DNA from: Massilia aquatica
Lineage (GTDB): Bacteria > Pseudomonadota > Gammaproteobacteria > Burkholderiales > Burkholderiaceae_D
DNA: 64,000 nt
Reading direction: 5' to 3'
NCBI RefSeq assembly: GCF_011682045.1
Contig: NZ_VVIW01000002.1
Span: forward strand, 1-64,000
This document shows, piece after piece, positions 1 to 64,000 of this stretch (position 1 is the stretch's first letter; every line of letters starts with the position of its first letter). The notes under the pieces are model-generated. The model saw nothing but the letters and a program-made list of their open reading frames with translations, was not told where the DNA came from and ran no database searches. Position numbers and translations under genes: made by a program.

Positions 1-2
1 AC

Positions 3-119
3 ATCGTCGGCTTCTACAACTGCAAACGCATCAATTCAGCATTGGGCAATCTGTCGCCCGCCGTCTACGAACGGAAAATGGCAGTACGCGAACCTATCGT
101 GGTGTCCGAAATTACTTGA
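3..119 (+). pseudogene. C-terminal tail of an IS3-family transposase (OrfB), cut by the window edge
   Basis: An open frame runs from the window edge to a TGA at 117-119. It ends with the stretch FYNCKRINSALGNLSPAVYE, which matches the C-terminal end of IS3-family DDE integrase-type transposases, where a Y-N-x-x-R-x-H/N-S-A-L-G-x-x-S-P-x-x-Y/F-E pattern is usual. Only about 38 residues are visible, so whether the element is intact upstream cannot be judged. I did not identify a terminal inverted repeat in the 120 bases after the stop. The following gene is an ordinary chromosomal dehalogenase. Confidence 0.7.
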
Positions 120-241
120 CCACAGCATGGAAAGGCAACAGCCGCCAGTGCTCACTCTGCTGAATACAACAGCGCGCGCCCCATCACGCAGGAATTCCCC
201 TCGAAAATGCTACAGTGCCCGTAACGACAGAGGAGAGGCCC

Positions 242-922
242 ATGCCAAAAATCCACGCGATTATCTTCGACCTGTACGGCACCCTGTACGACGTGCACTC
301 GGTGTCCCAAGCCTGCGAGCAAGCCTACCCCGGCCACGGCGACGCCATCGCCCGCCTGTGGCGCCAGACCCAGATGGACTACACCTGGCTGCGCAGCCTG
401 ATGGAGCGCCACGCCGATTTCGAGACCGTCACCGAAGACGCGCTGCGCTTTACCTGCGCCAAGCTGGGCCTGCCGCTGCTGGCCGGCACCGTGCGCCAGC
501 TCAGCGACCAGTATCTGCACCTCGACCCCCATCCCGACATGCCGGCCACCCTGCGCCGCCTGCGCGACGCCGGCGTGCCGATGATCATCGCCTCGAACGG
601 TTCGCGCAACACCATCAGCCAAGTCGTGGCGAATTCGGGCATGAAATGGGCCTTCGACCAGTTCGTCAGCGTCGACGAGGTGGAAGTATTCAAACCGCAC
701 CGCAAGATTTACCTGCTGGCCGAGCAGCGCGCCGGCTATCCGCGCGAGAATATTCTCTATGTCTCCGCCAACGGCTGGGATGCGAGTGCGGCCAGTTTGT
801 TCGGCTTTCCGGTATGCTGGGTCAATCGCGATGGCGGCCCGCTCGACGAGCTCGGCGCCACGCCCGCCGTCATCGTGCCCGACCTGGCCAGCATGGCCAA
901 CTGGCTGCTGGCCCTGCGCTGA
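242..922 (+). CDS. Haloacid dehalogenase, type II (L-2-haloacid dehalogenase family)
   Basis: A 226-residue HAD-superfamily hydrolase, the usual length for L-2-haloacid dehalogenases, which hydrolyse 2-haloalkanoic acids to 2-hydroxy acids in the cytoplasm. The core motifs are present: nucleophile Asp10 and Thr14 in FDLYGTLYD, Arg41 in LWRQTQ, the motif II serine in IIASNGS, a motif III lysine in KPHRKIY, and SANGWDASAASLFGF, which resembles the S-x-N-x-x-D signature of true dehalogenases. The D10/T14/R41 spacing matches the characterised family. I chose the ATG at 242, preceded by GAGGAG, over an in-frame GTG at 215. Substrate is inferred; some relatives act on other small acids. Confidence 0.85.
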   Translation: MPKIHAIIFDLYGTLYDVHSVSQACEQAYPGHGDAIARLWRQTQMDYTWLRSLMERHADFETVTEDALRFTCAKLGLPLLAGTVRQLSDQYLHLDPHPDMPATLRRLRDAGVPMIIASNGSRNTISQVVANSGMKWAFDQFVSVDEVEVFKPHRKIYLLAEQRAGYPRENILYVSANGWDASAASLFGFPVCWVNRDGGPLDELGATPAVIVPDLASMANWLLALR

Positions 923-1022
923 CAGGCGCATCGGCCAGATCACTGGAAGGCGGCGCGAAACTTGCGTATGATGCGGATTCTGTTTCGCGCCACCATTTAT
1001 TACTTATTCCAGACAACACGCC

Positions 1023-1487
1023 ATGCGCGAAAGCTTGCTTACTCCGTCGCTCTCGCCCTCCGCGGCGCCAACGGCCAACCTGTATTCGGTGCAATCGTCC
1101 TTCGTGCTCGCGTTTTTCGGCGGGCCGTTTGCGATCATCCTGTATTCCGCGCTCAATTCCTGGAAGCTCAGGCGCCCGCTCGACGCGCTGGTGTATCTGG
1201 CGGGAATGGCGCTGGCGGTGTCCTACCTGGTCGCCGTCTGGACCGCCTATGCGCCGCTGGTACAACTGGTGAATGTAATCGGCAGGAGCGCGGCGGAAGC
1301 CTTGTGGCGCGCACTGGCGCTGGCGCTGATGGGGGTCGTGTATCTCCTGCACCGCAAACAGCACCGTTCCGCCGCCTTGTTCGCCGGTAAAACGCCGTCG
1401 CCCTGGATTCCGGCCATTGCCTGCGCCGTGCTGGCGTACGGCATGAAAAAGGCGCTCGAGTTTTACCTTCTGGCACCCATCCCATGA
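1023..1487 (+). CDS. Hypothetical four-helix integral membrane protein
   Basis: A 154-residue protein with four hydrophobic segments at about residues 25-44, 53-78, 93-110 and 127-149. The linkers are short and basic, so it is an inner-membrane protein. I do not recognise a family. Its stop overlaps the start of the next gene in an ATGA arrangement, and that gene in turn overlaps an AAA+ ATPase gene. The three are therefore probably one translationally coupled unit, possibly a membrane anchor, a TPR scaffold and an ATPase acting together. No function can be assigned from the sequence. Confidence 0.6.
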   Translation: MRESLLTPSLSPSAAPTANLYSVQSSFVLAFFGGPFAIILYSALNSWKLRRPLDALVYLAGMALAVSYLVAVWTAYAPLVQLVNVIGRSAAEALWRALALALMGVVYLLHRKQHRSAALFAGKTPSPWIPAIACAVLAYGMKKALEFYLLAPIP

Positions 1488-2377
1488 ACGACCACAGTGT
1501 GTTATCGGCGCGCGATTACAGCCGGCGCGTGCAGGGCCTGATCGAACGCAACCGCTATGCGCAAGCGCGCGATGAACTGGCCGAGGCGCTGGCCCAGTAT
1601 CCCGACGACAGCGACCTGCTGTACGGCGCGGCGCTGGTCGATTACCTGACCGGCAAGCCGGACGACGCGCGCGAGGCCTTGCTGCGCGTGCTCAGCCGCG
1701 AACCCGACCATGCCGCGGGACGCTCCCTGCTTGCCACCCTGTATCAGGAAAGCGGCGAACTGCCCGCAGCCGAAACGGTGCTGATCGACCTGCTCAGGGA
1801 CTATCCCGCGTCGGGCCATCTGTACGCGCGCTACGCCATGCTGATGTACCGCACCATGCACATCGACAAGGCCAAGGCCCTGGCGCACGAAGCGCTGCGC
1901 CTCGATCCGGACGATGAACTGGCCCTGATCGCCTGCATGATGGGCGACCTGATCGACGGCCGCAAAGGCGCCGAGCAGGAACGCCTGGCCACCTTGATGA
2001 CCCGCCATCCCGAAAGTACGGGCACGGCGCATATGCTGATCACCCACCTGGTGCGGCGTGGCAAATACCGGGCCGCCAAGCGGATTGCCATCGAACTGCT
2101 GAAACAGAATCCGGGCTCGCGCGAGATCCTCGGGCTGGTGGTCGAACTCGATGCCCTGAGCCACTGGAGCATGCTGCCGCTGTGGCCGTTCAACCGCTGG
2201 GGCTGGGCGGCATCGGTCGTGTTGTGGGTGGCGATGGTGGCTGTGTTCAGTGGCGCCGGCAACGTTGCCCCGCACATTCTGGGACCGCTCAATATCTTCC
2301 TGATCGGGTATTGTGTGTACTCCTGGATTTTCCCTCCTTTGCTCAAGCGCTGGCTGAAACGCCGCGCAGGAATTTGA
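1484..2377 (+). CDS. Tetratricopeptide repeat protein with C-terminal membrane helices
   Basis: A 297-residue protein. Residues about 12-210 form a series of helix-turn-helix TPR units with alanine/leucine spacing (for example YAQARDELAEALAQYPDDSD). The last 75 residues hold two hydrophobic segments, about 235-255 and 262-282, and end in a basic tail. It is probably a membrane-anchored protein-protein interaction scaffold. The start ATG overlaps the upstream stop and the stop TGA overlaps the ATG of the AAA+ ATPase gene, so the three genes are likely co-translated. No specific partner can be named from sequence. Confidence 0.75.
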   Translation: MNDHSVLSARDYSRRVQGLIERNRYAQARDELAEALAQYPDDSDLLYGAALVDYLTGKPDDAREALLRVLSREPDHAAGRSLLATLYQESGELPAAETVLIDLLRDYPASGHLYARYAMLMYRTMHIDKAKALAHEALRLDPDDELALIACMMGDLIDGRKGAEQERLATLMTRHPESTGTAHMLITHLVRRGKYRAAKRIAIELLKQNPGSREILGLVVELDALSHWSMLPLWPFNRWGWAASVVLWVAMVAVFSGAGNVAPHILGPLNIFLIGYCVYSWIFPPLLKRWLKRRAGI

Positions 2378-3609
2378 TGACCATGACTATGTCGCGTGAA
2401 CAATACGAAGCGTCGCTGGTAAGCGATCCGTTCAACACAGCCAACCGGCTCGCCTACGCCCGTCTGCTGCTCGACGAAAACGATGCGAACGCCGCGCTGG
2501 TGCAGTTCGAGCTGGCCGAACGCCAGGCGCCCGGAGCGGCCGCCTCGAGCGGCAAGGCGCAGGCGCTGCTGGCGCTTGGCAGCAACAGCGATGCGCTGGC
2601 CGCCTACGGCCGCGCGCGCCAGCAGGATGGCTTCGTGCCGGTGCCGGCGCTGGAACAGTTGCAGCAGAGTGCGCGTCCGGCCTCGGGGCCGGCGCTGTCG
2701 CTGGTGGGGCAGAGCGCCAACGTGGTGCCGCTCAAGCCGCAAGCGCCGGACGCGGTGCGCTTTGCCGATGTGGGCGGGATGGAAGACTTGAAGAAGATGC
2801 TGCGCCTGCACATCATCGAGCCATTCTTGCGGCCGTCGCTGTTTGCCAAGTTCAAGAAGCAGGGCGGCGGCGGGATTTTGCTGTACGGCCCGCCGGGCTG
2901 CGGCAAGACCATGATCGCGCGCGCGATTGCCAACGAGTGCAATGCCTCGTTCGTGTCGGTCGGCATCAGCGAAGTGTTGAATATGTGGATGGGCGAGAGC
3001 GAGCGCAACCTGGCGCAACTGTTCGAAAAGGCGCGCGCGCAAAAGCCGTGCGTGCTGTTCTTCGACGAGCTCGATGCGCTGGCATTCTCGCGTTCCAAGG
3101 CGCAGAGCGAACACAGCCGCACGATCGTCAATGAATTCCTGTCGCAGCTCGACGGTTTCGAGCGCGACAACCGCGACGTGCTGTTCCTGGCGGCCACCAA
3201 TATGCCGTGGGATGTGGACCAGGCGATGAAACGCACCGGGCGCTTTGCGCGCCAGCTGTTCGTGCCGCCGCCGGACGCCGAAGCGCGCAAGCACATCATC
3301 AACATCAAGCTGCGCGAGGTGCCGGTGGAAGGCGTGGATGTGGATGCGCTGGTGGAAGCAACGCCGCATTTTTCGGGCGCCGATATCGATGGCGTGATCG
3401 ACCTGGCCAAGGAGAGCGCGATTCACGATATTCTGGCGGGCAATCCGGAGCGGCCGATCGGGCCGGGCGATATTGCGTACGCGCTCGATGCGATGCAGCC
3501 GTCCACGGTGGAATGGCTGAAAACGGCGCGAAACTTGGTGCGCTACGCGGGCAGCGACGACAGTTATCGCGATGTGGAAAAGTACTTGAAGAAGACCAAG
3601 TTTATCTGA
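2377..3609 (+). CDS. TPR-linked AAA+ ATPase (CDC48/FtsH-like ATPase core)
   Basis: A 410-residue protein with an N-terminal TPR-like region (about 1-105) followed by one AAA+ module. Visible motifs are Walker A GPPGCGKT at 171-178, Walker B VLFFDELDAL, a sensor/second-region block ending in FLAATNMPWDVD, and an arginine-finger segment RTGRFARQ. The core resembles the ATPase domain of CDC48/katanin/FtsH, but there is no protease domain, so it probably remodels a protein partner. The start at 2377 overlaps the preceding stop; ATGs at 2383 and 2389 are alternatives. A perfect hairpin follows the stop. The target is unknown, though the coupled membrane and TPR proteins are obvious candidates. Confidence 0.8.
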   Translation: MTMTMSREQYEASLVSDPFNTANRLAYARLLLDENDANAALVQFELAERQAPGAAASSGKAQALLALGSNSDALAAYGRARQQDGFVPVPALEQLQQSARPASGPALSLVGQSANVVPLKPQAPDAVRFADVGGMEDLKKMLRLHIIEPFLRPSLFAKFKKQGGGGILLYGPPGCGKTMIARAIANECNASFVSVGISEVLNMWMGESERNLAQLFEKARAQKPCVLFFDELDALAFSRSKAQSEHSRTIVNEFLSQLDGFERDNRDVLFLAATNMPWDVDQAMKRTGRFARQLFVPPPDAEARKHIINIKLREVPVEGVDVDALVEATPHFSGADIDGVIDLAKESAIHDILAGNPERPIGPGDIAYALDAMQPSTVEWLKTARNLVRYAGSDDSYRDVEKYLKKTKFI

Positions 3610-3614
3610 TCTTG

Positions 3615-3646
3615 CGCCGTCCCCGCGCCGTAGTGCGGGGACGGCG
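3615..3646. terminator. Bidirectional hairpin between convergent genes
   Basis: A perfect 12-bp stem (CGCCGTCCCCGC pairing with GCGGGGACGGCG) with an 8-nt loop lies between the stop of the AAA+ ATPase gene and the convergent stop of leuA. There is no T-run, so it may act as a processing or mRNA-stability stem as much as an intrinsic terminator. Confidence 0.6.
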
Positions 3647-3652
3647 ACGCGT

Positions 3653-5338
3653 TTACTCCGTTACCGCCAGCGCTTTGTCGGCCCGCACCAGCTGCCGGTT
3701 CACCGCGCTCAGCACCGCCTTGAACGAGGCCGTCACGATATTGCTGTCGATCCCCGCGCCGAACATGGTCGGACCATTCTCCAGGCGCAATTCCACATAA
3801 CATGCCGCCTTGGCGTTGGCGCCCGAGCCGATCGCGTGCTCGTGGTAGTCCATCAGCTTGATATCGAGTCCCAGCGCGTTGACGAAAGCGTCGATCGGCC
3901 CGTTGCCGCCACCCTGCAAACTCAGGCTGGCCTGGCGGTGCGCCAGGGTAATATCGATCTGCACCGGCTCGTCGCTGCTGCTGTCTTCCACCATCTTGTG
4001 CGCGCTGTAGGCGTACGGGCTGGTCTGGTCGAAATACTCGCTGCAGAAGATCGCATGAATCTCCTTGGCCGCAATCTCGCGTCCGCTGGCGTCGGCCACC
4101 GCCTGTACCGCCCGGCTGAACTCGATCTGCAGGCGGCGCGGCAAGCTCAAGCCGAATTCCTGTTCCAGCAGATACGCCATCCCGCCCTTGCCGGACTGGC
4201 TGTTGACGCGAATCACCGCGTCATAACTGCGCCCCAGATCGGCCGGGTCGATCGGCAAATACGGCACTTCCCACAAGGTATTCGGCTTTTGCTGGGCAAA
4301 GCCTTTCTTGATCGCATCCTGGTGCGAACCGGAAAACGCGGTAAATACCAGGTCGCCCGCATACGGATGACGCGGATGCACCGGCAACTGGTTGCATTCT
4401 TCCACCACCTGGCGCACGGCGTCGATATCGGAGAAATCGAGCCCCGGATGCACGCCCTGGGTGTACAGATTCATCGCCAGGGTGACCAGGTCGACATTGC
4501 CGGTGCGCTCGCCGTTGCCGAACAGACAACCTTCGACCCGGTCGGCGCCCGCCATGATGGCCAGCTCGGCCGATGCCACGGCCGTGCCGCGGTCGTTGTG
4601 CGGATGGACGCTGATGATCAGCGCATCGCGCCGCGCCAGCTTGCGCGACATCCACTCGATCTGGTCCGCGTACACGTTGGGCGTGCTGCACTCCACGGTG
4701 GAAGGCAGGTTGACGATCATCTTGTTGTTCGGCGTCGGCTGCCAGATATCGCTGACGGCGTCGCAGATGTGCTTGGAGAAATCCAGTTCCGTGGTCGAAA
4801 ACGATTCCGGCGTATATTCGAAGCCCCAGTCGGTCTGCGGATGCTGCTTGACCAGTTCCTTGACCAGTTTGGTGCCGCTGACCGCGATCTCGGTGATCTG
4901 CTCGCGCGTCATGCCGAATACGACCTTGCGGAACACCGGCGCCACCGAGTTATACAAGTGCACGATGGCACGGCGCGCGCCCACGGCGGAGTCGACCGTG
5001 CGGCGGATCAGTTCCTCGCGCGACTGGGTCAGCACGATGATGGTCACGTCCTCGGGAATGCGGTCTTCATCGATCAGCTTGCGTACGAAATCGAAGTCGG
5101 TCTGGGAGGCGGACGGAAAACCGACTTCGATTTCCTTGAGGCCGATCTTGACCAGCATCTCGAAGAAACGCAGCTTTTTCTCCGGGCTCATCGGCTCGAT
5201 CAGGGCCTGGTTGCCGTCGCGCAGGTCGGTGCTCATCCAGATCGGCGGCCGGGTGATGGCGTTGTCAGGCCACTGGCGGGCGGACAAATTGACTGGAGGG
5301 AAAGCGCGGTATTTGGACGATGGATTCTGCAACATCAT
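3653..5338 (-). CDS. leuA: 2-isopropylmalate synthase
   Basis: A 561-residue type-2 LeuA that condenses acetyl-CoA with 2-ketoisovalerate, the first committed step of leucine synthesis. The N-terminal TIM-barrel motif is TDLRDGNQA, with the metal-binding [14 protein letters not shown] and [15 protein letters not shown] central subdomain follows, and the C-terminal LeuA regulatory domain (about residues 430-561) would bind leucine for feedback inhibition. AGGAG sits 6 bases before the ATG at 5338; an ATG one codon later is possible. The gene is separated from its promoter by about 290 bases that contain two leucine-rich mini-ORFs (described separately), which suggests attenuation by leucine supply. 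Confidence 0.96.
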
Positions 5339-5417
5339 GGGGTACTCCTGTTTGGCGAAAGCGAATGGGGGCCGGGCGGCGCTGTGGCGAGAGGCTGCCG
5401 GGCGGCCACGAATAACG

Positions 5418-5483
5418 CTAGGCCAGGCAACCGATCGGTAGCTTTAGCAGTAGAAACTGGGTGATGGAGACGGATGCGAACAT
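5418..5483 (-). CDS. Putative second leuA leader peptide (CTA-rich)
   Basis: A 21-codon ORF ending 79 bases before leuA. Codons 11-15 read CTA CTG CTA AAG CTA (Leu Leu Leu Lys Leu), so three of its CTA codons lie within five positions in a genome that otherwise strongly prefers CTG and CTC. An AGGA lies about 10 bases upstream of the ATG. Slow translation of CTA under leucine or tRNA-Leu limitation would stall a ribosome here, the classic design of a branched-chain amino-acid leader. I infer a regulatory peptide. I could not find a convincing terminator with a U-run between it and leuA, so the mechanism (transcriptional, Rho-dependent or translational) is open. Confidence 0.6.
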
Positions 5484-5546
5484 GGGTCGAGCTTTCCTGG
5501 GGTTTTACAACTCGCCGGCGGGGAGCCGGGCGGCGCACTGCGGTGA

Positions 5547-5630
5547 TTACGCGCGTGCAGCTAGTAGCGTCGCTAGCGATAGCGCGCCAGCGAGCAGGGG
5601 GAAAGACGACAGATGCAGGGAAGATGACAT
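5547..5630 (-). CDS. Putative first leuA leader peptide (CTA-rich, possibly leaderless)
   Basis: A 27-residue ORF. Eight of its residues are leucine, and the last four leucines (positions 17, 19, 22 and 23) are all encoded by CTA within seven codons. A consensus -35/-10 pair lies immediately upstream and would start transcription at about the A of its ATG, so the peptide would be translated from a leaderless or nearly leaderless mRNA. No Shine-Dalgarno sequence is present. It lies about 210 bases upstream of leuA in the same direction. The codon pattern is very unlikely by chance in DNA this GC-rich. Translation is inferred, not shown. Confidence 0.65.
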   Translation of the reverse strand: MSSSLHLSSFPLLAGALSLATLLAARA

Positions 5631-5636
5631 GAGTTC

Positions 5637-5666
5637 ACTGTACGTCAGGCCGCGCCGGCTTGTCAA
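5637..5666 (-). promoter_or_regulatory. Putative sigma-70 promoter of the leu leader/leuA transcript
   Basis: On the minus strand a perfect TTGACA (5661-5666) is followed after 18 bases by TACAGT (5637-5642, 4 of 6 matches to TATAAT). The predicted start site falls near 5630, at the start codon of the first leader peptide. Confidence 0.6.
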
Positions 5667-5718
5667 GCGCTGATGTGCAACGCTTGCCAACCGCCGCCGC
5701 CAGGCCAGACAGCCGCTG

Positions 5719-6078
5719 CTACAGGTCGAGAAACATGTCGAAGCCGCCGTAGATCATGCGCTTGCCGTCGAAGGGCATGTCGGTGCCTTTCATGAAGTCG
5801 GCCATGCGCGGGTCTTTCATGACCTTGTCGTTGACTTCGTCGCGGTGGGCGCGCGATGCGTACACGATCCAGGAAAACACCACGGTTTCGCCCGGCTGCA
5901 GGTTGACGCTTTGGGGGAAGGAGGTGAGTTTGCCGGGTTTGACGTCGTCGGCGATGCATTCGCGGTACTGCAAGGCGCCATGTTCGCGCCAGATGGCGCC
6001 GCAGGTGGCCGCCATGGCGCGGTAGCTTTCGAGATTGCTGGTGGGGAGGGGAAGGACGAAACCATCGACATAAGCCAT
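5719..6078 (-). CDS. DUF1428 family protein (YbaA-like)
   Basis: A protein of about 119 residues beginning MAYVDGFVLPLP and carrying the pattern typical of DUF1428: an aromatic-rich N-terminus, an EHGALQYREC segment and a C-terminal KRMIYGGFDMFLDL. Members adopt a small dimeric alpha/beta-barrel (ABM-like) fold of unknown biochemical role. AGGAG sits 6 bases before the ATG at 6078; the ATG one codon upstream is too close to it. The gene stands alone. Directly upstream is a tandem 13-bp repeat that could be an operator. Confidence 0.8.
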   Translation of the reverse strand: MAYVDGFVLPLPTSNLESYRAMAATCGAIWREHGALQYRECIADDVKPGKLTSFPQSVNLQPGETVVFSWIVYASRAHRDEVNDKVMKDPRMADFMKGTDMPFDGKRMIYGGFDMFLDL

Positions 6079-6103
6079 CATGTTCTCCTGTCGCTGCACA
6101 ATA

Positions 6104-6129
6104 TGGGTACGTACAGTGGGTACGTACAG
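6104..6129. repeat. Tandem 13-bp direct repeat upstream of the DUF1428 gene
   Basis: TGGGTACGTACAG occurs twice in immediate succession, and each copy contains the palindrome GTACGTAC. It lies 26 bases before the DUF1428 start codon. It could be a binding site for a regulator of that gene, but no known operator is recognised. Confidence 0.6.
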
Positions 6130-6323
6130 CCGATCATACCCCTCCCGCGTCCAGGGGCCCGCACCATACCCAAATTAAATTGCCAATGTTGCGTTTTGCC
6201 TTTCAAGGCCAAGGTCTGGCGAATTGCGTTGCCTTTTTGTCGGCGGCGGTGCAGTAAATACCTCGTCGAGGGAATATATATCTGTGCGGGCTTTGCCGCG
6301 CGCAAGCGTCGCCACTCCGTCTG
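6130..6323. other. Intergenic DNA with no recognised gene
   Basis: The stretch between the DUF1428 upstream repeat and the 14-bp tandem repeat contains a modestly AT-rich segment (about 6165-6275). I see no credible ORF on either strand and no convincing terminator. Confidence 0.5.
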
Positions 6324-6430
6324 ACGCGCCCCGGGCTACGCGCCCCGGGCTACGCGCCCCGGGCTACGCGCCCCGGGCTACGCGCCCCGGGCTACGCGCC
6401 CCGGGCTACGCGCCCCGGGCTACGCGCCCC
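6324..6430. repeat. 14-bp tandem repeat, seven full copies plus a partial one
   Basis: The unit ACGCGCCCCGGGCT is repeated seven times without a change from 6324 to 6421, then nine more bases match before the array decays. It begins 9 bases beyond the selD stop on that gene's transcript side. Each unit contains a CCCGGG palindrome, so the RNA could fold into alternative short stems. Copy number is likely to vary between strains. Confidence 0.95.
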
Positions 6431-6438
6431 GCGCAGCC

Positions 6439-7497
6439 TTACGCCGCGACCTGGACCCGTGGCGCGCCGGCCGTCATCTCGCCGATCACGGCCGCGCTCT
6501 CGAAGCCTTCGCGCGCGAACAGCGCCAGCACCTCGTCCACGCTGCCCGGATCGCACGACACCAGCAGTCCGCCCGAGGTTTGCGGGTCGGTCAGCAGGTT
6601 GTGCTGCGCCGCGCTGATGCTCGGCGAGAGCGTCACGTCCTTGCCGTAGGCATCCCAGTTGCGTCCCGAGGCGCCGGTAAAGTAGCCATCGTGCGCCAGC
6701 TGTTCCACGCCCGGCAGCAGCGGAATCTGCGCCATGCTCAGCTGCGCCGTCAGTTGCGCGCCGCGCGCCAGTTCCAGCAGGTGGCCCAAGAGGCCAAAGC
6801 CGGTGACATCGGTCAGCGCATGCACCCCTTCCATCTCCGAGAGCGCCTTGCCCGGTTTATTCAGTTTGGTGGTATTGGCGATCATGGCGGCGTAGCCGTC
6901 CGGCCCCAGCATGTCTTTCTTGAGCGCCGCCGAGAGCACGCCCACGCCCAGCGGTTTGCCGAGAATGAGCACGTCGCCGGCGCGCGCGTCGGCGTTGCGC
7001 TTGACCTTGGACGGATGCACCAGGCCCAGCACCACCAGGCCGTAGATCGGCTCGACCGAGTCGATGGTGTGGCCGCCGGCGATCGGAATGCCCGCTTCGG
7101 CGCACATGACCTGGCCGCCGCGAATGATCTCGCCGATGGTCTCGAGCGGCAGCTTATTGATCGGCATGCCCACCAAGGCCAGCGCCATGATCGGCGTGCC
7201 GCCCATCGCGTACACGTCGGAAATCGCGTTGGTGGCGGCGATGCGGCCGAAATCGAACGGGTCGTCGACGATCGGCATGAAAAAATCGGTGGTGGCGATC
7301 AGCGCCTGCTCGTCATTGAGCTTGTAGACGGCGGCGTCGTCGGCCGTCTCGATCCCGACCATCAGTTCTTTCGGCAGCGGGAAGCCGCCCGAGTTTTTCA
7401 GGATTTCGGACAGCACGCCCGGCGCGATCTTGCAGCCGCAGCCGCCGCCATGCGAAAACGAGGTGAGTTTGATGGGGGTCTCTGGGGCATTGCTCAT
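6439..7497 (-). CDS. selD: Selenophosphate synthetase (selenide, water dikinase; SelD/SenC)
   Basis: A 352-residue enzyme that makes selenophosphate from selenide and ATP. The N-terminal glycine-rich loop contains Cys20 and Lys23 (HGGGCGCK), the reactive pair of SelD, and both are ordinary codons rather than selenocysteine. Metal and phosphate motifs follow (ETADDAAV, TTDFFMPIVDDP, GGHTIDSVEP). It lies 29 bases downstream of senB and is probably co-transcribed, with senA divergent. In this context it corresponds to the SenC role, supplying selenophosphate for selenoneine. It could also serve tRNA or protein selenation elsewhere in the genome; no selA, selB or selU is in the window. Confidence 0.93.
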   Translation of the reverse strand: MSNAPETPIKLTSFSHGGGCGCKIAPGVLSEILKNSGGFPLPKELMVGIETADDAAVYKLNDEQALIATTDFFMPIVDDPFDFGRIAATNAISDVYAMGGTPIMALALVGMPINKLPLETIGEIIRGGQVMCAEAGIPIAGGHTIDSVEPIYGLVVLGLVHPSKVKRNADARAGDVLILGKPLGVGVLSAALKKDMLGPDGYAAMIANTTKLNKPGKALSEMEGVHALTDVTGFGLLGHLLELARGAQLTAQLSMAQIPLLPGVEQLAHDGYFTGASGRNWDAYGKDVTLSPSISAAQHNLLTDPQTSGGLLVSCDPGSVDEVLALFAREGFESAAVIGEMTAGAPRVQVAA

Positions 7498-7526
7498 GAT
7501 CGGTGTCCATTTCGGTAAAAGGCGGG

Positions 7527-8486
7527 TCAGACCAGATTATCCACCAAGTCGAGCACGCAGGCACGCTCGCGCTCCGGGGCGAACAGGAGGGCGCGCGCGT
7601 CGCACTGGCGCCGCAGCAGTGCGTGGAAGGCTTCATCGTCGATGCAGCGCTCTATCAGGCGCGCCAGCGCGGGGGCGTCGCCCGGCGCAAAGTAGCCGGC
7701 GTAGTCCTCGCCCAGCATGCCGCGGTTGCCGCTGATATCGCTGGCCAGCACCGGCACCGCGCTGGTGACGGCTTCGATGATGACGTTGGCGCCGCCTTCC
7801 ATGTGCGAGGCGATCACCATCGCGTGGCAGCGCTTGAGGCGCTGGCGCGCCTGTGCGTGCGCCAGGTTGCCGAGCCACTGGTAGCGCGGGTTGGCCGCCG
7901 CCATGGCGCGCGCCGCCTCGCCCAGCGCGGCATCGAGCGCGCCGCCGATGTGCAGCAGGCGCGCGCCGGGGCTGGTGACCAGGGCGCTGGCGCGCATGAA
8001 GGTCAGCGGGTCTTTTTCGGGGCGCAGATGGCCGATCATGCAAATGTCGGCATGGCGCCGCGCGGGTGCGTGGCGGTGCGGCGCCAGCGCGTGGGCGGAC
8101 TGGTAAATCACGCTTGTTTTCGCATGCAGCTCGGGCGGCAGCAGGGCCAGGCCGGCGCCTTGCAGCAGCACCAGCGCGCTGGCATGATGCAGCGAAGCCT
8201 GGGCCTCGGTGCAGGTGGCGATATCGCGATACAGGTCGGTCCCGGTCAGTACCAGCACCGAGGGCCGCTCGGGGCAGGCTCGGGTAAAGGCGGCCAGCGC
8301 CGCGGCCGAGCGGCGCGCATGCAGGGCGATGAGCAGGTCGGGCGCGTCGTCCGACGGCTGCCATCCGGGGGCGATGGCGACCCGGTAGCGCGCGCGCAGG
8401 AAGTGCGCCCAGCGGCTGGCGGTCTGCCAGTTGCCGTTGTTTTCCTTCGCCGAGGCGGGACTGACGATCAGTAGCTGTTTCTTCAC
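7527..8486 (-). CDS. senB: Selenosugar synthase SenB (TIGR04348-type glycosyltransferase)
   Basis: A 319-residue GT-B-type glycosyltransferase without signal peptide. The C-terminal half has the donor-site block EGGANVIIEAV followed by GNRGMLGEDYAGYFAPGD, typical of the family first called TIGR04348 and since identified as SenB. SenB uses selenophosphate and a UDP-N-acetyl sugar to form a selenosugar, the selenium donor for selenoneine. The assignment rests on these motifs and on its position between selD/senC and senA, from which it diverges with only 38 bases between start codons. A generic GT4 glycosyltransferase would be the fallback, but this gene trio is diagnostic. Confidence 0.88.
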   Translation of the reverse strand: MKKQLLIVSPASAKENNGNWQTASRWAHFLRARYRVAIAPGWQPSDDAPDLLIALHARRSAAALAAFTRACPERPSVLVLTGTDLYRDIATCTEAQASLHHASALVLLQGAGLALLPPELHAKTSVIYQSAHALAPHRHAPARRHADICMIGHLRPEKDPLTFMRASALVTSPGARLLHIGGALDAALGEAARAMAAANPRYQWLGNLAHAQARQRLKRCHAMVIASHMEGGANVIIEAVTSAVPVLASDISGNRGMLGEDYAGYFAPGDAPALARLIERCIDDEAFHALLRRQCDARALLFAPERERACVLDLVDNLV

Positions 8487-8524
8487 GCAGCGCTGCCTTT
8501 GAAAAAGTCGTTACAATCGACGCC

Positions 8525-9733
8525 ATGAACTCAACCACCGCATCGATCCCCGCATCCTTTCGTTACGCCAGGGGGCAGCAACTGGCCGAGGCGCTCCAGG
8601 ATGCCCGAAATTATACGCTTGGCCTGTTCGACTGCTTCGCCGCCGTGGGCTACGACAGCCTGGCGCGCGTGCCGCACATCGCCACCATCAATCCGCCGCT
8701 GTGGGAGCTGGGGCACACGGCGTGGTTTGCCGAGTGGTTCATCCTGCGCGAAGCCACATCGAGCCACCCGGCCGACGCCCAGCGCCATTCGCTGCTCACG
8801 CGCGGCGACGACTGGTTCGATTCGAACACCGTGCCGCACCGCTCGCGCTGGACGCTCGATTTGCCCAGCGCCGGCGCGCTCAAGACCTACTGCCACGAAG
8901 TGCTCGACCGCACGCTCGACAAGCTCTCGCGCGAGGCCGGCCTCGATGAGGCATTGTATCCGTACCGGCTGGCGCTGGCGCACGAAGACATGCACGGCGA
9001 GGCCTATCTGTACACCTTGCAGACGCTCGGCGTGCCGGTGCCCGACCGGCTGCTGCGCGCTGACGCGCTGTACGGGCCGTCGTCCGAAGTCGCCTATCCG
9101 GGTGGCACCCTGGTGCAGGGCGGGGTGCAGGAGGGTGGCTTCGTGTTCGACAACGAGCGCCAGGCGCACCCGCTGTATGTGGCGCCGTTTCGCATCGATG
9201 CGTCGCTGGTGACGAACGCGCAGTTTGCCGATTTCGTCGCCGATGGCGGCTACCAGAACCGCCAGTACTGGAGCGCGGCCGGCAGCGCGTGGCTGATGGG
9301 GCAGGAGCGCTCGTCGCCGCGCTACTGGCAGCGCGACGGCGACCAGTGGCGCACCATGCGCTTCGGGCGCCTGTCTACCCTGGCGCCGGCCGAACCGGTG
9401 CGCCATGTGTGCCTGTTCGAGGCGCAGGCGTATTGCGCGTGGGCGGGCAGGCGTTTGCCGGGCGAGGCGGAGTGGGAGTATGCGGCCAATTCGGGGCAGG
9501 CGGGATTCCGTTGGGGCCAGCTGTGGGAGTGGACCAGCAGCGCGTTCGAGCCGTATCCGGGCTTCGTGGCGGACCGCTACCGCGAGTATTCGGCGCCGTG
9601 GTTCATGACGCACCAGGTGCTGCGCGGCGCGTCGTTCGCCACGCCCGCGCGCTTTGTGTCGGCGCGCTTCCGCAATTTTTTCAAGCCGGAGCGCGACGAT
9701 CTCTTTTGCGGCTTCCGCACCTGCGCCCTGTAA
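8525..9733 (+). CDS. senA: Selenoneine synthase SenA (EgtB-like iron enzyme)
   Basis: A 402-residue protein with the two-domain layout of ergothioneine synthases: an N-terminal DinB-like four-helix domain and a C-terminal formylglycine-generating-enzyme (FGE-sulfatase) fold. The probable iron ligands are His64 (ELGHTAWFAEWF) and the H-x3-H pair His153/His157 (HEDMH). The C-terminal half shows RLPGEAEWEYAAN, LWEWTSSAF and VLRGASFATP. SenA joins hercynine and the selenosugar made by SenB through an oxygen-dependent C-Se bond. No egtD is in the window, so hercynine must come from elsewhere. It could in principle be an EgtB acting on a thiol, but the adjacent senB and selD favour the selenium role. 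Confidence 0.9.
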   Translation: MNSTTASIPASFRYARGQQLAEALQDARNYTLGLFDCFAAVGYDSLARVPHIATINPPLWELGHTAWFAEWFILREATSSHPADAQRHSLLTRGDDWFDSNTVPHRSRWTLDLPSAGALKTYCHEVLDRTLDKLSREAGLDEALYPYRLALAHEDMHGEAYLYTLQTLGVPVPDRLLRADALYGPSSEVAYPGGTLVQGGVQEGGFVFDNERQAHPLYVAPFRIDASLVTNAQFADFVADGGYQNRQYWSAAGSAWLMGQERSSPRYWQRDGDQWRTMRFGRLSTLAPAEPVRHVCLFEAQAYCAWAGRRLPGEAEWEYAANSGQAGFRWGQLWEWTSSAFEPYPGFVADRYREYSAPWFMTHQVLRGASFATPARFVSARFRNFFKPERDDLFCGFRTCAL

Positions 9734-9742
9734 GCGCGGGAC

Positions 9743-9772
9743 GAAAAAAAACGGCCGCCGAAGCAGCCGTTC
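9743..9772 (-). terminator. Intrinsic terminator of rhlE with a UUCG loop
   Basis: Read on the minus strand, AACGGCTGC and GCGGCCGTT form a 9-bp stem (one G-U pair) closed by a TTCG tetraloop and followed by a run of T. It lies 27 bases after the rhlE stop. It is also just past senA, so the same stem may help end that transcript, though without a good T-run on that side. Confidence 0.85.
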
Positions 9773-9798
9773 TTTAGTGTGTCGTTACAGCGGACGAA

Positions 9799-11202
9799 TT
9801 AACGGTCGCCGTACGAGGTGCGGGTGCGCTCGGAAGCCGGACGCGGGTTCGAACCCTTGTAGCCGCCGCCGGTCGCGCCTTCCTTGCGCGGAGCGCCCGG
9901 TTTGCTGAACGTACGCTGGCCTGGCTTGGCGCCGCCGCGGTTGTCGCCTGGTTTCCAGGTGCCTGGACGGGCAGCCGAACGTGGCGCCGACGCGGTTTTC
10001 TTCGGCTCGAAGCCTTCGATCACGTTGACCGGAATGAGCTGCTTGGTGAAGCGCTCGATGCGCTTGACGTTCATGCCTTCGGCATGGTTCACCAGCGAGA
10101 TCGCCAGGCCATTGCGGCCGGCGCGGCCGGTACGGCCGATACGGTGCACATAGTCTTCAGGGAACTTCGGCAGATCGTAGTTGAACACGTGGGTGATGTT
10201 CGGGACATCGATACCACGGGCTGCAACGTCGGTCGCCACCAGCACGCGAACCTGGCCGCGGCGCAGGCCGTCGAGCGTACGGTTACGCGCGCCCTGGTGC
10301 ATGTCGCCATGCAGTGCGGCAGCCGAGAAACCGGCGATGTTCAGGCGGTCGGCGATGGTGTCGGCGTCACGCTTGGTGGCGGTGAAGACCACTGCCTGAT
10401 CCAAGGTTTCGTCGCGCAGCAGATGGTCGAGCAGGCGGTTCTTGTGCGACAGGTCGTCGACGAAGTGAACGCGCTGCACGATGTTTTCGTGCTTCGAAGC
10501 CGAACCGGCGATCTGGATGATCATCGGGTCGGTCGTGATGCGGCGCGCCATGTTGCCAACCATGCCGTCGAGCGTGGCCGAGAACAGCATGGTCTGGCGG
10601 TTGGCAGGGGTGGCGGCGATGATCTTTTCGATGTCGTCGATGAAACCCATGTCGAGCATGCGGTCAGCTTCGTCCAGCACCAGGATTTCGAGTTCCGAGA
10701 AATCGATCTTGCCCGATTCCATGTGGTCGATCAGACGGCCAGGGGTAGCGACCAGGATTTCCGGGTTGCGCGCCAGCAGTTGCATCTGTTTAGGATAAGG
10801 CATGCCGCCCAGGATCGACACCGCCTTGATACGGCGGATCTGGGTGCCGTATTTTTCGGTGGCGCTGGTCACTTGCAGGGCCAGTTCGCGGGTCGGGGTC
10901 AGCACCAGCATTTTAGGCTGTGCAGCTTTGAAACGTGGACGCTCACCGCGGGCACGCGCATTCTGCGCTTCCTGGGCTGCATTCTTGGACGCCTGCGATT
11001 GCTCGGCAACGGCGAATTTGTGGAGTGCTGGCAGCATGAATGCTGCGGTCTTGCCGGAACCGGTCTGCGACGATACCAGCAGGTCGCGGCCGCTGATGGC
11101 GGCGGGAACAGCTTGCTCCTGGACTGGGGTCGGCACGGTGTAACCGGCATCGGTTACTGCTTTTACGATAGACGCGTGGAGGCCTAATGCTTCAAAACTC
11201 AT
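9799..11202 (-). CDS. rhlE: DEAD-box ATP-dependent RNA helicase (RhlE-like)
   Basis: A 467-residue helicase with all superfamily-2 motifs in order: Q motif (TPVQEQA), Walker A SSQTGSGKTAAF, PTRELALQ, TPGRLIDH, DEAD as VLDEADRMLD, SAT as FSATLDG, then in the second RecA domain VFTATKRDAD, VATDVAARGIDVP and HRIGRTGRAG. A basic, glycine/serine-rich tail of about 90 residues follows, typical of RNA-binding extensions. It likely unwinds structured RNA in ribosome assembly and mRNA turnover, often under cold conditions. A long untranslated region of about 190 to 400 bases precedes it. Confidence 0.93.
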   Translation of the reverse strand: MSFEALGLHASIVKAVTDAGYTVPTPVQEQAVPAAISGRDLLVSSQTGSGKTAAFMLPALHKFAVAEQSQASKNAAQEAQNARARGERPRFKAAQPKMLVLTPTRELALQVTSATEKYGTQIRRIKAVSILGGMPYPKQMQLLARNPEILVATPGRLIDHMESGKIDFSELEILVLDEADRMLDMGFIDDIEKIIAATPANRQTMLFSATLDGMVGNMARRITTDPMIIQIAGSASKHENIVQRVHFVDDLSHKNRLLDHLLRDETLDQAVVFTATKRDADTIADRLNIAGFSAAALHGDMHQGARNRTLDGLRRGQVRVLVATDVAARGIDVPNITHVFNYDLPKFPEDYVHRIGRTGRAGRNGLAISLVNHAEGMNVKRIERFTKQLIPVNVIEGFEPKKTASAPRSAARPGTWKPGDNRGGAKPGQRTFSKPGAPRKEGATGGGYKGSNPRPASERTRTSYGDR

Positions 11203-11588
11203 TATGTTTTTTTCTTTCGGTATAGATCAGCGCCCGAGCACATGCTCCGAGCGCAAAATAGCAACGCCAACCAACACAACGAAATGACTCAGGATGAAAG
11301 AAATTTCGGCACAAAAGCTTTGCGCCGGGACGGTGTCAGGTGCGACACACAAGGCGGGAGGGCTTTATTGAGGGTATCCGTGGGATACGCCTAGGCTTGC
11401 GAAGCTGCTAGTTTTACTTCTTTGTTACTGCTAAGGGCCATCGCTTCAGTCTGATTGCGAGAAACGTATTGCAGCGCACAAACAACACTATACAGTAGTT
11501 TCACTGTGCTTGTATAGGTAAATCCGAATAGTGTGTATGCAAGAACTGGATTTACTGAAGAAGTCTTGGTAGATATAAAGAGGGGCAG
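11203..11588. other. Long non-coding stretch upstream of rhlE
   Basis: The stretch between the rhlE start and the mltD terminator is noticeably AT-richer than the genes around it (especially 11400-11585). It would hold the rhlE promoter and a long 5' untranslated leader, which is common for DEAD-box helicase genes that respond to cold. A 74-codon frame here looks spurious because it begins inside the terminator stem. Confidence 0.5.
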
Positions 11589-11613
11589 GGCGGGTGCAGT
11601 CGCTGCACCCGCC
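11589..11613 (-). terminator. Hairpin terminator of the mltD-like gene
   Basis: A perfect 11-bp stem (GGCGGGTGCAG pairing with CTGCACCCGCC) with a 3-base loop begins 9 bases past the mltD stop. On the minus strand it is followed by a pyrimidine/T-rich stretch (CTCTTTATATC). Confidence 0.75.
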
Positions 11614-11621
11614 ATCAGGCC

Positions 11622-12989
11622 TTAGCCGCCGCGCCGCTTGTAGCGCGAGGACTCGTTGGCCGCCGATTTGGCGCCGCGTGCCGAAACACGCGTTTTCAGT
11701 TCGGCGACCTTGCCCTTGATGCGTTCGGCATTGGTCTGCTTTTCAGCACGGCCGCCACGGCGGCCGGCGCGTTCGGCTTCAAAGGCCATCACCGCGTTGT
11801 CGACCACGTGTTCGGCAATATCGGTCTGGACCGAGGTCGAGATTTTCGGCACCAGGATGGTCGAGCCGGCCTTCAGGCGTGTTGCTGCCGGAATATTGTT
11901 AGCCTGGCGAATCACTTCCGGGGTAGTGCCGAAGCGCGACGCCAGCGAGGCGATGCTGTCCTTGGCGCCGGTAATCTTGTGCGTGGTCCAGGTCGACAGC
12001 GAACGGCCCCATTGCGCCAGGTTCAGATGGAACTTTTCCGCATTTTGCTGCGGCAGCAAAATCTTGGTCTGTTCGCCGCCGGTGATGACCGGACGGTTGA
12101 ACTGGGGATTGAGCGCCTTGAACTCTTCGACCGACAATTCGGCCAGCTGGGCCGCGATGGTCAGGTCGATGTCGCTGGTCTTGTCGACCGCGGTGAAATA
12201 CGGCGAATTGTCGATCACCGGCAGCGACACGTGGTACTGGGCCGGGTTGGCGATGATGTTCTTGACCGCCTGCAGCTTCGGCACGTATTCGCGCGTTTCG
12301 GCCGGCATGTGCTCGTACAGGCTTTCGTAGTCGGTCGGCTTGCCGAGCGCCTGGTTCTTCTTGATGGCGCGCTGGACATTGCCTTCGCCCCAGTTATAGG
12401 CGGCCAGGGCCAGCGGCCAGTCGCCGAACATGCCGTACAGGCGCTGCAGGTAGCTCAGCGCGGCATCGGTCGAGGCCAGCACGCCGCGGCGCTCGTCCTT
12501 GAACATGTCTTGCTTGAGATTGAAATCCTTGCCGGTGCCGGGCACGAACTGCCACATGCCGGCAGCGTTGGCCTTGGAATAGGCTTGCGGATTGAAGGCC
12601 GATTCGATAATCGGCAGCAATGCCAGCTCGGTCGGCATGTTGCGCTTCTCGAGTTCCTGGACCACGTGGAACAGGTAGCGCGAGGCGCGCGCCGAGGTGC
12701 GGGCGATATAGTCGGGACGGGTGCTGTACCACTTGACGTGCTTGGCAACAAGCTCGTTTTCGATATCGGGAATCGCGTAACCGGTGCGGATACGGCCCCA
12801 GACATCGGCTTCCTTGTATTCATCGGCCTTGACGGCGGGAAAGGCCTGGAGCGGGGCTGGTGCGGGCCTGGCAGTCGGGGCGAGCGGCGCGACGTTGGTC
12901 GAAACAGAGTCGACCGCGTGGCTGAGCGCAGGCGCGAGCATCAGAACGAGGACTGCAAGTGAAGTGGTATTGCGTGTCGTTTTTTGCAT
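11622..12989 (-). CDS. mltD: Membrane-bound lytic murein transglycosylase D-like protein with LysM
   Basis: A 455-residue exported enzyme. Residues 1-25 form a signal peptide ending near LSHAVDS. The soluble lytic transglycosylase domain (about 95-260) has the catalytic glutamate in LLPIIESAFNP and the downstream AAGMWQFVPGTGKDFNL and LALAAYNWGEGNVQRAI motifs. A LysM-like peptidoglycan-binding repeat lies near residues 340-390 (ASRFGTTPEVIRQANN). It cleaves murein glycan strands to 1,6-anhydro products in the periplasm. Start chosen at 12989 because upstream codons lack a signal peptide. There is no obvious lipobox, unlike E. coli MltD. A lysine/arginine-rich tail ends the protein. Confidence 0.88.
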   Translation of the reverse strand: MQKTTRNTTSLAVLVLMLAPALSHAVDSVSTNVAPLAPTARPAPAPLQAFPAVKADEYKEADVWGRIRTGYAIPDIENELVAKHVKWYSTRPDYIARTSARASRYLFHVVQELEKRNMPTELALLPIIESAFNPQAYSKANAAGMWQFVPGTGKDFNLKQDMFKDERRGVLASTDAALSYLQRLYGMFGDWPLALAAYNWGEGNVQRAIKKNQALGKPTDYESLYEHMPAETREYVPKLQAVKNIIANPAQYHVSLPVIDNSPYFTAVDKTSDIDLTIAAQLAELSVEEFKALNPQFNRPVITGGEQTKILLPQQNAEKFHLNLAQWGRSLSTWTTHKITGAKDSIASLASRFGTTPEVIRQANNIPAATRLKAGSTILVPKISTSVQTDIAEHVVDNAVMAFEAERAGRRGGRAEKQTNAERIKGKVAELKTRVSARGAKSAANESSRYKRRGG

Positions 12990-13476
12990 AGCGTTCCATT
13001 GTTGGGGCCGAAAACAGCCGGACAGACGAACAGATAAGGTCGGAGTGTACGTACCACTTCTGGTTTGAGTCAAGTCAAATAACTGTGTGCGGGGCAAATA
13101 TTTTGATAACACTTCCAACCAATATTGTTGCATCGGAAAAGACCAATTGCCGGGAGTATGCCTTAAAAATGCCAGGATGCTATCAGTGTATGGACGGGGA
13201 CGCTTCGGATACTCCGGGGGGGTATGCATGATTTTCTCCTATGGCACGGATGAGCCGGAGAGCGCTGCGCGGGGCCGTCGGGGCTGCACGCGGTACGCCG
13301 GGAAACAATACCAGAACCGGGGCGCCGCCGGGGGCGGGGCGGATCGGTGGTCGGGTTTTAAAGTACCCCGAAATGCGGGCGCGCCTATGAGGTGGCGCAA
13401 AGAGTGCGTACAATTTGGGTTCGCGTCGCGCGCTTGCGTACCGCGCATTTCCTCTTATATCAGTGAAAGCATCACC
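12990..13476. other. Divergent intergenic region between mltD and the DUF1415 gene
   Basis: About 490 bases without a supported gene. The part near mltD (13050-13190) is AT-rich and probably holds its promoter. The part near 13300-13400 is very GC-rich (GGGGCGCCGCCGGGGGCGGGG). The frames that cross it are in-frame extensions of neighbouring genes or shadows. Confidence 0.5.
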
Positions 13477-14046
13477 ATGAGCACCCCCAATCTGAACGCC
13501 GACGATGAGCAGATCATTGCTGCTACCCAACAATGGCTGGAAAAGGCTGTCATCGGACTCAATCTGTGTCCGTTCGCCAAAGCGGTTCATGTGAAAAAGC
13601 AGGTGCGCTACGTCGTTTCCAGCGCCACCACGCCGGAAGTCTTGCTCGAAACCCTGATGAATGAGCTGCAACTGCTGTCCGATACCGATCCGGAAACGAT
13701 CGACACCACCTTGCTGATCCATCCCTTCGTCTTGAATGACTTCCTCGACTACAACGAATTTCTCGACGTAGCCGATGCCGCGCTGGAAGACATGCAGCTC
13801 GACGGCGAACTGCAGGTGGCCAGTTTTCACCCGCAATACCAGTTCGCGGATACCGATATCAACGATATCAGCAATTTTACCAACCGCGCCCCGTATCCGA
13901 TCCTGCACCTGCTGCGCGAAGACAGCATCGAACGCGCGGTCGAGGCCTTCCCGGAAGCGTCCGAGATTTTCGACAAGAATATCGAGACCATGCAAAAGCT
14001 TGGCCATGACGGCTGGGACGCGCTCGATGTCGGCCCCGCCAAGTGA
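13477..14046 (+). CDS. DUF1415 family protein
   Basis: A 189-residue cytosolic protein. The opening block contains WLEKAVIGLNLCPFAKAV, the conserved signature with the cysteine-proline pair that marks DUF1415. The rest is alpha/beta with strings of acidic residues and the conserved SFHPQYQFADTD, ISNFTNRAPYP and LREDSIERAV segments. Family function is unknown. The start ATG at 13477 follows a region with no strong Shine-Dalgarno sequence, but upstream codons do not look coding. It ends very close to, or overlaps, the following DUF1289 gene, so the two are probably co-transcribed. Confidence 0.85.
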   Translation: MSTPNLNADDEQIIAATQQWLEKAVIGLNLCPFAKAVHVKKQVRYVVSSATTPEVLLETLMNELQLLSDTDPETIDTTLLIHPFVLNDFLDYNEFLDVADAALEDMQLDGELQVASFHPQYQFADTDINDISNFTNRAPYPILHLLREDSIERAVEAFPEASEIFDKNIETMQKLGHDGWDALDVGPAK

Positions 14047-14053
14047 GGGTGGC

Positions 14054-14239
14054 GTGAAGCCGCCCGAGCGGCCGGACACGCCCTGTGTCGCGGTCTGCTC
14101 GACCACCTTCGACGAGATCTGCCGCGGCTGCGGGCGCAGCGTGGTGGAAGTGGCGCACTGGGTCTCGATGAGCGACGCCGAGAAGGAAGTGGTGTGGGTG
14201 CGCATCCTGGCGCAAGGCTACCCGCGCCGCAATACCTGA
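14054..14239 (+). CDS. DUF1289 family small cysteine protein
   Basis: A protein of about 61 residues with the DUF1289 pattern: CVAVCSTTFDEICRGCGRS followed by VEVAHWVSM. The four cysteines probably bind a metal such as zinc or iron. The GTG at 14054 has a GAGGG sequence 5 bases upstream; an in-frame ATG at 14027 would overlap the DUF1415 gene by 20 bases and add nine residues. DUF1289 proteins often sit beside other DUF genes in betaproteobacteria. Their role is unknown. Confidence 0.75.
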   Translation: MKPPERPDTPCVAVCSTTFDEICRGCGRSVVEVAHWVSMSDAEKEVVWVRILAQGYPRRNT

Positions 14240-14303
14240 CGCACGATCCCGGTGCGCGGGCGGGGAGCCGGACGGCTCCCCTGACTATATATATGTAGAC
14301 GGC

Positions 14304-14810
14304 TTAAAACGAACCGATGAAGTCTTTCTTGCCCACTTCCACGCCGTTATGGCGCAGGATCGCGTACGCGGTGGTGGCATGGAAATAGAAGTGCGGCAGC
14401 GCGTAATGCGCCAGGTAGACCTGTCCCTTGAAATGCTTGGCGTTGGCGCCGCTGCTGGTGCTGATGTCGCGCTGGGCGCTCGCTTCGATGCCATCCTGCG
14501 GCAAGCCATTGATGAAATCGAGCGTCTTGGCGATGCGGTCCTTCAGGTCGGCGAAGGTTTGCTCGGTATCGTCATAGCGCGGCACGTCCACGCCGGCCAG
14601 GCGGGCGCAGCAGCCCTTGGCGAAGTCGGCCGCCACCTGGACCTGGCGCAGGAACGGGAACATGTCCGGATACAGGCGCGCCTGCAGCAGGGCCGCCGGC
14701 TCGATCTTCTTGTCGGTGGCGTGGGCTTCGGCCTTGTCGATGACGGCCGACAGGCTGGTCAGGATTTGCTTGAAAACGGGCACCGAAGCGTCGTACATGG
14801 AAAAAGTCAT
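14304..14810 (-). CDS. DUF1993 family protein (DinB-like fold)
   Basis: A 168-residue protein starting MTFSMYDASVPVFKQIL, the hallmark opening of DUF1993 proteins. It continues with a mostly helical region including LYPDMFPFLRQVQVAADFAKG and ends with a histidine-bearing segment (LAHYALPHFYFHATTAYAILRHNG). Relatives are predicted DinB-like four-helix bundles that may bind metal through histidines. Function is unknown. AGGGA lies 7 bases before the ATG. The gene is transcribed alone. Confidence 0.85.
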   Translation of the reverse strand: MTFSMYDASVPVFKQILTSLSAVIDKAEAHATDKKIEPAALLQARLYPDMFPFLRQVQVAADFAKGCCARLAGVDVPRYDDTEQTFADLKDRIAKTLDFINGLPQDGIEASAQRDISTSSGANAKHFKGQVYLAHYALPHFYFHATTAYAILRHNGVEVGKKDFIGSF

Positions 14811-15027
14811 GGGGAATCCCTGTTAGAAAAGTGCTGCGATGATAGCAAGCCGGCGCGATTCGCGCTGAGGCGCCTGCCGTTTGCCTCCCTTCGCCCCTCA
14901 TCGCTGCGCTCACGACCGCTTTCTCCGTGTGCGCTGCGCACACCACCCTGGGGTCTTCAAGCGCTGGTACCGATTCCGCTGGTGCGCCTGTTTCACACAG
15001 CGGCGCGCCCGGATCATGCCATCTCGC
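14811..15027. other. Short intergenic region, nothing recognised
   Basis: About 220 bases between the DUF1993 gene and the small gene at 15028. A short palindromic run (GTGTGCGCTGCGCACAC, near 14926-14942) could form a hairpin. No gene is supported. Confidence 0.4.
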
Positions 15028-15234
15028 TCAGTCGAGCTTGATCTCGGCAACCCGACCTTGAGCAATCGCCCGTTCGATGTCCTTCGCTGTACGTGGTTTG
15101 GTGATTTTCAAGCTTGAAACGGAAAACACCGGTTTGTCGAATGTCGCGTTTGCAGCAGGTCCAGCTGGCACATCGGGAGCAGCTCCGGTGCGTATCACGC
15201 GCTTGCTTGCTTTAGTTTTGAGAATTGGTTTCAT
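15028..15234 (-). CDS. Small basic hypothetical protein
   Basis: A 68-residue protein with a lysine/arginine-rich N-terminus (MKPILKTKASKRVIR), a proline/alanine-rich linker and a C-terminal segment KDIERAIAQGRVAEIKLD. The ATG at 15234 overlaps the upstream stop in the pattern CCATGA, so it is translationally coupled to the interrupted ORF at 15231-15818. I do not recognise a family. The coupling suggests the pair works together, for example as enzyme and partner or toxin and antidote, but nothing in the sequence proves this. Confidence 0.5.
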   Translation of the reverse strand: MKPILKTKASKRVIRTGAAPDVPAGPAANATFDKPVFSVSSLKITKPRTAKDIERAIAQGRVAEIKLD

Positions 15235-15818
15235 GGCAATAACCCTCGTGTGAGGCAGTATTGATGTAGTGTAGTCCAAGATGCGCTACCGGGCGTCAGG
15301 TCGAACGTCATATCCCAGCCATCGCCTTTTTCCTTCCACCATTGTAGATCCGCCTGGATTATCTGAGAGACGCGCGTCATCCCATGCAGATGTGGCACTG
15401 TCTCGATGAGCTTCAACATCGCAGGATGAAGCATGGTGTCAAAGCCCAGCCTTGGCCAGGCTTCGTATCCCCAGAAATCCTCGCTCCAGGTGTGGCCTTT
15501 GATGCCGCTTCCCCCAGCCGCAAGCAGTTCAATGTTCGAAAAGCCCAGACTGTGGGCCTCATGTGCCATCCTGAGAAGAACAACCGCACCGAAATTTTTG
15601 GGGCATGTCTCGGCAAACCGGATGTAATCGAGATACAGGCTGATTCCTTCTTGCTTACTGCGAATCTCGACGTAATTCGCATTTCGCCAGTCATTGACAA
15701 TCAAATTGTCGTGGCGGCTTTCCAGCTAAATCGCTACATCGTCCTGGGCGACCAATACCTCACCACCTGCCGGGCAGCCAGCCAAGGTCGTTTCGGGTAT
15801 GTCGTTGCCCGGCGTCAT
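15231..15818 (-). pseudogene. Hypothetical protein gene interrupted by an in-frame TAG (GNAT-like second half)
   Basis: A well-placed ATG at 15818 (GGAGT 5 bases upstream) opens a 30-codon frame that ends in TAG at 15726-15728. The same frame continues open for 164 more codons to 15231. The continuation contains VVLLRMAHEAHSLGFSNIEL, which resembles the helix-strand part of GNAT acetyltransferases, and a GYEAWPRLGFD motif. The intact length would be about 195 residues. Either the gene is decayed, or translation restarts at a TTG at 15704, or the base is a sequencing error. TAG is not the selenocysteine codon, so selenium recoding does not explain it. The GNAT link is tentative. Confidence 0.55.
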
Positions 15819-16119
15819 AAGTTACTCCAGAAGGTACCGGCCCGGCCGGCAACGAGAATGATGGTCAAACCCGCAAGGTATGGGTCAGGACTCCAGAACC
15901 GTCCGCGCTTGTGCCGGCGCCTCGTTGACAAGGGAAGCGCGAACTTGCACCCCAGTGCAAGCAATAACGTCAACTGTTTTCCCATTCGTCACTAAAACGC
16001 CTCATCCACCCGTGCCGTTGATGACTTGGCGGGTCCTTCCGTGCATAATTCCGTATAGAAAACTTTTATTGTCCAAATTATCATTCCGACATCCTCGCGT
16101 ATGCTTTCCGACTCGCTGC
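15819..16119. other. Divergent intergenic region before the GGDEF-EAL gene
   Basis: About 300 bases separate the interrupted ORF from the c-di-GMP sensor gene. The last 80 bases are AT-rich and contain CATAAT near 16043, a plausible -10 element. No gene is supported, and the long frame crossing here is an upstream extension of the sensor gene. Confidence 0.4.
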
Positions 16120-19100
16120 ATGCTTAGCACGGCCTACCAACGTTTCCGTACCAAGCTGGGCAGGCTGTACGGGCTGTCGATCTACGGCGCGCTGATGCTG
16201 GTCGTCTTCGGCGGCCTGGTCATTCCCGCCATGATCGGCAGCTATGTGCTGATCGGCGTGCAGGAGCAGAAGGCGGCCAAGGCGGTGCTGAACGAGTCGT
16301 TGCGCCGCAACGCCGACATCCTGGCCCTCGGCATGCAGGAGTCGCTGTGGAACATGAACGCCGAATCGGCCCAGTCGCTGGTCGAGTCGGTGATGCGCGA
16401 TCCGTCGGTGCTGCATGTCCAGGTGATCGGCCAAGCCGACGCCCAGTTCATCAACATCCATTCGGCCCGGCGCCCGGTCGGGAGAATCTACCGCGCCGAA
16501 CGCGACATCCTGGTGCGCGGCGAGCGCATCGGCGTGGTCGTGGTCGAGATGGACGACGCCCGCAGCCAGCAGGAATTGCGCGGCAAGCAGTCCAGCTACG
16601 CTTTTGTGCTGGCGTTCCAGCTGACCGTGTCGCTGGCGCTGATCGTGCTGTTCCTGAACAAGCGCTTGCTGGTGCCGCTGCGCCAGCTGATGAAGTTTTC
16701 CGACCGCCTCTCGCACGGCGACTTCGAAACGCGCCTCGAGCTCGAAGGCAGCGATGAACTGGGCCGCCTGGCCAACCAGATGGAGCAAATGCGGGTCGCC
16801 ATCAAGCACCTGTTCGAAGACATCGGCCGGCGCGAGGAGCGCTTTCGCACCATCGTCACCCAGGTGCCGGGCGCGGTGTTCCGCGTGCGTCCGGGCGGCT
16901 CCATCGATTTTGTCAGCGACGCCATTGAAGACATTTCCGGCTACGCCGCCGCGCTCTTCATGCGCAGCACCACCGACGCCTGGTCGGACCTGATCTGCCC
17001 CGAAGACCGGCGCATGCAAAGCCGCACCGTGCGCGAAGCGATGAGCGGCGGGCGGTCGTACGAGATCGAATACCGCATCATCGATGCCACCGGCACCGAG
17101 CGCTGGGTGTCCGAGAACGGCCAGCCGCAGGCCGCCGACAAGCTTGAGGATTCGTGGGTCGACGGGATCATTTCCGACATCAGCGAACGCAAACACAACG
17201 AAATGCGCATCGAGGCGCTGCTGACCGAGCAAAGCGCGATTCTGGACAATGTCATGTTTGGCGTGATGTTCGTGCGCGAACGGCACATCGTGTCGGTCAA
17301 CCGGCGCTGCGAAGACCTGTTCGGCTACGCCAGCGGCGAGATGACCGGCAAGCTGGCCGACATCATGTATCCGAGCTACGACGAATTCCTGCGCGCCGGC
17401 GAGCGCCAGTACGCGGCCCTGGCCGACGGCAAGGACTACAACGAGGAACGCCAGTACATGAAGGAAGACGGCACCGTGTTCTGGTGCCGCGTGAGCGGTT
17501 GCGCGCTCGACCCGGCGCGCCCCAACGGCGGCAGCATCTGGGTGTATGCCGACGTCACCGAGCGGCGCGAAGCCGAGGAAAAGCTGCGCCTGTCAGCCAC
17601 GGTGCTCGAACATATCGCCGACGCCGTGATGGTGATCGACGTCGATCTCGAGATCGTGGCGGTCAACCCGGCGTTCACCCAGATCACCGGCTTCACCGAA
17701 ATCGAAGCGGTCGGCAAGGATGTGCGCCTGACCCGCTCGCCCAACGAAAACGCCGCTATGTACCAGCAGATGTGGGCCGAACTGGAAGAAAACGGCTTCT
17801 GGCGCGGCGAGCGCTGGGACACGCGCAAGAACGGCGAAACCTATCTGCAATGGCTGACCGTGTCGGCGGTGCGCGACGACCAGGGCGCGACCACGCACTA
17901 TGTGGCGGTGTTCAGCGATATCACCAAGGTCAAGGAATCGCAGGAGCAGCTCGATCACATGGCGCACCACGATTCGCTCACCGCGCTGCCCAACCGCCTG
18001 CTGTTCCACGACCGCCTGCAGCACGCGCTGGCGCGCGCCTCGCGCGACGGCCAGCAACTGGCGGTGATGTTCATCGACCTCGATCGCTTCAAGAACGTCA
18101 ACGACACGCTCGGCCACCATGTAGGGGACGAATTGCTCAAGCAGGTGGCGGCGGCCCTGCAGGGCAAGCTGCGCGAAGGCGATACGCTGGCGCGCCTGGG
18201 CGGCGACGAATTCATCGTCCTGCTCGAAAACGTGGCCGGCCAGGTCGGCGCCGGCCTGGTGGCCGAAAAACTGATGGCCATGTTCGAACAGCCGTTCATC
18301 ATTGCCGATTACGAGCTGTTCGTCACCGGCAGCGTCGGCATCAGTGTATTCCCGGACGACGCGGCCGACCTGACCATGCTGATCCGGAATGCCGACGTGG
18401 CCATGTACCAGGCCAAGGCGCGCGGGCGCAACGGCTACCAGTTCTATGCGCCGTCGATGACCGGCGAAGGCGTCGAGCGCCTGCGCCTGGAAGCGATGCT
18501 GCGCCGCTCGATCGACAAGAACGAGATTTTCCTGAACTACCAGCCGCAGGTCGAAATCGACACCGGGCGCCTGATCGGGGTCGAGGCATTGGTGCGCTGG
18601 CACAATCCGGAGCTGGGTAACGTGACCCCGGTGCGCTTCATCCCGCTGGCCGAGGACACCGGTTTCATCAACCAGCTCGGCAAGTGGGTGCTGGAAGAAG
18701 CCTGCCGCCAGATGATCCGCTGGGAAGCGGCCGGCCTGCACGTGCCGAAGATCGCGGTCAACCTGTCGGTCAAGCAGTTCGAGCGCGGCAGCATCGTCAA
18801 CATGGTGGCCGATATCCTGCAGGAGACGGGTCTGGCGCCGCAGCGCCTGCAGCTGGAAGTGACCGAGTCGGTGATCATGAATACCGGCGACGCGCTGGTC
18901 TTCATCAACGACCTGCATTCGATCGGCGTGGGCCTGGCGATCGACGATTTCGGCACCGGTTACTCGTCGCTGGCCTACCTCAAGCAGCTGCCGGTGCAGA
19001 CCCTGAAGATCGACCGCAGCTTCATCAAGGATATTTCGACCGACGTCAACGACGAGGCGATCGCGATCGCCATCATCCAGCTTGGCAAGAGCATGAACCT

Positions 19101-19248
19101 GGCGGTCATCGCGGAAGGGGTCGAGACCGACGAGCAGGCCGCCTTCCTGCTGCGCCACGGCTGCAACCAGGCGCAGGGCTACCTGTACAGCCGCCCCGAG
19201 CTGCCGGACGCGATCCTGGCGCGCTGGAACCGGCTCGCACCGGTGTAA
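16120..19248 (+). CDS. Membrane-bound PAS-GGDEF-EAL cyclic di-GMP regulator
   Basis: A 1042-residue sensor. The N-terminus has two membrane helices (about 20-45 and 165-185) flanking a periplasmic region of about 115 residues, then a HAMP domain near 190-240, three PAS/PAC modules (about 245-600), a GGDEF domain and an EAL domain. The diguanylate cyclase motif is an intact GGDEF (RLGGDEFIVLL) with an inhibitory RxxD five residues before it (REGD). The phosphodiesterase motifs are also intact: EALVRW, NLSVKQF, EVTES, IDDFGTGYSSL, KIDRSFI and AEGVET. It could therefore make or break c-di-GMP, depending on the signal. The start ATG at 16120 lacks a strong ribosome site. It is followed at once by the molybdoenzyme gene. 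Confidence 0.92.
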   Translation: MLSTAYQRFRTKLGRLYGLSIYGALMLVVFGGLVIPAMIGSYVLIGVQEQKAAKAVLNESLRRNADILALGMQESLWNMNAESAQSLVESVMRDPSVLHVQVIGQADAQFINIHSARRPVGRIYRAERDILVRGERIGVVVVEMDDARSQQELRGKQSSYAFVLAFQLTVSLALIVLFLNKRLLVPLRQLMKFSDRLSHGDFETRLELEGSDELGRLANQMEQMRVAIKHLFEDIGRREERFRTIVTQVPGAVFRVRPGGSIDFVSDAIEDISGYAAALFMRSTTDAWSDLICPEDRRMQSRTVREAMSGGRSYEIEYRIIDATGTERWVSENGQPQAADKLEDSWVDGIISDISERKHNEMRIEALLTEQSAILDNVMFGVMFVRERHIVSVNRRCEDLFGYASGEMTGKLADIMYPSYDEFLRAGERQYAALADGKDYNEERQYMKEDGTVFWCRVSGCALDPARPNGGSIWVYADVTERREAEEKLRLSATVLEHIADAVMVIDVDLEIVAVNPAFTQITGFTEIEAVGKDVRLTRSPNENAAMYQQMWAELEENGFWRGERWDTRKNGETYLQWLTVSAVRDDQGATTHYVAVFSDITKVKESQEQLDHMAHHDSLTALPNRLLFHDRLQHALARASRDGQQLAVMFIDLDRFKNVNDTLGHHVGDELLKQVAAALQGKLREGDTLARLGGDEFIVLLENVAGQVGAGLVAEKLMAMFEQPFIIADYELFVTGSVGISVFPDDAADLTMLIRNADVAMYQAKARGRNGYQFYAPSMTGEGVERLRLEAMLRRSIDKNEIFLNYQPQVEIDTGRLIGVEALVRWHNPELGNVTPVRFIPLAEDTGFINQLGKWVLEEACRQMIRWEAAGLHVPKIAVNLSVKQFERGSIVNMVADILQETGLAPQRLQLEVTESVIMNTGDALVFINDLHSIGVGLAIDDFGTGYSSLAYLKQLPVQTLKIDRSFIKDISTDVNDEAIAIAIIQLGKSMNLAVIAEGVETDEQAAFLLRHGCNQAQGYLYSRPELPDAILARWNRLAPV

Positions 19249-19314
19249 GAGAGCACGATCGCGCTGCCGCGCGCGTGCTACAGTGCCACTCCCCACGCAC
19301 GCCATGAGAATGCA

Positions 19315-21609
<2,295 letters not shown>

Positions 21610-21612
21610 GGC

Positions 21613-22545
21613 TTATTTTTTCCCCAGGGTTTTCATCAGTTCCGGCACCATCACCGGCATGATGGTTTCTTGCAAGTAGGTGTTCATCCGTGCCTGCATT
21701 GCGGCCTCGGCCTTCTTGGCCTTGAGCAGCTGGGCGCGGCGCGCCGGTTTCTTGTTGTCTTCGATGACGGCGCTCATGTCCGCCTCGCTCAGGTCGCTGG
21801 CGAGCATGCGCGCTTTCAGGGCGACGATTTCGTCGAACGTGACCTGCTCCTTGAACAGCTTGGCGATGCGCTTCATTTCGGGTTCCATGCCGCTGCTGCC
21901 GCCTTCACCCATGACCATGTTCACGTTTTGTATCATGCGCGCTTCCATGCTTGCCGTCATCGCGGCGAATTCCTCGCGCGCGCCAGGCATCTCGCTGAGC
22001 AAGGTGCGCGCCATGGCTTCCTTCGGGTTCGCTGGCGGCGCCGGCGGCACGGGTGCCGGCGTCTTGGCGCCGGCCTTTTGCGCGCTCAGCGTTTCAATAC
22101 GCTGTTCAAGATGCTTGCCCACCGCCGGCAACTGCTTGATGATGGCGGGCGTCATTTTGTTGGTGATGATCTGGCCGACCGGGCTTTGCGCATGCACGAT
22201 CATGCCCTGCACATCGGCTTCGTCGAGCTCTTTCTGGTAACTCTCGATGGCGATCGGCTCGAGCGCGGACCATTTGACGTATCTGCGGATCACCTTGTTG
22301 GTCTGGTCGTACATGGCCTTCTTTTTGGCCTTTTCCTTCGGGTTGGTTTCTTCCTTCCACTCCTTGGCCTGCATTGCGGAGATGGTTTCGACCACGTTGT
22401 CGGTCAGGCTGGAGGCCTTGGTGACGTCGAAATACTTGCGCACGGTTTCCTTGGTGGCGGGGGCGGCGTGGGCTTGCGCCATGGCCATGGTGAAGACAAG
22501 TGCGGTGGCGGCGTAGCGGCCGGCGTTCATGAGCGATGCGTGCAT
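21613..22545 (-). CDS. Exported DUF2059 domain protein
   Basis: A 310-residue protein with a signal peptide (residues about 1-27, cleaved near AQAHAAP). The rest is charged and helical. The first third, with KYFDVTKASSLTDNVVE, and a second region, with FDEIVALKARMLASDLSEAD, look like the two halves of DUF2059 proteins, which are periplasmic and of unknown function. A proline/alanine linker (PAPVPPAPPANPKEA) joins them. Its C-terminal part is clearly related to the small downstream-strand neighbour at 22593-22862. It is the last gene of a six-gene minus-strand cluster. Confidence 0.7.
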   Translation of the reverse strand: MHASLMNAGRYAATALVFTMAMAQAHAAPATKETVRKYFDVTKASSLTDNVVETISAMQAKEWKEETNPKEKAKKKAMYDQTNKVIRRYVKWSALEPIAIESYQKELDEADVQGMIVHAQSPVGQIITNKMTPAIIKQLPAVGKHLEQRIETLSAQKAGAKTPAPVPPAPPANPKEAMARTLLSEMPGAREEFAAMTASMEARMIQNVNMVMGEGGSSGMEPEMKRIAKLFKEQVTFDEIVALKARMLASDLSEADMSAVIEDNKKPARRAQLLKAKKAEAAMQARMNTYLQETIMPVMVPELMKTLGKK

Positions 22546-22592
22546 GGTGGCTTTCGGTAGAGTGGTTGAAATCGGTATGTTGGGGGCGGCGC

Positions 22593-22862
22593 TTACATGC
22601 TGTTCATCATGCGCCGCTGGAATTGCTGCTCGGCTTTGCGCAGCTTGGCCAGCTGCCCGGCGCGCTGCGGGTGCCGGTTGTCCTCGCTCAGGAGCGCGAG
22701 TTCAGCGTCGCTCAGGACGCCGCTCAGCAAGCGCGCCTTGAGCAGGGTGACCTTGTCGAACGAGAGCTGCGCTTTCAGCTCGGCCATGCTGCGCGCCATG
22801 CCGGCGGCCTCGAAACAGGCCGGGGCCTGCAGGCGCCAGAAGAACGCGCAAGCGGTGTGCAT
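22593..22862 (-). pseudogene. Short paralogue of the DUF2059 C-terminal region, probably truncated
   Basis: An 89-residue frame. Its second half (FDKVTLLKARLLSGVLSDAE and then AGQLAKLRKAEQQFQRRM) mirrors the C-terminal region of the neighbouring DUF2059 protein (FDEIVALKARMLASDLSEAD, then RAQLLKAKKAEAAMQARM). There is no signal peptide and the N-terminal half of the family is missing. It is probably a degenerate tandem duplicate, although a functional short protein cannot be excluded. Start is uncertain: ATG at 22862, GTG at 22874, neither with a strong ribosome site. Confidence 0.5.
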
Positions 22863-22888
22863 GGGCTGGTTCACGTGTCCGGTGCCGA

Positions 22889-23950
22889 TTAAACGTTGCG
22901 CGCCAGCGTGACCTGGCGTATCCACGCGTTGGAGGCGGGAACGAACAGCAGGATCGTCGCGCTCAACGCGATCAGCTGGCTGACCGAGATCAGCACGCCA
23001 TACTGGGTCGAGTTGGCGAACGCTATTTTCACGACCGAATAGGTGCTCAACAGGCTCAGCGCGGCGATCGCCGTCCAGATCCAGCGCGCCACATTCGAGC
23101 CGTGCCAGATGAAGTAGAACAATACACCCATCAGGATGGTGATCACAGCAACGACGCCGTAGACCACGTTGATGATTCCTTCGCCCAGCAGAGCGCTCAA
23201 GCCGGCCATGGCCTCGGGCAGGTAGCGGATGTTCACTCCAATGCCGATCAGCAAGTTGAGAACGAGCAGCGCCAGGGCCAGCGAGATGGTGCGCGGGCGC
23301 GCTGGAATCACGGCCGGCTCCGCGGGCGCGGCGGCCATGGCGCCCGGCGGTGCGTAAGGGTCGTGCGGCTGGCCCGGGGCAGTGGCGCCGTACATGCCTG
23401 GCGCGGCGCTGGCGCCGCCCGCCCCCTTGCGCAGGCGCGGATTGTTGCGGATCTCCTTGAGCTGGCGGAACCAGGCATTGCACGACGGCGCGAACAGCAT
23501 GCAGGAGAGCACGAACAGCACCAGGTACACGACGCACTTGACCATGGCCGCTCCCGGCGCGTAGACGAACATCATCACGACCGTGCCGAGCGCGACCAGC
23601 AGACCGACCAGCATGCACATGATTAGCCAGACCCAGCGCGCCCAGTTGCGCCCGAAGGTGATCAGGGCCAGCATGCCGGCCATGAAGGCGGTGATGAACA
23701 GCGAGGTGTTGAGCTGGTTGGCGCGCAGGTTGTCGACCGGCAGGTTGGCCTTTTCCGCCGAACTGGAGAGGTAAGCCACCTGGGCCGACATGGTCGCCAG
23801 GTCGATCGCGGTCAGCACCACGATGCAGGTGGCGATCAAGAGCAGCACCAGCATCAGCAGGCCGGGACGCGGCGCGGCGGCCCCGTATGCGGCGGCGGTC
23901 TGGACGAAGCCGCCGGAAGGGGTGGCGTCTGGGGAGGAGAGTGGCGTCAT
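22889..23950 (-). CDS. Hypothetical membrane protein built from two four-helix units
   Basis: A 353-residue integral membrane protein with eight predicted transmembrane segments arranged as an internal duplication. Each half ends with the same type of motif, CNAWFRQLKEIR after the fourth helix and SNAWIRQVTLAR at the C-terminus. The halves are linked by a proline/alanine/glycine-rich cytosolic loop of about 60 residues. I do not recognise a named family. It lies in the same direction as the TPR and Sel1 genes upstream and the DUF2059 genes downstream. Confidence 0.7.
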   Translation of the reverse strand: MTPLSSPDATPSGGFVQTAAAYGAAAPRPGLLMLVLLLIATCIVVLTAIDLATMSAQVAYLSSSAEKANLPVDNLRANQLNTSLFITAFMAGMLALITFGRNWARWVWLIMCMLVGLLVALGTVVMMFVYAPGAAMVKCVVYLVLFVLSCMLFAPSCNAWFRQLKEIRNNPRLRKGAGGASAAPGMYGATAPGQPHDPYAPPGAMAAAPAEPAVIPARPRTISLALALLVLNLLIGIGVNIRYLPEAMAGLSALLGEGIINVVYGVVAVITILMGVLFYFIWHGSNVARWIWTAIAALSLLSTYSVVKIAFANSTQYGVLISVSQLIALSATILLFVPASNAWIRQVTLARNV

Positions 23951-24040
23951 GGGGTTTTTTTCAAGCGTGGATGGTTAACCGGGGGCGACGGCGCTGGCCT
24001 GCACGCGCGGGAGCGCGCGAGGCCAGGCTGCTGGTCCGGA

Positions 24041-25198
24041 TTACTTCAGGAATGTCGCCAGCGGCAACGTGGTGTCGCACGCCAGTTTGGCCGCCCTGGC
24101 CTTGGCCAGCCACACGGCCGATTCGTCGGCATTGGCGGCCACGCCTTCGCCGTGGCGCAGCGCCCGTGCGTAGCGGCACTGGCCGGCGGCGTGCGCCGCC
24201 TCGGCCGCCTGTTTGTAGAGCGCGACCGCCTTCTCGCGCTCGGCCGGGGCGCCGCGGTTCATGAACAGCATGTCGCCCAGGTTCACGCTGGCGTCGACGT
24301 TGCCGGCTTCATGGGCGCGTTCAAGATACTCGCGCGCCTTCTTCGTGTCTTTCGGCAGGTTCTTGCCGGTCTTGTAGAAGGTGGCCAGGTTGTTGAGCGA
24401 GGCCGGATTGCCCTGGCGCGCGGCGCGTTCGTACCAGCCGATGGCGCGGCGCATGTCGGCCGGGCCGCCGCGCCCGAACTGGTGCATCACCCCCAGGTGA
24501 TGCTGGGCCTGGCTGTCTTCGCCGGCCGCGGCCAGCGTCAGCCACTGGCGCGCCTTGGCGTAGTCGCGCGCCACGCCATCTTCGCCGTTCAGGTAAATCA
24601 TGCCGAGGATCGACTGGGCGCGCACGCTCGGGGTATCGGCCTGGGCCGCCTGGAGCAGCAGTTTCAGGCCGCCGGGACCGTCGCGCGGCACGTCCAGCCC
24701 GAAGAACAGGGCCTGGCCGACATAAAACGCGCTGTTGGCGTCGCCCAGGGCGGCGCCCAGGCGCCACAGGCGCAGGGCCTCGACCGGGTCTTTGGCCACG
24801 CCGCTGCCGTTGGCGTAGCGCACGCCCAGCGCCAGGTAGGCCTCGGGATAATTGGCGGCGGCCGCCTTGCGCGTCCAGTCGAGCGACCTGGCGGCGTCGG
24901 CCGGCACGCCGAGGCCGTCGCGCAGCATCAGGCCGATGTTAAATTGCGATTCGGCGTGGCCTTGTTCGGCCAGCGGCAGCCACTGGGCGTAGGCGGCCGG
25001 GTAGCGCTTGGCGGTCGAATGCTCGAGCCCGAGGTCGCGCCGCAATTCGCCTTCTTCGGTCAGCTTGCCGTTCGATACCAGGATGCCGTGCTGGGCCGAC
25101 GCCTTGGCGGCGGGATCCGTGACCGGCAGGGCGCCGCAGCCGGACAGGATGAGGGCGGCAGCCACGCTGGCGAATAGAGGGCGGAGGGCGATGGTCAT
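24041..25198 (-). CDS. Sel1-repeat lipoprotein
   Basis: A 385-residue protein with a lipoprotein signal (ALILSGC, cysteine near residue 21). Eight or more Sel1-like repeats follow, seen as recurring units such as AAANYPEAYLALGVRYANGS and ARQGNPASLNNLATFYKTG. Such alpha-alpha solenoids act as scaffolds and are common in outer-membrane or periplasmic complexes. It lies 32 bases after the TPR protein gene, so the two are probably in one operon. The specific role is unknown. Confidence 0.8.
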   Translation of the reverse strand: MTIALRPLFASVAAALILSGCGALPVTDPAAKASAQHGILVSNGKLTEEGELRRDLGLEHSTAKRYPAAYAQWLPLAEQGHAESQFNIGLMLRDGLGVPADAARSLDWTRKAAAANYPEAYLALGVRYANGSGVAKDPVEALRLWRLGAALGDANSAFYVGQALFFGLDVPRDGPGGLKLLLQAAQADTPSVRAQSILGMIYLNGEDGVARDYAKARQWLTLAAAGEDSQAQHHLGVMHQFGRGGPADMRRAIGWYERAARQGNPASLNNLATFYKTGKNLPKDTKKAREYLERAHEAGNVDASVNLGDMLFMNRGAPAEREKAVALYKQAAEAAHAAGQCRYARALRHGEGVAANADESAVWLAKARAAKLACDTTLPLATFLK

Positions 25199-25230
25199 GG
25201 GATGGATGCTTGGCTGTAAGGGTAAAGGAG

Positions 25231-26295
25231 TTATTTGCCGAGGCTATCGGCGGCGGCGCGGTCGAGCTTGCGCAGGCGGGCGAGGGCGGTGCGTCGCGCC
25301 GGCTGGTCTTGGCGCAGGCTGTGTAGGACGACCAGGCTGGTCCAGGCATTGGCCGACTTGGGATCGAGCGCGACCGCCTTGTTCAGGGCGATCAGGGCCT
25401 TGGCGAAATTGCGCTTTTGCAGGTAGCGCACGCCCAGCCCGTGCCAGGCGGCGGCATAGGCCGGGTCGAGCCGGATCGCGCGCCGGCTGGCGTTGACGGC
25501 GTCGTCGATGCGCCCGATCGAGGCCATCGAATTGCTCATGCCGTGCCACACCGCCGGATCGTCGGCGCGCTGCCGCACGGCGTTGCGGTAGACCTGCAGC
25601 GCGTAGGCGAACTTGCCTTGCGCGTGGAGCAGGGTGGCCAGCGCGACGGCGGTGTTTTCGCGCGCCGGTGCCAGTTCCAGCGCCTTGCGGTAATCTTGCT
25701 CCGCTTCGCTCATCTGGCCCAGTCTTTCGTGCACCGTGCCCAGGGTGTGCCAGGCGAAGCTGCTCGATGGATCGAGTTCGATCGCGTTCAGCAGGGCGCT
25801 GCGGGCCGGCTGGTACTTGCCGGCTGCGGCCAGCACCGCGCCGAGGTTTTCCGACACCGCCGGCAGGGTCGGATCGGCCTTGTGGGCGCGCTCATAGTAG
25901 CCGATGGCGGCCTCGCGCTTGTCGCGGCTGCTGGCGATGTTACCCAGTTCGTTCAAGGTCTGGGCATCGTCCGGCGCCAGGCCCAGCGAACGCTTGAGCG
26001 AGACTTCGGCCTCGGCCGTTTTGTCGAGGTGGTGCTGGGCCTTGCCCAGGTAGTACCAGGCGCGTGCCGAGCCGGGATTGCTGCGCGTCCAGGCGCGCGC
26101 CAGCGGCAGCACGTCGGTCCAGCGCTGCTCGACCACCAGGGCGGCGATGGTGCTGTCGCCCAGGCTGTCGATCTGGGCGCGGACGGTCGCGTCGGCGGGC
26201 GGCTTGGGTTCTGCGCCGTGGGCGCCGAGCGACAAGGCCAGGCAGGCGGCGGCGATCGAGGTTTTCAACAGGGCGGTGCGGGCGGAAAGCAGCAT
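25231..26295 (-). CDS. Exported tetratricopeptide repeat protein
   Basis: A 354-residue protein with a signal peptide (about 1-27, LSLGAHGAEP). At least six TPR units follow, with clear examples at EVSLKRSLGLAPDDAQTLNE, ALLNAIELDPSSSFAWHTLG and ASRRAIRLDPAYAAAWHGLG. It starts 4 bases before the stop region of the upstream gene at 26300, indicating co-transcription. It is probably a periplasmic scaffold that acts with the neighbouring Sel1 and exported proteins. No defined partner is known. Confidence 0.78.
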   Translation of the reverse strand: MLLSARTALLKTSIAAACLALSLGAHGAEPKPPADATVRAQIDSLGDSTIAALVVEQRWTDVLPLARAWTRSNPGSARAWYYLGKAQHHLDKTAEAEVSLKRSLGLAPDDAQTLNELGNIASSRDKREAAIGYYERAHKADPTLPAVSENLGAVLAAAGKYQPARSALLNAIELDPSSSFAWHTLGTVHERLGQMSEAEQDYRKALELAPARENTAVALATLLHAQGKFAYALQVYRNAVRQRADDPAVWHGMSNSMASIGRIDDAVNASRRAIRLDPAYAAAWHGLGVRYLQKRNFAKALIALNKAVALDPKSANAWTSLVVLHSLRQDQPARRTALARLRKLDRAAADSLGK

Positions 26296-26299
26296 GGTG

Positions 26300-27052
26300 T
26301 CAGCGGGCGTCGGAGGAATGGAAAGACAGGTTGATGCCTGGCCTGGTGTTTTTCTTGGGAAGCTTGAAGTCTTTCCTGAAACTCAGGTAAGCCGGCGTTT
26401 TCATGATCCTGGCAAATTCGGGATCCTCGTCCAGCGCCAGCTGGCGCAGGTCGGCGCGGGCCAGGGTGTCGAACAATTGCAGCTGGTATTTGTTTTTGGT
26501 GGCGGCGTTGGCCTTGAGGTAGACCGTGGCGCGCGTTTCATAGAAATTGTCGAGCACCGAGTCGTCTTCGATCGGCGAGACGGTTTCGAAACACTGCTCG
26601 ATCTGGGCAATGGCTTGTTCGTGCTGGGCCACCGTGGTGGCGACCGCGCTCTGTTCGTAGGCCAGCATGTTGTGGCAGGCGCGGCGCGCGGCGCGCACCA
26701 CGTTGAACTCGGCCAGGTAAGGCCAGTCGTTGTCGGCGAGCACCTTGACGGTGCGGCGGCAGCTCTCGACGGCCGCTTCCTGCTCGCCCATTTCGTACAG
26801 GGAGAAGCGCTTGAAGTCGAGCACGTAGGCCCATTGCGATTTTTCGCCGTAGCCGGGGTCGGCTTTGGCCAGGGCCTTTTCCAGCTCCAGCACCTTTTCC
26901 TTGACGCTGGCGTAGCGCTTCTCGCTCATGGCCTTCTGGGCCGCTTTCATCTGGGTGTCGAAATAGTCGTCGAATTTGTCGTCGCCGGCGGCCAGCGCGG
27001 GGCCGGTCAGGGTGGCGGTCAGGATCAGGCTCAAGAGTCGGTTAAGGTTCAT
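26300..27052 (-). CDS. Exported hypothetical protein, first gene of the 21.6-27 kb cluster
   Basis: A 250-residue protein. Residues 1-22 form a signal peptide (MNLNRLLSLILTATLTGPAL, cleaved near ALAAGD). The remainder is helical and charged with TPR-like packing and three cysteines (in ESCRR, RACHNM and EQCFET). It is the most upstream of six same-strand genes, with intergenic gaps of 4, 32, 90, about 26 and 47 bases. I do not recognise the family. The composition of the group suggests an envelope-associated assembly. Confidence 0.65.
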   Translation of the reverse strand: MNLNRLLSLILTATLTGPALAAGDDKFDDYFDTQMKAAQKAMSEKRYASVKEKVLELEKALAKADPGYGEKSQWAYVLDFKRFSLYEMGEQEAAVESCRRTVKVLADNDWPYLAEFNVVRAARRACHNMLAYEQSAVATTVAQHEQAIAQIEQCFETVSPIEDDSVLDNFYETRATVYLKANAATKNKYQLQLFDTLARADLRQLALDEDPEFARIMKTPAYLSFRKDFKLPKKNTRPGINLSFHSSDAR

Positions 27053-27258
27053 TCGGGCGCGGAAGTGATCCAATCCGGCAGCGGTCGTGCGCACCGGCAG
27101 GCTGTTGCCGGGGTCGCTTCCGATGTCGTTTTAGAAGAGTTTCAATAATTACACGGAGGGTCGACAGAATACCAGTAAATGGTGCTCTAAGGACAATCTT
27201 CGTTCAAGTGCAAGGTTGCGGCGGGCGCTGGAAGGGTCTGGATGGGGGCTTGGGGCGT
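27053..27258. other. Promoter region of the 21.6-27 kb gene cluster
   Basis: The AT-rich stretch at 27125-27205 lies upstream of the first gene of the minus-strand cluster and probably carries its promoter. No gene is seen here. Confidence 0.4.
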
Positions 27259-27281
27259 AAAAAATCCCCGCATGGTGGGGA
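27259..27281 (-). terminator. Intrinsic terminator of the coiled-coil repeat gene
   Basis: On the minus strand, TCCCC and GGGGA form a short stem around ACCATGC, followed by TTTTTT. It lies about 30 bases after the stop at 27311. Confidence 0.6.
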
Positions 27282-27310
27282 GCGCTCAGGCTGGTGGCAG
27301 CGGCAGCTGC

Positions 27311-27730
27311 TCAGGCGATCAGTTTGGCGGCGGCGAAGGAGAGTCCGGTGAGCGTGACGGCAGTGCCGATAAACCATTTGATGATGGTTGTCTCGAAGGC
27401 CGCCAGCCTCGCTTCCAGCGCCAGCAGGTCCGCTTTGGTGGCGTAGTTGGAACGGATGACGGCAACATCGCGCTCCACTGTCGCGAGGTCGTCCTTGGTG
27501 GCATAATTAGAGCGGATGACGGCAACATCGCGCTCCACCGCCGCGAGGTCGTCTTTGGTAGCATAATTAGAGCGGATGACGGCAACGTTGCGTTCCAGCG
27601 CCGCAAGGTCGTCTTTGGTAGCGTAATTGGAGCCGATGACGCCGACATTGCGCTCCAGCCCGGAAAGACGCTCGAGGATCTTTTCCAAGGCCAACTCAAG
27701 TTTGACAATACGGGCTTCCATGATGTCCAT
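27311..27730 (-). CDS. Coiled-coil repeat protein with C-terminal membrane anchor
   Basis: A 139-residue protein. After a 27-residue N-terminal helix come four near-identical 20-residue repeats with the core SNYATKDDLA, encoded by four 60-bp DNA repeats. A transmembrane helix (IIKWFIGTAVTLTGLSF) follows near the C-terminus. The heptad-like hydrophobic spacing indicates a long coiled coil standing off the membrane, like DUF1640-type proteins. The repeat number is likely to vary by slippage, changing stalk length. ATG at 27730 was chosen; one at 27721 is also possible. Function unknown. Confidence 0.75.
   Translation of the reverse strand: MDIMEARIVKLELALEKILERLSGLERNVGVIGSNYATKDDLAALERNVAVIRSNYATKDDLAAVERDVAVIRSNYATKDDLATVERDVAVIRSNYATKADLLALEARLAAFETTIIKWFIGTAVTLTGLSFAAAKLIA
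27428..27667. repeat. Four 60-bp tandem repeats inside the coiled-coil gene
   Basis: The 60-bp unit recurs with start points near 27428, 27488, 27548 and 27608. Copies differ at only a few positions. Each encodes 20 residues, so changes in copy number would keep the frame. Confidence 0.9.
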
Positions 27731-27833
27731 TATCTGCGCATCCCAAAAAACGTTCAACCACGATCTCCCATCGTCGGTGATCCCTCTCCTGGCACGTTTG
27801 ACCGGACTCAAACGAACACATTGTTGAACAGGT

Positions 27834-28265
27834 TCAGGCGCGCCGCAGCAGCGCGCGCAGGTTGCATTGCTGCTGCCACAGGCGCCGCTCCTCGCTGCTG
27901 CGCGCCTGGATCGCCAGTTCCTCGTCCGACTGCGCAACCTGGGCCTGGATCAGCCGCTCGGCCAGCGCCGGGTCGGGCAGCATGGTGCCGAAGAAGGTCA
28001 CCATGTCATGGCGCTGGATCAGCAGGGTGGGGAAGTTGTCGACATCGAGGTCGCCCACCACCTCGGCCTGGTCTTCGATATCGATCCAGATGAAGTGCTT
28101 GTCGGGGTGGCGCGCGGCCAGGCCGTCGAAGGCGGCGCGGTAGGAGGCGCAGGTGCCGCACCAGGCTGCGCACAGGCAGGCGACGATCCAGCGCTCGCCC
28201 TCCAGCGCTTGCGCAATGCTGTCGCGGTTGTCGGAGTCGAGTGTGTGGCTGTGCATGAGCGGCAT
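27834..28265 (-). CDS. Thioredoxin-family protein
   Basis: A 143-residue cytosolic protein with a thioredoxin fold. The redox centre is AAWCGTCASYR (C-G-T-C in place of the usual C-G-P-C), followed by the FPTLLI cis-proline loop. The C-terminal 40 residues are an extra helical, arginine-rich extension. It probably reduces or oxidises protein thiols. The substitution of threonine for proline in the active site would raise or lower the redox potential relative to thioredoxin. ATG at 28265 was used; 28256 is a possible second start. It is divergent from tsaB. Confidence 0.82.
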   Translation of the reverse strand: MPLMHSHTLDSDNRDSIAQALEGERWIVACLCAAWCGTCASYRAAFDGLAARHPDKHFIWIDIEDQAEVVGDLDVDNFPTLLIQRHDMVTFFGTMLPDPALAERLIQAQVAQSDEELAIQARSSEERRLWQQQCNLRALLRRA

Positions 28266-28321
28266 TCTACATCGGGCGACGAAGCCCTGCTTGGTAAAGC
28301 GCGGCCGGGTTAAAATACGGG

Positions 28322-29038
28322 ATGTCTATTATTCTCGCTATTGAAACCTCGTCCGAGATGGCGTCCTGCGCCTTGCTGCGCGGCGACACCGTCATCGCCC
28401 GTGAATCGTCCGGGGTCCGCACCCACTCGCAATCGATCCTGCCGATGGTCCAGCAACTGCTGGCCGAGGCCGGCATCGCCCTGAAAGACTGCGGCGCCAT
28501 CGCCTTCGGCGCCGGTCCCGGGTCGTTTACCGGCGTGCGCACCGCCTGCGGCATCGCCCAGGGCCTGGCCTACGGCGCCGGCTTGCCGGTGCTGCCCCTG
28601 AGCACGCTCGAAGCGATGGCCGTGGCCTGCCGCCAGCAGCACGGCGCCACCGATGTGGTGGCCGTACTCGACGCGCGCATGGGCGAAGTCTACTGGGCCC
28701 AGTACCGCTACGACAGCGCCGCCGCCCTGTGGCGCGAACTGGTCGCGCCGGTGTTGTGCGCCCCCGGCGCCGTGGCGCCGCTGGCGGTCGATGGCCCGCT
28801 GGCCGCCTGCGGCAACGGCCTGGCGGCCTATCCCGACGCCTTTATTGCGCAGGCATTCGGCGCCATGTACCCGGAGATCATGCCGCACGCGGCCCAGCTG
28901 GCGCCGCTCGGGCGCGCCGCGCTGGCGGCGGGCAAGGCGGTCGGCGCGGCCGACGCCCAGCCGCTCTACCTGCGTAACAAGATCGCCTACACCAGCGCGG
29001 AACGCAGCGTGATCAACGCCGCCAAGGCTGCCGCATGA
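28322..29038 (+). CDS. tsaB: tRNA threonylcarbamoyladenosine biosynthesis protein TsaB
   Basis: A 238-residue ASKHA-fold protein of the t6A pathway. It scaffolds TsaD and TsaE for modification of A37 in ANN-decoding tRNAs. Visible hallmarks are the opening ILAIETSSEMASCAL, RTHSQSILPMVQQLL and GPGSFTGVRTACGIAQGLA. The gene overlaps rimI by the ATGA pattern, the usual bacterial tsaB-rimI arrangement. It is an essential housekeeping gene. Confidence 0.95.
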   Translation: MSIILAIETSSEMASCALLRGDTVIARESSGVRTHSQSILPMVQQLLAEAGIALKDCGAIAFGAGPGSFTGVRTACGIAQGLAYGAGLPVLPLSTLEAMAVACRQQHGATDVVAVLDARMGEVYWAQYRYDSAAALWRELVAPVLCAPGAVAPLAVDGPLAACGNGLAAYPDAFIAQAFGAMYPEIMPHAAQLAPLGRAALAAGKAVGAADAQPLYLRNKIAYTSAERSVINAAKAAA

Positions 29039-29505
29039 GCGCGCTGCGCGACGATGACCATCTGGTGTACGCACCGATGGTGGCGGCCGATGTCGACGAC
29101 GTGTTCGCGCTGGAACAGCAGGTCTATCCGCATCCCTGGACGCGCGGCAATTTCACCGATTCGCTCGGCAGCGGTTACAACGCCTGGGTGCTGCGCGAGC
29201 GCGGCGGGGCGCTGCTCGGCTATTTTTTGCTGATGCCGATCGTCGACGAAGCGCACCTGCTCAACGTGGCCGTGGCCGCCGAACGCCAGGGGGAGGGCCT
29301 GGGCCGCTACCTGCTCGACAAGGTCGCCGCCTGCGCGCGCGGGCTGTCGATGGACTCGATCCTGCTCGAAGTGCGCCCGTCCAACGTGCGCGCCCTGGCT
29401 GTCTACCAGCAGTATGGCTACGCCGAAATCGGGCGCCGCCGCGGCTACTATCCCGCCCATGACGGCAAGCGCGAGGATGCCATCGTGATGAGGTTCGTCT
29501 TATGA
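29035..29505 (+). CDS. rimI: Ribosomal protein S18 alanine N-acetyltransferase RimI
   Basis: A 156-residue GNAT enzyme that acetylates the N-terminal alanine of ribosomal protein S18. The acetyl-CoA motif is AAERQGEGLGRYLL, with the family's PHPWTRGNF near residue 38, LEVRPSNVRALAVYQQYG and GRRRGYYP. It overlaps tsaB upstream and the uracil-DNA glycosylase-like gene downstream, each by 4 bases, so all three are one translationally coupled unit. Confidence 0.94.
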   Translation: MSALRDDDHLVYAPMVAADVDDVFALEQQVYPHPWTRGNFTDSLGSGYNAWVLRERGGALLGYFLLMPIVDEAHLLNVAVAAERQGEGLGRYLLDKVAACARGLSMDSILLEVRPSNVRALAVYQQYGYAEIGRRRGYYPAHDGKREDAIVMRFVL

Positions 29506-30392
29506 GTACCAGCGCGCGCGACAGCGCCTTTTTGCAGGAAATGGGCATCGGCCCGCTGTGGACCTTGCGCAATGCCGCCGGCGTGGGCGAGCAGGCGCAT
29601 TCCGATGACCTTGCGCAGGGCGCGCCGGAGCCTGCCGCCATGGCGGTGCCGCCGCCGGCCGCCGTGCCTACCCCCGCCCCGGTTGTCATGACGGCGCCGC
29701 CTGCTGTCGTGGCCAAAGCCGCGCCGCCGGTTGTCAGTCCCGGTCCCGTCCCCGCCACCGATTCGGCCTGGGGCGAGGAGCCGCCCGCGCCGCCGCCCAC
29801 CGAGGACGAGATCGCGGCCATGGACTGGGTCCAGCTCAAGAACGCCATCGCCAATTGCACCCGCTGCGGCCTGTGCAAGGGCGGACGCAAGCCGGTCTAT
29901 GGCAACGGCGCGCAGCAGGCAACTTGGCTGGTGGCCGCCGGCGCCTCCACCGCATCCGATGAAAAGGAGCGCCAGCCGGTCTCGGGCGAACCGGGCAAGC
30001 TGCTGGTCAACATGCTGGCCGCGGTCGATCTGGCGCGCGAGAGCAATGTCTACGTGACCAACCTGATCAAATGCCGCCCGACCAGCGCCAACGGCGGCGA
30101 CCGTGCCCCGAGCGCCGGGGAAGCGCTGGCCTGCCGTCCCTACCTGGACCGCGAACTGGCCCTTTCCGGCGCCTCGATGGTGCTCACGCTCGGCCAGATC
30201 GCCGCCAACGCCCTGCAGGGCAAGCCCTTGCAGGAAGCGCTGGCCGGTTCGCGCGGCCAGGTGCACGAGATCGCCGGCGTCAGGCTGGTGGCCACCCTGC
30301 ATCCGGGCGAACTGCTGCGGCGCGGGGCCGACAAGGCGCTGGCCTGGGCCGATCTGTGTCTTGCGCGCGAGCACGATGACCGGCGCGCCTGA
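29502..30392 (+). CDS. Uracil-DNA glycosylase superfamily protein (family 4-like, atypical active site)
   Basis: A 296-residue protein. The first 100 residues are an alanine/proline-rich linker. The domain that follows has the cysteines expected to hold a [4Fe-4S] cluster: CTRCGLC, then NLIKCRP, then EALACRPYL. The family-4 catalytic motif, normally GEAPGxxED, is replaced here by AGASTASDE, and the HPS motif by HPG. The fold and cluster therefore appear conserved while key catalytic residues are changed. It may have altered activity on damaged bases or a non-catalytic role. It is coupled to rimI and overlaps the DUF1853 gene by 17 bases. Confidence 0.8.
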   Translation: MSTSARDSAFLQEMGIGPLWTLRNAAGVGEQAHSDDLAQGAPEPAAMAVPPPAAVPTPAPVVMTAPPAVVAKAAPPVVSPGPVPATDSAWGEEPPAPPPTEDEIAAMDWVQLKNAIANCTRCGLCKGGRKPVYGNGAQQATWLVAAGASTASDEKERQPVSGEPGKLLVNMLAAVDLARESNVYVTNLIKCRPTSANGGDRAPSAGEALACRPYLDRELALSGASMVLTLGQIAANALQGKPLQEALAGSRGQVHEIAGVRLVATLHPGELLRRGADKALAWADLCLAREHDDRRA

Positions 30393-31356
30393 CAATTACC
30401 AGGCCGGCTTTGCGCGCCGCTGGGGACAGCTGGCGCAGCCGCACGTGCGCGCGCTGGCCTGGCTGCTGCACGCGCCCGACCTGCTCGATCCGGCCGACCC
30501 GCACTGGGAAGGCCGCATCGCCAGCCTGGGCGTGCTGCCGGCGGCGGTGGACGAGTGGCTGATGCGTCTCGATGCCGATCCTTCGCGCCTGCTCGAGGCA
30601 CTCGGCACGCGCAACTACACGCGCCTGGGCCTGTACGCCGAAAAGCTGATGGCCTTCTATTTCCAGGAACATGGCCAGCTGGTCGCGCACGGCTTGCAGG
30701 TGCGCGCCAGCCGCAACGATACGGTCGGCGAGTTCGATTTCCTGCTCGACCATGGCGATGGCGGCCTGGAACACATCGAGTTCGCCACCAAGTTCTATCT
30801 GCTGGAAGGGGCGGCGGCATTACGCTTCGACACCTTTGTCGGCCCCAACCTGGCCGACAGCCTGGGCGCCAAGATGCGCAAGATCTTCGAGCGGCAGCTG
30901 GCGCTGGGCGCACATCCGGCGGCCCAGGCCGTGCTGCCGCGTCCGGTCACGCGGGCGCGCGCGCTGGTCAAGGGATGGCTGTTCTATCCGGGTGGGGCAG
31001 GGCAAGGGCAGGCGATGGACGGCATCTCCGGCCAGCACTGCCGCGGCTTCTGGTGCGCGCTCGAGGAAGTGGCGGCGCTGGCGCCGGACGCCTGGGTGAT
31101 CTTGCCGCGCCTGCAATGGCTGGCGCCGTTCAGCGCGCCGGACCAGGCCGGATTGCTCACCCGCGAACAGTTGCAAGCCACCTTGGAAGAGAAATTCGGC
31201 ACGGTGCCGATGCCGGTGCTGGTGGCCGGCGTGCGCGTGGAGCAAGGCTGCCTGCTTGAAACCCAGCGCGGTTTCATCGTGCCCAACGACTGGCGCGTGC
31301 GCGCCGCCTTCCGCCAGAAAATGATCGGCGCGCAAGCGAGCGGCCAACCAGCCTGA
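30376..31356 (+). CDS. DUF1853 family protein
   Basis: A 326-residue protein. The opening (RWGQLAQPHVRALAWLLHAPDLL) and the central GEFDFLLDHGDGGLEHIEFATKF, with its conserved acidic residues and E-x-K-like end, are typical of DUF1853. This centre resembles a PD-(D/E)xK nuclease-like core, but no activity is established. The ATG at 30376 overlaps the upstream glycosylase gene by 17 bases, linking it to the tsaB-rimI unit. It ends back-to-back with the convergent lplT gene, with no intergenic space. Confidence 0.82.
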   Translation: MTGAPDNYQAGFARRWGQLAQPHVRALAWLLHAPDLLDPADPHWEGRIASLGVLPAAVDEWLMRLDADPSRLLEALGTRNYTRLGLYAEKLMAFYFQEHGQLVAHGLQVRASRNDTVGEFDFLLDHGDGGLEHIEFATKFYLLEGAAALRFDTFVGPNLADSLGAKMRKIFERQLALGAHPAAQAVLPRPVTRARALVKGWLFYPGGAGQGQAMDGISGQHCRGFWCALEEVAALAPDAWVILPRLQWLAPFSAPDQAGLLTREQLQATLEEKFGTVPMPVLVAGVRVEQGCLLETQRGFIVPNDWRVRAAFRQKMIGAQASGQPA

Positions 31357-32619
31357 TCAGTGTTTGTGCTCGCCGATCAGGGCGAGCGAATCGTGCTCGG
31401 CCTGGTTCATCTTGTGCTTGCGCATGATCAGGAACATGACGCCGGCCACCGACAGACCGAAGCCGACGATCACGATATTCAAGTCCACTTTCAAGGTGAT
31501 CAGGATGGCGTAAATGGCCAGCATGGTCAGGATCGACAGGTTCTCATTGAAATTCTGCACGGCGATCGAGTGGCCGGCACTCATCAGCACGTGGCCGCGG
31601 TGCTGCAGCAGCGCATTCATCGGCACCACGAAGAAGCCCGACAGCACGCCGATCAGCAGCAGCAGCGGATAGGCGAGGTAGACCGAATGCACCAGCGGCA
31701 TGCCCATGACGACGACGCCCATGGCAATGCCGAGTGGAATGACGGTGAGCGACTTCTTGAGAGGGATCATCTTGGCCGAGGTGGCGGCGCCCACGGCCAC
31801 GCCGAGCGCGACGATGCCGATCAGGGTGGTGGCTTTGTCGAGCGGCATGTGCAGCGATTTTTCGGCCCACTTGAGCACGATGAACTGCAAGGTCGCGCCG
31901 GCGCCCCAGAACAGGGTGGTCACGGCCAGCGAAATCTGGCCCAGTTTATCTTTCCACAGCAGCGAGGAGCAATTGGCGAAGTCGGCGATCAGCTTGGCCG
32001 GATTGCGTTCCTGGTGGGCATATTTGGCCAGGGTATCGGGAATGCGCAGGTTGAACAGGGTGGCCAGGATATACACCGCCGCCACCACGCACAGGGCCGC
32101 TTCGGTGGTGGTGTTGATGCCGGTCTCGATGAACGGCACGTCCAGGCCGAGCATGAAGGCCGACGCCTTGGCGCTGACCAGCGCCCCGCCCATGACGGTG
32201 CCGAGAATGATCGACATGACCGTCAGGCCCTCGATCCAGCCGTTGGCGGCGACCAGTTTCTCTGGTGGCAATAATTCAGTGAGGATGCCGTACTTGGCCG
32301 GCGAATACACCGCCGCGCCGAAGCCGACCACCGCGTACGCGAGCAGCGGGTGCACGTGGAAGAAGATGAGCGCGCAACCGAAGACCTTGACCAGGTTGGC
32401 GATGAACATCACTTTGCCCTTGGGCATGGAATCGGCGAACGCGCCGACAAACGGCGCAAGGAGCACGTAGAAGAGGACGAAGGAAAGCTTCAGCAAAGGC
32501 GTCAGCGACGCCGGCGCGTGCATGGAGATCAGCAGGTCGATCGCCACGAACAGCAAGGCGTTGTCTGCCAGCGACGAAAAAAACTGCGCCGCCATGATGG
32601 TGTAAAAACCACGATTCAT
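31357..32619 (-). CDS. lplT: Lysophospholipid transporter LplT
   Basis: A 420-residue major facilitator superfamily protein with about 12 membrane helices. The opening MNRGFYTIMAAQFFSSLADN, the ALLFVAIDLL helix and YSPAKYGILTELLPPEKLV in the fourth/fifth helix region are characteristic of LplT, which flips lysophospholipids across the inner membrane for re-acylation. The acyltransferase Aas that often accompanies it is not adjacent. It is convergent with the DUF1853 gene and divergent from alr. Confidence 0.9.
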   Translation of the reverse strand: MNRGFYTIMAAQFFSSLADNALLFVAIDLLISMHAPASLTPLLKLSFVLFYVLLAPFVGAFADSMPKGKVMFIANLVKVFGCALIFFHVHPLLAYAVVGFGAAVYSPAKYGILTELLPPEKLVAANGWIEGLTVMSIILGTVMGGALVSAKASAFMLGLDVPFIETGINTTTEAALCVVAAVYILATLFNLRIPDTLAKYAHQERNPAKLIADFANCSSLLWKDKLGQISLAVTTLFWGAGATLQFIVLKWAEKSLHMPLDKATTLIGIVALGVAVGAATSAKMIPLKKSLTVIPLGIAMGVVVMGMPLVHSVYLAYPLLLLIGVLSGFFVVPMNALLQHRGHVLMSAGHSIAVQNFNENLSILTMLAIYAILITLKVDLNIVIVGFGLSVAGVMFLIMRKHKMNQAEHDSLALIGEHKH

Positions 32620-32746
32620 TCGAGAAGTCTAAAAGCTAGTGTGGGTTGCTTTATACCATGAATGGCTGGGAAGCCAAAGAAATCGGCACGTCGGAACGGG
32701 CTGCGTCCGGTAAAATACAGGCTTGCCAATTTCCTCATTTCGCACT

Positions 32747-33853
32747 ATGCCGCGTCCGCTAATCGCCACAATTCATCTTGATTCCATGAAGCATAACCTG
32801 ATGCGGGTGCGCGACTGCGCACCGCACGCCAAGGTGTGGGGGGTGGTCAAGGCCAACGCCTACGGCCATGGCCTGGAACGCGGCATGCGCGGCTTTGCCG
32901 ACGCCGATGGCCTGGCCCTGATCGAAACCGAGAACGCGCTGCGCCTGCGCGAGCTGGGCTGGACGCGCCCGATCCTGCTGCTGGAAGGCATTTTCGACGC
33001 CACCGATGTCGATTTGCTGGTGCGCCACGAGCTCAACAGCACTGTGCATACGGTCGAACAGATCGAGCTGCTCGAGCAGGCCAGCCTGGCCGGCCCGATC
33101 GATGTGCACCTGAAGATGAATACCGGCATGAACCGGCTCGGCTTCCGGCCGGAAGCGTTCGCGGCCGCGCATGCGCGCCTGCGCGCCATTCCCGCCGTGC
33201 GCGAGATCACCCTGATGACCCACTTCGCCAACGCCGACGAACTCGAACACCCGCGTCTGACCGTGCTCGAGCAGGTGCGCCGCTTCTGCCTGGGGGCGGA
33301 CGGCTTGCCCGGCCAGCGCAGCCTGTCCAATTCGGGCGGCGTGCTGCACCAGGCGGCGCTGGCGGACGAATTGTCGAACGACTGGGTGCGCACGGGCATC
33401 ATGTTGTATGGCGGCACCCCGGGCGGACGCAGCGCGGCCGCCTTCGACCTGCGCCCGACCATGACCCTGGCCAGCGAAATCATCGGCGTGCAAGACCTGG
33501 TGGCCGGCGACTCGGTCGGTTACGGCAGCGGCTTCCAGGCCGAGTGGCCAATGACGGTCGGCGTGGTGGCCTGCGGCTACGCCGACGGCTATCCGCGCCA
33601 TGCCCCGCACGGCACGCCGGTCATGGTCGACGGCATCCTGACCAAGCTGGTGGGCCGGGTCTCGATGGACATGATGGCGGTCGACCTGACCCATGTGCCG
33701 CGCGCCGGGGTCGGCAGCAAGGTGATCCTGTGGGGCGCGGGTTTGCCGATCGACACCGTGGCGAACGCCGCCGGCACCATCGGTTATGAATTAATGTGCG
33801 CGCTGGCTCCCCGCGTGCGCGTCGTGGAAGGCAATCTGGATCTCAATGGCTAA
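32747..33853 (+). CDS. alr: Alanine racemase
   Basis: A 368-residue PLP enzyme that interconverts L- and D-alanine for peptidoglycan. The PLP lysine is Lys35 in VVKANAYGHG. The second catalytic tyrosine lies in SVGYGSGF, and GRVSMDMMAVDLTHV matches the family's C-terminal signature. The ATG at 32747 gives the normal N-terminus; an in-frame codon at 32723 would add eight residues. It overlaps radA by 8 bases, so the two are co-transcribed, an arrangement seen in other betaproteobacteria. Confidence 0.95.
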   Translation: MPRPLIATIHLDSMKHNLMRVRDCAPHAKVWGVVKANAYGHGLERGMRGFADADGLALIETENALRLRELGWTRPILLLEGIFDATDVDLLVRHELNSTVHTVEQIELLEQASLAGPIDVHLKMNTGMNRLGFRPEAFAAAHARLRAIPAVREITLMTHFANADELEHPRLTVLEQVRRFCLGADGLPGQRSLSNSGGVLHQAALADELSNDWVRTGIMLYGGTPGGRSAAAFDLRPTMTLASEIIGVQDLVAGDSVGYGSGFQAEWPMTVGVVACGYADGYPRHAPHGTPVMVDGILTKLVGRVSMDMMAVDLTHVPRAGVGSKVILWGAGLPIDTVANAAGTIGYELMCALAPRVRVVEGNLDLNG

Positions 33854-35222
33854 AGCTAAAACGCAATACACCTGCAGCGACTGCGGCGGGATCAGCAACA
33901 AATGGACCGGGCAGTGCGCCGCCTGCCATCAGTGGAACACCATGGTCGAGACGGTGCTCGACACGCCCGGCGTGAACCGCCTGTCGCAGACCCAGCACAG
34001 GAGCCTGGCGCAGACCGCGCCGGTGCTGTCGCTGGCCGACATCGAGGCGGTCGACGTGCCGCGCTTCGGCACCGGCATCGAAGAATTCGACCGCGTGCTG
34101 GGCGGCGGGCTGGTCTCGGGCGGGGTGGTGCTGATCGGCGGCGACCCCGGGATCGGCAAATCGACCCTGCTGCTGCAGGCGCTGGCCAATATTTCGCACA
34201 TCAAGAGTACTTTATATGTGAGCGGCGAGGAATCGGGCGCCCAGATCGCCCTGCGCGCGCGCCGCCTGGGCGTCGATGGCAAGGAACTTAAATTGCAGGC
34301 CGAGATCCAACTTGAGAAGATCCTCGGCACCCTGGCCGACCTCAAGCCCGAAGTGGCGGTGATCGACTCGATCCAGACCGTGTATTCCGACGCGCTGACC
34401 TCGGCGCCCGGTTCGGTGGCGCAGGTGCGCGAGTGCGCCGCGCAACTGACCCGGGTGGCCAAGCAGACCGGCGTGACCATCATCCTGGTCGGCCACGTGA
34501 CCAAAGAAGGCGCGCTGGCCGGGCCGCGCGTACTCGAACACATCGTCGACACGGTACTGTATTTCGAGGGCGACACCCAGTCGAGTTTCCGGCTGGTGCG
34601 GGCGATCAAGAACCGTTTCGGTGCGGTCAACGAACTGGGCGTGTTCGCAATGACCGAAAAAGGGCTGAAAGGGGTGTCCAACCCCTCGGCGCTGTTTCTG
34701 TCGCAACACGACAACCAGGTGCCGGGCTCGTGCGTGATGGTAACGCAGGAGGGCACGCGCCCCTTGCTGGTCGAAATCCAGGCGCTGGTCGATACCAGCC
34801 ACCTGCCCAACGCGCGCCGCCTGTCGGTGGGGCTGGAGCAAAACCGGCTGGCGATGCTGCTGGCGGTGCTGCACCGGCACGCCGGCATCGCCGCCTTCGA
34901 CCAGGATGTGTTCATCAATGCGGTCGGCGGGGTCAAGATCACCGAACCGGCGGCCGATCTGGCGGTGCTGCTGGCGATTAACTCCTCGATGCGCAGCAAA
35001 CCGCTGCCGCGCGGACTGGTGGTGTTCGGCGAAGTGGGGCTGGCGGGCGAAATCCGGCCGGCGCCGCGCGGACAGGAACGCCTGCGCGAAGCGGCCAAGC
35101 TGGGTTTCTCGATTGCGATGATTCCCAAGGCCAACGTGCCGAAGCAGAAAATCGAGGGCATGACCATCGTGGCGGTCGAACGGATCGACGAAGCATTTAA
35201 CAAACTGCGCGAACTCGATTAA
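33846..35222 (+). CDS. radA: DNA repair protein RadA
   Basis: A 458-residue RecA-like helicase that promotes branch migration in recombination. Order of parts: an N-terminal four-cysteine zinc finger (CSDCGG and CAACHQW), Walker A GGDPGIGKST, the RadA-specific KNRFG motif (AIKNRFGAVNELG) and a C-terminal Lon-protease-like domain (PRGLVVFGEVGLAGEIRPA). All hallmarks are intact and the length is standard. It overlaps the end of alr. Confidence 0.95.
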   Translation: MAKAKTQYTCSDCGGISNKWTGQCAACHQWNTMVETVLDTPGVNRLSQTQHRSLAQTAPVLSLADIEAVDVPRFGTGIEEFDRVLGGGLVSGGVVLIGGDPGIGKSTLLLQALANISHIKSTLYVSGEESGAQIALRARRLGVDGKELKLQAEIQLEKILGTLADLKPEVAVIDSIQTVYSDALTSAPGSVAQVRECAAQLTRVAKQTGVTIILVGHVTKEGALAGPRVLEHIVDTVLYFEGDTQSSFRLVRAIKNRFGAVNELGVFAMTEKGLKGVSNPSALFLSQHDNQVPGSCVMVTQEGTRPLLVEIQALVDTSHLPNARRLSVGLEQNRLAMLLAVLHRHAGIAAFDQDVFINAVGGVKITEPAADLAVLLAINSSMRSKPLPRGLVVFGEVGLAGEIRPAPRGQERLREAAKLGFSIAMIPKANVPKQKIEGMTIVAVERIDEAFNKLRELD

Positions 35223-35282
35223 CCAACGCATGTTGCAAATTGGAATTATAATGTGTGACTCTGGCATGCCAATGGGCTCAAC

Positions 35283-35603
35283 GTGTTTAACGACCAAAGA
35301 TTAACGCAGCGAAAATTGTTAAAAGTAAAAGCGGTCGTGGTGGTGGACGGTTTCGCGCCGGCCATGGTCAAGACCGTGGATGTGAGTTCGAGCGGCATCT
35401 GCATCATGTCGGCCGACCCGATCCAGGTGGGGGCCAACGCGCAGCTGCGCTTCGACCTGTTTGTGGACGGCGGCATGACCACGATCGACGTGCGTTGCCG
35501 CGCTACGTATTGTATTTTGAGCCATGGCGACTTCAAGGTCGGCTTTAACTTCCTCAACCTCAACTTGTCGGGGATGACGCAGTTGGCCAAGTTCATGAAG
35601 TAA
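35283..35603 (+). CDS. PilZ-domain c-di-GMP-binding protein
   Basis: A 106-residue single-domain PilZ protein. The c-di-GMP motifs are both present: RxxxR as Arg6-Leu-Thr-Gln-Arg10, and DxSxxG as DVSSSG near residue 33. It probably binds cyclic di-GMP as a receptor that alters motility or surface behaviour. The GTG at 35283 is the only start that retains the RxxxR motif at the usual distance. It lies upstream of fliD but is separated from it by 164 bases. It may respond to proteins such as the GGDEF-EAL sensor at 16 kb. Confidence 0.8.
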   Translation: MFNDQRLTQRKLLKVKAVVVVDGFAPAMVKTVDVSSSGICIMSADPIQVGANAQLRFDLFVDGGMTTIDVRCRATYCILSHGDFKVGFNFLNLNLSGMTQLAKFMK

Positions 35604-35729
35604 GACTGAACGGCCAGACTTGAGCGATGCAGCCACCCGCCTGCGAGCCGCGCAAGCCGGGTTCACGAAGCCGTTGATCTGGATCAGGTTTTGCCCGGTA
35701 ATCTGAGCATGGCCCGGTGAACGAATGTG

Positions 35730-35761
35730 TTACCTTTACGTCAAACGTGAATCAAAGGTAA
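35730..35761. repeat. Inverted repeat covering the ribosome site of fliD
   Basis: TTACCTTT (35730-35737) and AAAGGTAA (35754-35761) are exact inverse complements, 16 bases apart. The second arm contains the AAGG that serves as the fliD Shine-Dalgarno sequence, 9 bases before the ATG. In RNA the two arms could pair and hide it; as DNA it could be an operator. Confidence 0.65.
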
Positions 35762-35767
35762 AACATC

Positions 35768-37135
35768 ATGGCCGTGCCGATCAATTCCAACAGTGTCCTG
35801 GGTGGCCTCAAGTCGGGCAACGCCGCCTCCGCCGAGATGTACGGCCGGGTCAACAAGAGCCTGTTTGCGCAAAACGCCGGCGTCCAGAAACTCAGCGCCC
35901 AGCTGACGCGCGACCAGACCCGCCTGTCCGGCCTCGGTCAATTGCAGAGCGCGCTGGCCAATTTCCAGTCGCTGACCCAGTCGCTGTCCGGCGCCGGCCT
36001 GCAAACCGGCGCCACCTCGTCCAGCCCCACGGTGCTGACCGCCGTGACCATGAGCGGTGCCAAGTCCGGCACCTACGCCATCGATGTGCAGCAACTGGCG
36101 CAGTCGCAAACCCTGCTGGCGCGCCCGCAAAAAGACCAGGACACGCCGATCGGCAACGGTCTGCCCAGCGCCATCAAGGTGGAATTCGGCACCGAGTCGG
36201 GCAGCGGCTTCACGCCAAACGGCAGCGTGCGTTCAATCAGCATCGACAGCGGCAACAATACCCTGCAGGGCATGGCGGATGCCTTCAAGGCCGCCGGGAT
36301 CGATGCCACCATCGTCAAGAGCAGCGCCGGCTTTGCGCTGCAAATCAAGGGGCCGGAAGGCGCGGCCGGCAGCATGCGCATCAGCGCCGGCGGCGATGCG
36401 GCGGTCGAAAAACTGCTGGCCTACAATCCGGCCGGCCTCAAGAACCTGACTGCCGGCAGCGCCGCCCAGGACGCCATCCTCAACATCGACGGCAAGCGCG
36501 TCACCAGTTCCAGCAACGTGATCACCGGCCAGATCGGCGGCACCGCGCTGGCGCTGACGGGCAAGGGCGCCACCAAAGTGGTCGTCGCGCAGGAAACGGG
36601 CGCCATCGCCAGGAATATCGGCAATTTTGTCGATGGCTTCAACAAGCTGTCGTCGACCTTGCAAGGTTTGCAGCAGGGCGGGCTGCAATCCGATCCGGCC
36701 CTGCGCCAGGCGCAGGACCAGCTGACGAATATGGTCCGCAGCAACAGCGAAGCGCTGGAAAAAGCTGGCGTCACGTTTGAGAAGAACGGCACGCTCAAGA
36801 TCGACGCGAAAGCGCTTGAAGCGGCAGTACAGGCCGATCCAAACGCCCTCAGCAAATTGTTTACCGACGGCGGCAAAGGCATTGCCGACAAACTGGACGC
36901 GCAGCTGGGCCAGCTGCTCGGTGCCGGCAGCGGCATCGGCAAGGAGAAACTGACAGCCGAGCGCAGCGTAAGCACCCTGACCGGCCAGAAGACCGCACTC
37001 ACCAATGCGCTCAACGCCCAGGCGAGCAACCTGGTTGCGCGCTACACCGAGATCAGCCAAGGTGGCGGCGCCAACAGTGCCTTGCCCGGCCTGCCCGGAG
37101 GAGGGGCCCGCTCGCTGTTCGATTTCATGGCTTGA
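35768..37135 (+). CDS. fliD: Flagellar filament capping protein FliD-like (hook-associated protein 2)
   Basis: A 455-residue protein with the FliD layout: an N-terminal coiled-coil/capping region with LSGLGQLQSALANFQSLTQS, the GTYAIDVQQLAQSQTLLAR block typical of the FliD_N domain, and a C-terminal domain with GTLKIDAKALEAAVQADPNA and LSKLFTDGGKGIADKL. FliD caps the growing flagellum and helps flagellin fold. No flagellin, fliS or fliT gene lies beside it, which is unusual, since fliD commonly sits next to them. The start ATG at 35768 follows AAGG. An inverted repeat overlaps its ribosome site. Confidence 0.82.
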   Translation: MAVPINSNSVLGGLKSGNAASAEMYGRVNKSLFAQNAGVQKLSAQLTRDQTRLSGLGQLQSALANFQSLTQSLSGAGLQTGATSSSPTVLTAVTMSGAKSGTYAIDVQQLAQSQTLLARPQKDQDTPIGNGLPSAIKVEFGTESGSGFTPNGSVRSISIDSGNNTLQGMADAFKAAGIDATIVKSSAGFALQIKGPEGAAGSMRISAGGDAAVEKLLAYNPAGLKNLTAGSAAQDAILNIDGKRVTSSSNVITGQIGGTALALTGKGATKVVVAQETGAIARNIGNFVDGFNKLSSTLQGLQQGGLQSDPALRQAQDQLTNMVRSNSEALEKAGVTFEKNGTLKIDAKALEAAVQADPNALSKLFTDGGKGIADKLDAQLGQLLGAGSGIGKEKLTAERSVSTLTGQKTALTNALNAQASNLVARYTEISQGGGANSALPGLPGGGARSLFDFMA

Positions 37136-37146
37136 GGAGATGTGGA

Positions 37147-38517
37147 ATGGCGGTTCGCAAGAACTTTACTTTCAGCGACATGGACCTGTGGCTCAACCAG
37201 CGCCAGGTCACCGAAATTGAGTGCCTGGTACCGGACCTGACCGGCGTCGCGCGCGGCAAAATCCTGCCGCGCACCAAGTTCACCAACGAACGCGGCATGC
37301 GCATGCCGGAAGCCGTGCTCGGCATGACCGTCACCGGCAATTATCCGGCCAACGACGTCGCTTACTTCCGCGCCATTTCCCAGACCGACCGCGACATGGT
37401 GCTGCGGCCCGATCCGTCCACCATCACCGTGGTGCCGTGGGCGCTCGATCCGACCGCCCAGGTCATCCACGATTGTTATTTTCCCGACGGCAGCCTGGTC
37501 GATTTTGCCCCGCGCAGCGTGTTGCGGCGCGTGCTCAAGCTGTATGCGGACAAGGGCTGGGCGCCGAGCGTGGGCCCGGAACTGGAGTTTTACCTTACCG
37601 CGCGCAACAACGATCCCGACCTGCCGTTGCGCTCGCCCATCGGCCGCAGCGGACGCGCTGAAACCAGCCGCCAGATCTACAGCATCGACGCCGTCAACGA
37701 ATTCGACCCCCTGTTCGAGGATATCTACGACTTTTGCGAGCTCATGCAGCTCGACGTCGACACCCTGATCCACGAGATCGGCGCCGGCCAGTTCGGCATC
37801 GACCTGCTCTCGTGCGAGCCCCTGGCCATGGCCGACAATGTGTTCTTCTTCAAGCGCACCCTGCGCGAAGCGGCGCTCAAGCACAATATGTACGCCACCT
37901 TCATGGCCAAGCCGCTCGCCAACGAGCCGGGCTCGGCGATGCATGTACACCAGGGCGTGAACGACAGCGGCACCGGCCTGAACCTGTTCAGTACGCCCGA
38001 AGGGGCGCCGTCGCCCGCGTTTTACCACTACATCGGCGGCTTGCAGCGCTACATGCCGGCCGCGATGGCGCTGGCCGCGCCGTATGTCAATTCGTACCGG
38101 CGCATCGTGCGCCACACCACCGCGCCCATCAATGTGCAGTGGGGGCTGGATAACCGCACGGTCGGCTTCCGGGTGGCGGAGTCGACAGCGCAGGAGCGCA
38201 AGGTGGAAAACCGCGTCATCGGCGCCGATGCCAATCCCTACCTGGCATTTGCCGTCACGCTGGCATGTGGCTATCTGGGCATGACGGAAGAGATCGAGCC
38301 GAGCGCGATGACCGTTGGCAGCGCGCATGCGCTCGACTTTGAGCTGCCGCGGGGCTTGCCACAGGCGCTGAACCTGCTGCGCGCCGAGGACAAGCTGCGC
38401 GACGTGCTCGGCGAGCGCTTCGTCGATGTGTACGCCGCCATCAAGGACCAGGAGCATCTGGAATTCATGACCGTCATCAGCCCGTGGGAACGCGAGCATT
38501 TGTTATTGCACGTGTAA
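37147..38517 (+). CDS. Glutamine synthetase-family ligase (gamma-glutamylpolyamine synthetase-like)
   Basis: A 456-residue GS-family protein. The beta-Grasp N-terminal domain begins with FSDMDLWLNQRQVTEIECLV, and the catalytic domain has GPELEFYL, EIGAGQFGIDL, SAMHVHQGV and NRTVGFRVAE. The family's nucleotide and metal residues are in place. The N-terminal pattern with LVPDLTGVARGKILP is typical of type III/PuuA-like enzymes, which ligate glutamate to amines such as putrescine, rather than of ammonia-assimilating GlnA. The polyamine link is inferred; the nearest polyamine gene in the window is a PotF-like binding protein at 52 kb. GGAG lies before the ATG. Confidence 0.8.
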   Translation: MAVRKNFTFSDMDLWLNQRQVTEIECLVPDLTGVARGKILPRTKFTNERGMRMPEAVLGMTVTGNYPANDVAYFRAISQTDRDMVLRPDPSTITVVPWALDPTAQVIHDCYFPDGSLVDFAPRSVLRRVLKLYADKGWAPSVGPELEFYLTARNNDPDLPLRSPIGRSGRAETSRQIYSIDAVNEFDPLFEDIYDFCELMQLDVDTLIHEIGAGQFGIDLLSCEPLAMADNVFFFKRTLREAALKHNMYATFMAKPLANEPGSAMHVHQGVNDSGTGLNLFSTPEGAPSPAFYHYIGGLQRYMPAAMALAAPYVNSYRRIVRHTTAPINVQWGLDNRTVGFRVAESTAQERKVENRVIGADANPYLAFAVTLACGYLGMTEEIEPSAMTVGSAHALDFELPRGLPQALNLLRAEDKLRDVLGERFVDVYAAIKDQEHLEFMTVISPWEREHLLLHV

Positions 38518-38645
38518 GACAGTGCAGGTCCGTTCGACTCCTCGCTGCCCTGATCGCCGCAAGGGGCATGGCAGATTGAGCAGTCTTCAGTCAGGCAGGT
38601 CCCCCTACGGGTATGTTTCGCACAGCCATGTCCAGCACGGGCATG

Positions 38646-39632
38646 TCAATCATCGCCCATCACCGCGTCCAGGCTCGACGCGGCGAGGCTGCGCTCGAAC
38701 CATTTTTCCAGCTCAGGCTGCACCGCCTTTTGGATGCGCTGGACAGCCGGCGCCGGCAGGTCGCCGAAGCGGCGGCGCAACAGGCTTTGCAGCATTGCGC
38801 GCAGAGCGATAAGTTTGCCTTCGGCCTTGCCTTCAGCTTTACCTTCGGCACGTCCCTTTTTGAAACCGATATATTCGAATTCTTCGGCCCAGGTTGCAAA
38901 TTTGCGTCCCATGTCATCAAACTCCTCCATATTTTCCAATGAAAACGGCCCCGGTCGTCCGGACCGGCGCTCCGCCACGCGGTTCGCCCATGCTGCGACC
39001 GATCGGCGCAGGGCGAGTTGCGGCGTTGCGCGTAGCCAGGTGATCAGCGCTGGCGCTACCTCCTTTAAGACATCGGGAGCCGATGAAAGTTCGAACAGGA
39101 ACAGCAGTGACAACACATTCTTATTTGCTTTGAGCGCTGCCTGGTCCAGGCGCTTCTGGTCGATCAGCACGTAGCGCTGCGATGGCTGGAACGGCACCAG
39201 CTCGGCGGGCACTTCCATCAGCAGCTCAGCCAACTCCTTGCTGGCGCTCCAGCGCCGCGTGCCGTTGTAAAAGACCAGCGGCAACACCGGGGGCAGGAGC
39301 GAGCCACGCGGCAATTCGTGGCGCTTGATCAAGTCCTGGTGCAGCAAGCCGATGTAGGTCTGCATGCGCAGGGCCATCCAGCGGTCCACGCTGGACTGGA
39401 ATTCGAGTAGCAGGTAAATATACAGGCAACGTTCGCCGACCTGTACGCGCCACACCATGTCGGCCTCGCGCGCCGATGCGCGTTCGCTCACATACGTCGC
39501 ATTGACCCGTCTGAAGGATGACAGCGCGATGCTGTCGAACAGCTTGAATGGCGTAAAGCCGGCGATCAGATCGCGCACCAGTTCCGGGTGGGCGAACAGC
39601 GCACGGTAGCCGAGGTCGTGGTGGGCGGTCAT
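38646..39632 (-). CDS. Rpn-family recombination-promoting nuclease/putative transposase
   Basis: A 328-residue protein of the RpnA-E (PDDEXK) family. The opening HDLGYRALFAHPELVRDLIAG and the catalytic stretch EADMVWRV followed by LYIYLLLEFQSSVDRWMA give the D...E-x-Q pattern of these DNases. The second half includes a run of KAEGKAEGKAEGK, a lysine/glutamate repeat common near the C-terminus of this family. Rpn proteins cut DNA and promote RecA-independent recombination in E. coli. It stands alone between housekeeping genes, consistent with a mobile or recently acquired gene. Confidence 0.85.
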   Translation of the reverse strand: MTAHHDLGYRALFAHPELVRDLIAGFTPFKLFDSIALSSFRRVNATYVSERASAREADMVWRVQVGERCLYIYLLLEFQSSVDRWMALRMQTYIGLLHQDLIKRHELPRGSLLPPVLPLVFYNGTRRWSASKELAELLMEVPAELVPFQPSQRYVLIDQKRLDQAALKANKNVLSLLFLFELSSAPDVLKEVAPALITWLRATPQLALRRSVAAWANRVAERRSGRPGPFSLENMEEFDDMGRKFATWAEEFEYIGFKKGRAEGKAEGKAEGKLIALRAMLQSLLRRRFGDLPAPAVQRIQKAVQPELEKWFERSLAASSLDAVMGDD

Positions 39633-39800
39633 GGCGCATTGTAGCGAGCGGTAGTGCTCGTCCGTTGCGCTGCCTCAGGCGTGCGCAGGGCACGAAACCG
39701 GCTGTTCACGGTCGCATCCGCGTGCGGACATCGCCGCAGGATTTGCACGGCAGGCGAGCGCGACCCTGCCGAGGTCTCCCTGCCGGGCGCCGTGGCCCGG

Positions 39801-40352
39801 TTAAGGGATCATCAATGCATATCGGTTTTTACCGTCGGCAAGAACGTATTGCCGGCTCGCCTCGGTAACGGCGCCGAGGTGCCGGAAATTGCGTTGCGCA
39901 TCGCTCAGCGTCTGGTGATTCGGCCCGCTATGGCGATGTAACTCCGTCGTACCGTCATCTTCCCAGAAGCACACGCCGCAAATGTCGTATGACGCGCCCG
40001 TTTCCAAACTGCGGTAACGGCAACACGGACAAACTTCCATGTCGCCGACATCGCCCTCGACCGTCACTTCCTTGCCAGGAAGTGCGAGCTGCGTCGACAG
40101 ATAGTTGTTGACGACACCGATGTAGGAGTATTCCAGCGCAAGTTGCAAAAGAGGGTTGTAGAGCGCGCTGGTGGGATCGTCTGGCTGATCGGAATGAGCA
40201 AGCATCCGCCGCAAGGGATCGGGCAGGCTGGCGTATTGAGGATCATCGGGATCGATAGACCACCAATCGAGCAACAGGCTCTCGCGCTTCTCCAAAGAAA
40301 GTGTCCCAAGGTCGCGCCGGGCCAGCAGGCTGATTGCTTCTTTTCTGTTCAT
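39801..40352 (-). CDS. CPCC (cysteine-rich) domain protein
   Basis: A 183-residue cytosolic protein. The N-terminal half is helical (MNRKEAISLLARRD). The second half contains MEVCPCCRYRSLETGASYDI followed by CGVCFWEDDG, the C-P-C-C and C-x2-C pattern of the CPCC domain, which likely binds zinc. Such proteins are often found in polymorphic-toxin or accessory neighbourhoods, but nothing links this one to a toxin here. Start at 40352 fits the domain; a longer frame upstream runs into AT-rich DNA. Confidence 0.75.
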   Translation of the reverse strand: MNRKEAISLLARRDLGTLSLEKRESLLLDWWSIDPDDPQYASLPDPLRRMLAHSDQPDDPTSALYNPLLQLALEYSYIGVVNNYLSTQLALPGKEVTVEGDVGDMEVCPCCRYRSLETGASYDICGVCFWEDDGTTELHRHSGPNHQTLSDAQRNFRHLGAVTEASRQYVLADGKNRYALMIP

Positions 40353-40489
40353 GAAGCATCTTAACCCAGCCAGAGCCAGGCTACCGGCCATGGCTGACAC
40401 AAAAATGGACGTCTTTGCAATGAATAATTGCGAAACTCGTGTCTTTAAAGTCACATATCCAAATGACATCAACAGTAGTAGAATGCGAA

Positions 40490-40502
40490 TTGGTCAGGCC
40501 GA
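40490..40502. promoter_or_regulatory. Putative regulator site 1 upstream of the secretion operon
   Basis: TTGGTCAGGCCGA, a near-palindrome of the TGGT-N3-RCCR type bound by FadR/GntR regulators. The same 13 bases recur upstream of the pectate lyase gene. Confidence 0.6.
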
Positions 40503-40509
40503 TGTTTAA

Positions 40510-40522
40510 GTGGCCGGACCGA
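40510..40522. promoter_or_regulatory. Putative regulator site 2 (degenerate) upstream of the secretion operon
   Basis: GTGGCCGGACCGA lies exactly 20 bases after site 1, about two helical turns. It keeps the TGG and CCGA half-sites but has lost the central TCAGG. Confidence 0.35.
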
Positions 40523-40667
40523 TGATATGCAAGTGGGCGTGCACATTTCTACAGTGGCAAACCACAATGCGTTCGACCAGATGTTTTTGAAAGCAGGGGC
40601 AGTATGAATCCATTTCCACGCCGGCAGTTGCGCGGCCTCGTCGCCAGCGGCGCGCGCTGATCCGCCC

Positions 40668-41849
40668 GTGCGCTTCGCGATTCGTGCCGTGGGACCCGAC
40701 AACCGGGTCCAGATGCTGGAACTGGACGCCAACGATGCCGTCGCCGCATCGCGCGCCGCCGTCGAACGCCGCCTGACCGTGCTGGAAGTGCGGCCGGTCG
40801 CAGTGAGCGCCCAGCGCCGCGGCAAGACCTTTTCTCTCGTGCTGTTCACCCAGGAGCTGCTGGCCCTGCTCGAAGCGGGCCTCGGCCTGGTCGAAAGCCT
40901 GGAAGCGCTCAGCGAAAAAGAATCCCACACCGACACCGGGGCGCTGCTGGCCCGCCTGCTGGCGCGCATGCGCGACGGACTGCGCTTTTCGGTGGCGATT
41001 GCGGCCGAACCGGCATCGTTTCCGCCCCTGTTCGGCGGCATCGTCAAGGCGGCCGAGCGCACCAGCGACCTGCCGCAGGCGCTCACGCGCTACATCGAAT
41101 ACCAAGTGCGTGTCGATGGCGTGCGCAATCGCCTGGTCAGCGCCTCGATCTACCCGGTGATCCTGCTCACGGTCGGCAGCGCGGTCAGCATGTTCCTGCT
41201 CGGGTACGTGGTGCCCAAGTTCTCCGCCGTCTACCAGGGCAGTGGGCGCGAACTGCCGATGCTGTCGCAATGGCTGATCAAATGGGGCGGCGCCGTCGCC
41301 GATCATGGCACGGCGATCATGCTGGCGATGGCCGGCATCGGCGCGGCGCTGTTCTTCTGGCTGCGCCGCATGCACCGCTCCGGCCAGCTGATGCAGCTGT
41401 TTACGCGCCTGCCGGGCGTGCGCGAACGCATGCATATCCTGGAGCTGGCGCGCCTGTACCTCACCCTCGGCATGCTGCTCGAAGGCGGTATCGCCGTGGT
41501 CTCCGCGCTCGACATGGTCAGCGGCGCCATTTCGCCGGCACGCCGTGGCGCACTGGCGGCGGCGCGCCACGCCATCGCGCAGGGCGGCAGCTTTTCCGGG
41601 TCGCTCGAACAGAATGGATTGACCACGCCGATCGCGCTGCGCATGCTGCGCGTGGGCGAGCGCTCCGGCTAACTGGGGCTGATGCTCACCCGCGCCGCGC
41701 TGTTCTACGACGCCGAAACCACGCTCTGGATTGAAAAATTCAGCAAGACCTTCGAGCCGGTGCTGATGGCGGCCATCGGCGTCGTCATCGGCGCCATCGT
41801 GGTGCTGCTGTACATGCCGATCTTCGACCTCGCCGGGACCTTGCAATGA
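40668..41849 (+). pseudogene. Type II secretion F-family inner-membrane protein (GspF/PilC-like), interrupted by TAA
   Basis: The frame begins at a GTG (40668) and encodes two T2SSF domains: the first around FTQELLALLEAGLGLVESLEALSE, the second around LELARLYLTLGMLLEGGI. Three membrane helices are expected. The frame stops at TAA (41670-41672) directly after LRVGERSG, where relatives read GxxSGQLGxML, then continues open for 58 codons (LGLMLTRAALFYDAETTLW to a final membrane helix) until a TGA overlapping the gspE ATG. One base change, CAA to TAA, would explain it. The truncated product lacks its last helix. F proteins anchor the ATPase and pilus platform, so the machine may be impaired unless readthrough or restart at 41682 occurs. 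Confidence 0.85.
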
Positions 41850-43522
41850 ACCCGCTGGAGATGGCGCCCATGATGGAATCCCTGCGCGCGGCGCAGCGCA
41901 ACGCGCGCCAGTCGGGACGCGCCTTTTTTACCGAACTCGAAGCGCTGACCGGGTCCGAGCCGCGCCTGCTGCTGGCGCAGGCAGCCGACGTATTCCGCCT
42001 GCCCGCGATCGACATGGCGGCCATGCTGGCCTGCACCCCGGCCTTTGAGCGCTTGCCGCTGGCGCGCGCGCAGCAGCGCCAGTGCGTGCTGCTGCGCGCC
42101 CCCGACGGCTTGTGGGCGGTGCTGTGCGATCCCTATGCGCAAGACCTGCAGGTGTGGGTCGAAACCCTGGCCGCCGCCCCGGTGCGCTGGCGCCTGGCGC
42201 TGCCGGCCGACCTGCAGGCCTACCTGTCCAAGCAGGAGGAGTCGGTGCGCTCGGTCGACGCGCTCGTTACCGGCGAAGCGGGCGAGGGCGACTCCGCCCG
42301 CCTGATGGAAAGCCTTTCCTACGCTTCGCTGGGCGACGCCGGCAGTCCGGCCGTCAAGCTGGTCAACGCCACCTTGTACGATGCGCTCAAATCGGGAGTA
42401 TCGGACATCCACTTCGAAAGCACGCCCGGCGGCATGCTCACCAAATACCGCATCGACGGCGTGCTTGACCAGGCCGCGCAGGTGGCCGGCGGCGCGCTGG
42501 CGGAGCAGGCCATTTCGCGCATCAAGGTGCTGGCCGAACTCGATATCGCCGAGCGCCGCGTGCCGCAGGACGGCAGCTTCCGGGTCGAGATGCAGGGGCG
42601 CGAAATCGACCTGCGCGTGTCGATCATGCCGAGCGTGCATGGCGAAGACGCCGTCATCCGCATTCTCGACAAGCAGTCGATGATCAGCGCCCACGGCACG
42701 CTCACGCTCGATTCGTCCGGCTTCGCGTCCGATCATCTGGCTACCATGCGGCGCCTGGTGTCGGAACCGTACGGCATGGTGTTGGTGACCGGGCCGACCG
42801 GTTCGGGCAAGACCACCACCCTGTATGGCGCCATCACCGAAATCAACAGCGGCCACGAAAAAATCATCACCATCGAAGACCCGGTCGAGTACCAGCTGCC
42901 CGGCATCCTGCAAATTCCAGTCAACGACAAGAAAGGCCTGTCGTTCGCGCGCGGCCTGCGCTCGATCCTGCGGCACGACCCGGACATCATCATGGTCGGC
43001 GAAATCCGCGACAAGGAAACCGGCGAAATCGCGGTACAGTCGGCGCTGACCGGTCACCTGGTGCTCTCGACCGTCCACGCCAACAATGTGTTCGACGTGT
43101 TCGGCCGCTTTGCCCATATGGGCATCGACCCGTATTCGTTCGTCTCGGCCCTGAACGGCGTGATCGCGCAGCGCCTGGTGCGCCTGTCGTGCCGCCAGTG
43201 CAGCGCCCCCTACACACCGGACGACGAGGAACTGGTGCGCAGCAGCCTGGCGCGCGCCGCCGTTTCGCACTACAACTTCCGGCGCGGCGTAGGCTGCGGC
43301 GAGTGCCGTGGCACCGGCTACAAGGGCCGGCGCGCCGTGGCCGAAATCCTGATTCTCGACGACGCGCTGGCCGAACTGGTGATCGAACGCCGCCCGCTGC
43401 GCCAGATCAAGGAGCTGGCCCGCGCCGCCGGCATGCGCAGCCTGTTCGACGACGCGCTGGCGCTGGTGGCCACCGGAGAAACCACGCTGGAGGAGGTCAG
43501 ACGTGTCACGCTGGCAGGCTGA
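41846..43522 (+). CDS. gspE: Type II secretion/type IV pilus assembly ATPase (GspE/PilB family)
   Basis: A 558-residue hexameric ATPase that powers pseudopilus extension. It has an N-terminal linker domain, Walker A GPTGSGKTTT, the aspartate-box region EKIITIEDPVEYQLPGI, Walker B-like DPDIIMVGEIRD, a histidine box (ALTGHLVLSTVHAN), and a CxxC...CxxC zinc motif (CRQC and CGEC). The ATG overlaps the end of the interrupted F frame, so the two are coupled. The next gene begins 20 bases before its stop. Confidence 0.9.
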   Translation: MNPLEMAPMMESLRAAQRNARQSGRAFFTELEALTGSEPRLLLAQAADVFRLPAIDMAAMLACTPAFERLPLARAQQRQCVLLRAPDGLWAVLCDPYAQDLQVWVETLAAAPVRWRLALPADLQAYLSKQEESVRSVDALVTGEAGEGDSARLMESLSYASLGDAGSPAVKLVNATLYDALKSGVSDIHFESTPGGMLTKYRIDGVLDQAAQVAGGALAEQAISRIKVLAELDIAERRVPQDGSFRVEMQGREIDLRVSIMPSVHGEDAVIRILDKQSMISAHGTLTLDSSGFASDHLATMRRLVSEPYGMVLVTGPTGSGKTTTLYGAITEINSGHEKIITIEDPVEYQLPGILQIPVNDKKGLSFARGLRSILRHDPDIIMVGEIRDKETGEIAVQSALTGHLVLSTVHANNVFDVFGRFAHMGIDPYSFVSALNGVIAQRLVRLSCRQCSAPYTPDDEELVRSSLARAAVSHYNFRRGVGCGECRGTGYKGRRAVAEILILDDALAELVIERRPLRQIKELARAAGMRSLFDDALALVATGETTLEEVRRVTLAG

Positions 43523-44159
43523 AAACATCGGCGTCGATATCGGCGCCCACAGCATCGTGCTGCGGCGCGGCGCGCAGCGCACCACGCTCAAGGCGGCGGG
43601 CGGCGACTGGGCCGCGCTGGGCAGCGAACTGGCGCAGGCCGTGCCGGCGCGTGCGCGCCTGTCGGTGCGCGTGGCCGATTGCTGGAGCCGCATCTTCTTG
43701 CTCGAAGCGCCGTCCGGGATTGCCGGCCTGCGCGACTGCCGCCTGCTGCTCGACGCCCGCTTCGAGACCCTGTACGGCCAGCCACCGGCCGACTGGCTGG
43801 TGCAAGCCGACTGGCAGGCCGGCGCGCCAATGCTGGCATGCGCGATTCCGCGCAGCCTGCGCCAGGCCCTGGCCGGCTTGTCGCTGGCGCGCCTGCTGCC
43901 GGCGCTGCTGGACGACTGGAACCGCCACTGCGCCGCGCTGCCGCTTGACGGCGTGTGGTGCGCGGCGGCCGACGGCGTGGTCAACCTGCTGCTCTGGCAC
44001 AAGGCGCGCCTGCAACTGGTACGCCAGCAGCCCGGCAGCGATGTCGACGGTTTGCTGGCGCTCGAACTGGCGCGTCTCGGCGTGGGCTTGCCGGCTGCGC
44101 GCTTCTGGTCCGGCCCCGCCGCGCCGGCTGGCTGGACCCATCTGGAGGCGGCCGCATGA
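43503..44159 (+). CDS. PilM/GspL-like protein of the secretion operon
   Basis: A 218-residue protein. The N-terminus IGVDIGAHSIVLRRG has the actin-like phosphate-loop pattern of PilM and the cytoplasmic half of GspL. The rest is weakly conserved. It overlaps gspE by 20 bases and ends overlapping the next gene, so all are coupled. PilM-type proteins link the inner-membrane ATPase platform to PilN. It is shorter than PilM (about 350 residues), so the assignment is by position and N-terminal motif only. Confidence 0.6.
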   Translation: MSRWQAENIGVDIGAHSIVLRRGAQRTTLKAAGGDWAALGSELAQAVPARARLSVRVADCWSRIFLLEAPSGIAGLRDCRLLLDARFETLYGQPPADWLVQADWQAGAPMLACAIPRSLRQALAGLSLARLLPALLDDWNRHCAALPLDGVWCAAADGVVNLLLWHKARLQLVRQQPGSDVDGLLALELARLGVGLPAARFWSGPAAPAGWTHLEAAA

Positions 44160-44725
44160 AGCCGGTGATGATCGATTTTGCCAACCGGCGCAGCGTATGG
44201 CGCTGGGACTGGCGCATGCGCGGCACCCAATTGGCGGTGGCATTCGCCTTGCTCGCCATACTGCTGGGCGGCCTGGCCTCCGGGCGCGGCGTACGCGTGC
44301 AGCACGAGCTGCAAGAGGCGAGGGCGGCGCAGGCCGCGCGCCTGGCCGCGAGCGAGCAGCGGGAGCGCGCCGAACGTAGCCGCGCGCAACCGCTGGCCGA
44401 AGAGGCGCAACTGCTGCGCCAAGCCATGCTGCAGCGCGCGCAGCCCTGGGAAGAGATCTTTGGCGCTTTCGAGCGCGTACCGCAGGCGCGCCTGCAATCG
44501 TTCGAGCCCGATCTGGCGCGCGGCGTGGTCAAGGTCCAGGCCAACATGGATGATGTGGCAGGACTGCAGGAGTACCTGCGGTCCCTGAAAGGCAGCCCGG
44601 TGTTTGCGCGTCTGAGCCTGATGCGCCACGAAGCGGCGGCCGAAGGCGGCATCAACTTCCATTACGAAGCGCAGCTCGCTGCCCCGTACCGGCTGCCCGA
44701 TAGCGATACCCGGAGCGCCCCATGA
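44156..44725 (+). CDS. PilN-like inner-membrane protein
   Basis: A 189-residue protein with a short cytosolic N-terminus (MKPVMIDFANRR), one membrane helix (about 28-46) and a periplasmic coiled coil and ferredoxin-like domain. This is the PilN/GspL-C layout: PilN binds PilM by its N-terminus and pairs with PilO. The start overlaps the previous stop (ATGA) and its end overlaps the next ATG. Function in this operon is inferred from order and topology. Confidence 0.62.
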   Translation: MKPVMIDFANRRSVWRWDWRMRGTQLAVAFALLAILLGGLASGRGVRVQHELQEARAAQAARLAASEQRERAERSRAQPLAEEAQLLRQAMLQRAQPWEEIFGAFERVPQARLQSFEPDLARGVVKVQANMDDVAGLQEYLRSLKGSPVFARLSLMRHEAAAEGGINFHYEAQLAAPYRLPDSDTRSAP

Positions 44726-45231
44726 TGCAATGGAACGCGCTGCGCTGGCGCCTCGACGTGCTGGCCGTGCGCCACGGTTTGTGGATACTGCCCGGCGCGG
44801 CCTTGCTGCTGTGCGCACTGCTGGCATGGGGCTGGTGGCTGCCATCGCAGGAAGCCGCCTTGCGCGACTCCCTGGCTGTACAGGCCAGTGCGCGCGCGCC
44901 GGCGAGCGTGCAAACGCGTGTGCCGCACAGCGCTCTCCCGCCGGCGGCGCGCGCCGATGCGGCGGTGCAGCGCCTGTTCGCGCTGGCGGCGGAGCACGGG
45001 CTGACCATCGCGCAGGCCGACTACCGGCGCCAGGAAGCGGGGCGCGTCGGCCGCTGGCAAGTGCAGATGCCCGCCACCGGCACCTATCCGCAGGTGCGCC
45101 GCTTCCTGCGCGCGGCGCAGGCCATTCCCGGCCTGTCGCTCGACGACGTCGGCATTCACCGCGCCCCGGTCGGCGCCGGTGTCGAAGCGCGGCTGCTGTT
45201 TTCGGTCTGGTTTACGCCGGAAGCGCCCTGA
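44722..45231 (+). CDS. PilO/GspM-like inner-membrane protein
   Basis: A 169-residue protein with one N-terminal membrane helix (about 20-40, WILPGAALLLCALLAWGWWL), then a periplasmic domain. The size, single helix and coiled-coil start match PilO or GspM, which pair with PilN or GspL. It is sandwiched between coupled genes in the same operon. Sequence similarity alone would not settle PilO against GspM. Confidence 0.6.
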   Translation: MMQWNALRWRLDVLAVRHGLWILPGAALLLCALLAWGWWLPSQEAALRDSLAVQASARAPASVQTRVPHSALPPAARADAAVQRLFALAAEHGLTIAQADYRRQEAGRVGRWQVQMPATGTYPQVRRFLRAAQAIPGLSLDDVGIHRAPVGAGVEARLLFSVWFTPEAP

Positions 45232-45710
45232 TGCCGGCCCGTCTGAAAATCATGCTGGCGGTGCTGCTGGGCGTCGGCCTGCTCATGCTGTTCGACAGTG
45301 CGCCGGAGCCGGAGGTGGTGGGCGTGGCCGAACGCCCACGTCGTCCACAAGCAAGGCAAACCGCAACGGCCCCTGTGCCGGTGCCGCCCCGCGCGGTCGA
45401 TCCGGCCAGCCCGGTGCCCGATTTGTTCGCCGGTGGCGCGGCGCCAGCGGCGCAGCAGGAAGCCCCGGCCAGGACGGATGACCCGGACGCCAGCGACAAG
45501 CCGCAGGCGCCGTTCGTGCTGCTCGGGTTCAAGGTGGAAGACGGCGTGCGCGAAGCCTACTTGCTGCGCAACGACGCCGTGCTGCTGGCGCGCGCCGGTA
45601 GCGTGTTCGAAAAGCGCTATCGCGTGCTGGCCCTGCGCCAGGAATCGGTGCACATTCAGGATCAACAAACCGGCAAGGAACACCGGATCAGTTTCGGGAC
45701 AGAAGAATGA
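45231..45710 (+). CDS. PilP/GspC-like linker protein
   Basis: A 159-residue protein with an N-terminal membrane anchor (about 6-22), a proline/alanine-rich linker, and a small beta domain near residues 90-150 (FVLLGFKVEDGVREAYLLRN, then SVFEKRYRVLAL). PilP and the GspC homology region have this design; they connect inner-membrane proteins to the secretin. There is no lipobox like PilP's. Its ATG overlaps the upstream stop, and its end overlaps the secretin start. Confidence 0.58.
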   Translation: MPARLKIMLAVLLGVGLLMLFDSAPEPEVVGVAERPRRPQARQTATAPVPVPPRAVDPASPVPDLFAGGAAPAAQQEAPARTDDPDASDKPQAPFVLLGFKVEDGVREAYLLRNDAVLLARAGSVFEKRYRVLALRQESVHIQDQQTGKEHRISFGTEE

Positions 45711-47581
45711 AAAAAATAGCAGGCAACCTGGCGCTGGCATGCAGCCTGGCGGTGCTGGCCGCATGCGCGGCCGGTCCGCAGCCCACCCCGCCCGACATCC
45801 GCGTCCTGCTCGACGCCGGCAAGCTGGAAGAGGGCATGGCGCGCCTGGAGCAAATGCTGGCAGCCACGCCAGGCCACATCGAAGCGCGCGTCCTGCTGGC
45901 CAACACGCGCATCGCGCTGACCAACCAGGTGCTGGCCCAGGCCGCGCAGGATGTGGCGCGCGGCGCCTGGGATGTGGCGCAGGAGGGGTATCGCCGCGCC
46001 GCCGCACTCGGCGCCGTCGACCAGGCCATGATCGGCATGCGCAACCTGGCTGCGGCGCAGTCGCAGGCGCAGGCGCTGGCCGGCGTCGAGCAGTTGCTTG
46101 CTGCCGGCAAGCGCGATGAAGCCCGCGAAGCGGTGCGCGCCCTGCTGGCCAGGTATCCGAAGAACGCGCGCGCAATGAAAATGCAGCAGGCGCTGCAAGA
46201 TCAAGCCGCTGCGGCGCCCGGCGGCGCAGTGCTGGGCAGGGCATTCCAGAAGCGACTGAGCCTGCGCTTCCAGGATGCGCCGCTGCGCGCCGTGCTCGAA
46301 TCGATGTCGCGTACCTCGGGCATCAGCTTCACGCTCGACAAGGACGTGCCGGCCGACCTGCGCGTCACCCTCAACCTGCAGGACACGACCATCGAGCAGG
46401 CGCTGCGCAATCTGCTCATGAGCGTGCAGATGGAACAGCGCATCGTCGACGAGCGCACCGTGCTGCTGTATCCGAACGACGCCGCCAAGCAGCGCGACTA
46501 CCAGAAGCTGACGATCCGCAGCTTCCGCATCGCTAACGCCGAAGCGAAAACCGTGGCCAACAGCCTGCGCACCCTGCTCAAGACGCGCGACCTGGTGGTC
46601 GACGAAAAGCTCAACATGCTGGTGCTGCGCGATACGCCCGAAACCATCCTCATGGCGGCCAAGCTGGTGGCGCTGCACGACGTGGCCGAACCGGAAGTCA
46701 TGCTGGAAGTGGAGATCCTGGAAGTGCAGCGCAGCGACCTCGAATCGCTGGGTGTGAAGTGGCCGGGCAACGTGAGCCTGACGCCGCTCGGCGCATCCAC
46801 CGTGCTGTATGACGGCACCCTGGCCACCAGCCCGTTTACCCTGGGCGACCTGAAGAACCTCCATTCCAAGGGCCTGCTGGCCAGCGTCGACCCGATGCGC
46901 CTGTCTGCGTCGGTCAACCACGATAACGTCAGCGTGCTGGCCAATCCGCGCATCCGCATCAAGAGTCGCGAAAAGGCGCTGATCCGGGTGGGCGAGCGGG
47001 TGCCGAGCGTGTCGGCCAATGTCACTTCGACCGGCGTGACCTCGCAATCGGTCAATTACCTCGACGTGGGCCTCAAACTCGAAGCCGAGCCTGTGGTGTA
47101 CATGGACGATGAAGTGTCGATCAAACTCAGCCTGGAAGTGAGCAGCATCCTCGGCACGATCTTCGACAGTAACGACCAGCCCTACGGCTACCGGATCGGC
47201 ACGCGCAACGCCAGTACCGTGCTGCGCCTGCGCGACGGCGAAAACCAGGTGCTGGCGGGGCTGATCAGCGAGAACGACAAGCGTTCATCGAACGCCATTC
47301 CCGGCCTGGGCGAGCTGCCGATGCTCGACCGCCTGTTCGGCAGCAAGGGCAGCGAGCGCACCAAGACCGAGATCGTCCTGTCGATCACGCCGCGCGTGCT
47401 GCGCAACCAGGCGCGCGGCGCCGGCGGCGAGGTGGAGTTCGATGCGGGGACCGATTCCAGCTTGCGTGGGCAGGCGGGCCAGCCCGGCCAGCCGCAGCAT
47501 ACCGCGCCACAGGAGTCGGCGCCACCGCTGCCAGCCCCGCAGCCGGCCAGCGCGCCACTGTCCGAGCGGAGCGGCGGCTGA
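45707..47581 (+). CDS. gspD: Secretin lipoprotein (GspD/MshL-like)
   Basis: A 624-residue outer-membrane channel. Residues 1-20 are a lipoprotein signal with the lipobox LAAC. A TPR-like N-terminal region (about 30-165) is unusual for GspD and closer to MshL-type secretins. It is followed by an STN/N0-like domain ([20 protein letters not shown]), an N1-like domain and the secretin pore domain with [13 protein letters not shown] and [15 protein letters not shown] glutamine/proline-rich tail ends the protein. It is coupled upstream to the PilP-like gene and followed one base later by a pseudopilin gene. Confidence 0.88.
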
Positions 47582-47582
47582 C

Positions 47583-48056
47583 ATGCGGCGCTTGCGCGGA
47601 TTCACGCTCATCGAGCTGATGGTGACACTGGCCATCGTGGCGCTGCTGTCGACCATCGCCTTGCCGCTGGCGCAGGTAGCGGTGCAGCGCCAGAAGGAGC
47701 AGGAGCTGCGCATGGCCCTGCGCGACATCCGCACCGCGCTCGACGAATACAAGCGTGCGGCGGGTGAGGGCCGCATCGCCAGCGTGCTCGATGGCAGTGG
47801 CTATCCGACCAACCTGCTGGCGCTGGTGAACGGCGTGCCGGACCAGCGCAGCGCCAGGGCGCGCAAGGTGTTCTTCCTGCGCGCATTGCCACGCGATCCG
47901 TTCAACACCGATCCGGCCCTGCCGGCGGAGCAGACCTGGAACCTGCGCTCCTACCAGAGCGACCCGGCCGATCCAGCGCCGGGCGAGGATGTCTACGACG
48001 TGCACTCCAATTCTGAACAGGTAGGCCTCAATGGCATTGCATACCGGCGCTGGTAA
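47583..48056 (+). CDS. Type II secretion pseudopilin (GspG-like)
   Basis: A 157-residue prepilin-like protein. The class III signal [20 protein letters not shown] has the Gly-Phe cleavage site and Glu5 expected for prepilin peptidase processing. A soluble domain follows, with conserved [20 protein letters not shown] typical of GspG. It is the first of two pseudopilin genes after the secretin, and it overlaps the next one by 26 bases. The major pseudopilin of the system is probably this or its neighbour. Confidence 0.82.
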
Positions 48057-48414
48057 GCGCGGTTTCACGCTGATCGAACTGCTGGTGGTGCTGGCGATCC
48101 TGGCGCTGCTGCTGACGATCGCCGCGCCGCGTTTCTTCGGCAGTATCGACCAGTCGAAGGAGACGGTCCTCAAGGAGAACCTGCACATCACCCGCGACGT
48201 GATCGACAAATTCTATGGCGACAATGGGCGCTATCCACAGTCGCTCGGCGAGCTGGTCGAACGCAAATACCTGCGCTCCCTGCCGCTCGATCCGATGACC
48301 GAAAGTACGTCGACCTGGATTCTCGTCGCACCGGACAACGGTGCCGGGGTCTACAACCTCTACAGCGGCGCCAGCGGCACCGCGCGCGACGGCATGCCCT
48401 TCAGCCGGCTCTGA
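48031..48414 (+). CDS. Type II secretion pseudopilin (second, GspG-like)
   Basis: A 127-residue prepilin-like protein. The leader is [20 protein letters not shown], cleaved after Gly. The body has [20 protein letters not shown] and [14 protein letters not shown], which resemble the C-terminal loop of GspG. It overlaps the previous gene by 26 bases and is the last gene of the operon. Two G-like proteins in series are unusual; one may substitute for H/I/J-type minor pseudopilins. Confidence 0.82.
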
Positions 48415-48437
48415 TGCACAGCGGCGATAGTACTGAT

Positions 48438-48450
48438 TTGGTCAGGCCGA
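48438..48450. promoter_or_regulatory. Putative GntR-type site A before the pectate lyase
   Basis: TTGGTCAGGCCGA, identical to the site at 40490. It is a near-palindrome of the TGGT-N3-RCCR pattern. Confidence 0.6.
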
Positions 48451-48490
48451 ATTAGCGATTTGCTCATATAAAATCCCCAATTCTCAATTT

Positions 48491-48503
48491 TTGGACTGAC
48501 CAA
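48491..48503. promoter_or_regulatory. Putative GntR-type site B before the pectate lyase
   Basis: TTGGACTGACCAA, which reads TTGGTCAGTCCAA on the other strand. It lies 53 bases after site A, about five helical turns. Confidence 0.6.
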
Positions 48504-48533
48504 ATTTGCTAATTTGCCGATCAATATGTGATT

Positions 48534-48546
48534 TTGGTCAGGCCAA
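48534..48546. promoter_or_regulatory. Putative GntR-type site C before the pectate lyase
   Basis: TTGGTCAGGCCAA, the most symmetric copy. It lies 43 bases after site B, about four helical turns. Confidence 0.62.
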
Positions 48547-49020
48547 ACGTTGTTTTTTGAGCTTGTATTTTACATTTTTAATTAGCATGAGGTCTTAACG
48601 GTCTTGAAATTTTCCCGGTAATGCCCGGATTGCGTTGAAAACGGTGTCATGGCGACGTTGACATGAATTGAATGCATATAAAAAGACGTTGAATGAGAAA
48701 TAATGATGTTGGTTGTGACAATCGCACATTCAAACCGACTGGCGGCCAGATCGATTGGCGACAATTGGTATCTTAATAATGCGTTTGATCATTTAACATG
48801 ATATTTACAAGACAACACGAGACCGTGCATTCTCGCAGCAGACCTGGCGAACGTTGATTTATTTGCATGATGGCCGACCCGCAGAGCGCACAGATGCATG
48901 AATTCTGCGTTTGTAACACGGCAACAAAGCGGCGCTCCGTTTGGTCCACATCGCTGGCAAGGGATTTTCCCGGGTAACGCTGGCGGCTCGAAAACTACCA
49001 ATATTTACGGAGTAACCCGC

Positions 49021-50076
49021 ATGAAAGCATCGACTTTGAAACTGACACTGGCTGCCGCAGCCATTCTGGCAAGCACCCAGGCCATGGCCGGGCCGATCGG
49101 CTATGGCGCCGCCACCACCGGCGGCGGCAGCAAGGCCGCAGTCAATGTAGCTACGCTGGCCGACATGGCGGCGAGGATCAAGGCGTATTCGGGCAGTGGC
49201 GGCCTGGTGCTGAACTACACCGGCAAGTTCGACTTCGCCAGCGTCAAGGATGTCTGCGCGCAGTGGAAAAAACCGGCGCAAACGCTGGAAATCAAGAACA
49301 AGAGCGACATCACGATTCGCGGCTCGGCCGATTCGTCGGCCAACTTCGGCATCCGTATCGTCGGCGATTCGAGCAATGTGATCGTGCAGAACATGACCAT
49401 CGGCCTGCTGCAGGGCGGGGAAGACGCCGATTCGATCTCGATCGAAGGCACTTCGAGCGGCAAGCCAAGCAAGATCTGGGTCGACCACAACACCATCTTC
49501 GCCTCGATCAAATCGTGCCCTGGCGCGGGCGATGCCTCGTTTGACGGCGGCATCGACATGAAGAAGGGCGCCAACCACATCACGGTGTCGTACAACTACG
49601 TGTACAACTACCAGAAAGTGGCATTGAATGGATTCAGTGACAAAGACACGCTCAATGCCGGCTCGCTGACCACCTACCACAACAACCGCTTCGAGAACGT
49701 GAAGTCGCGCCTGCCGCTGCTGCGTTACGGTAAAGCTCATCTCTTCAACAACTACTTCGGCAACGTCGATACCTCGGGCATCAACGTGCGCATGGGCGCG
49801 CTGGCCCTGGTCGAAGCGAACTACTTCGAGAACGTCAGGAACCCTGTCACCTCGCGCGACAGCACCAAGCTTGGTTACTGGGACCTGCGCGACAACTTCG
49901 TCGGCGGCGGCATCACCTGGGGCGCCCCGGACAGCGGCACCTACGCCAACGCCACCGACTGGAAGACCAGCAAAGCCTACGGCCCGACCGGCTACAACTA
50001 CACCGCCGCCGCTGCGGCTGGCGTGAAAGCCAAGGCCATCGCCACGGCCGGCGCGCGCACCAGCCTGGCCCAGTAA
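49021..50076 (+). CDS. Secreted pectate lyase, polysaccharide lyase family 1
   Basis: A 351-residue enzyme with a signal peptide (residues 1-23, cleaved after AMA). It has the parallel beta-helix pattern and the family-1 motifs: KIWVDHNTIF, SFDGGIDMKKGANHITVSYN, then SRLPLLRYGKAHLFNNYF with the conserved R-x-P-x-x-R (Arg230 and Arg235) that contains the catalytic arginine, and NPVTSRDS. It cleaves polygalacturonate by beta-elimination. It is followed 77 bases later by a PL3 lyase, and upstream lies a type II secretion-like operon that could export both. It is probably induced by pectin products. Confidence 0.92.
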   Translation: MKASTLKLTLAAAAILASTQAMAGPIGYGAATTGGGSKAAVNVATLADMAARIKAYSGSGGLVLNYTGKFDFASVKDVCAQWKKPAQTLEIKNKSDITIRGSADSSANFGIRIVGDSSNVIVQNMTIGLLQGGEDADSISIEGTSSGKPSKIWVDHNTIFASIKSCPGAGDASFDGGIDMKKGANHITVSYNYVYNYQKVALNGFSDKDTLNAGSLTTYHNNRFENVKSRLPLLRYGKAHLFNNYFGNVDTSGINVRMGALALVEANYFENVRNPVTSRDSTKLGYWDLRDNFVGGGITWGAPDSGTYANATDWKTSKAYGPTGYNYTAAAAAGVKAKAIATAGARTSLAQ

Positions 50077-50153
50077 TTTCAGCGCGCATGTCGCTGTCGC
50101 TCGTGCCATCCCCGCAAGGGGGTGGTCACTCAATTCATCCAACAGGAGTCATC

Positions 50154-50966
50154 ATGAAACGCTTCAACGCCCTTCTTTTCGCCGTCATCGGATTGTGCAT
50201 CGCCACCAGCGCAGCGGCCGCCCCGGGCAAGCGCGCCATCCCATCGTGCACCAAGGTGCTGGTCACCAGCACCACCGAGGTCCCCGCCAATACCACTTTC
50301 GATGGCTTGGTCAAATACGGCAAGATGGTTTGCCTGGTCGGTAACACCAAGAAGATGGACGGCAGCCAGACCGAAAGCCAGATCCCTCACTTCAACCTCG
50401 GCGTGGGAGCCACCCTCAAGAACGTGGTGCTGGGCGATCCGGCCAAGGGTACCGGCCGCAACCTGACCGCCGGCGGCGCCGATGGCGTCCATTGCGCCGG
50501 CAACTGCAAGATCGAGAATGTGTACTGGGGCGATGTGGGCGAAGATGCCGCCACCCTCAAAGGCGCCGGCACCATGACCGTCACCGGCGGCGCAGCGTAC
50601 AAAGCGGCCGACAAAATGTTCCAGAATAACGGCGCCAACAGCAAGATCGTCATCACCAACTTCTACGCGGAAGAAGGCGGCAAGCTGTATCGTTCGTGCG
50701 GCAATTGCTCGAGCCAGTCGGCACGCACCGTCACCATCAGCGGCGTGACGATCTATAACGTCAGTGCCGGCGTGGGCGTGAACAGCAGCTTCGATGGCTC
50801 GAAACTGCCGGCGCTGGCCAAGGCCTACGACGTGGCGACCATGAGCGACTTCGTGTCGAACAAGGCGTCGGCGCGTTGCGCCACCTTCATCGGTACCTCG
50901 AAAGGCAATGAGCCGAAAAAGGACACCAACGCCGGCAACATCGCGCGTGCATGCGTTTTTAAATAA
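50154..50966 (+). CDS. Secreted pectate lyase, polysaccharide lyase family 3
   Basis: A 270-residue enzyme with a signal peptide (residues about 1-23, cleaved near AAAAPG). The family-3 signature is present as ADGVHCAGNCKIENVYWGD followed by VGEDAATLKG, with the conserved cysteine pairs and KLYRSCGNC later. PL3 lyases degrade polygalacturonate with a calcium-dependent beta-elimination. AGGAG lies 6 bases before the ATG. It is probably co-transcribed with the PL1 gene and ends at a strong terminator at 51016. Confidence 0.92.
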   Translation: MKRFNALLFAVIGLCIATSAAAAPGKRAIPSCTKVLVTSTTEVPANTTFDGLVKYGKMVCLVGNTKKMDGSQTESQIPHFNLGVGATLKNVVLGDPAKGTGRNLTAGGADGVHCAGNCKIENVYWGDVGEDAATLKGAGTMTVTGGAAYKAADKMFQNNGANSKIVITNFYAEEGGKLYRSCGNCSSQSARTVTISGVTIYNVSAGVGVNSSFDGSKLPALAKAYDVATMSDFVSNKASARCATFIGTSKGNEPKKDTNAGNIARACVFK

Positions 50967-51015
50967 TGCGCTGAACAGGTTTCAGGTGAGAAGACGGCCT
51001 ATGTAGCCGGTTTGA

Positions 51016-51055
51016 CCACGCGAACAGGCGATCCCTGGCCGCGTGGTTTTTTTTT
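51016..51055 (+). terminator. Intrinsic terminator after the PL3 pectate lyase gene
   Basis: CCACGCG and CGCGTGG form a 7-bp stem, followed by nine consecutive T on the plus strand. It lies about 50 bases after the PL3 stop. Confidence 0.88.
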
Positions 51056-51066
51056 CGTTCGGCCGC

Positions 51067-51570
51067 TCAGTCCTCGGGGCGCAGGGTGTCCTTGCAGTTG
51101 CCGCCGCACGCCATCACATACGCAAACTGCCAGTCGCAGTAGCGCTTTTGCCCATCCAGATAAACGAAGTCGCCGTCGGTGAAGCTGCGCCGGATGGTCT
51201 GCGCGCACGAGGCGCTGCGTACGCCCATCACGCCACCGCCAGGCGCGCGCACCAGCTGCCAGTCGGCCTTGCCGGTGATCGGGTCGGGATAAAGCTGGCG
51301 CAGGTAGCGCTTCATGCCCGGCTGGCGCGGGTCCTGCAGCAGGTCTTCCAGGCGCGCCGGGGCATGGCTGGCATGGCCCTCCGGCGTATTAAGTTCGTAT
51401 TCGAGAAACGCGCGAATGTACTGCTTGCCGACGAACAGAAGCTCGGTTTCGGCGTCGCGCCGGCGCGCCAGGTCGCCCACCGAGACGGTGGCGGCGGTGG
51501 CCACGCCGATCACGGCGATCAAGACCATCAGCCCCACGTAGGTAAAGCCGGCGGCGCTGCGCTTACGCAC
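51067..51570 (-). CDS. Type II secretion pseudopilin-like protein, minus strand
   Basis: A 167-residue prepilin-like protein. The N-terminal signal is GFTYVGLMVLIAVIGVATAA: it keeps the Gly-Phe cleavage site and hydrophobic helix but lacks the usual Glu5. The soluble part has PARLEDLLQDPRQPGMKRYL and LYPDPITGKADWQLV, a GspG-like loop, and four cysteines. It overlaps the end of the GntR gene by 8 bases and so is co-transcribed with it. The missing Glu5 is typical of GspK-like minor pseudopilins, but the size is too small for GspK. Confidence 0.72.
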   Translation of the reverse strand: MRKRSAAGFTYVGLMVLIAVIGVATAATVSVGDLARRRDAETELLFVGKQYIRAFLEYELNTPEGHASHAPARLEDLLQDPRQPGMKRYLRQLYPDPITGKADWQLVRAPGGGVMGVRSASCAQTIRRSFTDGDFVYLDGQKRYCDWQFAYVMACGGNCKDTLRPED

Positions 51571-52261
51571 GGGAGAAGGTGCGCGTTACGCGTTCGAGGT
51601 GGGCGCGCATGGCCTGGCGCGCGCCGGCGACGTCGTGCGCGGCGATCGCCGCCAGGATATTGCGGTGGTCGATCAAGGTCTGCTTGCGCAGTTCCTCGGT
51701 CTGGAAGTGTTCCTTGAGTTTGTGCCACAGCGTGCCGCGCTGGTTCCACAGGTAGTCGATGGCGCCCACCAGCGCCGTGTTGCCGGTGGCGCGCGCCAGC
51801 GCCAGGTGAAAATTGCGGTCGGCCTGCTCGTTGCTGGCGCGGTCTTCGTGGTCGCGTTCCATCTCCAGTACGGCGGTGAGGATGGCGTCGATGGCCGAAT
51901 CGGTGGCATTTTTGGCCGCCAGCCCGGCCACCTCGGTTTCGATCATGCGGCGCGCGGCCAGCACCTCGAACGGGCCGGGGCCGACCTCGGGGGCCGGGCT
52001 TGCTTGGGACGCCTGCGCGCTGACGTACACGCCCGAGCCGCTGCGCACCTCGACCACGCCGCCCAGCTCCAGGGCGATCAGCGCTTCACGCAGCGAGGCG
52101 CGGCTCACGCCCAGGCGCGCCGACAGCTCGCGCTCGGCCGGCAGGCGCTGGCCGGGCTGCATGTTTTCGGCGGCGATCAATTGCACGATACTGTCGGCCA
52201 CCACCCGGTACATGCGTGGTTCCGGCGTGCTCGCGTCTGGCGCCGCAGGGGTTGTTTTCAT
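51563..52261 (-). CDS. GntR-family (FadR/FCD subfamily) transcriptional regulator
   Basis: A 232-residue regulator. The N-terminal winged helix (about 15-80) has QLIAAENMQPGQRLPAEREL followed by SARLGVSRASLREALIALEL. The C-terminal FCD domain (about 100-220) contains RRMIETEVAGLAA, ADRNFHLALARATGN and a histidine-rich end (DHRNILAAIAAHD) that would bind a metal and organic acid. Regulators of this class often sense sugar acids or hexuronates. It is co-transcribed with a pseudopilin gene and lies beside the pectate lyases, so it probably controls them. The operator sites at 40.5 and 48.4-48.5 kb fit this subfamily's consensus. Confidence 0.88.
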   Translation of the reverse strand: MKTTPAAPDASTPEPRMYRVVADSIVQLIAAENMQPGQRLPAERELSARLGVSRASLREALIALELGGVVEVRSGSGVYVSAQASQASPAPEVGPGPFEVLAARRMIETEVAGLAAKNATDSAIDAILTAVLEMERDHEDRASNEQADRNFHLALARATGNTALVGAIDYLWNQRGTLWHKLKEHFQTEELRKQTLIDHRNILAAIAAHDVAGARQAMRAHLERVTRTFSRA

Positions 52262-52450
52262 CGTGTGGAGCTGTCCGGGAAGGGGAAAGTGGAAAGGATA
52301 CCGCAAGAGGACCAATTGTAGATAGCTATGCGCTCCCGTGCAAGGCGGCAGCGCGGCGGCGCTTGCCAACCGGGCCGCAATGCCGGATCATTCCGGAGAC
52401 GCACCCCGCGCGGGGCTTAATCTTGCTTACATCTATATTCGGAGGCATCA

Positions 52451-53590
52451 ATGGTGGCAGTCAATCGGCACATGCACGCGAAACGACGGCTCGGCCTGGG
52501 TCTGGCCGCGCTGGCGGCGGTTCTGTGGTCGGGCGTTCCGGCCCAGGCCCAGCAGAGCGAGGAAAAAGTCCTCAACATCTATAACTGGTCCGACTACATC
52601 GCCGACGACACGATCAAGAACTTCACCAAAGAGACCGGCATCACGGTGCGCTACGATGTCTTCGACAGTAACGAAGTCCTGAACGCCAAGCTGGTGGCCG
52701 GTAAATCGGGCTACGACATCGTGGTGCCGACCGCGCCGTGGGCACGCCAGCAGATCGACGCCAGGCTGCTGCGCAAACTCGATAAATCCAGGCTGCCGAA
52801 CCTGGCCAACCTCGATCCGGGCATCCAGGCCAAGCTGGCCACCCTGGACCCGAACAATGAACATCTGGTGGACTGGATGTGGGGTTACACCACGGTCGGC
52901 ATCAATGTCGACAAGGTCAAGGCCGCGCTGGGCACGACGCCGATGCCGGCCAATGTGTGGGAACTGATTTTCAATCCCGTCTACACGTCCAAGCTCAAGT
53001 CGTGCGGCGTGTCGTTCCTCGATTCGCCGTCCGAGGTGTTCCCGGCGGCGCTGCATTACATGGGTAAGCCAGCCTACTCGAAGAACGCGGCCGATTACGC
53101 GGCGGCGGGCACCATGCTGCAGGCGGTGCGCCCGAGCGTGACCCTGTTCAGTTCTTCCGGGTATATCAACGACATGGCCAACGGCGCCATTTGCGTGGTG
53201 TTCGGCTGGGCCGGGGACATCAATATCGCCCGCCAGCGCGCCATCGATGCGAAAAAGGGCGTCAAGATCGAGGCCCTGGTGCCGAAAAACGGCGCGCCGC
53301 TGGTGTTCGACACCATGGCCATTCCGGCCGACGCGCCGCATCCGAACAATGCCCACCTGTGGATTAACTATATTCTGCGTCCCGAAGTGCAGGCCAGCCT
53401 GACCAATAAGGTGTTCTTTGCCAATCCGAACAAGGCCGGCATGAAGTTCGTGCGCAAGGATGTGGCGGAGAACAAGAGCGTGTTCCTGGGGGACGAGGAT
53501 TTGAAGAAGATGATTCCGCCGGAAGCGGTGCCGCAGGATATTCGCCGGGTGATGACGCGCACCTTCACCAAGTTCAAGACCGGACGGTAA
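52451..53590 (+). CDS. PotF-like polyamine ABC transporter substrate-binding protein
   Basis: A 379-residue periplasmic protein with a signal peptide (residues about 1-34, cleaved near AQAQQSE). The opening of the mature protein, VLNIYNWSDYIADDTIKNFT, and the later ANVWELIF, FGWAGDINIA and WINYILRPEVQAS are characteristic of putrescine-binding PotF. It would deliver putrescine or related polyamines to an ABC transporter, whose permease and ATPase genes are not next to it in this window. GGAGG lies 5 bases before the ATG. A strong terminator follows at 53664. Confidence 0.88.
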   Translation: MVAVNRHMHAKRRLGLGLAALAAVLWSGVPAQAQQSEEKVLNIYNWSDYIADDTIKNFTKETGITVRYDVFDSNEVLNAKLVAGKSGYDIVVPTAPWARQQIDARLLRKLDKSRLPNLANLDPGIQAKLATLDPNNEHLVDWMWGYTTVGINVDKVKAALGTTPMPANVWELIFNPVYTSKLKSCGVSFLDSPSEVFPAALHYMGKPAYSKNAADYAAAGTMLQAVRPSVTLFSSSGYINDMANGAICVVFGWAGDINIARQRAIDAKKGVKIEALVPKNGAPLVFDTMAIPADAPHPNNAHLWINYILRPEVQASLTNKVFFANPNKAGMKFVRKDVAENKSVFLGDEDLKKMIPPEAVPQDIRRVMTRTFTKFKTGR

Positions 53591-53663
53591 CTTCATCGCC
53601 CCCGCCGAGGGCCGCCTTGGCGCGGGAGCGACGGTATCGGTGCGACGCTGCCGGCACCAGCGC

Positions 53664-53702
53664 AAAAGCGGCAAGCGCCCATTGGGCCTTGCCGCTTTTT
53701 TT
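53664..53702 (+). terminator. Intrinsic terminator after the PotF-like gene
   Basis: AAGCGGCAAG pairs with CTTGCCGCTT in a 10-bp stem, followed by a T-run. It could also serve the minus-strand mini-gene that ends at 53726, since A-runs on the left arm give T-runs on the other strand. Confidence 0.88.
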
Positions 53703-53725
53703 ATCGGCCTGTATCAGGCCCGGTG

Positions 53726-53848
53726 CTATTCGTGATAGCGATCTTGCAGGTCGAGCTTGCTGCCGTGAACCTCTTCCACCAGTTCATACAGCACCAGGCC
53801 AACCATGCCTCCAAACATGGCAATGACGAGCATGCTGAACATGATCAT
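53726..53848 (-). CDS. Small single-helix membrane protein (40 residues)
   Basis: An ORF too short for standard calling. It starts MIMFSMLVIAMFGGMVGLVL, a strong membrane helix, and ends with a charged tail (YELVEEVHGSKLDLQDRYHE). The sharp hydrophobic-to-charged design and the terminator hairpin about 25 bases past its stop suggest a real small protein. No strong Shine-Dalgarno is seen; ATG at 53842 is an alternative. It lies between a PotF-like gene and sixA. Its function is unknown; proteins like this often tune membrane complexes. Confidence 0.5.
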   Translation of the reverse strand: MIMFSMLVIAMFGGMVGLVLYELVEEVHGSKLDLQDRYHE

Positions 53849-53932
53849 GAATCGCCGTTGAGCGATGTCTCCCTTAGTTGATACACCTAAACTTTAGCAG
53901 GTGGATGCCACAATTCAAGGCCGGCGCGCGAC

Positions 53933-54400
53933 TTATTTAACAATCAGGTCGGGCGCCATCACGCCTTTCAAATACAGGCTGTACGGATCGAGCGCCTCGC
54001 GCTGCACCAGCCACCAGGCATTGGCCTTCTTGATCTGCCAGTCCTGCGGATGCCCCGACAGCAGCAGCGCGGCCACCTGGCCCAGGGTCGGCTGGTGCCC
54101 GACCACCAGCACCGGCTCGCGCCCGTTCGGCCAGTTGGCCGCCATTAATATATCTTCCGGATCGGCGCCCGGCGCCAGCTCATGCACGATCTTGAACTTG
54201 CGCTTGAGCGGTTCGACCGTCTGCAAGGTGCGCAGCGCCGGGCTGACCAGGATGCGGGTGCTGTCGGGCAGCTGCGAGGTGAGCCAGTCGGCCATGCGGC
54301 GCGCCTGCTTCTGGCCCTTGGGCGTGAGCGCGCGCTCCATGTCGTCCTGGCCCGGGTCGGCGTCGTGCGCTTCGGCGTGCCGCCATAAAATCAGATCCAT
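53933..54400 (-). CDS. sixA: Phosphohistidine phosphatase SixA-like
   Basis: A 155-residue histidine-phosphatase-superfamily protein. The RHG motif appears as LWRHAEAHD (catalytic His8), with the second histidine in VVGHQPTLG. SixA removes phosphate from histidine on HPt domains and PTS components. It lies 12 bases downstream of ppk1 and reads in the same direction, so it is probably co-transcribed with it and may be phosphate-regulated. Confidence 0.88.
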   Translation of the reverse strand: MDLILWRHAEAHDADPGQDDMERALTPKGQKQARRMADWLTSQLPDSTRILVSPALRTLQTVEPLKRKFKIVHELAPGADPEDILMAANWPNGREPVLVVGHQPTLGQVAALLLSGHPQDWQIKKANAWWLVQREALDPYSLYLKGVMAPDLIVK

Positions 54401-54412
54401 GCCGTTCTCCTG

Positions 54413-56518
54413 TCACTCTCCAGTATCGACCGGGTGCGTGCCCAACAAGTCCATCAGATGCCGCTGCGCCGAAAACTCCACCTGCTTGCCGCGCACCTTG
54501 CGGCGCTGGTAATGCCCGCCCGGGTCGAGCTCCCATGCGTTCGAGTTGTCTTTCAGGTAGGGGTTCAATCCTTCCGTGATCACGCGCCGTTTCAGCGCCT
54601 TGTCCAGGATCGGGAACGCCACTTCGATGCGGCGGAACAGGTTGCGGCTCATCCAGTCGGCGCTGGCCAGGTACACATCGTGCGCCAGGTCGTTGCGGAA
54701 GTAGTAAATCCGGCTGTGCTCCAGAAAGCGCCCGATGATCGAACGCACCTTGATGTTTTCGGACAGCCCCGGCACGCCAGGTTTCAGGGTGCAGGCGCCG
54801 CGCACGATCAGGTCGATCTTCACGCCGTCGTGCGAGGCCGCGTACAGCGCGCGGATCACCGATTCGTCCACCAGCGCGTTGATCTTGACGATGATGCGGC
54901 CCGGCCGGCCGGCACGGGCGATCTTGGCCTCGTTGCGGATCGCCTTGATGATTTCGCTCTGCAGCGCGAACGGCGCCAGCCACAAATGGGTCAGCTTGTG
55001 CGGCTTGGTCAGGCTGGTCAGGTGGATGAACACTTCGTTCACTTCCTGCGCCATCTCGGGGTGCGCGGTCAACAGGCCGAAGTCGGTGTACAGGCGGGTG
55101 GTGGTCAGGTGGTAGTTGCCGGTGCCGAGGTGGGCGTAGAAACGCAGCCCGCCCGGGTTGCCCTCGGCGTCGGCATCCTCGCGCCGGATCACCAGCGCCA
55201 CCTTGGCGTGGGTTTTCAGGCCGACCACGCCGTACACCACCTGGGCCCCGGCCTGTTCCAGCTTGTCGGCCCAGTTGATGTTGGCTTCTTCGTCGAAGCG
55301 CGCCATCAGCTCCAGGATGACCGTGACTTCCTTGCCGGCGCGGGCGGCGGCCATCAGCGCTTCCATCAGGTCCGAGTGCATGCCGGTGCGGTAAATGGTC
55401 TGCTTGATGGCGACCACCGACGGATCGTGCGCGGCCACCTGGATGAAGTCGACCACGGTCTGGAATGACTGGAACGGGTGGTGCAGCAAGATGTCGTGCT
55501 TTTTCAGCTGCTCGAAAATATCGTGGTGCGCGGTCTTTTGCGGCATGCCCGGTACAAACGGCTCGAAGCGCAGGCTCGGCTGCTTGACATGGTCGATCAG
55601 CTCGGCCAGGCGCACCAGGTTAACCGGACCGTCGACCGCGTACAGGCGGCTCTTGTCGAGCCCGAACTGTTCCAGCAAGAATTCCGATAGTTCCGGCGCG
55701 CAATTCTTGGCCACTTCCAGCCGCACCGAGGTGCCGAACTGGCGGCCCTGCAACTCGCCCTTGAGCGCCTGGCGCAGGTTCTTGACTTCTTCCTCGTCGA
55801 CCCACAGGTCGCTGTCGCGCGTGACCCGGAACTGGGAATAGGCAATCACTTCGCGCCCGGTGAACAAGTCTTCTATATGCGAGTGGATGATCGAGGACAG
55901 CAGGCAGAACGACATGCCGCCATTGGTCGACAGTTCGTCGGGGATGCGGATTACGCGCGGCAGCACGCGCGGCGCCTTGACGATGGCAATCCCGGTGCCG
56001 CGTCCGAAAGCGTCCTTGCCGGTCAGCGAGATGATGAAATTGAGGCTCTTGTTAACCACCTGCGGAAACGGATGGGCCGGATCGAGCCCGATCGGGGTGA
56101 GCAGGGGACGCACTTCGCGCTCGAAATAGTCCTTGACCCAGGCGCGCTGCGCCTCGTTGCGGTCGGTGTGGCGCACCAGGTGCACGCCTTTTTTCTTCAG
56201 TTCCGGCAGCACTTCGGTATTGAGTACCGCGTACTGGTCCTTGACCAGATTGTGACATTCATTACTGATGCGGGCCAGATTGGCGGCCAGCGCCGGATTT
56301 TCCGCCAGGTTGCCCTGGGCCAGCAGGCTGGCCACGCGCACTTCGAAGAATTCGTCCAGGTTGTTACTGACAATACAAAGGTAGCGCAGCCGTTCCAGCA
56401 GGGGCAGGGAAGTATCTTCAGCCTGGGCCAGCACACGGCGGTTAAACGTCAATTGCGACAGCTCCCGGTCCAGGAAGATGTTGGCGCGCGTCGGATCCGT
56501 GCTCGATGCAGTTTTCAT
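54413..56518 (-). CDS. ppk1: Polyphosphate kinase 1
   Basis: A 701-residue enzyme that makes polyphosphate from ATP. All four PPK domains are seen: an N-terminal helical domain (FLDRELSQLTFNRRVLAQAE), a head domain and two phospholipase-D-like halves, with GLKTHAKVALVIRRED carrying the autophosphorylated histidine and IGRFLEHSRIYYFRND the second. It is divergent from pstS, and a Pho-box-like repeat faces it in the shared region, so it is likely induced by phosphate starvation together with the Pst system. Confidence 0.95.
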   Translation of the reverse strand: MKTASSTDPTRANIFLDRELSQLTFNRRVLAQAEDTSLPLLERLRYLCIVSNNLDEFFEVRVASLLAQGNLAENPALAANLARISNECHNLVKDQYAVLNTEVLPELKKKGVHLVRHTDRNEAQRAWVKDYFEREVRPLLTPIGLDPAHPFPQVVNKSLNFIISLTGKDAFGRGTGIAIVKAPRVLPRVIRIPDELSTNGGMSFCLLSSIIHSHIEDLFTGREVIAYSQFRVTRDSDLWVDEEEVKNLRQALKGELQGRQFGTSVRLEVAKNCAPELSEFLLEQFGLDKSRLYAVDGPVNLVRLAELIDHVKQPSLRFEPFVPGMPQKTAHHDIFEQLKKHDILLHHPFQSFQTVVDFIQVAAHDPSVVAIKQTIYRTGMHSDLMEALMAAARAGKEVTVILELMARFDEEANINWADKLEQAGAQVVYGVVGLKTHAKVALVIRREDADAEGNPGGLRFYAHLGTGNYHLTTTRLYTDFGLLTAHPEMAQEVNEVFIHLTSLTKPHKLTHLWLAPFALQSEIIKAIRNEAKIARAGRPGRIIVKINALVDESVIRALYAASHDGVKIDLIVRGACTLKPGVPGLSENIKVRSIIGRFLEHSRIYYFRNDLAHDVYLASADWMSRNLFRRIEVAFPILDKALKRRVITEGLNPYLKDNSNAWELDPGGHYQRRKVRGKQVEFSAQRHLMDLLGTHPVDTGE

Positions 56519-56575
56519 TAGGGCTTTAACTAGTCAGATAGATAATAGTAAACGCCGCCAGTGTAATAAATATAT

Positions 56576-56592
56576 ATGACAAGTCGGTGACA
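56576..56592 (-). promoter_or_regulatory. Pho-box-like repeat facing ppk1
   Basis: On the minus strand TGTCAC-N5-TGTCAT gives two half-sites 11 bases apart, the PhoB-binding spacing. It lies about 60 bases upstream of the ppk1 start. Confidence 0.7.
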
Positions 56593-56687
56593 CACGCCCG
56601 GATTGTGTGACATCGACTGTAAGCACACAGGCGAACGACAAGCGTATCATGCAGGGAGAAAACGGATTCTTACAAGGATTTCCGTCA

Positions 56688-56704
56688 TGTCATAAACGTG
56701 TCAT
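56688..56704 (+). promoter_or_regulatory. Pho box upstream of pstS
   Basis: TGTCAT-AAACG-TGTCAT on the plus strand has two identical half-sites 11 bases apart, matching the PhoB consensus. It lies 56 bases before the pstS start codon. Confidence 0.8.
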
Positions 56705-56759
56705 ATTTGGGCGGTAGACTGCGCAGCATTCCACGTTGTATAACCCACAAGGACTTGAT

Positions 56760-57800
56760 ATGCGAATGAAACAGTTGTTGGCTTCCATCATTGTTGGCGT
56801 TGGCGCCCTGGCGGCAGCAAACTCCATGGCTGCGGACATGACCGGCGCGGGTGCGACCTTTCCTTACCCTGTGTATGCTAAATGGGCGGAGTCGTACAAG
56901 AAGGCAACCGGCAATGGCATGAACTATCAATCGGTCGGCTCCGGTGCCGGCATCAAACAGATCAAAGCAAAAACCGTCGACTTCGGCGCGTCCGACAAAC
57001 CGCTCGGCGTTGAAGAACTCGACGCGGCAGGCCTGATGCAGTTCCCGGCCATCATGGGCGGCGTGGTCACCATCGTCAACCTGGAAGGTATCGCTCCTGG
57101 CGCGATGAAGCTGACCGGTCCGGTCATCGCCGACATCTACCTGGGCAAGATCACCAAGTGGAATGCCCCTGAAATCGCCGCCCTGAACCCAGGCGTCAAG
57201 CTGCCGGCCGACGACATCACCGTCGTGCACCGCGCAGACGGCTCGGGCACCACCTTCCTGTTCACCGACTACCTGTCGAAAGTATCGCCGGAATTCAAGA
57301 CCAAAGTCGGTGCCGATGCATCGGTGAAATGGGCGGTTGGCGTGGGCGGCAAGGGCAACGACGGTGTTGCTTCGACCGTACAGCGGGTTAAAGGTGCGGT
57401 TGGCTACGTCGAGTGGGCGTTCGCCAAGAAAAACAAGATCGCACACACCCAGCTCAAGAACAAGGATGGCGTGTTCCTGCAGCCTGACGACGAAAACTTC
57501 AAGGCAGCCGCCGCGTCGGCCGACTGGGTCAAGGCGCCAGGTTTCGGCGTGGTGCTGACCGACCAGCCAGGCAAGAACAGCTGGCCGATCACCGGCGTGT
57601 CGTACATCCTGATGCACAAGAGCCAGGCTGATGCCGCCAAAGGCAAGGAAGTCATCAAGTTCTTCGACTGGTCGTTCAAGAATGGCGACGCCGCCGCCGT
57701 CGAACTGGACTACGTGCCGCTGCCGGACAGCGTCACCAAGCTGGTCGGTGACTCCTGGAAAGCCAATCTGAAAGATGCTGCCGGCAAGGCCATCTGGTAA
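56760..57800 (+). CDS. pstS: Phosphate ABC transporter substrate-binding protein PstS
   Basis: A 346-residue periplasmic protein with a signal peptide (1-25, cleaved near SMAADM). The mature start TGAGATFPYPVYAKWAESYK, the phosphate-binding SVGSGAGIKQI and FGASDKPL, and HRADGSGTTFLFTDYLS are classic PstS. It delivers inorganic phosphate to PstCAB. AAGGA lies 6 bases before the ATG at 56760. A Pho box lies upstream, and the pstCAB-phoU genes follow. Confidence 0.96.
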   Translation: MRMKQLLASIIVGVGALAAANSMAADMTGAGATFPYPVYAKWAESYKKATGNGMNYQSVGSGAGIKQIKAKTVDFGASDKPLGVEELDAAGLMQFPAIMGGVVTIVNLEGIAPGAMKLTGPVIADIYLGKITKWNAPEIAALNPGVKLPADDITVVHRADGSGTTFLFTDYLSKVSPEFKTKVGADASVKWAVGVGGKGNDGVASTVQRVKGAVGYVEWAFAKKNKIAHTQLKNKDGVFLQPDDENFKAAAASADWVKAPGFGVVLTDQPGKNSWPITGVSYILMHKSQADAAKGKEVIKFFDWSFKNGDAAAVELDYVPLPDSVTKLVGDSWKANLKDAAGKAIW

Positions 57801-57819
57801 CTCTCCGGTCATACCCACG

Positions 57820-57848
57820 GGCGGGCAGGGACGCGTGTGCGGCCCGCC
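57820..57848 (+). terminator. Possible attenuating hairpin between pstS and pstC
   Basis: GGCGGGC and GCCCGCC form a 7-bp stem 20 bases after the pstS stop, without a T-run. Such stems between pstS and pstC may raise pstS over the permease genes. Confidence 0.4.
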
Positions 57849-57895
57849 TGCCTATTTAGCAGCTATGAACATCATGTGGACAGCGAAGTCAATCA

Positions 57896-58909
57896 ATGAG
57901 CGCAAACCCAACTATCGCAATGGCCGGACGCAAGAGCGCAACGCTTGACCTCGAGCACGCCGCACTGCTTTCCACCATGCGCAAGCAGCGCATGCAGGAT
58001 TTTTTCTTTCACAAAGTGACCTTGCTGTTCGCGGCATCGGTCCTGCTGGTCCTGGTCGGCATCATCGTCTCGCTGATCATCGGCGCGGCGCCGGCATTCA
58101 GGGAATTCGGGCTCGGCTTCATCGCCAGCGCCGAATGGGATCCGGGCAACCAGAAATTCGGGGCACTGATCCCCATCGTGGGCACCCTGGCCACCTCGAT
58201 TATCGCCTTGCTGATCGCGTTTCCGGTCAGCTTTGGCATTGCACTGTTCCTTACTGAAATCTGCCCGGTCTGGCTGCGCCGCCCACTGGGCACCGCCGTC
58301 GAACTGCTGGCGGGCATTCCTTCGATCATTTACGGCATGTGGGGCGCCTTCGTGCTGGTGCCGCTGTTTTCAGAGTATGTCCAGCCTTTCCTGAAAGCCA
58401 CGCTCGGCCAGCTGCCGATCATCGGCCAGCTGTTCAGCGGCCCGATGATGGGCTTTTCGATCCTGGCCGCCGGCCTGGTGCTGGCCATCATGATCATCCC
58501 GTTCATCGCCTCGGTCATCCGCGACGTGTTCGAAATCGTCCCGGCCGTGCTGAAAGAATCGGCGTACGGCCTCGGCTGCACCAAGTGGGAAGTCGTGCGC
58601 AAGATCGTTCTGCCTTACACCAAGACCGGCGTGGTCGGCGGCGTCATGCTGGGCCTGGGCCGCGCGCTCGGCGAGACCATGGCGGTGACTTTTGTGATCG
58701 GTAACGCCAACAACCTGTCCTGGTCGATCTTCTCGGCCGGTAACAGTATCGCCTCGATCCTGGCCAACCAGTTCGCCGAAGCCGAGCAGCCGCTGCACAC
58801 CTCGTCCCTGCTGGCGCTGGCGCTGATCCTGTTCATCATTACTTTTATCGTATTGTCCGCAGCCAAGCTGATGCTGGCCGGAATGTCGCGCAAGGAAGGC
58901 GTTAAATGA
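57896..58909 (+). CDS. pstC: Phosphate ABC transporter permease PstC
   Basis: A 337-residue inner-membrane protein with about six to seven helices. Hallmarks are [21 protein letters not shown], the [16 protein letters not shown] segment and the EAA-loop [20 protein letters not shown] that contacts PstB. With PstA it forms the phosphate channel. Its stop overlaps the pstA start (ATGA). It begins 95 bases after pstS. Confidence 0.95.
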
Positions 58910-59766
58910 GCCAGACGATTGTAAACCCGGTTTACCGCAAGCGCCTCTGGAAGCACCGGATCGGCATTGCGCTGTCGGTGCTGGCCATGTCGGTCGGCCT
59001 GATCTTCCTGATGTGGATCCTGTCGACCCTGCTGATCAAGGGCTTCGCCGGCATCTCGCTCGACCTGTTCATCAACGACACGCCCGGTCCCGACAGCGAA
59101 GGCGGCGGTTTGCGCAACGCCATCCTCGGCAGTCTCATGATCGTGGGCCTGGCGACCTTCATCAGCACCCCGGTGGGCATCCTGGCGGGCATCTACCTGG
59201 CCGAATACGGCGAAGAAAACCGCTTCGCCCAGATCACCCGCTTTGTCACCGACATCATGCTGTCGGCACCGTCGATCGTGCTCGGCATTTTTGTGTGGAC
59301 GCTGTATGTGAACGTGGCCGGGCACTATTCCGGCTATGCCGGCTCGATTGCGCTGTCGCTCATCGCCATTCCGGTCGTGGTGCGCACCACCGACAACATG
59401 CTGCGCCTGGTGCCGCAAAACCTGCTGGAAGCGGCGTTCGCCCTCGGCGCCCCGCGCTGGAAAGTGGCCACCACCGTGCGCCTGCGTGCCGTCAAATCGG
59501 GCGTGGTCACCGGCGTGCTGCTGGCGGTGGCGCGCATCACCGGCGAAACCGCGCCGCTGCTGTACACGGCGCTGAACAACCAGTTCTTCAGCTCCAACAT
59601 GAATGCACCGATTGCCAACTTGCCAGTCGTCATTAATACCTTTGCGCAAAGCACGGCGGACAACTGGGTCAACCTGGCCTGGGCCGCGTCCTTGCTGCTG
59701 ACCTTCAGCGTGTTGTTATTGAACATCCTGTCGCGTACCATGTTCAGCCAGAAAACCACGAAATAA
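58906..59766 (+). CDS. pstA: Phosphate ABC transporter permease PstA
   Basis: A 286-residue inner-membrane protein with about six helices. It has the family motifs [34 protein letters not shown] and the EAA loop [19 protein letters not shown]. It pairs with PstC. It overlaps pstC by 4 bases and precedes pstB by 16. Confidence 0.95.
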
Positions 59767-59782
59767 ACGACCGACTTCTCTC

Positions 59783-60577
59783 ATGAGCCCTATGCCTACA
59801 CCGATGCCTACTGTAACGCCGAAGAACAAGACGATCGAGATTTCCGGCCTGAACTTCTTTTATGGCAAGACGCAGAGTTTGACCAACGTCAACCTCAACA
59901 TTTACGAAAAGCAGGTCACGGCCTTCATCGGCCCGTCCGGCTGCGGCAAGTCGACCCTGCTGCGCACCCTGAACCGCATGTACGACCTGTATCCGGGCCA
60001 GCGCGCCGAAGGGCAGGTGATCTACCGCGGCAAGAACATCCTCGATCCGGACCAGGACGTGAACATGCTGCGCGCCAAGGTCGGCATGGTGTTCCAGAAG
60101 CCGACGCCGTTTCCGATGTCGATCTACGACAACATCGCCTTCGGCGTGCGCCTGTACGAAGACCTGTCCAAGGGCGAGATGGACGAGCGCGTCGAATGGG
60201 CGCTCAAAAAAGCGGCGCTGTGGGGCGAGGTCAAGGACAAGCTGAGCAAGAGCGGCCTGTCGCTCTCGGGCGGCCAGCAGCAGCGCCTGTGCATCGCGCG
60301 CGGCGTGGCGGTGAAGCCCGACGTGTTGCTGCTCGATGAGCCAACCTCGGCGCTGGACCCGATCTCGACCGCGAAAGTGGAAGAACTGATCAGCGAACTG
60401 AAACAAGACTACACGATCACCATCGTGACCCACAATATGCAGCAAGCCGCGCGTTGCTCGGACTACACCGCCTATATGTACCTGGGCGAGCTGGTCGAGT
60501 TCGGCGAAACCGACCAGATCTTCATGAATCCCGCGCGCAAAGAGACGCAGGATTACATCACCGGACGCTTTGGCTGA
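59783..60577 (+). CDS. pstB: Phosphate ABC transporter ATP-binding protein PstB
   Basis: A 264-residue ATPase. Walker A is GPSGCGKST, the signature is [14 protein letters not shown], and Walker B is [13 protein letters not shown], with the H-loop in [12 protein letters not shown]. It powers PstCA. An alternate ATG at 59792 would shorten the protein by three residues. phoU follows 31 bases later. Confidence 0.96.
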
Positions 60578-60608
60578 GCCACGACAATATTAATTACGGA
60601 GAGCAGCA

Positions 60609-61316
60609 ATGATAGGCGAGCATTCATCCAAGCAGTACGATCACGAACTGGAAACCATCCGCTCCAAGGTGTTGTTGATGGGCGGCATTGTCGAAACCCA
60701 ATTCCTCGACGCCATGACCTGTTTTCGCATCGGTAACCTCGAACGCGCCGACCGCGTGATCGCGGAAGACGACGAAGTCAACCAGCTGGAAGTGGCGCTC
60801 GACGACGCCTGCAGCCACCTGATCGTGCGGCGCCAGCCGACCGCCAACGACCTGCGCACGGTCATGGCGACGATCAAGGTGATTACCGACCTCGAGCGTA
60901 TCGGCGACGAAGCGGCCAAGATTGCGCGCACCTCCAAGAATCTGCACGGACGCGGCGCGGTCGGCGTGAACCATTACGAAATGGTGCGTACCATCGCCAC
61001 CGCCACTTCCGACATGCTGCACGATGCGCTGGACGCCTTCGCGCGCCTGGACGGCAAGCAAGCCTTGCAGCTGATCGCCCAGGATGCCGTGATCGACCAT
61101 GAATTCCGCTCGATCATGCGTAACCTGATTACCTTCATGATGGAAGACCCGCGCACGATTTCGTCGGCGCTGGACACGCTGTGGGTGGCCAAGGCAATCG
61201 AGCGCATTGGCGACCATGCCAAGAACATCGCTGAATATGTCATCTACGTCGTCGAAGGCAAGGATATCCGGCATAGCAAGCCGGCCCTTTTGATTCCCGA
61301 TCAACCGGTACCGTAA
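60609..61316 (+). CDS. phoU: Phosphate-system regulator PhoU
   Basis: A 235-residue protein of two three-helix PhoU repeats, with metal-binding segments such as DLERIGDEAAKIAR and AIERIGDHAKNIAE. PhoU links the Pst transporter to PhoR and limits the phosphate response. GGAGA lies 7 bases before the ATG. It is followed 5 bases later by phoB. Confidence 0.95.
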   Translation: MIGEHSSKQYDHELETIRSKVLLMGGIVETQFLDAMTCFRIGNLERADRVIAEDDEVNQLEVALDDACSHLIVRRQPTANDLRTVMATIKVITDLERIGDEAAKIARTSKNLHGRGAVGVNHYEMVRTIATATSDMLHDALDAFARLDGKQALQLIAQDAVIDHEFRSIMRNLITFMMEDPRTISSALDTLWVAKAIERIGDHAKNIAEYVIYVVEGKDIRHSKPALLIPDQPVP

Positions 61317-61321
61317 GAGCA

Positions 61322-62011
61322 ATGGCAGCCGATAAAACCACTGTATTAATCGTAGAAGACGAACCGGCCATTGTTGAACTGGTGACTTTTTCCCTCCGCG
61401 AAGCGGGCTGGAATGTGTGTTCGGTGCAGAATGTGGCCGACGCCTGGGAATTCATGCAGCAGCGTACGCCGCATCTGATGTTGCTGGACTGGATGTTGCC
61501 CGACCAGACGGGCCTGCGCCTGCTGTCGCGCATGCGTTCGGACCGCAACTTCCAGGACATTCCGGTGATCATGCTGACGGCCAAGAGCATGGAGGAAGAC
61601 AAGATCGCGGGGCTCAACAATGGCGCCGACGATTACGTGACCAAGCCATTTTCCCCGCGCGAACTGCTGGCGCGCGCCAAGGCGCTGCTGCGCCGCAAGA
61701 GTCCGGAGCATGACCAGCAGGTCATGAGCGCCGGTCCGGTGACCCTGGACCCGGTCAGCTGCACGGTGTCGATCGACAGCCAGAAGATCGACATGGGGCA
61801 TGCCGAGTTCAAGCTGCTGAAGTTCTTGCTGGCGCATCCGGAGCGCGTGTTTTCGCGCAGCCAGTTGCTCGACAAAGTGTGGGGCGACCATGTGGTGATC
61901 GAGGAACGCACGGTCGACGTGCATGTTCTCCGGCTGCGCAAGGCGCTTAAGGAATCGGAAAAGCTGATCAAGACCGTGCGCAGCGTAGGGTATATGCTGT
62001 CCGAGAAGTGA
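61322..62011 (+). CDS. phoB: Phosphate regulon response regulator PhoB
   Basis: A 229-residue OmpR-family regulator. The receiver domain has the phosphate-accepting Asp56 in LLDWMLPDQTG, the acidic pair EDE at 12-14 and the conserved lysine in TKPFSPREL. The DNA-binding winged helix (about 130-225) has FKLLKFLLAHPERVFSRSQL and TVDVHVLRLRKAL. It binds Pho boxes such as those at 56.6-56.7 kb. The phoU-phoB gap is 5 bases, but 177 bases with a large inverted repeat lie between phoB and phoR. Confidence 0.95.
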   Translation: MAADKTTVLIVEDEPAIVELVTFSLREAGWNVCSVQNVADAWEFMQQRTPHLMLLDWMLPDQTGLRLLSRMRSDRNFQDIPVIMLTAKSMEEDKIAGLNNGADDYVTKPFSPRELLARAKALLRRKSPEHDQQVMSAGPVTLDPVSCTVSIDSQKIDMGHAEFKLLKFLLAHPERVFSRSQLLDKVWGDHVVIEERTVDVHVLRLRKALKESEKLIKTVRSVGYMLSEK

Positions 62012-62070
62012 TGTTGTTGATTTTGGCAGTGGCGTGACCGTATCGGAATCGCGACTGCTAACCTTAAAAC

Positions 62071-62151
62071 CGTCTTTCCCGCGCAGGCGGGAATCCATAG
62101 CACCATCGATGAGCGTAGGTGCTATGGATTCCCGCCTGCGCGGGAACGACG
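62071..62151. repeat. REP-like inverted repeat between phoB and phoR
   Basis: Two 34-base arms with one mismatch (62071-62104 and 62118-62151; 29 bases perfect) surround a 13-base loop. Each arm also contains its own small palindrome, TTCCCGC-GCAG-GCGGGAA. This resembles the ATTCCCGCGCAGGCGGGAAT repeats scattered through other proteobacteria. It could stop or stabilise the phoB message. Confidence 0.9.
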
Positions 62152-62188
62152 GGCTGTACCCTGGATTTACAAGGACACCCCCCGCAAC

Positions 62189-63469
62189 ATGAACCCCAAA
62201 CTGCTGTTCTGGATCCCCGCACTGCTGCGCATGAGTTTCATCCTGCTTGGCGCGGGCGTGTTCTGGTGGCTGTTCGGGCTAGTCTACGGCCTGGCCGTCG
62301 CCTTTTTGTCCGTCTTCGTCCTGCTGTTCATCCAGCTTTCCTACCTGCACCAGCTGGGCAACTGGCTGGACGACCCGCATTCCGGCAAACTGCCCGACGG
62401 CTGGGGTTCCTGGACCAATATCTTTTCGCGCCTGTACCGCCTGCGCCGCGACGACGAGCGCAACCAGGCCGAATTGACCGAATGGCTGGCCCGCTTCCGC
62501 CAGGCCATGCACCTGCTGCCCGACGGCGTGGCCATCATGGACGACGTGCTGTTCCTCGAATGGTGCAACCCGGCCGCCGAACGCCACCTGGGCCTGACCC
62601 TGGAGCGCGACAAGGGCATGCGCGTCACCAACCTGATCCGCCATCCGGATTTCATCGACTACATCATTCTCGGCCGCTACGAAAACCCGCTGACCCTGAG
62701 TTTCCGCGACCGCAAGCTGATCTGCCAGATCATCCCGTTCGAAAACCGGCGCCAGATCCTGGTCACGCACGACGCCACCGAAACCCAGCGTATCGAGGAA
62801 ATGCGGCGCGACTTCATCGCCAACGCCTCGCACGAGCTGCGCACGCCGCTGACGGTGATCGTGGGCTTTCTCGAAATCGCGTCGAGCGAAATGAACCTCG
62901 ACCCCGACACCCGCATGTCGCACCTGAAGCTGATGACCGAGCAGGGCCACCGCATGCAGCGCCTGATCGAAGACATGCTGACGTTGTCGCGCCTGGAATC
63001 GATGGATTACCCGCTGCGCAGCGAATCGGTCGATATTGCCGCGCTGATGGAACAGGTGGTGCAGGAGGCGAGGGCGCTGTCTGGCGGCAAGCACCAGATC
63101 ACGTCGAGCGTGAACGGGCCGAACATCATGGGCAATGCGGAAGAGTTGCGCAGCGCCTTCGGCAACCTGGCCTCGAACGCGGTGCGCTACACGCCGCCGG
63201 GCGGCACCGTGCACCTGGCCTGGCAGATGGGGCCGGACGGACCGCAGTTCGTGGCCACCGATACCGGCATTGGCATCGACCAGAAGCACATTGCGCGCCT
63301 GACCGAACGTTTTTATCGGGTCGACAAGAGCCGCTCGCGCGAAACCCAGGGCACCGGGCTGGGCCTGGCGATCGTCAAGCACGTGCTGCTGCGCCATGGC
63401 GGCAGCCTGACCATCAAGTCGGAAGCGGGCAAGGGCAGCAGTTTCATTGCATCGCTGCCGGGGACGTAA
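62189..63469 (+). CDS. phoR: Phosphate regulon sensor histidine kinase PhoR
   Basis: A 426-residue membrane kinase with two N-terminal helices (about 10-30 and 33-50), a small PAS domain (about 105-195) with [19 protein letters not shown], then the HisKA domain with His215 in [15 protein letters not shown] and the ATPase domain with [20 protein letters not shown] and [13 protein letters not shown]. It phosphorylates PhoB when phosphate is low. The ATG at 62189 follows an AAGGA 13 bases away, a loose spacing. A longer frame overlapping the REP element is a shadow. Confidence 0.93.
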
Positions 63470-63557
63470 GAAATGCGTTGAAACAAGCTTGCCTCACGGC
63501 GGCTCCAGGTTCCCGGGAGCAGGTACAATCGTGGTCTTCGCTTCTTTGACGACCATT

Positions 63558-64000
63558 ATGTTCACCAAACGCCGTTCCCTGATCGCCCTCGCCGTGTTGC
63601 TCGCCGGCTGCGGCACCACCACTCCTCCCGCCCCCAAGCCGGCCGCCGTGCTGCAACCGGCCGCCGCCGCTATTCCCAAGAAAATCCGCATCGGCCTGGC
63701 CCTGGGTGGCGGCGCCGCGCGTGGCTTCGCCCATATCGGCGTGATCAAGGCGCTCGAAGCGCAGGGCATTTATGCCGATGTCGTGGTCGGCACCAGCGCC
63801 GGCAGCGTGGTCGGCGCCATGTATGCCGCCGGCAACGATGGCTTTGCCCTGCAAAAGACTGCCATGGAAATGGACGAGGCCGAAATCTCGGACTGGGCCA
63901 TGCCGCTGTTCGGCAAGTCGTCGGGCGTGCTCAAGGGCGACGCCTTGCAGAATTACGTGAACAAGGCCGTCAAGAACCTGCCGATCGAAAAGCTCAAGAT
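63558..64000 (+). CDS. Patatin-like phospholipase lipoprotein (partial, runs off the window)
   Basis: The first 147 codons of a gene. The N-terminus [18 protein letters not shown] is a lipoprotein signal with lipobox LAGC. After a proline/alanine-rich linker the patatin domain begins with the oxyanion [13 protein letters not shown] and the nucleophile motif GTSAGS (G-x-S-x-G, Ser in the centre). The catalytic Asp (DG/A) would lie past the window. Proteins like this hydrolyse phospholipids at the envelope. It begins 88 bases after phoR. Confidence 0.88.

Follow-up and report, generated by a model that had tools for sequence, protein, structure and literature searches.

A candidate terminator-less leucine attenuator with two CTA-rich leader ORFs upstream of leuA in Massilia aquatica

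Analyses of the leuA leader of Massilia aquatica, within a stretch of 64,000 nucleotides (referred to here as the window), and of the corresponding regions in its relatives indicated that leuA is probably controlled by a leucyl-tRNA-responsive, terminator-less, ribosome-mediated attenuator with two sensors in series, a reading to which we assign a probability of roughly 0.6. Comparison with the relatives showed that two short predicted ORFs upstream of leuA both keep in-frame runs of the rarest leucine codon, CTA, and that transcription from the promoter would begin with the ATG of the first (ORF1), which is thus a predicted leaderless ORF. The same comparison placed the start of a predicted helix, S1, 5–6 nt past the last CTA codon of the second ORF (ORF2), with the partner strand of S1 inside the span of another helix, S2, and with the predicted ORF2 stop usually just beyond the S1 5' strand.

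The CTA-rich ORFs and their promoter

The features of the leader are listed in Table 1. The first-pass annotation of positions 5418–5666 had described a 27-codon ORF with four CTA codons within seven codons and a 21-codon ORF with three within five, and both were confirmed from the sequence. The features it assigned to this interval were found there; the element runs on downstream of it, to 5384. Six bases separate TACAGT from the ORF1 ATG, the A of which is the predicted RNA start. At the other end of the leader, the last CTA codon of ORF2 is followed by CCGATC and then by helix S1. Hairpins were seen by eye between the ORFs of several relatives, near the same place as that in the window and with no sequence common to them, and a Shine-Dalgarno-like motif (loose pattern) stood ahead of some in-frame ATG of ORF2 in 47 of 82 relatives. 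In the minimum-energy fold of the window leader part of ORF1 paired, by eye, with the ORF2 Shine-Dalgarno. Elsewhere in the window, between selD and a DUF1428 gene, positions 6324–6431 hold 7.7 perfect tandem copies of a 14-bp unit (ACGCGCCCCGGGCT).

Table 1. Features of the leuA leader in the window (positions in the 64,000-nucleotide stretch).
Feature	Position	Strand	Basis or detail
leuA, 2-isopropylmalate synthase, TIGR00970 (leuA_yeast) type	3653..5338	-	803.5 bits vs cut-off 697.4
Promoter, TTGACA (5666-5661), 18 nt, TACAGT (5642-5637)	5637..5666	-	pattern scan
ORF1, 27 codons, leaderless (predicted), MSSSLHLSSFPLLAGALSLATLLAARA	5547..5630	-	ATG at 5630, TAA ends 5547
ORF1 CTA run, CTA TCG CTA GCG ACG CTA CTA	5582-5562	-	sequence
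GC-rich hairpin between ORF1 and ORF2, CCGGC-UCCCC-GCCGG, no U-run	5515..5529	-	sequence
ORF2 Shine-Dalgarno-like AGGAAAG	5492..5498	-	sequence
ORF2, 21 codons, CTA at 5453, 5447, 5441 (CTA CTG CTA AAG CTA)	5418..5483	-	sequence
Helix S1 5' strand, GGUUGCCUGGC, begins 6 nt past last CTA codon	5422..5432	-	alignment, covariation
Helix S1 3' strand, GCCCGGCAGCC, one U-C mismatch in the window's member	5393..5403	-	covariation
Helix S2 5' strand, GUGGC	5405..5409	-	covariation, 99.5% of cells paired
Helix S2 3' strand, GCCAC	5384..5388	-	covariation
C-rich, G-poor stretch from helices to leuA; candidate Rho loading region (inferred)	5351..5383	-	base composition
leuA Shine-Dalgarno AGGAG	5345..5349	-	sequence

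The promoter was the only promoter-like site found by a simple scan of 5250–5800 (shuffle mean 0.0). The arrangement TTGACA-17/18-TANANT-6/7-ATG occurred once in the 7,465,160-base genome, at the leuA leader, and not at all when the pattern was read backwards. Exact matches to it were present in 78 of 99 upstream regions from relatives, and in 0 of 99 read backwards. A more permissive promoter scan identified an ATG 5–9 nt past the -10 hexamer in 90 of the 99 regions, 71 of those at 6 nt, although these 90 ORF1s include weak or doubtful ones and three loci (L104, L109 and L111) had no TTGACA. Spacing of this kind between the -10 hexamer and the ATG predicts an RNA start on the A of the ATG, and the transcription start that the first-pass annotation had placed at about the first ATG is matched by a geometry that recurs among relatives.

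CTA is rare in the genes around this leader. Codon usage was determined from 46 mechanically picked ORFs of at least 150 codons, and in the subset with GC3 >0.7 (12,359 codons) CTA accounted for 7 of 1,234 leucine codons (0.57%); leuA itself uses none (31 CTG, 10 TTG and 3 CTC). Among the 714 window ORFs of 8–100 codons on both strands, only ORF1 and ORF2 had at least three CTA per eight codons. When the requirement for an ORF was dropped, two more sites with three CTA per eight triplets appeared, at 49977 and 59790 on the plus strand. The earlier judgment that two such clusters are unlikely to have arisen by chance was thus supported by codon usage and by the ORF survey of the window.

LeuA searches were positive for all 17 genomes of the genus and for 144 of the 145 in the family, some of the matches being to a distant second LeuA-like protein. 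The 99 leuA upstream regions were counted without a gene fragment (L018, from a gene also in L019) and a locus at a contig end (L047), and 16 further genomes with LeuA-like matches stand outside the count. A leaderless-type ORF1 with at least two CTA codons was present in 84 of the 99 regions and missing in 15; the ORF2 element with its helices was present in 82 and missing in 17, these numbers being pattern matches, as the 82 element sequences were picked by patterns written after the first ones had been read. Both occurred together in 79 regions, ORF1 alone in five, the ORF2 element alone in three and neither in 12. Two exceptions retained ORF1: a locus (L060, genome G059) with a leaderless-type ORF1 holding 13 CTA in 65 codons, in which the ORF2 helices were not found, and another (L056, G033:C1) in which the ORF2/helix element was not found, the leaderless ORF1 was kept and an inverted repeat (GGGGTCGGAGCCC...GGGCTCTGACCCC) lies near the place of the element.

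CTA made up 386 of 699 leucine codons across the 90 ORF1s of the permissive scan; over the final 13 codons of the relatives' ORF2 it made up 191 of 380. Of 411 CTA triplets in the 84 ORF1s with at least two CTA, 382 were in frame, as were 115 of 117 near the end of ORF2, with the frame-setting last codon left out. This bias in both ORFs indicated that the codon, and not the base sequence alone, has been kept. The comparative check proposed in the first-pass annotation supported its reading: both ORFs, their frame, the promoter geometry and the tandem order recur in the 79 regions that hold both. The leader therefore has, in predicted translation, the clustered end-product codons before a biosynthetic gene that characterize ribosome-mediated attenuators.

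Helices S1 and S2 and their distance from the CTA codons

Helix S1 (11 bp) and helix S2 (5 bp) are interleaved in the order of an H-type pseudoknot. In the alignment of 82 sequences, 97.2% of the 1,312 cells of S1 and S2 were paired, and changes on both sides occurred in 10 of the 16 base pairs (8 of 11 in S1, 2 of 5 in S2). The number of cells changed on both sides was 45, compared with 10.0 in shuffles, and none of 500 shuffles scored as high on any of five measures; the signal was far lower when the strands were slid out of register. One S1 column pair (40-76) was unpaired in 31 of the 82 sequences, including that of the window. In a covariation scan of 142 ORF2-region sequences, five of the top 45 pairs fell in S1 and were 79–100% paired in weighted sequences, whereas the remaining 40 were paired in at most 66%. 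No S2 pair was among these top 45, and the apparent support for S2 comes from few changes. The top 45 pairs also gave no sign of an additional conserved helix in this region. ORF1 showed no RNA structure covarying comparably to S1 and S2; a search for conserved structure after ORF1 revealed only weak, mismatch-rich hairpins in 37 Massilia-type sequences.

The position of the two helices relative to the CTA codons hardly varies. S1 began 6 nt past the last CTA of ORF2 in 77 of 82 relatives and 5 nt past it in five, a constancy partly imposed by the search pattern, and 71 of 77 had a further CTA two codons ahead of the last. In 67 of the 82, the ORF2 stop followed the S1 5' strand and preceded S2; elsewhere it came before S1 (five), within the S1 5' strand (two) or beyond, with ORF2 reading through the helices (eight). 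In five loci of one genus (L072, L073, L074, L077 and L078, genus g26) ORF2 ends in CTA TGA right before S1, so that the peptide tail is lost and the spacing of 5 nt is kept.

Median stabilities were -16.4 kcal/mol for S1 and -7.9 kcal/mol for the S2 stretch when folded by itself. Only 3–7 nt of loop separate the two 3' strands, which is short for crossing an 11-bp S1, and these loop lengths suggest that S1 and S2 are more likely mutually exclusive alternatives than simultaneous partners. S2 may nevertheless never win over the more stable S1, or the two may form a true pseudoknot.

Proposed mechanism and alternative readings

Given the usual bacterial ribosome footprint, a ribosome stalled on the final pair of CTA codons would reach no further than the base before S1 or about 4 bases into it. 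We propose that when leucine is short, ribosomes would stall at the ORF2 CTA codons and leave S1 free to form, and that when leucine is ample, a ribosome would reach the ORF2 stop and cover the S1 5' strand, enabling S2 to form instead. S1 would then represent the 'on' state, with a stalled ribosome and leuA expressed, and in the 'off' state Rho would terminate transcription early in the C-rich stretch before leuA. ORF1, close to the promoter, would serve as another sensor and couple the first ribosome to the polymerase from the outset. In this scheme leuA would respond to charging of the CTA-reading tRNA; we infer that response, its sign and the off step from the sequence.

The absence of a U-run terminator, noted in the first-pass annotation, held in simple pattern scans. 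No terminator-like site was found in 5250–5800 (shuffle mean 0.4, so that this result is weak alone), and none in the leaders of 73 of 82 relatives; the other nine had weak ones in differing places. Judged by these simple scans, the leader does not conform to a classical transcriptional attenuator with a U-run terminator. A terminator-like variant was seen in one locus of genus g9 (L104), where a short ORF (MTNRSATLRLPNEVTRAR) begins 8 nt past a -10 hexamer before leuA and is followed by a strong hairpin and a U-rich run (CGGCCCGAC...GCATCGGGCCGTTTTG); another locus (L107) looked similar by eye. The stretch between the helices and leuA had a mean of 35% C and 17% G, with C exceeding G in 81 of 82 relatives, compared with 32% C and 25% G in control upstream stretches of the window, where C exceeded G in 19 of 30. 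As neither a conserved terminator nor pairing with the leuA Shine-Dalgarno region was found and the stretch is C-rich and G-poor, we consider early Rho termination before leuA the most likely off step, as a first guess from base composition alone.

Translational attenuation, in which the leader fold would gate ribosome access to the leuA start and leave transcription unaffected, is a possible but unlikely alternative. It would account for the lack of terminator-like sites in the window leader and most relatives, and leaderless leader ORFs with codon runs are common to the leuA leader and the mycobacterial case described below. Its simplest version is opposed by the energies of duplexes between the leader and the leuA Shine-Dalgarno region, which were no better than those of shuffles (mean -14.6 vs -15.1). 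In addition, the best pairing sites were scattered, the fullest 10-nt bin holding 27 of the 82, and relatives differed in how far the leuA ATG lies from the helices (32 to 114 nt).

We consider it improbable that a protein or other factor binds an S1/S2 pseudoknot and that the leader peptides are secondary. The pseudoknot order, the strong conservation, the missing terminator and the place upstream of leuA would all fit such a factor, and one was proposed for the actinobacterial LEU element by the authors of PMC1262725. However, the choice of CTA, its frame and its near-constant spacing to S1 point to the ribosome as the reader.

An attenuator of opposite sign, in which leuA is repressed while the S1/S2 fold is complete and ribosomes finishing ORF2 open that fold, appears very improbable. 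S1 is the stable default fold, and a ribosome that has reached the stop would sit on its 5' strand, as such a reading would have it. This arrangement would turn leuA on at ample leucine, contrary to the sense of known biosynthetic leaders. Lastly, the notion that the CTA clusters are a product of chance or of RNA folding with no coding role, which could appeal to the random origin of short ORFs and to a local ORF1 hairpin that takes in CTA triplets in Massilia-type relatives, is already disfavoured, and is given a very slight chance, by the in-frame bias in both ORFs, their recurrence in most upstream regions and the scarcity of CTA in window genes.

Distribution in Burkholderiales and comparison with known systems

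The element was traced beyond the family with a covariance model, R1, that covers S1 only. In its own genome R1 gave one hit with an E-value of 1.5e-15; the next, at E 1.18, had no LeuA motif nearby, so that no convincing second copy of the element was identified there by this model. A search of 250 genomes of the order with stricter filters gave R1 matches in 16 and missed at least one genome (G173, in which the element was later found in locus L298). LeuA was encoded downstream in all 16 other loci read (L117–L132). Close LeuA proteins were detected in 67 of 200 genomes of the order searched; 64 loci outside the family were read, and R1 matched in 11 of them, in one partly.

A pattern scan of named genomes yielded at least 118 stretches, of which 80 loci were read, so that its counts are not frequencies. 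Among the matches listed, a leaderless ORF1 with CTA was present in 43 of the 80 loci. The 37 without one included two titled Oxalobacteraceae or Massilia (L205 and L211) and two with little upstream DNA (L191 and L211). The matches listed placed the element in Massilia, Duganella, Rugamonas, Collimonas, Noviherbaspirillum, Glaciimonas and Herminiimonas, nearly always with a leaderless ORF1, and also in Achromobacter, Bordetella, Castellaniella, Pusillimonas, Cupriavidus, Lautropia and Pigmentiphaga, where a leaderless ORF1 was not found. ORF2 had no evident Shine-Dalgarno in many loci of Achromobacter, Bordetella and Pusillimonas, and its ATG stood there, by eye, 6–8 nt past a TTGACT-like hexamer that itself lies 17 nt behind a TTGC-type hexamer; on these grounds ORF2 may be the leaderless ORF in these loci. 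Two loci from another family (L298 and L299) had the element together with a CTA-rich, ORF1-like frame. This distribution suggests that the element of ORF2 and its helices is older and that ORF1, seen mostly in Oxalobacteraceae, was added to it.

Leucine-rich ORFs were also observed before leuA in loci that had no R1 match. Three loci of family f49 (L296, L297 and L300) had short ORFs with two or three consecutive CTA codons (SLALLL), which by eye were close behind a -10-like hexamer. A Burkholderia arboris plasmid record (L257) contained a single CTA-rich ORF (MQAAQSLFSLRLLARF...) about 240–340 bases upstream of leuA, with its start, by eye, about 7 nt past a -10-like hexamer behind TTGACA and with a GC-rich hairpin after the ORF. 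In a Sphingomonas plasmid record (L259) a leucine-rich short ORF (MNRSIMIAALLLRSLRLIRP) precedes leuA, and a long stem (CCGCCCTTAGGG...CCCTAAGGGCGG, by eye) directly follows its leucine codons.

We give about an even chance to a broader proposal, that the leader belongs to a class of terminator-less leucine attenuators found across several Burkholderiales families, in which a ribosome on rare CTA codons would choose between interleaved helices, with a leaderless CTA-rich ORF at the transcription start of Oxalobacteraceae as an added sensor of the same codon in series. No published account of the leuA leader was found in the literature searched, most subscription papers lying beyond the reach of that search. 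Similarly, no Rfam family, T-box included, reached its gathering score in 18 loci comprising those of this leader and of Actinobacteria, and the six Rfam matches in the window at 5000–6100 were all below gathering scores (E at least 1.7).

The closest enteric counterpart is leuL-leuABCD of Salmonella and E. coli, where, as here, a leader peptide with CUA codons is encoded before leuA. The enteric leu leader comprises one ORF and an intrinsic terminator, whereas the leader described here has two ORFs, the first predicted to be leaderless, no U-run terminator that we found and helices in pseudoknot order. Replacement of three CUA codons by CUG in the Salmonella leu attenuator lowered its sensitivity, and theory for E. 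coli identifies CUA as the best-suited leucine control codon, according to PMC1183508, which cites Carter et al. 1986 for the former. Gram-negative branched-chain attenuators are described as combining a leader peptide, a terminator and an antiterminator structure (PMC6123439). The leuA leader retains the sensing half of such a system, namely rare-codon runs with helices at a set distance, without any terminator having been found.

The first base of ORF1 seems also to be the first of the RNA, and partial parallels exist for both this start and the tandem order. According to PMC3641672, mgtM and mgtP of the Salmonella mgtCBR operon are tandem short leader ORFs, the second of which is read via the supply of charged tRNA; two short ORFs in series are thus common to both leaders, but the signals and codons of mgtCBR differ, and here the same codon is used twice. 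In mycobacteria, leaderless polycysteine ORFs are reported to act as attenuators, with translational attenuation of cysteine genes of a mycobacterium by a leader attributed to Canestrari et al. 2020 in PMC13236596. Like ORF1, these are leaderless short ORFs with a run of codons for the regulated amino acid; they concern another amino acid in another phylum, and the likeness noted is one of ORF features.

A further likeness is to the actinobacterial LEU element (Seliverstov et al. 2005, PMC1262725), described as a leucine-codon leader ORF and a conserved pseudoknot upstream of leuA, with the leucine run pairing with the leuA Shine-Dalgarno box. Both elements have a leader ORF with a leucine run and helices in pseudoknot order before leuA (a predicted pseudoknot in our case), but the base stem between leucine codons and Shine-Dalgarno reported for the LEU element was not seen here, where such pairing was no better than in shuffles. 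R1, which models S1 only, found no match at E up to 1 in three actinobacterial leuA loci (L254–L256). By eye, a leucine-run ORF starts 6–10 nt past a -10-like hexamer in L255 and L256 and, less clearly, in L254. These comparisons raise the question of whether Actinobacteria and Burkholderiales arrived at a similar solution upstream of leuA genes of one type. The leuA leader would provide a natural test system in which one gene would be controlled by a leaderless upstream ORF, by a series of two like sensors and by interleaved helices.
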